Shown: one piece after another, positions 1 to 32,881 of the stretch
How the letters are laid out: each line of letters begins with the position of its first letter
Position numbering within the stretch: position 1 is the stretch's first letter
Assembly (NCBI GenBank): GCA_030612265.1
Contig: JAUWOE010000013.1
Coordinates: 1 to 32,881 of the forward strand
Origin: Promethearchaeum sp.
Lineage (GTDB): Archaea; Asgardarchaeota; Lokiarchaeia; Sigyniarchaeales; Promethearchaeaceae
Direction of reading: 5' to 3'
DNA: 32,881 bases
Notes under the pieces: generated by a model
Database searches by the model: none
The model's input: only the letters and a program-made list of their open reading frames with translations
What the model was told of the DNA's origin: nothing
Translations under genes and position numbers: made by a program

Positions 1-655
1 CAATGAATTTGTAAGGACCCGTTCCGACTAATGCCCCATTAGGAGCAATTATTGTGTCTGCTGGCATATCTGATGTATCTACAATCATTGAACCAGTGAA
101 GCATAATAACGATAAGAAAGGAGCAAACACATAATTCAATACAAATTTTACAGTATACTGATCAATTATTTCAACCGATTTAATTAATAGTTCTCCATTT
201 AATGGTTCGTATAATTCTGTCGTTTGAAGTTCTCCTAATTGAATTAAATGATTTAATCGGTCAAAGGAAGCTTTAACTGCTGCTGCATTAAAAGGATTTC
301 CATTATGGAAAGTAACACCTTCACGTAATATAACGGTAAATTCTAAATAGTCTTCACTCCATGTACCACAATCTGCTGCTAATCTTGGGACTGTTCTTAA
401 GTATTGATCTCCTAAATCATATGCAAACAAACCTTCACTAACCTGATGAATAATATCAAAAGAAGCACTATCCCAAGCATTTTGAGGATCAAGATCATAT
501 CCAAAGCTTGTTGTTCCAATCAATAGTGGGTCTGCCGAACTCCCAGTTTCTTTTGCTGGAGTAAAAATCGTGGAAGGGACACTGAAAGCTACAAGGATAA
601 ATATTGATATTCCTAAAAATGCGATAAATTTTGTTTTTTTCATTTTAACCATCAT
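1..655 (-). CDS. Peptide-type ABC transporter substrate-binding protein, copy 1 (partial, runs off left edge)
   Basis: This is the N-terminal 218 or so residues of a family 5 (dipeptide/oligopeptide, DppA/OppA-like) extracellular solute-binding protein; the rest lies beyond the window. It begins with a lysine-rich start and a hydrophobic signal/anchor segment (about residues 10-33). The conserved block with GTTSFGYDLDP and the later LREGVTFHNG stretch is typical of the family. Its start codon overlaps the stop of the upstream paralogue (645-2477) by 11 bases, so the two are co-transcribed. The DNA aligns to 1823-2477 at a constant offset of 1822 bases with no net gap, and the proteins are roughly four-fifths identical, with most changes in the signal segment. 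The family captures substrates outside the cell for an ABC importer; no permease or ATPase gene is visible here. The substrate is unknown. Confidence 0.9.
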   Translation of the reverse strand, partial: MMVKMKKTKFIAFLGISIFILVAFSVPSTIFTPAKETGSSADPLLIGTTSFGYDLDPQNAWDSASFDIIHQVSEGLFAYDLGDQYLRTVPRLAADCGTWSEDYLEFTVILREGVTFHNGNPFNAAAVKASFDRLNHLIQLGELQTTELYEPLNGELLIKSVEIIDQYTVKFVLNYVFAPFLSLLCFTGSMIVDTSDMPADTIIAPNGALVGTGPYKFI

Positions 656-2477
656 CTTTTCTGTGTTTTTTTATGATTGTTATAACAGTAGCTGAAATAA
701 CGCCTAACATAACAGTAGCTGAAATAACGCCTAACATAACGATTAAATTGTAACCCAGAATTTTAATTGTTTCTGCAGGAGGAGCCCCGCAATTATTACA
801 ATATTGGAAAAAATTATCACTAATTTCTGCTTTTTCACCATACCAAGTGAGTGGAAAGATGTATAGATATCCCATAGAATTTCTTTGAATATCTGTTACA
901 TGGGTTGAATGGACTGAAACTCCGTTGTTGAAACCGATAAATACCCAAGGCATTAAATCAGTTGCGATATATTCTTGAATCTTATAGTATATTTGTGCTC
1001 GCGCAGTTTCATTAAATTCAGTTAATCCTTCCATCATTTTCTCTTGGAGCCATGGATCATTAACTTTTGCACTGTTTGAATAAGATGTATTAGATAATAA
1101 AGGATTGATAAAATTGAATGGATCGTTGTAATCTAGTAACCAACCTACCATTACTATATCGATTTGAGGTTCATTCCATGGCCATTTATAATATAAATTG
1201 GACCAAGAGTCCATTGTAATATTGATACCTATTCTTTTGAGGTTTAGCTTTGTGAACTCTCCAATATCTTCCCGAATGATATTACCTTCGTTGTAATTGT
1301 AATTATAGTTTGCTATTGGGTGTGCACTCTCTGCTAATAAAATCCATTCAGAATTAGCGGAATCTTCATCTAATCCTTTTGATAAACCTGCCTCTATTAG
1401 TATTTGTCGAGCTTTTGATACATTATAGTTGGCAACATTTTGTGGTTGGTGGTATGCAATTCCAGGAGGAATCACAGATGTCATTCTTACTATTAAGTCT
1501 CTGAAAATGCTGTGGATTATATATTCATAATCAATTGCATAGCTAATTGCCTGCCTTATTGTTTTATTAATTAATGTATTATTCATTAACATATAAGTAA
1601 TAATTGAACCAGGTTTTGGTTCTTCTACTATTAATTTATCTGAACCCAAGAAATTGATTAAGTAGTCAGGATCGTAATTCCCCATATGAATCTCTCCAGA
1701 TAATAATGCTTGTGAAATTGAGGTAGTGGAGTCATATTTGACAAATGTGAATTTCTTTACTGCAGGAACTCCACGGTAATAATCTTCATAGGATTCAAAT
1801 TCTACTTTTTCACCATCATTACCAATGAATTTGTAAGGACCCGTTCCGACTAATGCCCCATTAGGAGTAATTATTGTGCTTGCTGGCATATCTGATGCAT
1901 CTACAATCATTGACCCAGAAAAACATAATAGTGCAACGAATGGAGCGAAGACGTAATTCAATATGAATTTAACAGTATATTGATCAATTATTTCAACTGA
2001 TTTAATTACTAGTTCTCTATTTAATGGTTCATATAATGCTGCTGTTTGAAGCTCTCCACGTTCAATAAGATAATTTAAGCGGTCAAATGAAGCTTTGACT
2101 GCGGCTGCATTAAACGGATTTCCATTGTGGAATGTAACTCCTTCACGTAGAGTAACGGTAAATTCTAAATTGTCATTACTCCAAGTACCACAATCTGCGG
2201 CTAATCTTGGAATAATCCTCAGATAAGGATCAGACAAATCATGAGCAAACAAACCTTCACTAACTTGATGAATAATATCAAAGGAAGCCCTATCCCAAGC
2301 ATTTTGAGGATCAAGATCGTAACCAAAACTTGTTGTTCCAATCAACAATGGATCTGCTGAACTGCCCTCTTCTTGTGCTGGAGTAAAAATCGTTGAAGGG
2401 ATAATGAAAGCTATAAGAATTACTGCTAAAATTCCTCCTAACTCTACAATTTTTGCTTTTTTCATTTTAACCATCAT
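645..2477 (-). CDS. Peptide-type ABC transporter substrate-binding protein, copy 2 (full length)
   Basis: 610 residues, the usual length for a family 5 (DppA/OppA-type) substrate-binding protein. An N-terminal hydrophobic segment (about residues 11-33) acts as signal or anchor. A C-terminal transmembrane helix (about 576-600) ends in a basic KKHRKDDG tail, an arrangement common in archaea where the binding protein stays tethered to the membrane. Between them are the family landmarks LREGVTFHNG, AAAVKASFDR and VGTGPYKF. The C-terminal helix contains an exact 27-base tandem duplication (684-710 and 711-737) that doubles the nine residues VMLGVISAT. A TATA-like box at 2501-2510 lies about 26 bases before the ATG, suggesting a leaderless transcript. 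It is first in the operon and overlaps the next paralogue. The transported substrate cannot be told from sequence alone. Confidence 0.92.
   Translation of the reverse strand: MMVKMKKAKIVELGGILAVILIAFIIPSTIFTPAQEEGSSADPLLIGTTSFGYDLDPQNAWDRASFDIIHQVSEGLFAHDLSDPYLRIIPRLAADCGTWSNDNLEFTVTLREGVTFHNGNPFNAAAVKASFDRLNYLIERGELQTAALYEPLNRELVIKSVEIIDQYTVKFILNYVFAPFVALLCFSGSMIVDASDMPASTIITPNGALVGTGPYKFIGNDGEKVEFESYEDYYRGVPAVKKFTFVKYDSTTSISQALLSGEIHMGNYDPDYLINFLGSDKLIVEEPKPGSIITYMLMNNTLINKTIRQAISYAIDYEYIIHSIFRDLIVRMTSVIPPGIAYHQPQNVANYNVSKARQILIEAGLSKGLDEDSANSEWILLAESAHPIANYNYNYNEGNIIREDIGEFTKLNLKRIGINITMDSWSNLYYKWPWNEPQIDIVMVGWLLDYNDPFNFINPLLSNTSYSNSAKVNDPWLQEKMMEGLTEFNETARAQIYYKIQEYIATDLMPWVFIGFNNGVSVHSTHVTDIQRNSMGYLYIFPLTWYGEKAEISDNFFQYCNNCGAPPAETIKILGYNLIVMLGVISATVMLGVISATVITIIKKHRKDDG
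684..737. repeat. Exact 27-bp tandem duplication inside a transmembrane helix codon tract
   Basis: Bases 684-710 and 711-737 are identical. The repeat keeps the reading frame of the minus-strand binding protein and inserts nine residues (VMLGVISAT twice). Without the second copy the C-terminal helix would have only about 16 hydrophobic residues; with it about 25. A recent slippage event is the simplest origin; an assembly artefact is possible. Confidence 0.95.
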
Positions 2478-2500
2478 TTATCATTCAATATTCAATTAAA

Positions 2501-2510
2501 TCATATATAG
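2501..2510 (-). promoter_or_regulatory. TATA box for the substrate-binding protein operon
   Basis: On the minus strand this reads CTATATATGA. Its centre lies about 26 bases upstream of the ATG at 2477, the usual archaeal TATA-to-start distance, so transcription would begin at or next to the start codon. The assignment rests on position and composition only. Confidence 0.45.
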
Positions 2511-2621
2511 AATTATGAGTTATATCACTCTTTTCGTAATCCACGCTTAAAAAAATTGCGTCTCTTTCTTCATAAAATATAAAGAAATAGAATTAAATGC
2601 TATTTTCACGAGCTTAATAAT

Positions 2622-3866
2622 ATGGGAAATAAAGTTGTAATCTTGGGTGGAGTAGGAGTGGTGGGAAGTGTAGTTTCAAAATTCCTTTCTAACACTGATG
2701 ATTTTGACGAGATAGTAATTGCAGATATTAACATTCTGGCTGCTGAGGAAATGGCTAAGGGACTAAATGATAAAGTATCGGCAGTAGAATTTGATGCTAT
2801 GGATAAAGAAAGTATTAAGAATGCAGTTAAGGGCGCCAATGTGGTTGTAAACTGCACAGGTCCTTATTATAAATTCGAAAAAATAATCTTATCCGAAGTC
2901 ATAGAAGCGGGGATTAATTATGTTGATGTTTGTGATGATACAGGTGCAACATATGATGCTTTAGAATTAGATGCCTTGGCTAAAAAAGCGGGAATTATTG
3001 CATTAATTGGAATGGGATCAAGCCCTGGAGTAACAAATTTATTAGCCGGCTATGCTGCAAATGAATTGCTTGAGGTGTGTGAGTCAATAGAAATGTTTCA
3101 TATTCACGGTGGTGAACTAAATGAGGGTGCTGGGGTCATAGGTCACCGTTTTTATTGCTTATCTAACGATATTCCAATGTTTCTTGATGGAAAAGCTGCT
3201 TTAATAAAACCCAATGAAAGTGCTGCTCATGAAGAAGATGTCGATTTTATTAATTTACCGGGAAAATATCGAGTATATCCGTATCCTCATCCAGAACCGA
3301 TTACTTTACCGATGTTCATTAAAGATAAAGGACTGTTAAAAGTTACTAATAAAGGATCGGTATTACCTGAAAAATATTACCAACTTACTCGAGCAATTCA
3401 TGCATGCGGTTTAGATTCTAAAGACCCAATTAAGCTTTCAAATGGCCAAGAAGTAATTCCTTATAATTTTGCTACAGCCTATCTAATTAACCAACGTGAT
3501 AAAATTCTTAAAGAAATCGATTTTGGAGAAGCTAAAGGCTGTGTCAAGATTGTGGTAAAAGGAAAGAAAAAGAAAACTCTCGAAAAAAGAACCTACGTTT
3601 TCTCACTGGTTTCTGAAGGTGTAGGTAAAGGTCAAGGTTTAGGCTATGGAACGGGTATGCCTTGTGCATTGGGCACTATTTTAATGATTCGAGGAAAAGT
3701 AAAAGGAACTGGTGTTTTACCACCCGAAGCATGTCTCAATTTTTGGGATTTCGTTGATTTAATGAAAAATTCTCTTTCAATAGACGAAAAATCAGAAGAT
3801 AAAAAATCCCCACTCATCTTTCAATCGATAGATGAAAATGGTAATGTTAAGAAAATAGAATTTTGA
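2622..3866 (+). CDS. Saccharopine dehydrogenase-like NAD(P)-dependent oxidoreductase
   Basis: 414 residues. The N-terminus carries a Rossmann dinucleotide-binding motif, GGVGVVGSVV, at about residues 9-18, then an acidic strand end (IVIADIN) and the VNCTGPYY block characteristic of the saccharopine dehydrogenase/lysine dehydrogenase fold, followed by GSSPGVTNLLA near residue 125. Known members act on saccharopine, lysine or carboxynorspermidine; the exact substrate here is not determined by the motifs. The C-terminal domain (about 130-390) is the dimerisation/catalytic part of the family. It is first in a two-gene operon: the FGGY kinase follows 12 bases after its stop. It is divergent from the substrate-binding proteins, with a shared 144-base promoter region. 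Confidence 0.85.
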   Translation: MGNKVVILGGVGVVGSVVSKFLSNTDDFDEIVIADINILAAEEMAKGLNDKVSAVEFDAMDKESIKNAVKGANVVVNCTGPYYKFEKIILSEVIEAGINYVDVCDDTGATYDALELDALAKKAGIIALIGMGSSPGVTNLLAGYAANELLEVCESIEMFHIHGGELNEGAGVIGHRFYCLSNDIPMFLDGKAALIKPNESAAHEEDVDFINLPGKYRVYPYPHPEPITLPMFIKDKGLLKVTNKGSVLPEKYYQLTRAIHACGLDSKDPIKLSNGQEVIPYNFATAYLINQRDKILKEIDFGEAKGCVKIVVKGKKKKTLEKRTYVFSLVSEGVGKGQGLGYGTGMPCALGTILMIRGKVKGTGVLPPEACLNFWDFVDLMKNSLSIDEKSEDKKSPLIFQSIDENGNVKKIEF

Positions 3867-3878
3867 AAGGATTATGGA

Positions 3879-5468
3879 ATGAATAGTATGAATCCAGATC
3901 AAAGAAAACCAAAAAAATACATAATGGCCGTAGATCACGGAACCAGTGGTGTAAAGGTAGCTATTATTTCGGTATTTGGGGAAGTTGTGGGCTGGGAATT
4001 TGAGAAAACACCTTTATATCTAATACCAGAAAACGGTGCAGAGCAAAATCCAGATGAATGGTGGAATGCATTTTTAATTGCAGCAAAACGGTTAATCGCT
4101 AAAACAACTATCTCACTTGAAGATCTTGTTGCAATATGTGTTTCGGGGCAATGGGGTTGTACAGTGGCTTTAGATTCTAAAGGCAATCATTTAATGAATG
4201 CGATAAGCTGGTTGGATGCGCGTGGAGCGCCTTATATTCAAAAGATAATGAAAGGAATAATTATTGTTTCTGGATATGGTTTGAGGAAAGTAATAAAATG
4301 GATAAAAAAAACGGGAGGAGGTCCCACTTTAACAGGAAAAGATCCTATTTCTCACATATTATTTATCAAACATGAATATCCCGAAATTTATAAAAAAACT
4401 TACAAATTTTTGGATAGCAAAGATTATATGAATTTCAAGCTAACTGGAAAATTTTCTGCAACTTTTGATTCAATACAGTTAAACTGGATTACAAATTGTC
4501 GAGATCTCAATAATATCTATTACGATGATGAGCTAATAAAGATTTTAGGAGTTGATAAAGACAAATTTCCTGATTTATTAAAATCTACCGATGTTTTAGG
4601 AACGGTGACGAAAGAAGTTGCAGACAAATTAGGAATCCCACATAATTTAAAAGTTATAGGTGGTTCTGGTGATCTTCAAATGGCGGCAATTGGTTCTGGT
4701 GCTGTAAAAAACTATGAAGGACACATCTATTTGGGAACTTCAGCGTTTGTAATATGCCATTATCCAAAAAAAACCACTGATTTATTTCATAATATTGCTG
4801 CCATTCCATCAGCAAACCCTGAAAGATATTTTATTGCATCTGAACAAGACACTGCAGGTGCTTGTTTAACATTTTTAAGGGATAAATTCGTTTATTTCAA
4901 TTCAAATGAAGAAAAACCACATAGTTATGCGGATTTAGATGAAATTGCCGAAAAAATTCCTGCAGGGAGTAAAAATTTAATATTCACTCCCTGGCTTTAC
5001 GGAGAAAGGACTCCCATTGATGATCACACTGTTAGAGGTGGGTTTCACAATTTATCTCTAGAACATAATTTAGATTTTGCTGTGCGAGCTGTGTTTGAAG
5101 GGATTGCATTTAATTCAAGATGGGCGTTAATGTATGTTGAAAAGCTGGCTGGAAAAAAAATGGATCCACTAAACATTATTGGAGGTGGTGCTGTTTCAGA
5201 TGTGTGGTGTCAAATTTATGCAGATGTGTTAAATCGAACCATCAGAAGAGTTAAAAATCCAATTCAATCTAATGCAAAAGGGGCAGCTTTTGTTGCATCA
5301 GTTGGTCTGGGATATATTAAATTCGATGATATTAGTGAATTAACCGAATTTTCAAAAATATTCAAACCTAACCAAGAAAATAAGTATATATATGATAAAC
5401 TGTTCAAAGAATTCGTAGAAATTTATAAAAAAAATCGTAAGATTTACCAACGGTTAAATTCAAGGTAG
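3879..5468 (+). CDS. FGGY-family carbohydrate kinase (xylulokinase-like)
   Basis: 529 residues, normal for the FGGY kinase family, which phosphorylates pentoses, glycerol and related polyols using ATP. The N-terminal phosphate-binding loop AVDHGTSGVK is near residue 17. The second actin-like domain shows VIGGSGDLQ and GTSAFVICH (about 260-290), and the C-terminal adenosine-binding region has IIGGGAVSDVWCQIYAD (about 433-450). An AAAGG-type ribosome site sits eight bases before the ATG, overlapping the end of the preceding dehydrogenase gene, so the two are co-transcribed. The opening match is best to xylulokinase-type members, but substrate specificity in this family is not readable from these motifs. 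The neighbouring dehydrogenase hints at a catabolic or salvage route; that is inference. Confidence 0.88.
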   Translation: MNSMNPDQRKPKKYIMAVDHGTSGVKVAIISVFGEVVGWEFEKTPLYLIPENGAEQNPDEWWNAFLIAAKRLIAKTTISLEDLVAICVSGQWGCTVALDSKGNHLMNAISWLDARGAPYIQKIMKGIIIVSGYGLRKVIKWIKKTGGGPTLTGKDPISHILFIKHEYPEIYKKTYKFLDSKDYMNFKLTGKFSATFDSIQLNWITNCRDLNNIYYDDELIKILGVDKDKFPDLLKSTDVLGTVTKEVADKLGIPHNLKVIGGSGDLQMAAIGSGAVKNYEGHIYLGTSAFVICHYPKKTTDLFHNIAAIPSANPERYFIASEQDTAGACLTFLRDKFVYFNSNEEKPHSYADLDEIAEKIPAGSKNLIFTPWLYGERTPIDDHTVRGGFHNLSLEHNLDFAVRAVFEGIAFNSRWALMYVEKLAGKKMDPLNIIGGGAVSDVWCQIYADVLNRTIRRVKNPIQSNAKGAAFVASVGLGYIKFDDISELTEFSKIFKPNQENKYIYDKLFKEFVEIYKKNRKIYQRLNSR

Positions 5469-5669
5469 TATATTCTTAAAAATCCCTTTTTCCTTCCGAT
5501 ATTTTAGAATTCCTTTACCATATGTTTCATATGATTTCTACAAATCAATTGGTCACTGTAGTTTCATATCACAAAAGCATATGTTTTTCTTTTTATAATT
5601 ATAACATAAGGTTTTTTTTTCAGTGTCACAGATATTTTGTTAATAAAGGAAACCTTTAGGTGAATCTTT
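5469..5669. other. Intergenic region with three CATATG palindromes and a T-tract
   Basis: About 200 bases without a gene. It contains CATATG at 5519-5524, 5528-5533 and 5578-5583, a TATA-like TTATAATTATAAC near 5591-5603 and a T9 tract near 5612-5620. The palindromes could be binding sites or chance in AT-rich DNA. An AGGTGA ribosome site at 5658-5663 precedes the next gene. Confidence 0.35.
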
Positions 5670-6584
5670 ATGTCGGCGAAAAAAGATTATAAAGTTGGAG
5701 ACTTGATTATCGATGATGAATATATTACAATTGATTCTACCGCTTCAGTAGTGGAAGCAGCTAAGAAAATAAAAGAATCAAATGTTCCAGATTTAGTTGT
5801 AATCGATATAAAGTCTAAAAAAGTTTTGGGTGTCATTTGTGATTATGACATTGTCCAAAATGTCGTTGCTGAGGGAAAAGATCCGAAAACTACACTAGTT
5901 ACTGATGCAATGTATATTATTACTCCAGTATCTCGAGAAACTTTAGTAACAGAAGCATTCAAAGCGATGCAAGAAATGAATGTTAACGTCGTTCCTGTTA
6001 TCGAAGATGATAAGTTACTGGGCGTTTGCAGTTTACATGATTGCTGGACATACATTCCAGATGAAAACATCGATGATATTGGGTTGATTAGCGTAGCAGA
6101 TCCTAAAACTGCGGAATTTTATGTTGCGAGTATTGTCACACTCTTAGCATTTATTTTTGGGATTCTAATGCCAGCGTTTGGTGTTTATGGATTTTTTTCT
6201 GGGGCTGATTATTTCACTCCATTAGGACCTCTGGTTGTAAGAAGTGGAGCAATATGGGTATTAGTTGTCATATGCAATTATTTAGTCGTAATTTTTGGAG
6301 TTCTTGCGCTATTTTCGATCTTTTACGGGGCTATTTCTGATATGCGAAATTTTTTTGTTTCGAATGTAATAAAGATACTAATTCCATATATCACAATCGG
6401 ATTGATGATATTACAATGGATACTTTACGCAATTGCCTTTAGAACGACAGCTGGTGCTTCAGTAGATGGTTTAGGGTTGTTCTTTTCAATTATATCTATG
6501 CTATTATTGTTGTTAGCAATTAATCGCAATTTTCTGTTCAAAACCCAAGTAAAATCATCCGCAGAACAAGAGGTGGCAAGTTAA
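5670..6584 (+). CDS. CBS-domain pair fused to a four-helix membrane domain
   Basis: 304 residues. The N-terminal half is a Bateman module: CBS1 about residues 8-63 (VGDLIIDDEYITID... VLGVICDYDIV) and CBS2 about 75-130 (VTDAMYIITPV... LLGVCSLHDCW). CBS pairs usually bind adenine nucleotides and act as energy-state sensors. The C-terminal half has four hydrophobic helices (about 152-178, 190-222, 230-252, 262-288), so the sensor faces the cytoplasm and controls or reports on a membrane part. An AGGTGA ribosome site lies before the ATG. Its stop is one base before the ATG of the next gene, so the two products are translationally coupled and probably interact. I do not recognise the membrane domain. 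Confidence 0.8.
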   Translation: MSAKKDYKVGDLIIDDEYITIDSTASVVEAAKKIKESNVPDLVVIDIKSKKVLGVICDYDIVQNVVAEGKDPKTTLVTDAMYIITPVSRETLVTEAFKAMQEMNVNVVPVIEDDKLLGVCSLHDCWTYIPDENIDDIGLISVADPKTAEFYVASIVTLLAFIFGILMPAFGVYGFFSGADYFTPLGPLVVRSGAIWVLVVICNYLVVIFGVLALFSIFYGAISDMRNFFVSNVIKILIPYITIGLMILQWILYAIAFRTTAGASVDGLGLFFSIISMLLLLLAINRNFLFKTQVKSSAEQEVAS

Positions 6585-6585
6585 A

Positions 6586-8076
6586 ATGCCTCGGGGCGGT
6601 GGCGGATTTTCTGGTGGATTTCGTGGTGGTAGTTTCGGAGGAGGTCTTCGAGGCAGCAGCAGTAGTTTTAGAAGCAGTTTTAGGAGTAGCAGTCGGGCAT
6701 CTAGTAGACCATTTGGTCGAACAGGAGCACGAAGAACAGTAACAAGTGGTCGAAGTGGTCGAAGTGGGCCATATTCCCATCGAAATCATTATCCTCGACG
6801 TAGTTATTATTATAGACCTTGGTATCGGCGATGGTGGTATTCTCCGTGGTGGGGGTACTACTATCGACCATGGTATTACTCGCCCGTATATGTTGGGGGA
6901 GGAGTAGTGTTCGCAATCATCCTTCTATTGATATTTTTGCCACTATTAGGTGTTGCATTCGCATTTCCTGGGAGCAGTTATGATGATAGCGGGACCGTCA
7001 ATTATCGATCTACTGAAACTCTTAATTTTAATGAATACTGGTACGAATATGAAAACATCGATTCTGGATCAACAATGACTTTCACGATTCAAAGTTCCCC
7101 GGGCGTAGTTTCGTTTGCAATAGCTGATCATCCCTTTGATGATTTTGGTTTGACCACGAAAACTGGTGGAGGCAATTATTCAATAACACTTCAGCCCAAT
7201 TATTATGAATATTATTCAATTTTCCTAAGATCGGGGTCAAGCGTGCAGTTCGATTTCAATTCAAGTGCGGCAGTTGATTTCTTCATAGTAAATATTCAAA
7301 ACTTTAATAACTGGTATTATGGAGAATCCACACAATTCTATTACGAGAACACAGGAGATTTTGATTCAGGTGAATATTTTGTCGGAAATACTGAGGATGT
7401 ATACTTAGTATGGTATAACGGTGATAGTTCTTCCAATATTGATGTCGATATATCCATATCATACGAATCAGTCGGTGTTCCTGATTTTAGTGACGCTTTA
7501 TATTTTGAAGAAGCAGTGAATTTCATAGGGGAAACGAGTATAGAAATTCAGATGGACGGAAACTGGTATTTCTTTATATATTTTGACCCAATGAGCACTT
7601 CCGAGGAAAGCGTTGATATTACTTTTGATGTAACCTATGACACAGACAAGACTTATGTTGATCAGTGGGCTGATTTTAGACCAACTTTAATATTTTTTGG
7701 AGTAATTGCGGGATTAGTAATAATTTTTGCAATAGCAGCTCGGAAGACGCAGAAACAAAAGAAATTCAAAGAAGGGGTTCAACCCACAGCAACTCAGGCA
7801 ACAAGTACAGCCGGCGTAGCTAAACCCTCGGCATATGGGAAACAGTCTCAAATAACACTAAGTTCCAAAACTGAGTCTTTATGTATAAGATGTGGTGCTG
7901 CTATGAAACCTGGAGATATCTTCTGCTCAGAATGTGGGGGTAAAACTCAAGGGAGAAGCACTAGGGCAACAACGAAGAGAACTCCGATCAATTCAAAAGT
8001 GTGCAGTTATTGTGGTAGTAAACTAGAACCGATAGATAATTTCTGCAAATATTGCGGAACAACTGTTAATAAGTAG
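6586..8076 (+). CDS. Gly/Ser/Arg- and Tyr/Trp-rich membrane protein with two C-terminal zinc ribbons
   Basis: 496 residues in an unusual order. Residues 1-60 are Gly/Ser/Arg-rich (FRGGSFGGG type). Residues 60-100 are packed with Arg, Tyr and Trp. A transmembrane helix follows (about 104-127), then an extracellular beta-rich region (about 130-360) of acidic, aromatic composition, a second helix (about 366-385), a linker, and two cytoplasmic four-Cys zinc ribbons (Cys 433/436/447/450 and 473/476/487/490). The topology places the cationic N-terminus and the ribbons inside, which is inference from the positive-inside rule. GAGGTGG at 6570-6576 gives a clear ribosome site. It is coupled to the CBS membrane protein upstream. 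I know of no family with this full architecture; double zinc ribbons alone are common in archaeal membrane proteins. Function is unknown. Confidence 0.8.
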   Translation: MPRGGGGFSGGFRGGSFGGGLRGSSSSFRSSFRSSSRASSRPFGRTGARRTVTSGRSGRSGPYSHRNHYPRRSYYYRPWYRRWWYSPWWGYYYRPWYYSPVYVGGGVVFAIILLLIFLPLLGVAFAFPGSSYDDSGTVNYRSTETLNFNEYWYEYENIDSGSTMTFTIQSSPGVVSFAIADHPFDDFGLTTKTGGGNYSITLQPNYYEYYSIFLRSGSSVQFDFNSSAAVDFFIVNIQNFNNWYYGESTQFYYENTGDFDSGEYFVGNTEDVYLVWYNGDSSSNIDVDISISYESVGVPDFSDALYFEEAVNFIGETSIEIQMDGNWYFFIYFDPMSTSEESVDITFDVTYDTDKTYVDQWADFRPTLIFFGVIAGLVIIFAIAARKTQKQKKFKEGVQPTATQATSTAGVAKPSAYGKQSQITLSSKTESLCIRCGAAMKPGDIFCSECGGKTQGRSTRATTKRTPINSKVCSYCGSKLEPIDNFCKYCGTTVNK

Positions 8077-8092
8077 TATAAATATATCTATC

Positions 8093-8100
8093 TTTTTTTT
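8093..8100 (+). terminator. T8 tract after the CBS/zinc-ribbon pair
   Basis: A run of eight T follows the stop codon at 8076, with further T-rich sequence after it. Archaeal RNA polymerase terminates at such tracts without a hairpin. It fits the end of the 5670-8076 operon. Confidence 0.45.
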
Positions 8101-8160
8101 CCTTAATTTTTTTATTTATTATTTTTCAATTTTTAACTCTTTTTAGATTAAAAAAAAAAT

Positions 8161-8170
8161 TATTTAAGTA
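8161..8170 (+). promoter_or_regulatory. TATA-like box for the 8191 membrane protein gene
   Basis: TATTTAAGTA is centred about 26 bases before the ATG at 8191, and no Shine-Dalgarno sequence is seen, which fits a leaderless transcript. It rests on spacing and composition only. Confidence 0.4.
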
Positions 8171-8190
8171 TATGGCTCCCAACATATCAC

Positions 8191-9150
8191 ATGACGGAAA
8201 TCACGGGCTGGTTAGTGTTCATTGCATTTCTTTTTGGAAGCGCATTTTTCTTTGTTGAACTTTATCATAAGGAAATTCATTTGAATGATTCTATTATTGC
8301 CGGAATTTCTATTTCTTATTTCTTTTTAATTGTTCTACCTGAAATATCTGAAAATTTGCCAGAATTCCCTCTTCATTTAGCAGCTTTTGAATATTTCTTT
8401 GTGTTATTGGGTTTTGCTTTCAATCACCTAAGCGAGAAATTTATCTTACAACGAGTTGAATCCACTACGCAACATAAAGCCCGGGATTTAGTGCATATGG
8501 AGGGTAATTTGGAACTTGTGGAAAAAAGTCTTGAAATTATGATTTCCGAGGAATTACACTTGGAACATCATGATGAAGATGCCCTCCGCGAACTCACTGA
8601 AACATTACTCAGTCTTCAGAAACAGGAAAAACAGTTTTTGACAGAAATTGAACAGAAAAAAGCAACTATTCATGATCACATTTTGGACCATCTCAACCAG
8701 TTACGTCGGATAACTTCCTTTATTTACCATTTCTTAATCGGTATCATAATTATTGGCTTAATTCAAGTGGAAATAGTAGCTGTACTGCTTTTCTTCTTTT
8801 TTGCCTTGTTTAATACATTGATTTCCAGCAGGTATAAGCGACGAGTTATCTTCTCGGATTTAGATATTACAGTTGAATTTGAAGACAAGGGTCTCAAAAA
8901 AATCATGTTATCAGTGGCGACACTGTTCGGTATCATTGTAGGACTTGTTCTTGATTTCCTCCTACCTTTAAATCTTGAAATACTTTATCTCATGTTTTCT
9001 TTCATATCTGGTGTAATTTTATACACGATTGTGCGTTATGTTATTCCTGAAAAAGAAAAAGGGCGACCATGGCTCTTTCTATTTAGTTTAATTGGGTTCA
9101 GCTTCTTAGTATTATTGTTGAAGATCGTTCTTCATCTTGAATTATGGTGA
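8191..9150 (+). CDS. Polytopic membrane protein with a central coiled region, unknown function
   Basis: 319 residues. Three hydrophobic segments occupy about residues 5-100. A charged, His- and Glu-rich helical region follows (about 105-175, with a coiled-coil-like LLSLQKQEKQFLTEIEQKK). Another four or five transmembrane helices fill about 178-317. The His-rich middle recalls the metal-binding loop of ZIP transporters, and the helix count is compatible, but I do not see the ZIP signature residues clearly, so this is only a suggestion. The gene starts at an ATG 26 bases after a TATA-like box, so it is probably leaderless. The stop is followed by a purine-rich spacer and the broken MFS gene 39 bases on. 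Confidence 0.7.
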   Translation: MTEITGWLVFIAFLFGSAFFFVELYHKEIHLNDSIIAGISISYFFLIVLPEISENLPEFPLHLAAFEYFFVLLGFAFNHLSEKFILQRVESTTQHKARDLVHMEGNLELVEKSLEIMISEELHLEHHDEDALRELTETLLSLQKQEKQFLTEIEQKKATIHDHILDHLNQLRRITSFIYHFLIGIIIIGLIQVEIVAVLLFFFFALFNTLISSRYKRRVIFSDLDITVEFEDKGLKKIMLSVATLFGIIVGLVLDFLLPLNLEILYLMFSFISGVILYTIVRYVIPEKEKGRPWLFLFSLIGFSFLVLLLKIVLHLELW

Positions 9151-9189
9151 GAAGAAGGAAAGAAGAAAGAAAAAGAGAGAAACTTACTT

Positions 9190-10501
9190 ATGACAACAGA
9201 ATTGCAAAATAATTCGGAACATTCAGCATCTTAAGAACTTGAGTCTAAAAACTATAGACATTTTAAACGTTTATGGTTTAGGCAGATAGTATCCATCTTG
9301 GGATCAGAGATTGTTCAATTTGCGCTAATTTGGTGAATTACGATAGAGACAGAAAGTTCTTTCTTTTTGTCTGTATCTATGTTTTTGGCTTTCATTCCAG
9401 GCATTCTCATCGGTCCTCTTGCAGGAGTCTTAGTAGACAAATGGGATAAAAAGAAGATGATTGTTCTCACCGATTTTTTGCAAGCAATTACGACAGCTTT
9501 GTTGATATTTTTGTTCTATCTTGGATTTGGCAATATTTGGTATATTATTGGATTAAATTTCTTAAGGGCGATCTTTCAGTCGTTTCATTCTCCTGCTTTC
9601 ATGACCATTGTTTCTTTGATGGTGCCCAAGGAAAAACTATCACGAATAAATGGTATCAGTCAACTTTTCACCGCTCTCTCCCAGATGCTTGGACCGATCT
9701 TTGGAGCCTTACTTATGGTAGCTATTCCGAAAATTGAAAATATTTTATGGGTGGATGTGATTACATCTTTGTTCGCCCTCAGCTTGTTATTAAAGGCTAA
9801 AATTCCAAAAATTGTTCCAAAAGTAAAGACTCATAAATCAGATCAAGGAGTTAAAGCTAAATTCAAGGAAGGATTGCAGATTATTCGGAGTGTGAAAGGT
9901 TTAACCACTATTTTAATTCTGGCTATGCTCACTAACTTCTTATTAATACCAATAAATACTCAATTTTCTTTATTCATTTATCGTGATCATGGGGGGGACA
10001 GAAATGGATATGGCTTTCGTTTCCGTAGGGATGCAATTCTCAATAGTTGCGGGAGCAATCGCGACATCCGCAAAAAAAGAGTGGAAGAATAAACTAAATG
10101 TTTTCTTACTCGGGATAATCCTCATATTTATAGGTATTGCGATTATTGCCTTGACTCCCTATCAGCAATTCTGGGTGATGTTCGTTGGGAGTCTGATCGG
10201 ATTTTTTGGTGTGCCAATTCTACAAACGATGCTAAGTACGATCATCCAATTTGCAATTCCGCCTGAGGCAATGGGACGGGTTTTTTCTATCATTCGTTTG
10301 ATGACTTCGATAGCAATGCCTTTAGGCATCATTCTTTCGGGACCTATTGCTGATTTAATCGGAATTAAATATCTTTTCTTATTAGCTTCACTTCTGGGGA
10401 TACTTGTTGTGGGATTGACATATGCTTTTTCATCTATTCGACACATGAATGATTCGGAATTTGGTAAAAAAATTACTAATGTTAAATCAAATGATGTATA
10501 A
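9190..10501 (+). pseudogene. MFS transporter broken by two nonsense codons and a frameshift
   Basis: The remains of a 12-helix major facilitator superfamily efflux-type transporter of about 436 codons. Reading from the ATG at 9190, the frame meets TAA at 9232-9234 and TGA at 9334-9336. The TGA sits where relatives have a Trp pair (LIW-stop-ITIETES). The frame then stays open through the family motif GVLVDKWDKKKM to a run of seven G at 9991-9997. Removing one G joins it perfectly to the frame that continues as GGTEMDMAFVSV and ends at 10499-10501. Three independent lesions make a true pseudogene likely; the G-run change alone could be a sequencing error. Part could still be made from internal starts such as TTG at 9367. 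It follows the 8191 gene closely. Confidence 0.85.
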
Positions 10502-10520
10502 ATTGGATGACATATGAGAA

Positions 10521-10530
10521 TTTATATAAA
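10521..10530 (+). promoter_or_regulatory. TATA box for the 10586 gene
   Basis: TTTATATAAA lies 56 bases before the ATG at 10586, predicting a start of transcription near 10552 and a short leader. It is a good match to the archaeal consensus, but position is the only support. Confidence 0.45.
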
Positions 10531-10585
10531 CTTAAAAATCGATAAGGGGATTTATTTTTTCAGAAGAAAATTTTTCTTATAATTG

Positions 10586-10822
10586 ATGAGTCCTATTCCC
10601 AAACCGCTTAATAAACGTGATTTAAAAGATCTTATGGATAAATTGTTTTTTTATTATCCAATGGCGGATTTTCCTCAATTGAAAGTGTTAACTCATAATA
10701 TTTTGAAACTTTTAACGAAATATTTCAATTTTGGTGAGATTGATGAGTTTGCATTTAAAATGTTACGAGATTATGTCAATTTTCAAGAGGAACAACCTCA
10801 CTATGAAGCGCCATCAGGTTGA
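10586..10822 (+). CDS. Small hypothetical protein (78 aa)
   Basis: The protein of 78 residues begins at the ATG just after an in-frame TTG that I did not choose. It is mostly helical, with an amphipathic core (DLKDLMDKLFFYYP and LKVLTHNILKLL) and an acidic C-terminus (NFQEEQPHYEAPSG). There are no Cys, no transmembrane segment and no motif I recognise. It has its own TATA box and stands alone between the MFS pseudogene and the SDR gene. The composition is protein-like with no low-complexity bias, so it is probably real. Function is unknown. Confidence 0.5.
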   Translation: MSPIPKPLNKRDLKDLMDKLFFYYPMADFPQLKVLTHNILKLLTKYFNFGEIDEFAFKMLRDYVNFQEEQPHYEAPSG

Positions 10823-10935
10823 TTCTTTAGATAAAGAGATAGAGATAATAGAAAAAATAATTTCTCTTCCTAATAATTAATAATAGCAATAATAATTAGT
10901 CTAATTCACAGATACATTTCTATAGGTGAAATATT

Positions 10936-11952
10936 TTGAGAAAAGAAAAAGTATTAATAACTGGGGCGTCAAGCGGAATTGGGCTCACATGTGCTATTTA
11001 TTTGACATTTAAGGGGTATAAGGTTATTGGAACATCTCGACATCCTGAAAAATTAAATAAGGATCTATTAAAAAACCGATATTTGGAGATGCACACAAAA
11101 TATCTGATAAAACATCGAAAATCCTCCAAAGAAATTCTAGTTAAAGGGAAAATCCACATATCGAAGGAAATTCTCATAAATTTAGATAATTTAATTGAAA
11201 AAATTAAGTTTGTTCCTTTAGATATAACAGATTCTAATTCTGTTTCAAATACAATACCAAAACTTATGTCGGAAGGAGTAAGAATCATAGTAAATAATGC
11301 TGGGGATGGTCATTTTGGACCAATTGAAACCCTTTCAATCGAACATGCAAAAGCGCAATTAGATTTAAATTATTTTGGTCATTTACGAGTTATTCAAAAT
11401 GCTTTACCTTATATGAGGAAGAATGGCGGATTTATCATAAATAATGCTTCATTAGGCGGATATATTCCATTACCTTTCCATTCTCATTATTCATCTTCCA
11501 AAGCAGCGATAAGAATGTTAACAGAAACCCTTAGGCTTGAACTCAAACCTTTTAATATTAAAGTTGTCTCATTAAATCCGGGAGTAATTAATACACCTTT
11601 TAATGTGAATATGCACACCCCTCAAGCAGGTAGTGGGGAAGAAACTTATGAATATACAGAGGAAAATAGTATAACATCATTGAAAAAATTACTAAATGCG
11701 CTTCCGACGCCTAAAACATCTCCTTATTATCCAGCAGCAAAGCAAACATGGGAAACTGTTGTTAGAAATATGATACGTGGACCATCACCTCAAATAGTTG
11801 CAAAAAAATTATTTAAAATTATTTCATCAAAGAAACCTAAAGTGCATTATATATCATCTAATTTCATTCAAAGGTTTGGATATTTCCTAATGAGGAGGAT
11901 AACTTCGGATAAATTGAAAATCTTTATTACAAGAAAATTTTACGGGATTTAA
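10936..11952 (+). CDS. Short-chain dehydrogenase/reductase (SDR) family oxidoreductase
   Basis: 338 residues, longer than the usual 250 for a classical SDR. The cofactor motif TGASSGIG is at residues 9-16, the NNAG stabilising motif follows in the core, and the active-site Ser (NNASLGGY) and YSSSK catalytic Tyr/Lys pair are intact, so it should be an active NAD(P)(H)-dependent oxidoreductase. An insert of roughly 40 residues (about 50-90), rich in Lys and Ile, lies between the first and later Rossmann strands and accounts for some of the extra length, together with a C-terminal extension (about 270-338) that may contact membrane or substrate. The start is TTG: an AGGTGA ribosome site at 10924-10929 is six bases upstream and there is no suitable ATG. 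The substrate is unknown. Confidence 0.88.
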   Translation: MRKEKVLITGASSGIGLTCAIYLTFKGYKVIGTSRHPEKLNKDLLKNRYLEMHTKYLIKHRKSSKEILVKGKIHISKEILINLDNLIEKIKFVPLDITDSNSVSNTIPKLMSEGVRIIVNNAGDGHFGPIETLSIEHAKAQLDLNYFGHLRVIQNALPYMRKNGGFIINNASLGGYIPLPFHSHYSSSKAAIRMLTETLRLELKPFNIKVVSLNPGVINTPFNVNMHTPQAGSGEETYEYTEENSITSLKKLLNALPTPKTSPYYPAAKQTWETVVRNMIRGPSPQIVAKKLFKIISSKKPKVHYISSNFIQRFGYFLMRRITSDKLKIFITRKFYGI

Positions 11953-12013
11953 TCTTAGACAATTATGGAAATCGAATAAAAAAATCTGAATAGCAGGTAT
12001 GGATAAATTGCTT

Positions 12014-13072
12014 TTAATTTTTTAAATTTTTCAATTGTTTAGCATATTTCCCTTTCAATTTTATATCATATCTAAGTAAAGTGACTAAAATTATATCATT
12101 TAGAATTTCAGAATAAGAAATTCCTAAGTGTTCTGCAGCAATACTGATTTTTCCACCCGGCAAAATACTAGTCAACGGATTCAATTCATGAAGTAATAGG
12201 TTATTGGTATTTTCATCCAATATGAACACTGCCATCGCATAATCGCGACAATTAAAGAAATTATAGGCTTTAATCGCCATTTTACGTGCATGTTTAATTA
12301 AAGGGTTAGTTATTTCCATGAATTTTTTTTCCAGTGAATTTGAATTCGACAATAATTTCTCTTGAAGATCTTCTTCATCTGAAAATACTGTTTCAATTGC
12401 AGGTAAAAAACGAATGTTCCCGTTTAATTCGTTTCCCAAAATAGGTAGATAGAATTTTCTTCCAATAATATATTCTTCCAGTAAAACAAAATAATTTTTT
12501 GATTTCTTCAAATAGATGTTTAAATTTTCATAGATTTCATCAGAATTTGTAATAACTTTATCCAGTATTGATTGAGCGTGGATTCCTGCTTTGAAAAATT
12601 TTAAAATCAGTGGAAATTTGAAATCTTTTCGAATATTTGGGATTTTTCCACCTTGAACTTTCAATATTTGAAATTTTGGTGTCGCGATGTAATTTAATTG
12701 TAAAAGCGATTTGAAAAGCGGTTTATTTTTACATATTGTAATTGCATCAATTTGAGACCCACAATATGGGATTTCGGTTAAATCCAAGAGGCCGATAAAT
12801 TGTGCTGATTGATGTTTAGTAGATGTTACATTTCTTGCTTTTATAATTAAATCATAAGAATTCGGTTTTATATGAATAAGTAAATCAAGATTAAGAGGGA
12901 TAAACGATACTTTATTATCAAAATCCTTTAAAGCTTCTTGGAGAGCACCTAATGGGGTTTTTGTCACATTATCTTGTAAGTCATATTCTGATTCAATTGT
13001 TTTTTTTGCGCTTTTCCCTTCAATTTGAGGTATTGATTTAGGATCACAAATAACTGCGATTTTCATTTTCAA
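12014..13072 (-). CDS. ATP-grasp ligase related to D-alanine--D-alanine ligase
   Basis: 352 residues. The order matches the Ddl family. An N-terminal domain ends in EIPYCGSQIDAITICKNK, the counterpart of the family PYTGS...A...DK segment. ATP-grasp strands follow, with LILKFFKAG (ATP-binding Lys) and VLLEEYIIGRKFYL. The metal-binding C-terminal part has CRDYAMAVFI and LLHELNPLTSILPGG, where the Glu and Asn that bind Mg2+ are kept. The family joins an amine to a carboxylate using ATP. Archaea of this kind have no murein, and there are no cell-wall genes nearby, so the substrate is unlikely to be D-alanine for peptidoglycan. It is divergent from the small GTPase gene. Ligase class is confident, substrate unknown. 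Confidence 0.8.
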   Translation of the reverse strand: MKMKIAVICDPKSIPQIEGKSAKKTIESEYDLQDNVTKTPLGALQEALKDFDNKVSFIPLNLDLLIHIKPNSYDLIIKARNVTSTKHQSAQFIGLLDLTEIPYCGSQIDAITICKNKPLFKSLLQLNYIATPKFQILKVQGGKIPNIRKDFKFPLILKFFKAGIHAQSILDKVITNSDEIYENLNIYLKKSKNYFVLLEEYIIGRKFYLPILGNELNGNIRFLPAIETVFSDEEDLQEKLLSNSNSLEKKFMEITNPLIKHARKMAIKAYNFFNCRDYAMAVFILDENTNNLLLHELNPLTSILPGGKISIAAEHLGISYSEILNDIILVTLLRYDIKLKGKYAKQLKNLKN

Positions 13073-13200
13073 ATCTTTAATAGTCTTTAATGATAAAATA
13101 TTTTATTTAAATTTAATTCACCACCAAAGAAGGAATTTTGTATTTATTAAAAAAATTGAAAACTCCCCAAAAAAAATTCTAATAATTTTTACAAAAAAAT

Positions 13201-13210
13201 CTTATAAAAC
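13201..13210 (+). promoter_or_regulatory. TATA box for the small GTPase gene
   Basis: CTTATAAAAC is centred near 13205, placing the transcript start near 13231. That is after the possible TTG start at 13229 and just before the ATG at 13241, which favours the ATG. Confidence 0.45.
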
Positions 13211-13240
13211 ATATATCACGATTATATATTGAAATTAAAT

Positions 13241-13834
13241 ATGATTTTAACTAGCAATGCATCTCCGGATAATTCCAAACCCATTAGAAAAATTCAGAAG
13301 AAAGTAATTGTAATTGGTGAAGGGGGAGTTGGAAAAACCACTCTTCTGCATCGTTCTGTTAGTAATATATTCGTAGATTCAACCAAAATGACAATCGGGA
13401 CTGATTTCTTCATGAAAAAGATAGAAATCATTGATGATAAAAATGTTAATAAAATAATAATGTTACTATGGGACTTTGCAGGTCAGGAGCGATTTCGATT
13501 TATCTTAGCTGAATATATTAAAGGCGCAAAGGGCGTAATTTTATGCTTTGATCTAACTCGGGCATCTACACTTCAAAAATTATATGAGTGGATTGATCTT
13601 TTAAAAAAAGGAGATGCATGGGATAAACCTGATATTAAATTTTTCTTAGTTGGAACAAAAAATGATTTAGTCCATAGTACTCCAACGGCTATAACTCCGG
13701 ATCAGATTGATTTATTTAGAAGAGAGTTTAATATTGATTTATACTTTCCTACATCTGCATTGGATAGTAGTGGTGTAAATGAGCTCTTCACGAAAGTTGC
13801 TAGCAGTATGGTTGAATTAGCAAATAAAGAATAA
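13241..13834 (+). CDS. Ras/Rab-family small GTPase
   Basis: 197 residues from the ATG at 13241. All guanine-nucleotide motifs are present: G1 GEGGVGKTT (about 26-34), G2 Thr in TIGTDF (about 52), G3 WDFAGQE (about 77-83, with the catalytic Gln), G4 TKND (about 139-142, a variant of NKxD) and G5 TSA (about 171-173). It should bind and hydrolyse GTP and act as a molecular switch. Rab-like features include the WDFAGQERF switch II. It has no C-terminal Cys for prenylation. Asgard archaea have large expansions of such GTPases, and this gene is the main hint to the lineage. An upstream TTG at 13229 would add four residues but lies before the expected transcription start. A headless copy of the gene follows directly. 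Confidence 0.93.
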   Translation: MILTSNASPDNSKPIRKIQKKVIVIGEGGVGKTTLLHRSVSNIFVDSTKMTIGTDFFMKKIEIIDDKNVNKIIMLLWDFAGQERFRFILAEYIKGAKGVILCFDLTRASTLQKLYEWIDLLKKGDAWDKPDIKFFLVGTKNDLVHSTPTAITPDQIDLFRREFNIDLYFPTSALDSSGVNELFTKVASSMVELANKE

Positions 13835-13860
13835 GATAAATTTAAAGAACATTTCTACTT

Positions 13861-14229
13861 CTTTGGGATTTTGCGGGGCAAGAACGATTCAGATTTATCC
13901 TCGCTGACTATATTAAGGGTGCAAAGGGTGTGATCTTATGTTTCGACCTAACTAGGATTTCCTCGCTTCAGAAATTATATGGTTGGATCGATCTATTAAA
14001 AGAAGGGGGTGCATGGGGAAATAAAGATATTCGGTTTTTCTTAGTGGGAACAAAATGTGACTTGGTTGCCAATAATCCTTCTGCTATTGCTCCAGATCAA
14101 GTTGATATATTTAAAAAAGAATTTAATATTGATTTATACTTTGAAACATCTGCTTTGGATAGCAATGGGGTCTCAGATCTGTTCAATCAGGTTGCTAGTA
14201 GTATGGTTGAATTGGAAAATAAAAATTAA
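13861..14229 (+). pseudogene. 5'-truncated duplicate of the small GTPase
   Basis: 123 codons that match the upstream GTPase from its G3 motif (WDFAGQERFRFIL) to the stop, at roughly 80 per cent identity, including TKCD (G4) and TSA (G5). The P-loop and switch I are absent, and the frame is closed by a TAA a few codons upstream, so no nucleotide-binding protein can be made. A GTG at 13930 could start a 99-residue fragment. The bases after both stops are alike (GATAAATTTAA, GAAC, TTTC), so the 3' flank was duplicated along with the gene. This shows a tandem duplication whose second copy lost, or never had, its 5' half. Confidence 0.85.
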
Positions 14230-14353
14230 GATAAATTTAATGAACGTTTCCACATTTTATTTATTTTTTAAAAATCTATTAAATTATCTAATTTTTAAAT
14301 CAAATTTACTCATTTCTTCTTTAATATGAGAATTTCCAAGGAATTTTTTTAAT

Positions 14354-16633
14354 TTATTCTGTATCTAAAACAACTCGGATTAATTTAAGCAATTCAGTAG
14401 TATTAAATGGTTTTTTAATAAATGCTTTTGCTCCTTTTTTAATTACATTGTTTTTATCATCATTCATATCCAAACCACTTGAAATAATGATTTTTGCTAA
14501 TGGATCCCATAAATTTATAATTTTTGTGAGGCAGTTAATACCTCCCATCCCAGGCATAATGACATCCAAGATTATTAAGTCGACTCTTTTTTCTCTACTA
14601 AATGATTTGGTATACATTTCAAAACATCGCTCGCCAGATGTAGCTGTTAACACTTTGTACCCAAATTTCGTTAAGATTTTAGACCCATACTCTAAAATTG
14701 ATTTTTCATCATCCACTAATAAAATAGTTTCTGAACCCTTAGGCATATCTTCAATTTGAGTTTGATCGATTTGAATGAATTTTTCGGCATCAGTTGAAGG
14801 GAGATAAATTTTAAATTCTGTTCCAATCCCAGATTCACTATAGCATTGAATTGTCCCATGATGTTTCTTCACAATGTTATAAACAATAGAAAGTCCTAAT
14901 CCAGATCCCTTTTCCTTTGGTTTTGTGGTATAGAAAGGTTCAAAGAGGTGTTTTAAAATCTCTTTTGGCATCCCACTTCCATTATCAGAGATATAAATAC
15001 TACAATAATCTCCAGGAGTTAAGTCAGTGTGAATTTCGCAAAAATTTCTATCTAATTGCGTGTTTTGAGTTTTGATTAATATTTTTCCACCATTCGGCAT
15101 GGCATCTCGGGCATTTATAACTAAATTCATTATTATTTGTTGAATTTGAGTTGAATCACCATGAATTAATTTAATATCTTTGGATAATTCAAGCTTTATA
15201 TCAATCATTTTTGGAATTGAATGCTTGAGAAATGTATATATTTTCAAAATTTCTTCATTAATATTAATAAGTTGTAATTCAGCCTCTTGTTGCCGAGAGA
15301 GTATTAAGAGTTGACGAGTTATATTTGCTCCATTTTTTGCAACATTCTTGATTTTTTGAATATATTCATAGTTTTCACAATTTTTATCGGTATCCATTAA
15401 CAATATATCTGTGTACCCTAGAATTGCTTGTAAAAAATTGTTAAAATCATGAGCAACGCCTCCTGCTAATTTCCCAATGGATTCCATTTTTTGAGACCGG
15501 ATTAATCTTAAATCACTTTTCTCCATTTTATTAATATCACGAGCTAACACAATAAAACCCGTGTTTCTTTTTTTTGAGGGATCAAATTTTGGGGCAACAT
15601 TTGATAAAAATGTAATATATTCTCCCGAAATTGATTTTACACGGGTTTTCATATTTGTTGTTCCTTTTCCTTCATCTACGCGTTTCAACATTGAAGAAAA
15701 AACGTCTCTATCTTCAATATGGATTAAATCTTGGATTTTTTGAACATTAAATTCCTGAATAGGATATCCCATTAGCCTTTTATGAGATTCATTTGTATAA
15801 ACACAATTTCCATTTAAATCAAATTCATAAATTATTTCATCCATGGTTTCAACTAAATTTTGAAAACGTTCGTCGCTTAGCACTAATTGATCTTCAAGTT
15901 CTTTGCGTAATTTGACTTTAGCATTATTAGATGAGGTTAAAAGAACTCTCACAAGTCGTGGGTCTAAAGTGAAAGCTAAACTCGAGATTAATGCACCTAC
16001 TGAGAGAGAAATACCTAAAAATCCCGGTATTATGTTATTTAATCCGATTACAAAGCCAACCATTGTGACAAATCCAAATATAGTTCCTCCTATTAGAATT
16101 AATATTGCACTTCTTTTTGCATCTTTTGGAGATTTCCGATAGATCTGAATACAATAAAAATTATAGATGAGACAAACAAAAATAGATAATAATACTGTCC
16201 ATGGAAATAATGGACCTGCTGCCTTAAAGCTACTTATACCTGAAGGAAATGAGATGGAATCTACAGATTTTGGTTTAAAAACTGTTGTAAATATTCCTGT
16301 GGCAATTGATCCAATAATTAATAATTTCTTAGGATCATATGAGTATTGAAAAAACAAATCAAATCCTAATGTCAAAAATAATCCCACAATAGTAAGAACA
16401 CTGATGCCAATGCTAAATAGTATTTTTGACAAGAAAAGATAGCTTAAACCCATAATAAATATATAAAATATTAAAGTAAACCACGCTAATGATAAAAGAA
16501 GCAATATTTTATGCTTATAATTGCGATAACTCTTAAAACTCAAAATAAATGCAATAGTTATTATTCCAGTACAAATAAACTGGTTTATTACTTCAATTGT
16601 CCAATTTAAGGAGTATATAACCATGATTATCAC
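14354..16633 (-). CDS. Hybrid sensor histidine kinase with seven-helix membrane sensor, PAS and receiver domains
   Basis: 759 residues. Seven hydrophobic helices fill residues 1-222. A PAS domain follows (about 252-370, with DEIIYEFDLNGNCVYTN). The HisKA dimerisation domain carries the phospho-acceptor His near 395 in GGVAHDFNNF. The ATPase domain has the N box NLVINARDAM (about 503), G1 DNGSGM (about 550) and G2 GSGLGLSI (about 576). The C-terminal receiver domain (about 636-757) has the acceptor Asp near 690 in LILDVIMPGMGG and the Lys near 741. All catalytic residues are present, so autophosphorylation and internal phosphotransfer are likely. No partner regulator is next to it. The architecture is typical of bacteria and was probably acquired by transfer. 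The signal is unknown. Confidence 0.92.
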   Translation of the reverse strand: MIIMVIYSLNWTIEVINQFICTGIITIAFILSFKSYRNYKHKILLLLSLAWFTLIFYIFIMGLSYLFLSKILFSIGISVLTIVGLFLTLGFDLFFQYSYDPKKLLIIGSIATGIFTTVFKPKSVDSISFPSGISSFKAAGPLFPWTVLLSIFVCLIYNFYCIQIYRKSPKDAKRSAILILIGGTIFGFVTMVGFVIGLNNIIPGFLGISLSVGALISSLAFTLDPRLVRVLLTSSNNAKVKLRKELEDQLVLSDERFQNLVETMDEIIYEFDLNGNCVYTNESHKRLMGYPIQEFNVQKIQDLIHIEDRDVFSSMLKRVDEGKGTTNMKTRVKSISGEYITFLSNVAPKFDPSKKRNTGFIVLARDINKMEKSDLRLIRSQKMESIGKLAGGVAHDFNNFLQAILGYTDILLMDTDKNCENYEYIQKIKNVAKNGANITRQLLILSRQQEAELQLININEEILKIYTFLKHSIPKMIDIKLELSKDIKLIHGDSTQIQQIIMNLVINARDAMPNGGKILIKTQNTQLDRNFCEIHTDLTPGDYCSIYISDNGSGMPKEILKHLFEPFYTTKPKEKGSGLGLSIVYNIVKKHHGTIQCYSESGIGTEFKIYLPSTDAEKFIQIDQTQIEDMPKGSETILLVDDEKSILEYGSKILTKFGYKVLTATSGERCFEMYTKSFSREKRVDLIILDVIMPGMGGINCLTKIINLWDPLAKIIISSGLDMNDDKNNVIKKGAKAFIKKPFNTTELLKLIRVVLDTE

Positions 16634-16963
16634 AAACTTATAATAACTTCAATTCGATAAAAAAAAATCCATTAATAATGCTAAACAAGTATTTTGTTTT
16701 GAAATAAATAACAAATCTTCAGTTTTCTATGTAATTTTTCCTAAAATTATCTAATTAAATCTCTGTTAAAAAACTAATCTTAGTTTATTGTTATTTTAAG
16801 TTAAAAATTATTTCATTAGATAACAGATCAGTGTGTAGTTCATAGAACTGTATATTATATAAGAAAAAATTCACGTCGAGCATGCTAAATTCATTTAAAT
16901 TGGCTTGTAATTTATATATCAAATCAACGAGTTTTTTTATTATAATGACTTCTATTAAGTAGA
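16634..16963. other. 330-bp intergenic region between divergent genes
   Basis: A very AT-rich stretch between the divergent histidine kinase and transglutaminase-like genes. It should hold both promoters. The only clear element is the TATA box at 16911-16919. A 66-codon open frame on the minus strand (16791-16991) overlaps the next gene's start and does not look like a protein gene. Confidence 0.5.
16911..16919 (+). promoter_or_regulatory. TATA box for the transglutaminase-like gene
   Basis: TTTATATAT, about 50 bases before the GTG start at 16964, predicts transcription from near 16941 and a short leader. Confidence 0.4.
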
Positions 16964-17650
16964 GTGCTGCATAATAAAAGAGACTTATCACGTTATCTAA
17001 AAACTTCTTATATGATTAATTGGAAAAATCCAATAATTTTAAACGAATTAAGCAAAATCATCAAAAATATGCCCGAGAATGATGATGTTCAAAAAGCAAT
17101 TAAGTTATTCTATTACGTTCGAGATAATTTTAAGTATAAAGTAACGCTTAATTTCTCTTCTCCTAATTCTCTCAAAGCAACCACTACTTTAAAACAAGGT
17201 TACGGGCACTGTGTTCGAAAAGCCATACTATTGACTGCCTTTGGGAGGGCTGCAGGAATACCAACAAGACTTCATTTTGTTGATTTGAAAAATCATCTTC
17301 TTAGACCTGAGTGGATTGAAAAATTAGGTGAAGAAATTATTTACCATGGTTATGTTGAATTTTACCTTAATGGAAAATGGGTAAAAGCTAGCCCTGCTTA
17401 TGATAAAGAACTTTGTATTAAGCACAATTATTATATTACGGAATTTAATGGTAAAGATGATGCTCTTTTTACATCATTGGATTTATCAGGGAATAATTTC
17501 ATGGATTATATCAAAGATCGGGGTACCTTTGCCAAAGTTCCCTATATTCGCATAGTTTCTACCTGGTTCAAGTATTATGCTCCTTATATTTTGAAGTATA
17601 GAAAAAAAAATAGAAAAACTCAAAAAACTCAAAATTCAAAGAAAAATTAA
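16964..17650 (+). CDS. Transglutaminase-like cysteine peptidase-fold protein
   Basis: 228 residues. The transglutaminase core triad is visible: Cys83 in GYGHCVRKA, His128 in YHGYVEFYLNGKWV and Asp147 in SPAYDKE, with the usual leading YYVRDNFKYK. No signal peptide or extra domain is present apart from a Lys-rich tail (KYRKKNRKTQKTQNSKKN). Prokaryotic members are mostly proteases or amidases rather than cross-linking enzymes; the substrate is unknown. The start is uncertain: GTG at 16964 gives the fuller N-terminus, and an ATG at 17012 would remove 16 residues before the conserved region. The small zinc-ribbon gene follows 13 bases after the stop and is probably in the same transcript. Confidence 0.85.
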   Translation: MLHNKRDLSRYLKTSYMINWKNPIILNELSKIIKNMPENDDVQKAIKLFYYVRDNFKYKVTLNFSSPNSLKATTTLKQGYGHCVRKAILLTAFGRAAGIPTRLHFVDLKNHLLRPEWIEKLGEEIIYHGYVEFYLNGKWVKASPAYDKELCIKHNYYITEFNGKDDALFTSLDLSGNNFMDYIKDRGTFAKVPYIRIVSTWFKYYAPYILKYRKKNRKTQKTQNSKKN

Positions 17651-17663
17651 GAGGAGTAAAATA

Positions 17664-17861
17664 GTGGAATCAAAATGTATATATTGTGAGGAAAAGTTCG
17701 ATATTTTAACTAATTCTCATTTTTTCTGTTCAAAATGCAATTCTTATTATCACTTCATAACTGAAACGGATGCATTTTTTGAATTTAACGCCTATCCGGA
17801 GAAGAATATTAAAAAATATTATCAGAACCGAATGATTCGAATCCAAAAAAAAAAATTATAA
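17664..17861 (+). CDS. Small zinc-ribbon protein (65 aa)
   Basis: 65 residues with a four-Cys zinc site, CIYC near residue 5 and CSKC near 22, followed by an aromatic helix and a very basic end (RMIRIQKKKL). The GTG start is well supported by GAGGAG at 17651-17656, seven bases upstream. It follows the transglutaminase-like gene closely and precedes mtnA by 36 bases. Such single zinc ribbons often bind nucleic acid or protein partners; nothing more specific can be said. Confidence 0.7.
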   Translation: MESKCIYCEEKFDILTNSHFFCSKCNSYYHFITETDAFFEFNAYPEKNIKKYYQNRMIRIQKKKL

Positions 17862-17897
17862 TATCAAATTATTATTAATTGCTTTATTTAATGATCT

Positions 17898-18932
17898 ATG
17901 GAACCGTCACTTCAATGGACTGAAAAAAACATCATTAAGATGATTGATCAGACCAAGTTACCCGGGACTTTAACGTATTTAGAGATATCTGATTACAGGG
18001 CTGCAGCAAAATCAATAAAAGATATGAATATTAGGGGTGCTCCTGCAATTGGAGTTACGGCGGCAATGGGGATGGCTTTAGCTGCCCTAGAATTTCAAAA
18101 CTTAGATGTTGAAAAATTTAAGATTGAAATGGAAAATGCAGGCCGAATAATTTCAAAAACGCGCCCTACTGCTGTAAATTTAACTTGGGCAGTTAAAAGA
18201 ATTCAAGCCTTAATTGAAAATAATCCATCATCTCCTCCAGAACTTACAAAATTAATTATTTCAGAATGCCAAAAAATGTGGCAAGTCGATATCGATACCA
18301 ATCGCGCTATGGGGAAACACGGAGCCACTTTATTAGAAGATGGGGATACAGTATTGACTCATTGTAATGCGGGTTCTTTAGCAACTGTGCAGTATGGGAC
18401 TGCTCTGGCTCCAATCCGATGGGCAATTGAGGAGGAAGGGAAAAAAATCCAAGTTATTGCGAATGAAACTAGACCGAGATTGCAAGGTGCAAGATTAACT
18501 GCTTGGGAATTACATTATGATAAAATTCCGGTAAAGGTTGAAGTGGATAATAATGCAGGTTTAATGATGCGGATGGGAAAGATTAATAAAGTAATTGTGG
18601 GGGCGGACCGAATTGTAAATGGTGTTGTTTTCAATAAAATTGGAACTTACATGGTTGCAATGGCTGCAAAGTATCATAACATTCCAATGTATGTCGTGGC
18701 ACCTAAATCAACCCTATCTTTAAGTGAATCGGAAGAAGATGTAATTATTGAGCAAAGAAATGCCCAGTTTGAAGTTGGGGAAATAATGGGAAAAATCAAG
18801 GAACCTATTGTTCCTGATGGTGTTGAATGCATAAACTATGCCTTTGATGCAACTCCGTTTGATCTAATAACAAAAATCATAACCCAAGATGGGGTTTTTA
18901 GTCCAGAAGAGCTGATTCAGAGATATAAATAG
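17898..18932 (+). CDS. mtnA: S-methyl-5-thioribose-1-phosphate isomerase
   Basis: 344 residues, standard for MtnA, which converts methylthioribose-1-phosphate to methylthioribulose-1-phosphate in methionine salvage. The family signatures are all present: MNIRGAPAIGV (about 43-53), the catalytic Cys156 in THCNAGSLATV and the catalytic Asp237 in VGADRIVNGVVFNKIGTY. The fold is shared with eIF2B regulatory subunits and ribose-1,5-bisphosphate isomerase, but the N-terminal domain and active site match MtnA best. No other salvage gene is in the window. A decayed copy of its last 142 bases lies at 19985-20126. Confidence 0.93.
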   Translation: MEPSLQWTEKNIIKMIDQTKLPGTLTYLEISDYRAAAKSIKDMNIRGAPAIGVTAAMGMALAALEFQNLDVEKFKIEMENAGRIISKTRPTAVNLTWAVKRIQALIENNPSSPPELTKLIISECQKMWQVDIDTNRAMGKHGATLLEDGDTVLTHCNAGSLATVQYGTALAPIRWAIEEEGKKIQVIANETRPRLQGARLTAWELHYDKIPVKVEVDNNAGLMMRMGKINKVIVGADRIVNGVVFNKIGTYMVAMAAKYHNIPMYVVAPKSTLSLSESEEDVIIEQRNAQFEVGEIMGKIKEPIVPDGVECINYAFDATPFDLITKIITQDGVFSPEELIQRYK

Positions 18933-18989
18933 CCAAAAGAACTTAAATTGTTCCTTAATGAATTTTGATTTATTTTTCGCTGAAATAAG

Positions 18990-18999
18990 TTTTATAAGT
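18990..18999 (+). promoter_or_regulatory. TATA box for the 19019 gene
   Basis: TTTATAAGTT is centred about 26 bases before the ATG at 19019, which fits a leaderless transcript; no ribosome site is seen. Confidence 0.45.
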
Positions 19000-19018
19000 T
19001 CGATTTGGATATAGTATT

Positions 19019-19852
19019 ATGATGGCATCATTTTCTCTCAGTTTGGAAACTGCCTTTCTGGCTTCCGCGATATTCGCCTTTATCCTTTTAATTGCGTTGA
19101 TATACATTAAGTTATTCTCAGTAAAAATTCATGGTCTCTCTTATTGGATTTTCGCATATTTGTTTCTATTTCTTGAGTTTGTAGTGTTATTTTTCTCCGA
19201 TGAGACCTGGGTATTGTTCCTTGAACTTCTCCTTCAAACATCTTTTATTGTATTTATAATTGTAGGAATGCGCAAATTCCTAAAATTACCCTTATTCTTG
19301 CATATCTGGTCTGGAATTCTTGTCGCTACGATAATCTGGGATATTCTCCTATTATTTATTTTTCATAATTTTCAACTTCATCTCTATTCGATTGGGTTTA
19401 TTATTGGAAGTTTAATGATTTATAACGCATGGCTATTATTTCATCACTCGAGAGTGCCTGAAAAGCGAAATATGAGGTATATTGGAATTTTCTTCATCCT
19501 GAATGGCCTTCATTATTTAGATTATCCCTTTTTACGAACGGTAGAGTGGTTTGCTCCTATCGGATACCTGATGGCCAATGCCTTTAGTCAAGCATTTGGA
19601 ATCGGCCTGATAATGCTAATAATGCAGAAAATCAATTTTGATGTTCTCCAATCAAAGAAAAAAATATACCAATTGCACGGAATGTTGCCAATCTGTGCTT
19701 CTTGCAAGAAAATTCGTGATGATAAAGGGTATTGGAATCAAATCGAGGATTATTTACGGGAAAATGCAGATATAGAATTCACACATGGTCTATGTGAAGA
19801 TTGCTATAAAAAATATATTGCCGAAATACCTGAGAGTTCCATCATTGAATAA
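19019..19852 (+). CDS. Membrane sensor-like protein with a C-terminal Cys-rich signalling tail
   Basis: 277 residues. About seven hydrophobic helices span residues 1-205, resembling the membrane input domains of bacterial sensor kinases. A short coiled linker leads to a compact C-terminal domain (about 222-268) with CASCKKIRDDKGYWNQIEDY and HGLCEDCYKKY. This CxxC...CxxC motif is widespread at the C-terminus of bacterial PAS, kinase and response-regulator proteins, where it probably binds a metal. Here it is joined directly to a membrane domain with no kinase, PAS or GGDEF part. The ATG is about 26 bases from a TATA box, so it is likely leaderless. It may act as a partner of a kinase elsewhere; function is unknown. 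Confidence 0.8.
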   Translation: MMASFSLSLETAFLASAIFAFILLIALIYIKLFSVKIHGLSYWIFAYLFLFLEFVVLFFSDETWVLFLELLLQTSFIVFIIVGMRKFLKLPLFLHIWSGILVATIIWDILLLFIFHNFQLHLYSIGFIIGSLMIYNAWLLFHHSRVPEKRNMRYIGIFFILNGLHYLDYPFLRTVEWFAPIGYLMANAFSQAFGIGLIMLIMQKINFDVLQSKKKIYQLHGMLPICASCKKIRDDKGYWNQIEDYLRENADIEFTHGLCEDCYKKYIAEIPESSIIE

Positions 19853-19984
19853 ATACTTGAAATTTCTGGTCCCACTGTAAATCATCCGCGAGTATGACTT
19901 GATATCTTTTCTTAACTAAGAATTTATAGCTGACATGATGAAAAATATTATGATAGGTGGGTTTATGGATTATTTTTATAGTCT

Positions 19985-20126
19985 AAAATATTAAGGAACC
20001 AATTATTCCTGATGATGTTGAAGGAATATATTATGCTTTTGATTCAACACAGTTTGATCTAATAACAAAAATCATAATTAAAATGGTGTTTTTAGTCCAG
20101 AAGATTTGATTCAGAGATATAATTAG
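19985..20126 (+). pseudogene. Decayed 3' remnant of mtnA
   Basis: 142 bases that align with the last 142 bases of mtnA (18791-18932), including its stop region (AGATATAATTAG against AGATATAAATAG). The translated match is KEPIIPDDVEGIYYAFDST...FDLITKII; a one-base loss then shifts the frame and an early TGA appears. The remaining mtnA sequence is absent. Its presence shows that mtnA was once duplicated here and the copy was lost, leaving the 3' end between the 19019 gene and the toxin-antitoxin pair. Confidence 0.85.
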
Positions 20127-20132
20127 CTTTAT

Positions 20133-20633
20133 ATGCAACACATTTCTATCCATAAAACTTCACCACAACAATATTTAAATTTGCTTTTATTAGTAGATAT
20201 AATTGAAAACCTTGTGAACCGATCAGAGAAATATTTTCACAAAATGGAGTTTATTCTCGAAAAAATTAATATTTTACCCAGTAATCTTGATTCAAATCCA
20301 TTCTTAGTAGATGCACTCTTTTATCGATTCCAAGTCTCAATTGATGCAGCAATGGATATTGTTGCTATGTTATGTAAAGATTTTGGGATAATTGTGAATG
20401 AAGACTATTCGAATATTGATGAACTAGTTAAATTTAAAGTGCTTTCACCTTCATTGGCGGAACATTTAAGGAAACTAAACGGATTAAGGAATGCGCTGGT
20501 TCGTAAATACAATAAGATTGAAGAAGATTTACTAATTAAAGAAAAAGAGAATGTTGTATCTTATTTAAATAATTTTGTTGAAATTATTAAAGTGATAATA
20601 GATGAAAAACTCAATCTCGATCCAACAGATTAA
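20133..20633 (+). CDS. HepT-like (DUF86) toxin-family protein with altered active site
   Basis: 166 residues, all-helical, matching the HepT/DUF86 family of HEPN ribonuclease toxins by the FYRFQVSIDAAMDIV segment and the motif region LRNALVRKYNKIEEDL. Known HepT proteins use RX4HXY: Arg and His for RNA cleavage, Tyr as the site AMPylated by the partner antitoxin. Here the Arg and the Tyr are kept but the His position is Arg (codon CGT, one base from CAT). The nuclease may therefore be weak or dead. The gene overlaps the nucleotidyltransferase gene by 32 bases. It starts seven bases after the mtnA remnant. Family confident, activity doubtful. Confidence 0.8.
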   Translation: MQHISIHKTSPQQYLNLLLLVDIIENLVNRSEKYFHKMEFILEKINILPSNLDSNPFLVDALFYRFQVSIDAAMDIVAMLCKDFGIIVNEDYSNIDELVKFKVLSPSLAEHLRKLNGLRNALVRKYNKIEEDLLIKEKENVVSYLNNFVEIIKVIIDEKLNLDPTD

Positions 20634-21027
20634 AGAGGAATTAAATTTCCTCAAAAACAAATGGGTAATAGTATTCGGAAGTTGGTTAAATAATTATTAT
20701 ATACCTGAACGATCCGATATTGATGTTGCAATCTTAAGTAGAAATCAAAATAGAGAATACAATTTACAATTTTGGGCAGATATTATAGGTAATGCTCCAT
20801 CTAATTATGATTTAAGAGTTTTTGAGATCCTTCCATTAACACTTCAAATGAATATTATTACTCATTACCAAGTTATTTATGGCGATCCTCTGGAGATTTC
20901 TGAATATTTATATCAATATAGAAAAATCTGGAGTTATACTCACTTTAGAGTTGAAGAAAATAAGATTAAAACGATCGATGAAAAGAAAAGAGGAATAAAA
21001 AATCGACTTAATTTGTTGAAACTTTGA
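20602..21027 (+). CDS. MntA-like nucleotidyltransferase antitoxin
   Basis: 141 residues of the minimal nucleotidyltransferase fold. The catalytic region reads FGSWLNNYYIPERSDIDVAIL, the GS...DxD signature of the family that AMPylates HepT. The spacing between GS and DID is 11 residues, one more than the usual 10, and the common Gly four places after GS is Asn. Both Asp residues that bind metal are present. Its start lies inside the end of the HepT-like gene, a tight coupling typical of toxin-antitoxin pairs. The product probably neutralises HepT by modifying its Tyr; with the His change in HepT the pair may be drifting or have a different role. Confidence 0.8.
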   Translation: MKNSISIQQIKEELNFLKNKWVIVFGSWLNNYYIPERSDIDVAILSRNQNREYNLQFWADIIGNAPSNYDLRVFEILPLTLQMNIITHYQVIYGDPLEISEYLYQYRKIWSYTHFRVEENKIKTIDEKKRGIKNRLNLLKL

Positions 21028-21150
21028 TTTTTGATAAGCTTCCAAAATTTCTCATCTTGCCCAAATTCATTCCTTTATTGATATTTTTTATTAGATTTCT
21101 TGAAAATCGGAAAATTTAACCATTTTGGAAGCTTTTTTAACTTGGTATTT

Positions 21151-21954
21151 ATGCTCGAATTATTTGTAAATGTTCGTAAAGAACAACCGTTATTCATGTT
21201 AACCCCTGAAAATCTAAATCCAGAAGAATATGTTAAAATTCGTTCCAAGTTAAGTGAAAATAAGATTATTAAACTCCAATTTACAGCTGAATGCACTTTG
21301 AATCAACCTGAAGAATTTCTAATCAATTTGATCCAGAAAGAATTCAAGGCGTATATTCTTTCTATCAACAATTTGGATATTATAATTTCAAATCAGCTGG
21401 TTCCTGAACTTAATTTGCCAAAAGCTATACGTAGAATAAATTCTAAAATTTTCAAAGCTGAACAATTTCCCGTTTCAATAAATCCTATAAAAAATGAACT
21501 CACTCCGATAAAAAATAGAAAATCTGTTTCGAGAAAAGAAAAAAATCGCTCTCCAAGAAAAGAAAGAGATCCAAAACCATCACCTAGAATGGATGGATAT
21601 AGAGAACCAAGAAAAGAGGGAACTCCAAACCGAGCACCTAGAAAGGACGGATATAGAGGACCAAGAAGAGAAGGAACTTCAAATCGCGCACCTAGAAAGG
21701 ACGGATATAGAGGAAGAAGAGAAAAAAGCAGTCGTCCACCTAGAAGAGATGGATATAGAGGTCCAAGAAGAGAAGAAACTTCAAACCGCGCACCTACTCG
21801 GAGAAGAGATGGTAAACCTCTTCAGAGAAGAAATGGAACTCCAAACCGCGCACCTGGAAAGGATGGATATAGAGGAAGAAGAGAAGGAAACCGCCCACCA
21901 TTTAAAAAGGAAGGAAAAAGAACTACAAGAAAAGAGGGAAATAAAACTCAATAA
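21151..21954 (+). CDS. Protein with a small N-terminal domain and an RGG-like repeat tail
   Basis: 267 residues from the ATG at 21151; an in-frame TTG at 21100 is less likely. Residues 1-110 form an alpha/beta domain I do not recognise (MLELFVNVRKEQPLF... LTPENLNPEEYVKIRSKL). From about 125 to the end the protein is a disordered, strongly basic tail built of repeats of the type RKDGYRGPRREGTSNRAP, occurring about five times with variation, plus related GYRGRRE units. Such Arg/Gly/Tyr tails bind RNA and can drive phase separation in eukaryotic proteins. The DNA is purine-rich, so a second frame is also open over the repeats (21593-21991), almost certainly by chance. An RNA-related role is inference. 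Confidence 0.75.
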   Translation: MLELFVNVRKEQPLFMLTPENLNPEEYVKIRSKLSENKIIKLQFTAECTLNQPEEFLINLIQKEFKAYILSINNLDIIISNQLVPELNLPKAIRRINSKIFKAEQFPVSINPIKNELTPIKNRKSVSRKEKNRSPRKERDPKPSPRMDGYREPRKEGTPNRAPRKDGYRGPRREGTSNRAPRKDGYRGRREKSSRPPRRDGYRGPRREETSNRAPTRRRDGKPLQRRNGTPNRAPGKDGYRGRREGNRPPFKKEGKRTTRKEGNKTQ

Positions 21955-21980
21955 TTTTTTTAGTTTTTATCGGGAATCCT

Positions 21981-22114
21981 TTATTTTTTAATGCCACCCT
22001 GTTTTCCGGTAATAGTCTCGATTTGAATTCTCCCAATATTTACATTTTTAAAAGCTTTCTCGTCAATGAACTTGACACGAACAGGTTCGGGATCTTCCTC
22101 GAATATATCATGTA
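21981..22114 (-). pseudogene. 3' remnant of an unidentified gene on the minus strand
   Basis: Reading leftward, the sequence encodes about 44 residues, DIFEEDPEPVRVKFIDEK then AFKNVNIGRIQIETITGK and GGIKK, ending in TAA at 21983-21981. There is no start codon in frame, and a TGA closes the frame at 22124-22122. The composition is that of a real protein end, but I cannot name the family. Its 5' part is missing exactly where the methyltransferase remnant begins on the other strand. Confidence 0.5.
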
Positions 22115-22366
22115 GAATTATTCACGAATATATATTGGATATTAACTGATCAAGGTGTATTACTTATTGATTTTCCTTCTGATAGTGATGAAGGTCGAGA
22201 TACTTGGTTTGAAGATTTACCAATGTATTGGTCAAGTTTCTCAAAGGATTGGATGTGTCTAACTTTAAAAAAATTGGGATTTACTCTTATTGCTGAATAT
22301 GATGATATCAAAATGTTTAACAAGAAGGAAGAAAATACCTTATTTCTTTTATATCAAAAAATTTAA
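22112..22366 (+). pseudogene. 3' remnant of a class I SAM-dependent methyltransferase
   Basis: About 84 codons read ELFTNIYWILTDQGVLLIDF, then SDEGRDTWFEDLPMYWSSFS, then LTLKKLGFTLIAEYDD, ending TAA at 22364-22366. The order of a terminal-strand GVLLIDFP, a loop and a GF-type strand is that of the last third of Rossmann methyltransferases. The SAM-binding N-terminal part is absent and there is no start codon near 22112. The frame is otherwise intact, so the truncation is recent. Confidence 0.65.
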
Positions 22367-22410
22367 TAATCAAAATCTTATAATCAATACTTTAGTTCAT
22401 ATTTGAAGAA

Positions 22411-23829
22411 TTAATCAATAATATTTTTTTTTTGTAACTCCTTCAAATATTCTTCTTCCTTTTGTAGATGTAGGTTATAAATTTCTTTCTTCTTTTCAAA
22501 CCATTCTGGACCATCTAAAGGAAACCATATCAATGAAATTGCACTTAAAATTAATCCGATTGCAGGGATTAAACAAAAAGTAAACATAATACCGTTTAGA
22601 GCTGAATCTATTTGAAGCTGTTTTTTGGCAACTCCATCTTCAATTATTGGTGAAACAAATCCAAATCCTTTAATTGTTATCAAAAATAACCAATTTGCAA
22701 TAGATATTGCAGGTTTAGTTATTATGGCATTGATTCCTCCATAGATCGCTTCTCTTCGCTTTCCTGTAATTAATTCATCATTATCTATGGCATCACCTGT
22801 TAATACGACTAAAGCAACTATAATCCCTGAAAATCCAAATCCAATCAATAAGAAAGGAATACTGGCAGCATAAGCATTACTACCTACAAAAAAGAGTATA
22901 ATAAATCCAATAGCTATAATACTGAAATTAAAAATCGAACTTTTTCTTGAATACCAGATTTTTATCATTTCTTGACTTGTTAAAAGACCTAAAACAATTC
23001 CTACAAGAAAGGTTATAATAAATGGGATTAAATTCTGATCTTCTACAACATAATCTATATAAAATAATATTCCGCTACTAAATATCGGAAAAATAAATGT
23101 TGTTAGAAAAGCTGAAACCATCATAATCCAAAAAGGTTTATTTTTAAAAGTTGATTTTATCCCTTCAATAAAGCCTTCTTTAGGTTGCATCTGGGCAAAA
23201 AGATTTTCTTTTATTCCAAAAGAAGTAATAAAGAGTAATAATCCACATATTACTCCCATTATTATCATTATTGCTCCAAAATAAGGGTGTACTCCTTCAA
23301 TTCCTGTGAAAAGAATTATTGGTAAAACTAAACCAATAACAACATTTGTAAAATTCACAACTGCCCCATAAAATCCCAAACTTGCTCTTTCTTTTCCTGA
23401 AAACGCTATCTCATTTGGTAATGAATAAAAACAACAACCAACAATCGTAAACATTGTATCTAAAAGAAAAAGAACCACGAGGAAGTTCCAAAACAAACCC
23501 ATTTGATTTCCCGGTTTTGCTATCGGAAACCAGCAAAAAATAAATGCAAGAACATAAAAAAACGATCCATAGCGAATATAGGGAATTCTACGACCGATTT
23601 TAGTGCGTGTGTTATCTATTATATGCGAAGCAATCGGATCATTAATAGTGTTCCAAACTCCAAAAATAATCCATGCTAAGCCCAAAAGCTCAGAATTCAT
23701 TGCCAGTTTCTCATGGTAGAAGAAAGTTATGTTGCCAAAAACAAATCCATTTAGAATATTATTGGCTAAAGAACCAAAGGAGAAATTTAATTTAGTTTTA
23801 ACGCTAACTTTTTCTTCTAAAGACATCAA
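22411..23829 (-). CDS. GPH-family (glycoside-pentoside-hexuronide:cation) sugar symporter
   Basis: 472 residues with about 12 transmembrane helices, the normal form for the MelB-type GPH branch of the major facilitator superfamily, which imports sugars or glycosides with H+ or Na+. Diagnostic segments are the NTINDPIASHIIDNTRTKIGRR loop between helices 2 and 3, where the ND and RTK-type residues are family hallmarks, and the central loop after helix 6. A short acidic C-terminal tail follows. A TATA box is seen at 23864-23871 and the transcript would have a leader of about 13 bases. No glycosidase is adjacent, so the substrate is unknown. Confidence 0.88.
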   Translation of the reverse strand: MMSLEEKVSVKTKLNFSFGSLANNILNGFVFGNITFFYHEKLAMNSELLGLAWIIFGVWNTINDPIASHIIDNTRTKIGRRIPYIRYGSFFYVLAFIFCWFPIAKPGNQMGLFWNFLVVLFLLDTMFTIVGCCFYSLPNEIAFSGKERASLGFYGAVVNFTNVVIGLVLPIILFTGIEGVHPYFGAIMIIMGVICGLLLFITSFGIKENLFAQMQPKEGFIEGIKSTFKNKPFWIMMVSAFLTTFIFPIFSSGILFYIDYVVEDQNLIPFIITFLVGIVLGLLTSQEMIKIWYSRKSSIFNFSIIAIGFIILFFVGSNAYAASIPFLLIGFGFSGIIVALVVLTGDAIDNDELITGKRREAIYGGINAIITKPAISIANWLFLITIKGFGFVSPIIEDGVAKKQLQIDSALNGIMFTFCLIPAIGLILSAISLIWFPLDGPEWFEKKKEIYNLHLQKEEEYLKELQKKNIID

Positions 23830-23863
23830 TTCTACTTTGTCATTTAATCCTAAATAATATTAA

Positions 23864-23871
23864 TTTATATA
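23864..23871 (-). promoter_or_regulatory. TATA box for the GPH symporter gene
   Basis: On the minus strand TATATAAA lies 35 to 42 bases before the ATG at 23829, predicting transcription from near 23842. Confidence 0.45.
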
Positions 23872-23904
23872 GAAACAATTGAAATAAATTAAAAAAAATG
23901 GTTT

Positions 23905-24078
23905 TTAATAACTGCTTTTCGTCCATTCATGATTGCATTTTCCACATTTAAGCTTCTTAGGATATACTGGAGATCCTTGCATCGAATAATATAAAGGTTT
24001 CTGAGATTTATCTTCTACTTCTTTGATTTTTCTACGATCCTCATTCGAACACTTAGGGCACTTAAAAACGCGAGACAT
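23905..24078 (-). CDS. Small two-knuckle zinc-ribbon protein (57 aa)
   Basis: 57 residues, ATG at 24078 to TAA at 23905. It starts MSRVFKCPKC and has a second knuckle CGKCNHEW near residue 45, giving a CxxC...CxxC zinc ribbon with about 35 residues between, including the basic/acidic stretch RRKIKEVEDK. The layout recalls RNA polymerase subunit or TFIIS-type ribbons, but it is too short to assign. It lies 22 bases after the stop of the metallo-hydrolase gene on the same strand, so it is probably in that operon. Confidence 0.65.
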   Translation of the reverse strand: MSRVFKCPKCSNEDRRKIKEVEDKSQKPLYYSMQGSPVYPKKLKCGKCNHEWTKSSY

Positions 24079-24100
24079 ATTTTTTTAAATATTCTGTATC

Positions 24101-24799
24101 CTAAAGAGTTATTTGATAACCCACATAGATACTGGATGCTGTTAAAGTTGGTTCATTCTGAAATTTTTCTATGTATTGAGAGCAATGACCCATGTACAAA
24201 TTTCTTACATTCGTTTTATTGATTAAATATTTAACATCTTTAAATCCATGAAATCCTCCTAATATTGCTTTGACATCTCCAAAATTTCTTGATTTTTCAA
24301 TAAAAGGTGCAATCCCAGGGTGAGAACAGCCAACAATCATTATTGTCTCACCGTTTTCTCCATATTTAATTAACAATGCTTGTTCACCTAGAGGCTTTTG
24401 GGTTCCTGTACTTGCGATATTTTGTGAAATACGATCAAGAACTTTAAAATTTTTAACCCGTTCAACATAAGGCTCTTTAAGGTATTTTTCATATTCTTTC
24501 GGTTGTACTTTTGAAAATTCTTCTGGGACATATATATCGGGGTTGTCAGTAACCTCCAAAACATGCGTAATTCCTCCCATATGATCCCAATGTGCATGAG
24601 AAACTATAATTGCGTCCAAATCCTTCAATGATATATTAAGTAAGTTACAATTTTTCAATAGAATTGATCCATGCCAGCCCGTATCAAATAAAATTTTTTT
24701 TCCTTCAATTTCTAAATATGCAGAAAAACCGTGTGCTGTTTCCAAGAGATCATTATTAGGATTTTTATGATTTTCATATAAAACGGTAATTTTTAGCAT
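24101..24799 (-). CDS. Metallo-beta-lactamase-fold hydrolase (COG1237 type)
   Basis: 232 residues. The metal-binding motif SHAHWDHMGG (His68, His70, Asp72, His73) and the later GCSHPGI and GGFHGF histidines give a complete dinuclear site. These motifs and the N-terminal HGFSAYLEIEGKKILFDTGW match the COG1237 group, annotated as 7,8-dihydropterin-6-yl-methyl-4-(beta-D-ribofuranosyl)aminobenzene 5'-phosphate synthase in methanogens. That name reflects one characterised relative; a pterin role here is only possible. The gene is upstream of the 57-residue zinc-ribbon gene. Its upstream flank is the decayed zinc-ribbon/membrane gene. Confidence 0.85.
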   Translation of the reverse strand: MLKITVLYENHKNPNNDLLETAHGFSAYLEIEGKKILFDTGWHGSILLKNCNLLNISLKDLDAIIVSHAHWDHMGGITHVLEVTDNPDIYVPEEFSKVQPKEYEKYLKEPYVERVKNFKVLDRISQNIASTGTQKPLGEQALLIKYGENGETIMIVGCSHPGIAPFIEKSRNFGDVKAILGGFHGFKDVKYLINKTNVRNLYMGHCSQYIEKFQNEPTLTASSIYVGYQITL

Positions 24800-24846
24800 A
24801 TCGATTCAATTTTCTTCTTCCATTTTCTTTTTTTTTCTTCGTTTAA

Positions 24847-25425
24847 TTATTTATAGATTATATATCCAATAAAACTTAAGCTAAAAAGCCCAATAAAGAA
24901 ATAGTCTGCCCAATCAATAACTCCATCAAAAAATATTTCAGCAGAAGTAAAAAATATAGCAACTAGCATAACAATTCCTTCACAGATTTCCAATATATTA
25001 GAGCTTTTTTTCTTCTTTTTTTCTTTAAAAGTACCATTGATTTTCGCTTCTCTGCAATTAATAAAAATTTTTCATGATGACTATTTTGTAAAAAGAATTG
25101 ATGAAAAGTGATTGGAAAATCACAACCACTACATTTAGGTTTCAGAACTTTATGTTTTTTGGCAGCTTGCTCGATTTCTTCTTTTGAAAAAGGGCATTAG
25201 CGAGAAATATAATGTTTACAATCCATGCATGTTATTATATTTAACTTACGAAATGCGAACATCTGTTTCATGGATACTTTCTTTGGATCTGATCTAAGAG
25301 GTTGTACGATTTTTTCTTTTTCTGGATCATCATATTCTAAAAATTCACAACTCCAAAGACCATAAATATTTTTTCCATTTAATCTTTTAGGGGAGAATAA
25401 TAAACAATATATAACTTTCTCAATT
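24847..25425 (-). pseudogene. Decayed zinc-ribbon and membrane-tail protein gene
   Basis: On the minus strand an open frame of about 75 codons (IYCLLFSPKRLNGKNIYGLW ... IITCMDCKHYISR) runs into TAA at 25199-25197. It resumes directly as CPFSKEEIEQAAKKHKVLKP ... CSGCDFPITFHQFF, completing a CxxC...CxxC zinc site, then needs a frameshift near the Lys-rich stretch. The rest continues KKKSSNILEICEGIVMLVAI and two transmembrane helices (FFTSAEIFFDGVIDW; YFFIGLFSLSFIGYIIYK), ending TAA at 24849-24847. No start codon is found before 25425, where the DUF401 gene begins on the other strand. It was probably a small zinc-ribbon membrane protein. This fills the otherwise empty 24800-25434 interval. Confidence 0.65.
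25406..25415 (+). promoter_or_regulatory. TATA box for the DUF401 permease gene
   Basis: AATATATAAC is centred 25 to 26 bases before the GTG at 25435, predicting a leaderless transcript starting at the GTG. Confidence 0.45.
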
Positions 25426-25434
25426 TTCTCAATT

Positions 25435-26625
25435 GTGATTCCCCCGATTTACACTTTTATCATTATTTTAATACTAATTCTGGTTTTTTCAAAGTATGAA
25501 CTTGGAATAGTATTATTCATAGGTGCAATTTTATTTGGATTATTAGCAGAGGTTAATCTTATTGCAGTATTTGGTATTGTATTTTTAGATCCTTCCATAA
25601 TTTTACTCGCAATTGCTGTGACCCTTATTCCAATTTTAGGTGCCATAATGGAAGAATCTAAAATGATGCTGGAACTCATAGAGAAATTAAATATTTCTAA
25701 AAATTTTGCTCTTATGCTATCACCTGCCTTATTTGGGCTTCTTCCTGTGGCTGGGGGGGCTTTAATGAGTGCTCCAATTGTAGATCAAATAGATTCCGAA
25801 TTAAATATAAATAAAAAAGTAGCAATAAATATATGGTTTCGACATGTTTTCATCCTTATTTATCCATTATCTTCAGTTTTAATTGTTTCAAGTGTATTAA
25901 CAGAAATTCCACTTTATACAATCGTGCTTGTTATGCTTGCGCCATTTTCATTGATGGTTCTATTAGGATATATATTTTTTATTAGATCTATCCCCAAAAC
26001 AGAAAAAAAAAATCATCGAGATCTTAAACGTGCATTTCGAAATTTTATTCCTATAATTATTGCACCTATTATTGATTTAATCGGTAGAAGCATTTGGTCT
26101 ATTGATTATTCAGAGATATTTTTAATAATTGGGTTATGTATTAGTCTTATTCTTGGGTTAAAGTTCGCAGATTTTGGTTTTAAAAGTTTATTTAAGTTTG
26201 CTAATAAAATGCGAGTTTGGAGATTTCCATTACTTATCATATCAATGTTCTTGTTTTTGGAAATTTTTATAGAATCAGGAGTACCAGATCAAATAGCGAC
26301 TTATAACTTGTCCCTTCCACTATTCTTAATGTTATCTTTTATATTAGGTTTTTCTACTGGGCGCGCTCAATTACCTCTTACAATTCTTATTCCGATCTAC
26401 TTAACTCAATATAGCTTAATAGTATTTCCGATATTTGACTTTGTTCTAATATATTCTGCAACATTTCTGGGCTATATTATTACACCACTTCACCCTTGTG
26501 TTTCATATACTTATCAATATTTCAAAACAAACTACAAAAATACCTTTAAATATCTTGCATTACCTACTTTTATTTCTTTTGCTATTATGATACTTTTATC
26601 TGTAATTGCATTTCTTTTTAAGTAA
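25435..26625 (+). CDS. DUF401 (COG1906) family membrane permease
   Basis: 396 residues with about ten to twelve hydrophobic helices. The conserved block SPALFGLLPVAGGALMSAPIVD (about 98-119) and the following NIWFRHVF with a Pro-rich helix are hallmarks of the DUF401 family of uncharacterised integral membrane proteins in archaea and bacteria. A second half repeats the logic with GFSTGRAQLPLTILIP and ITPLHPC. The pattern resembles anion or dicarboxylate permeases, but the substrate is unknown. The GTG start is supported by a TATA box 26 bases upstream (leaderless). It is followed after 42 bases by the Lys-rich protein. Confidence 0.85.
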   Translation: MIPPIYTFIIILILILVFSKYELGIVLFIGAILFGLLAEVNLIAVFGIVFLDPSIILLAIAVTLIPILGAIMEESKMMLELIEKLNISKNFALMLSPALFGLLPVAGGALMSAPIVDQIDSELNINKKVAINIWFRHVFILIYPLSSVLIVSSVLTEIPLYTIVLVMLAPFSLMVLLGYIFFIRSIPKTEKKNHRDLKRAFRNFIPIIIAPIIDLIGRSIWSIDYSEIFLIIGLCISLILGLKFADFGFKSLFKFANKMRVWRFPLLIISMFLFLEIFIESGVPDQIATYNLSLPLFLMLSFILGFSTGRAQLPLTILIPIYLTQYSLIVFPIFDFVLIYSATFLGYIITPLHPCVSYTYQYFKTNYKNTFKYLALPTFISFAIMILLSVIAFLFK

Positions 26626-26667
26626 GTAAATTAAAAGTAAATTAAAAAATTATAAGCGGTCTGTATA

Positions 26668-27024
26668 ATGCCCCCTACAAAAAAAAAATCGACTCAGAAA
26701 AAGCGAACTAATGGAAAACGTTCAAATTGGAAAAATCTCAGACGAGATTCTCGAGGTCGATGGATTTCATCAAAAGCAGCAAAAACTATTGGTGTTAAGG
26801 CAAAAAAACCTCTCAAAAAGGATATAAAGAAAAAAACTAGTGGGGTTAAAGAGGAAAAAGAAGTAACTAAAATTCTAAGTCAACTTGAACAAAATTTCGC
26901 AGTTGATTGCCCACGATGTGGAGGCGATTTGAAACATCATAGAATTCGGTGCGGGCCAGATCGATTAATTTCTGTTAAAAAATGTAGTATATGTAATTAC
27001 TGGATACCTTTAAGTGAAAAATAA
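26668..27024 (+). CDS. Lys/Arg-rich protein with an AT-hook-like patch and C-terminal zinc ribbon
   Basis: 118 residues. The first 70 are strongly basic (PTKKKSTQKKRTNGKR, then RRDSRGRWISSKAAKTIG, then KAKKPLKKDIKKK), with an AT-hook-like RGRW core. The C-terminal half carries a zinc ribbon, CPRCGG near residue 89 and CSICNYW near 110. The charge pattern strongly suggests nucleic-acid binding, perhaps a chromatin-associated or ribosome-associated protein. I do not recognise the family. It is convergent with the carbonic anhydrase gene, whose stop is only five bases away. Confidence 0.65.
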   Translation: MPPTKKKSTQKKRTNGKRSNWKNLRRDSRGRWISSKAAKTIGVKAKKPLKKDIKKKTSGVKEEKEVTKILSQLEQNFAVDCPRCGGDLKHHRIRCGPDRLISVKKCSICNYWIPLSEK

Positions 27025-27028
27025 TAAA

Positions 27029-27583
27029 TTAAAGTGAATCATCCAAATAAGGTTCCAAACCAGGATGATTTTGTCCTCCTTCTATGAATTTCTTTGCATT
27101 ATTGACATAATCAATTGCAGCTTGTTTATTTTTTGCAATTATTGATTCTGGTAGATTCTTTTTTGGTTTTGCTGGAGTTCCAACGACTAAAGTTAAAGTT
27201 GGGATCTCATTTCGAGCGGTAGCTCCTCCCGCCACTATTGCCCCTTCTCCGACCTTACTCCCTTGTAAAATGGTTGAACTGATTCCTATAAGTGAACAGC
27301 GTTCCACGATGCAGGGTCCATGAATCATAGCGCAATGGCCTACGATCACATGATCTTCAATTATACAATTCGTTCCAGCTTGCGAATGCACAACGCAATT
27401 ATCTTGTATTGAAGTATTCTTTCCGATTTTAATGGAACAATTATCTCCCCTTAAAACAGCGCCATACCAAATATTTGCACCTGCCTCAATTGTTACATTC
27501 CCAATTATTGTTGCATTAGGAGCGATAAATGCCTTTGGACTAATTTTTGGCTTTAATCCGGTAACTGGACTAGAGATTATCAT
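27029..27583 (-). CDS. Gamma-class carbonic anhydrase family protein
   Basis: 184 residues forming a left-handed beta-helix of hexapeptide repeats (GNVTIEAGANIWYGAVLRGD and so on). The three zinc-binding His of the family are present: His66 (CVVHSQ), His83 (VGHCAM) and His88 (MIHG). The acidic loop with the proton-shuttle Glu of methanogen Cam is not seen, so it belongs to the CamH/YrdA-like branch, many members of which have low or unknown activity. The start codon overlaps the stop of the PhzF-like gene (ATGA, 4 bases), so the two are translated together. Confidence 0.85.
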   Translation of the reverse strand: MIISSPVTGLKPKISPKAFIAPNATIIGNVTIEAGANIWYGAVLRGDNCSIKIGKNTSIQDNCVVHSQAGTNCIIEDHVIVGHCAMIHGPCIVERCSLIGISSTILQGSKVGEGAIVAGGATARNEIPTLTLVVGTPAKPKKNLPESIIAKNKQAAIDYVNNAKKFIEGGQNHPGLEPYLDDSL

Positions 27584-28509
27584 AATATCGTTCCCTCAAC
27601 TACAAGATTGACCAGTCCGCCAATTGAAACATTTATTACTCCATCTGATTCAATTACAGCCTTTGCTAGTATTAGAGAGGGCCGCCCAATCTCATAACCC
27701 TGTTCAATTCGAACATCGACATTGTCTTGACCGAAATACTTATATTTAGCTAAATATCCCGCCAAACCGCCATTACTACTCCCGGTGGCAGCATCTTCAG
27801 GAATTCCATAATATTCTGCAAAAACTCTTACATGAAGATCATTTTCGGGATGTTTAGTTTCGGAGCAGAATGCTAAGATTAATTTAGCTTGTGTTCTTTG
27901 GATAAGCCAATTATATCTTTCAAGATTGATTTTTATCTGTTTTAAGATTTCAAGGTTTTTTAATGGAACTAAAATAACTGGTAATCCGATAGTAACCTCT
28001 TGAATGGGAAATTTTTTATCAAAATCTTGAGGATCTAACCCTAATATTTTACTTAATAGTACAGGTTCATAAATACGTCCAAATTCAGGATTTTTTTGGT
28101 TTGATGATAAGCACAGTTTATTTTTTGATATAAAATTTGAATTTCCTTTTTTTTCTATTTGACTTATTTCAATCGTTACTTGACCTGAAGGTAAGTTGAG
28201 TGAAATATTATCCCTTTTTTCAGACAAGAGAAAATTTTTGATAATAAATGCAGTTCCAAGTGTCGGATGACCAGAAAATGATACTTCTCTTTCAGGTGTG
28301 AAAATTCTCACGTTGTAACTTCCATCGGGATTAGGTTGATTTTGGACAAAACTAACCTCGGGGAGACTTAATTCTCCAGCAATTCTTTGCATCAGCTCAA
28401 CTTTCAATGGCTGATCACATTCAATGACTGCCACTTGATTTCCTGTATATTTTCTGGTTGCAAAAACGTCTACAATGAAAAATTTCATAGGCTGCATCGA
28501 ATTCTCCAT
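27580..28509 (-). CDS. PhzF-family isomerase/epimerase-like protein
   Basis: 309 residues with the two-domain fold of PhzF, diaminopimelate epimerase and proline racemase relatives. The catalytic Glu51 (SLPEVSFVQ), the GHPTLGTAF loop and the PEDAATGSSNGGLAGYL signature near residue 235 are intact. PhzF members catalyse proton transfers on varied substrates; phenazine synthesis is not suggested by the context. The ATG at 28509 is used here, but ATG codons at residues 5 and 8 are also possible, and the conserved sequence starts at MKFFIVDVFA. It overlaps the carbonic anhydrase-like gene by four bases and is probably first in that operon. Confidence 0.88.
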   Translation of the reverse strand: MENSMQPMKFFIVDVFATRKYTGNQVAVIECDQPLKVELMQRIAGELSLPEVSFVQNQPNPDGSYNVRIFTPEREVSFSGHPTLGTAFIIKNFLLSEKRDNISLNLPSGQVTIEISQIEKKGNSNFISKNKLCLSSNQKNPEFGRIYEPVLLSKILGLDPQDFDKKFPIQEVTIGLPVILVPLKNLEILKQIKINLERYNWLIQRTQAKLILAFCSETKHPENDLHVRVFAEYYGIPEDAATGSSNGGLAGYLAKYKYFGQDNVDVRIEQGYEIGRPSLILAKAVIESDGVINVSIGGLVNLVVEGTIL

Positions 28510-28571
28510 GATATTAAATTGAATATATGATATAAAAAAAAAATAATCAATTTCTTTTTAACTTTCTTTCG

Positions 28572-31500
28572 TTAAACAAACAAATTAATTAAAGAGCTTT
28601 CTTCATCGAGTAAGGGTAATCCATTTAGAATTTCATTCAGTTCAGGTTGAATTGCACTATATTTAGTAGAAAGGGCGTCAATGATAAAGTATAATACCTT
28701 TATTTCAAAATTTTCTAATAAAATTTTCTTTACGATTCCTAAACTACTAAGCAATGAATCAATATTTGATTTTATATCTGTTAAATTCTCCTTTGCTTGA
28801 ATTCGCGATAAAGCCGAAAGAAGAATCATCAAGCTAGAACTATCAAAATCATTTCTTCGTGCCATTCTTTTAGATAATTTTTCATATTTTCCTGCAGCAT
28901 CCAGAAATTTTTTATTATTAAGATCATCAAAGATATCTTTATAATAAGCGCGAATCATTTTTTGTCTTTTTTCTTTAAGATCTTTGAATTTTTCCTTGGT
29001 CTTATTTAAATCTTGCATGAGTTGTGAAACTTGGTTCTTTAAAAAGGTATCATCAGATTCGGAAATATCTTTGGGTTGAGATGGTTCTTCTTGATCTGAT
29101 TCTGGTTCCTTTTTCCCGTTTAAACTTGAAATTAAATGTTTGACAAATGAGGATTCCCAGTCCAGTAAGTGGAGTTTGAATTCAAATGCTACTAGTATTT
29201 CTCTTAACATGTATATTGCAATAGATTTATTCCAAAAGCGAATAAAAATATCCAATAATTGGATTTCTTCTGATTTTGCAAGTTCTTTATATTTCTTTGA
29301 TAATTGAAAAATATATTTTTCAAAAGTTTTATAGACATCTTCAGATTGCTTGATTTTTAATAATAATAAAAATCCCATAACGATTGAATCTATTGAAAAA
29401 ATATCTAAATTGCGTTTATTTAGCTCATTGACTGCATCTAAATAACAAGTAGATGCTTCATCATATTGTTGATGATAAAGATACCTTTGACATTCTCCCC
29501 AAAATTTATCCTCAAGAGTTTTCCTTTTTGACTTCAATTGTGGATTAAAGGCTAGTTTTTCAATTAATAGATCATAATTAGATGGAATTTTTTTGACATT
29601 TTCTTCAGGACTGATGGTTTTTCCTTGTAATAACGCTTTAATATCCGAATCATCACCCAAAAGTGTTTCCAAAATCAATCTTTCTTCTGGGAATAACGCT
29701 AATACATCAAATAATTTTAATGCACTTTTTATCTGCTCAGTTCTTTTAGCATTGATCATAAACAATGTATATTGAATTAATTTAATTGGAAATGTCTCAG
29801 AAAATATTCTTTTTGAGCTAGATGCTTTGAATATAAAATTATCTAATTCCTTTTGAATTAAATCAACCTTCTTAATCATAAGATAAATTAAACTCGCTAC
29901 AGCTGCACTAATCCCTGCTAGTTCGAATTTTTTTGTAGATACAAGTTTTTTTGCAATGTCAACATAAACTTCAGCAGCATCAGAAAGATTTTTTGTACTA
30001 ATTAGATCAATTCCTTTTTGGAAATAACGTTTCTTTAAACCAATTCGCATTCTCAATAAGCTTTGGGATGCCATTCGCTGATCTCTCGCTTGATTTGTTA
30101 ATTGAGAAAGTTGATCAGCGTAAATTTGCATATGTTGCTTCTGTTTTGCTAATAATGCAACCGAACTTCCTTTTTCTTCTTCAATTTTCTCCATGCGATT
30201 GAAATAAGCTCCAAAAATATCTTGATCTTTAATTTTTCTGTTATATGTTCTTGCTTCTTTCAAATCTCCTTTTTCTATATAATAATTAACTATTAATGAA
30301 AGAAGGGGATCTAAATTCACTTCTTTTTCTTCAAAATAACTTTTGATGACCTGTTCAATTTGATGTATTATATCTACACCTTTTAAGATTGATTCTCCAT
30401 CGCTTTTCTTTGCTATTTTAATTCCCAAATCTTTTAGAAATTCAATATATATTTCAGAAAATCTTTTTGCTTCATCGTAAAGAAGATGATTACGGTAAAG
30501 CTTTATTAAAGCAGTCAAAATATTCTCAAATTCAACTGAATCTATTGATTGAGAAATTTTTTTCACAGAATTTGTGATATCATTTAATTTTAATTTTAAA
30601 AATTTACTTCTACGAATTTCAGGTAGAAAATGTATTTCATTTATAAATTTACCAAGCATATCTCCTTGAATATATATATCAAAAACTTTTTCCAATACAT
30701 CAAAAGAAAGAATTTCCATACCAATAGAACGCAACCAGTCAGCTTGCTTTTTTACCAATAAGGATGCCTGATTAAAATCTTTATTATAAACTAAAAATTC
30801 AGATTTTTTATATATATCTTTATTCATTTCATAAAAAATAAGACTCTCTTCCTTAACATAATCAAATAAGAAATCACACATTTTCTTTAGATCTTTTAAT
30901 TCGTATTGTTTTGTTTCTTTTTTGTATTTTTCTTCTACCTTTACGGATGCTTTTGTTAATTGTTTCTTCAAGCTATTTGATTGTATCTTTTTAACAATAG
31001 CTTCAACTTTTTGAAAATCATGAGCTTTAATGAATAAATGCCCCATTTGTAATAGATATTGATCAATATTCTCTGATTTGACATCAAAAGATTCCCAAAT
31101 ATTATATAATTCATCTAAAGTTAATTTTGCAGTATACACATCATTATTGTTTAAGTGTTTCTCTAAAATTCTTTTTAAAATCTTAACAACTTTATTTGCA
31201 AAAACCTTAATTGATTCAAACAATCCCGCTTTTTGATATCTTTGAAAGCATAGATATAATTGTGATTTAGCATATTCATCTTGTCCAATTGAAGATAAAT
31301 AATCTGCAGACCCCGCTATTTTTTGAGTGACCTCTTCTAATATTTTGACCAATTCATTATGATCAAATTTTTCTAGTAAAGCAAATGCGTTTTGGGTTTC
31401 ACAAGCAGCAATCCAAGAATCAATTGCTAATGTAAAACTTTTCTTCATAAGTTCTGTATTTGATAGCTCAATTCGTGCCCAGTTTCCCGCCATCTCAAAT

Positions 31501-32306
31501 AATTGAGCGGCATCTCCAAATTTGTTCTCTCTAAAAAGACGATTTCCTTGCGAGATTAACTGATCAACATGCATTTTTCGAAAACGATCTGAAAACACAG
31601 GATTAAAGCTTGAAATTATATTTGCTGCTCTTAGAAATTCACCATCTCTTGAATAAAGCCCTGCTGCTTGTTCGGCATAAATAGTCCAATCGAAATCTTG
31701 ATTTTTTCGAGCAATTTTCGCAATTTTTTCTACTAATTTTCCTGCTTCTTTCCAATTTTGTTGTTCAATTTCGAAATTTACTCTTTTAAAAAGTGAGGGG
31801 ATCCTTAACCATGCATTTCTTTGTAATATAATCATATCTCCGCCTATTATACTTTCGGTTAGGGATTTAATTATCATTTTCAAGACATTTGGGCTCCCTA
31901 AATCAGAAATACATGCTTCAAATGGATAATCTGTCCAAATCCATTCTAATAATTCATTAGCTGAGGTATCAATCACATTATTTTTATCTCGAAAAAGGAC
32001 TATTGTATGAATGTCTCTTTTCATTCCTTGGATTATTTTCATCAATTCTTTAAAAATTTCAATATCACTTTCGGAATTAGGGTTTAAAAAATATAATATC
32101 CCGTCTGCCATAGATATCAGATTATCATAGTCTGCGTTTATGTTCATAGGCACTTCAAAAGTAAGGTTTATGTTATCTTCTTGATATTCCCATTGAGAAA
32201 CATCCTCAATTGAAACATTCTCAAGACCTCCTTTTTGTAAATATTCTAAAACCGTTTCGTTTTCTCCTAATACTAAAATATTAAACATATATGACATTTC
32301 AGACAT
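28572..32306 (-). CDS. Giant pseudo-GTPase/alpha-solenoid fusion protein (1244 aa)
   Basis: 1244 residues, the largest gene here. Residues 1-155 follow the strand order of a Ras-type GTPase: beta1 FNILVLG, a switch-like region, MADGILYFLNP at the beta4 position, TIVLFRDKNNV where G4 should be, and a final helix with NVLKMIIKSLTESI. But the P-loop GxxxxGK[ST], the DxxG and the N/TKxD are all absent, so it should not bind GTP in the normal way. From about 170 to the end it is helical, with TPR-like pairs such as WKEAGKLVEKIAKIARK and NKFGDAAQLFEMAGNWARIE; a charged linker and coiled coil lie near 1085-1130. The whole is a cytoplasmic scaffold with no transmembrane segment. A trafficking role is speculative. 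I know of no named family with this architecture. Confidence 0.75.
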   Translation of the reverse strand: MSEMSYMFNILVLGENETVLEYLQKGGLENVSIEDVSQWEYQEDNINLTFEVPMNINADYDNLISMADGILYFLNPNSESDIEIFKELMKIIQGMKRDIHTIVLFRDKNNVIDTSANELLEWIWTDYPFEACISDLGSPNVLKMIIKSLTESIIGGDMIILQRNAWLRIPSLFKRVNFEIEQQNWKEAGKLVEKIAKIARKNQDFDWTIYAEQAAGLYSRDGEFLRAANIISSFNPVFSDRFRKMHVDQLISQGNRLFRENKFGDAAQLFEMAGNWARIELSNTELMKKSFTLAIDSWIAACETQNAFALLEKFDHNELVKILEEVTQKIAGSADYLSSIGQDEYAKSQLYLCFQRYQKAGLFESIKVFANKVVKILKRILEKHLNNNDVYTAKLTLDELYNIWESFDVKSENIDQYLLQMGHLFIKAHDFQKVEAIVKKIQSNSLKKQLTKASVKVEEKYKKETKQYELKDLKKMCDFLFDYVKEESLIFYEMNKDIYKKSEFLVYNKDFNQASLLVKKQADWLRSIGMEILSFDVLEKVFDIYIQGDMLGKFINEIHFLPEIRRSKFLKLKLNDITNSVKKISQSIDSVEFENILTALIKLYRNHLLYDEAKRFSEIYIEFLKDLGIKIAKKSDGESILKGVDIIHQIEQVIKSYFEEKEVNLDPLLSLIVNYYIEKGDLKEARTYNRKIKDQDIFGAYFNRMEKIEEEKGSSVALLAKQKQHMQIYADQLSQLTNQARDQRMASQSLLRMRIGLKKRYFQKGIDLISTKNLSDAAEVYVDIAKKLVSTKKFELAGISAAVASLIYLMIKKVDLIQKELDNFIFKASSSKRIFSETFPIKLIQYTLFMINAKRTEQIKSALKLFDVLALFPEERLILETLLGDDSDIKALLQGKTISPEENVKKIPSNYDLLIEKLAFNPQLKSKRKTLEDKFWGECQRYLYHQQYDEASTCYLDAVNELNKRNLDIFSIDSIVMGFLLLLKIKQSEDVYKTFEKYIFQLSKKYKELAKSEEIQLLDIFIRFWNKSIAIYMLREILVAFEFKLHLLDWESSFVKHLISSLNGKKEPESDQEEPSQPKDISESDDTFLKNQVSQLMQDLNKTKEKFKDLKEKRQKMIRAYYKDIFDDLNNKKFLDAAGKYEKLSKRMARRNDFDSSSLMILLSALSRIQAKENLTDIKSNIDSLLSSLGIVKKILLENFEIKVLYFIIDALSTKYSAIQPELNEILNGLPLLDEESSLINLFV

Positions 32307-32412
32307 TGAATTTATTCCTAATTTCTCCGTTTTTTTCTATTCTTACAAGTATTTTAGCTCCCTATTTTAAATAATTTTTTCCCCTTCCTTTAACAAAATG
32401 TAAAAAATTTTT

Positions 32413-32433
32413 GAATCATATTCGAATCATATT
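32413..32433 (+). repeat. Two direct copies of GAATCATATT at 11-base spacing
   Basis: GAATCATATT occurs at 32413-32422 and 32424-32433, one helical turn apart, directly upstream of the start codon at 32438 in the region shared with the divergent 1244-residue gene. It could be an operator, or chance in AT-rich DNA. Confidence 0.4.
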
Positions 32434-32437
32434 ACAT

Positions 32438-32857
32438 ATGGTAGATTATGAGTCAAAAAAGCTCGCCACATGCTTCATTCAACCATTTTCTCAAAATATT
32501 CAAATTCCATCTAATATTTTTGATGAGATTCAGCCCATCGGGAAGAATGTTGTTGCTGTTATTCCGGGTGAATCTAAGAAATTAACATTTTTCTTAACTA
32601 ATGCAGATAAAGTACTTTTTATTAAACTCATTTTAGATAAATCAAGTTTAAACGAAGTTTTCTTTACATCTTTAAGAGAAACAATGATTGAACTTAAAAT
32701 TGAAAACCTTTTTTCAACCGGGGTTTGTTTTAAAGAAGAAATATGTGTTTGGGAAGGAGTATTTGAATTTGACAAAGGTGATTATAATGAAATCCAAGAA
32801 AAATTCTCCAAAGTTACCCATGTAAAGAAAGCAAAATTCGAGAAACTTAATGTCTAA
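32438..32857 (+). CDS. Small alpha/beta protein of unknown function (139 aa)
   Basis: 139 residues from the ATG at 32438; an in-frame TTG at 32411 would add nine residues but lies in the operator-like repeat. The sequence alternates strands and helices (KKLATCFIQPF, NVVAVIPGE, KVLFIKLILDK, LRETMIELKIENL, ICVWEGVFEF), compatible with a ferredoxin-like or ACT-type ligand-binding domain, but no diagnostic motif is present. No signal peptide or membrane segment is seen. It is divergent from the pseudo-GTPase/solenoid gene with a shared 130-base control region, so a functional link is possible. Function is unknown. Confidence 0.6.
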   Translation: MVDYESKKLATCFIQPFSQNIQIPSNIFDEIQPIGKNVVAVIPGESKKLTFFLTNADKVLFIKLILDKSSLNEVFFTSLRETMIELKIENLFSTGVCFKEEICVWEGVFEFDKGDYNEIQEKFSKVTHVKKAKFEKLNV

Positions 32858-32881
32858 ATTATAAAGTGATTAAAAAAAATG

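Follow-up and report, generated by a model that had tools for sequence, protein, structure and literature searches.

The minus strand of a contig from Promethearchaeum sp. (JAUWOE010000013.1, positions 1 to 32,881; this whole stretch of 32,881 nucleotides is referred to here as the window) carries a gene for a protein of 1244 residues that begins like a small GTPase and continues as a long run of helices. The locus raises the question of what a G-domain can do at the head of such a protein if it has lost the motifs for binding GTP. The original prediction, made from the letters alone, described a pseudo-GTPase fused to a helical solenoid and proposed an undescribed scaffold. We therefore examined the gene, its two parts, its relatives and its neighbours by computational methods; feature coordinates are collected in Table 1.

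The reading frame runs from 32306 to 28572, starts with ATG, contains no internal stop and is present in one copy in its own genome. Single-sequence searches with the whole protein gave no match in Pfam (above cut-off), NCBIfam or the PDB chains, and two congeners were the only matches among genome contigs. The profile of the full family returned only chance matches to ribosomal helices when compared with the PDB, and no relative was found in the viral contigs searched. When the window was compared with an 87% identical congener, dN/dS was 0.12 overall, 0.10 in the N-terminal domain and 0.16 in the C-terminal modules. Because this ratio is low and the same as that of a neighbouring enzyme gene (0.12), substitution patterns indicate a working gene under purifying selection, and a decaying or spurious frame was rejected.

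Table 1. Positions of the pseudo-GTPase/solenoid gene, its predicted parts and its divergent neighbour in the window.
Feature	Residues	Position	Strand	Basis
Pseudo-GTPase/helical-solenoid protein, complete ORF (1244 aa)	1-1244	28572..32306	-	homologues in 71/79 genomes of the order, mostly full-length
Predicted N-terminal pseudo-GTPase domain	1-158	31833..32306	-	hhalign; N-domain HMM outsiders; 0/61 P-loops
Strand beta1 (FNILVLG) and shortened, degenerate P-loop position	8-19	32250..32285	-	alignment, motif scan
Strand beta4 (ADGILYFLNP)	67-76	32079..32108	-	D68 and P76 invariant, G69 98% in family
Strand beta5 (TIVLFRDKNN), place of the lost NKxD	101-110	31977..32006	-	alignment, motif scan
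Conserved hinge (NAWLRIP) between G-domain and solenoid	164-170	31797..31817	-	W166 invariant
Predicted helical solenoid, partly TPR-like	171-715	30162..31796	-	AF2 all-helix; Foldseek TPR superhelices
C-terminal module M1	728-882	29661..30125	-	hhalign; R..Y..E signature; match 29664-30119
C-terminal module M2	905-1062	29121..29594	-	hhalign; match 29136-29594
C-terminal module M3	1088-1242	28581..29045	-	hhalign; shared signature
Divergent neighbour c5, no known family (148 aa)		32411..32857	+	first gene of opposite-strand cluster

The family was detected in 72 of 228 Asgard genomes. All but one of these belong to the window's own order (71 of its 79 genomes), in which the family is near-universal and single-copy; it was present in 17/17 of the best genomes (completeness of 90% or more, contamination of 5% or less). 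The search of the 228 genomes gave no clear member in other Asgard archaea, as the match outside the order (G201) was weak (E 1.8e-4) and covered part of the solenoid only. A profile search added four extra genomes, at E 7e-5 to 2e-3. Full-length identity of the window protein, which belongs to family f1, was about 39% to a sister genus and 28-32% to the largest family, f3; the most distant relatives, family f4, share about 20%.

A profile of 61 homologous N-terminal domains was compared by hhalign with a set of 33 Rab-like GTPases encoded in the genome of the window. The two aligned with 93.8% probability (E 1.7e-7) over 160 columns, in register along the full length from beta1 to the last helix. 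The profile-profile score was 51.4, against 13.1 +/- 2.3 (maximum 21.7) for column shuffles, and the probability in 100 such shuffles was at most 3.6%. Rag/Arf-like GTPases reached 41%, receiver domains 0.47% and the reversed profile 0.2%, while ten unrelated neighbouring protein families, including other alpha/beta ones, gave about 1% or less. A search of the order's 79 genomes with the N-domain HMM placed small GTPases next after the family itself (best E 3.7e-7 per genome), and Pfam assigned Ras, Arf or Rag domains to all ten of the next-best outsiders tested. No single N-domain sequence scored above the Pfam threshold, and the profile reached septin Cdc10 in the PDB in the right register at E 0.09, below significance.

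An AF2 model of the domain, which rests on three near-identical sequences and is of low confidence (pLDDT 51, pTM 0.50), showed the element order E-H-E-E-H-E-H-E-H-H; this fits a Ras-type domain, with beta6 not seen. Foldseek comparison of this weak model with the PDB gave mostly Ras, Rab and Rho proteins as top matches, none of them significant (best E 0.16), so that model and matches are consistent with a small-GTPase fold and carry no further weight. The profile comparisons identify the domain as a homologue of Ras/Rab-type GTPases with a predicted Ras-superfamily fold. This agrees with the original prediction, which had recognised a small-GTPase order of elements in the strings FNILVLG, MADGILYFLNP and TIVLFRDKNN, located here at residues 8-14, 66-76 and 101-110. 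A receiver domain, named there as an example of an unrelated fold that would speak against the prediction, was rejected on its hhalign probability.

The GxxxxGK[ST] P-loop was found in 32 of the 33 GTPases of the same genome and in 0/61 of the homologous N-domains, where the corresponding position is shortened and without Gly-Lys-Ser/Thr in every case. Neither DxxG nor [NT]KxD stood at the G3 and G4 places of any of the 61, and only chance strings occurred elsewhere. The alignment thus extends to the whole family an absence of P-loop, DxxG and NKxD that had been noticed for the window protein; no homologue with intact nucleotide motifs turned up among the 61, and all G motifs are lost throughout. 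As the N-domains of the most distant family, f4, are dead too, the loss predates the radiation of the order. The residues conserved instead lie away from the nucleotide site, in an ADGI-YF-NP strand, an R97-x-I-P segment, W124 and the hinge NAWxR-P. D68, P76 and W166 are invariant in the family, and R97, W124 and R168 are conserved above 90%. From these alignments the domain is predicted neither to bind nor to hydrolyse GTP, and the lack of a P-loop is incompatible with the action of an ordinary switch.

The remaining 1075 or so residues (171-1244) were modelled by AF2 as all-alpha, a strandless array of about 50 helices, with low confidence scores (pLDDT 50, pTM 0.29). Within the solenoid proper the two halves were weakly self-similar (hhalign 70%). 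Foldseek matched the solenoid model to TPR superhelices (Naa15, APC/C subunits, IFT-A and LGN) with TM-scores of 0.07-0.12 over the query, values that back a helical superhelix and not membership in the TPR class. Pfam TPR gave 14.3 bits for the window protein against a cut-off of 27, and TPR_2 gave weak matches in 11 of 20 family members (best 3e-6). A SNAP-like reading of the middle solenoid was dropped, as Pfam lent it no support among family members. The expected TPR-like alpha-solenoid is therefore long and all-helical as described, and TPR-like only in part.

The C-terminal third is, by hhalign comparison, a triplicated module, with three tandem units of about 155 residues that match one another strongly (M1-M3 99.7%, M1-M2 99.3%, M2-M3 98.6%). 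An invariant R-x26-Y followed by a late E was found at all three module positions in twelve species. Relatives of about 1090 residues have two modules in place of three, with roughly the M2 stretch missing. Very long helices were predicted at about 716-770, 1013-1062 and 1084-1129 in the low-confidence AF2 model. What had been taken for a coiled-coil insert does contain long helices, and these are better described as the helices with which M1 and M3 begin than as an insert. The module profile also matched unannotated small proteins of Asgard archaea over their C-terminal domain (hhalign 97.4%, E 1e-11, 118 columns); several of these proteins have Cys-rich N-termini. The original prediction was silent both on the triplication and on the conserved divergent partner gene described below.

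A gene for a 225-residue helical protein of no known family (c1) was divergent to the pseudo-GTPase gene in 57 of the 57 genomes that had both genes on one contig. The distance was 118-302 bp in 52 of them and 1.3-3.2 kb in five f1/f2 members, where c5 and a winged-helix gene lie between; f4 genomes carry them on separate contigs, with no c1 near the pseudo-GTPase gene. Gene order shows a conserved divergent pair of the pseudo-GTPase gene and the c1 family. A DUF2085 membrane protein (c3) follows c1 in every locus with that stretch readable. Genomes of the window's family share the opposite-strand cluster c5-c2-c1-c3, in which c2 encodes a winged-helix protein (wHTH), and the window ends in c5. 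The order c5-c2-GNAT-c1-c3 was found at the start of contig C183 of the same bin; because its c5 is slightly different from that of the window, C183 could belong to a closely related strain.

The pseudo-GTPase gene was cleanly lost in one subclade, genus g14, where it is absent from three genomes that retain c1 and c3; in L192 and L194 of this genus a TFIIB-like gene (c6) abuts c1 where the pseudo-GTPase gene is gone. Since these genomes keep c1, that protein does not depend on the pseudo-GTPase protein everywhere, and an obligatory complex of the two was rejected. The Rab-like GTPase gene of the window (13229-13834), to which the original prediction had drawn attention, was likewise rejected as a partner. 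It lies about 15 kb away and is not beside the family in relatives, and the roughly 52 Ras-type matches in the 3.77-Mb genome lead one to expect about 0.45 per window-sized stretch; its presence is best read as coincidence.

We consider it probable, at roughly 0.6, that a nucleotide-free pseudo-GTPase and an all-alpha solenoid of about 1075 residues were joined in one chain as a constitutive scaffold and not as a switch. Sequence comparison establishes the homology of the N-terminal domain to Ras/Rab-type GTPases, the motif loss, the triplication, the purifying selection and the gene pairing with c1; both AF2 models are of low confidence (pLDDT 51 and 50), and the lack of nucleotide binding, the scaffolding and the identity of the partners are inferred. 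The N-terminal domain would offer a fixed surface that binds proteins, by docking or capping, or that stabilises the solenoid, by analogy with CENP-M and CENP-I. Solenoid and modules would gather partner proteins and hold them together, with c1 as the candidate first partner and possibly also the membrane protein c3. Scaffolding is the likely function. Since c3 is a membrane protein, the gene product might also take part in membrane traffic, but the results lend no support to the link with trafficking that the original prediction suggested.

A dead G-domain might instead pair, as regulatory pseudo-GTPase domains do, with active small GTPases or with proteins that regulate them, which would make the protein a platform of the GEF, GAP or effector kind for Lokiarchaeal small GTPases. 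Dozens of Rab- and Rag-like GTPases are available in the genome, f3 members carry an Arf/Rag-like GTPase gene (c4) downstream, beyond c6, and the relative L137 encodes a tandem protein of an active Rab and a degenerate G-domain; p190RhoGAP without its pseudoGTPase domains also has lower GAP activity (PMC5593906). However, neither f1 nor f4 has an adjacent GTPase gene, and Pfam found no known GEF or GAP domain in the protein or its family, which leaves this reading doubtful. We judge it somewhat less likely again that the protein scaffolds a signalling or transcription-linked complex away from membranes. The winged-helix c2 genes and the TFIIB-like c6 of the conserved neighbourhoods would suit such a role, but they may do no more than regulate the cluster or lie there by chance, and c3 of the same cluster is a membrane protein.

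Two further alternatives concern the N-terminal domain itself. It could act as a sensor or switch through an unusual mode of binding to a nucleotide or some other small ligand, as its strong constraint (dN/dS 0.10) and the polar conserved residues D59, D61, D68 and R97 might suggest. The conserved residues fall mostly outside the nucleotide loops, however, and with the P-loop shortened and lacking its Gly-Lys-Ser/Thr in all 61 sequences, and G3 and G4 missing at their places, this is very unlikely. Slightly more improbable still is an unrelated Rossmann-like alpha/beta domain, such as a receiver, that resembles a GTPase in pattern only. The weak AF2 model and the failure of any single sequence to pass the Pfam threshold would fit such a domain, but the hhalign probabilities separate GTPases sharply from receivers and from the other alpha/beta families, and the outsiders of the N-domain HMM were GTPases.

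If the scaffold reading is true, this single-copy protein, kept under selection across a whole order, would show that archaea too came to use an inactive G-domain for structure. Asgard archaea have dozens of small GTPases, and the partners of this protein would tell what at least one such G-domain system builds. The protein would offer a concrete component of a large complex for pull-down experiments in cultivable Lokiarchaea, and through its C-terminal module it is related to a broader group of unannotated, small, Cys-rich Asgard proteins. It is an even question whether this is a Ras-type pseudo-GTPase of archaea, spread through the order, whose fusion to its own solenoid took place before the order diversified; it would then be a prokaryotic counterpart of a dead-G-protein and solenoid design so far known from eukaryotes, built as one chain with a tandem helical module of its own. 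The open-access journal articles searched contained no archaeal pseudo-GTPase and no fusion of a GTPase fold with a solenoid.

Among known systems, the Rab- and Rag-like GTPases of Asgard archaea belong to the same fold superfamily and the same organisms, and the Rab-like ones are nearest by profile. For strain MK-D1, 74 small GTPase sequences have been described, of which 26 carry roadblock or longin domains (PMC10933270); such multi-domain proteins are recognised as GTPases, whereas the protein studied here has lost the motifs and is fused to a solenoid. The TPR superhelix scaffolds named above share an all-alpha superhelix and are the best Foldseek matches of a low-confidence model, but their TM-scores of 0.07-0.12 were obtained on a model with pLDDT 50, and the C-terminal module has a signature of its own, not that of a plain TPR. 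The class of pseudoGTPases that bind no nucleotide (class i) includes p190RhoGAP and the dynein light intermediate chain (PMC5593906), large proteins in which Ras-type domains without motifs have protein-binding or structural roles, and in which the partner domains differ from those of the solenoid protein. Along with these, the nearest working model is CENP-M, which has a G-protein fold, cannot bind GTP and stabilises both its predicted alpha-solenoid partner CENP-I and their complex (PMC4080450). Those are two eukaryotic chains at kinetochores, within the HIKM complex, in contrast to one archaeal chain here, and neither CENP-M nor CENP-I came up when the protein, the N-domain profile and the full profile were compared with the PDB. 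Because no sequence relation was detected, the resemblance is likely one of analogy, in which a small-GTPase fold incapable of using GTP and a long alpha-solenoid would together form a structural unit.

The pseudo-GTPase gene was found to be cleanly lost in part of genus g14 (L192, genome G157; L194, G155; L195, G153). Following this loss, the gene for the 225-aa helical protein c1 is abutted by the TFIIB-like gene at L192 and L194. In a congener (L031, genome G090), an otherwise intact family gene carries a single in-frame TAG at residue 260, which represents either a sequencing error or a recent nonsense change.

The bin containing the window (G000) may be a mix of two close strains. A second copy of the gene for the 148-aa neighbour c5, slightly different from that at window 32411-32857, was observed at the start of another of its contigs (L191, C183, positions 3-281), followed downstream by the genes for the winged-helix protein c2, a GNAT protein, c1 and the DUF2085 membrane protein c3, in that order.

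Directly downstream of the full Rab-like GTPase in the window (13229-13834) lies a second, truncated one (13930-14229; GTPase-like match 13852-14205) without the P-loop part, which is a local duplication whose copy then decayed. The window also encodes a 284-aa protein (21100-21954), overlapped by an open frame at 21593-21991, whose second half is rich in Arg, Lys and Gly with repeated RKDGYRGPRREG units.

An active GTPase and a pseudo-GTPase occur in tandem in a protein of Lokiarchaeon genome G135 (L137:3-1292, minus strand). Residues 1-170 form a Rab-like GTPase with intact motifs, and residues ~220-395 a second, degenerate G-domain that matches the N-domain profile.

Small Asgard proteins of 270-345 aa (L176, L177, L183, L184, L185, L186, L189), with no Pfam family, have a C-terminal ~120 residues related to the triplicated module; in several, the N-terminus is Cys-rich. 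In another Asgard family, each gene for a ~415-aa protein adjoins, in opposite orientation, one for a smaller helical protein. The N-half of the ~415-aa proteins is a SNAP-like TPR region (Pfam SNAP, 5e-6), and their C-half is apparently an Ig-like beta region.

Coordinates of SNAP-like proteins in the other Asgard family
Feature	Locus	Position	Strand
~415-aa SNAP-like/beta protein	L178	682-1929	-
~415-aa SNAP-like/beta protein	L179	3-1292	
~415-aa SNAP-like/beta protein	L180	745-1863	
~415-aa SNAP-like/beta protein	L182	1252-2496	
~205-240-aa SNAP-like helical neighbour	L178	62-673	
~205-240-aa SNAP-like helical neighbour	L182	2506-3144
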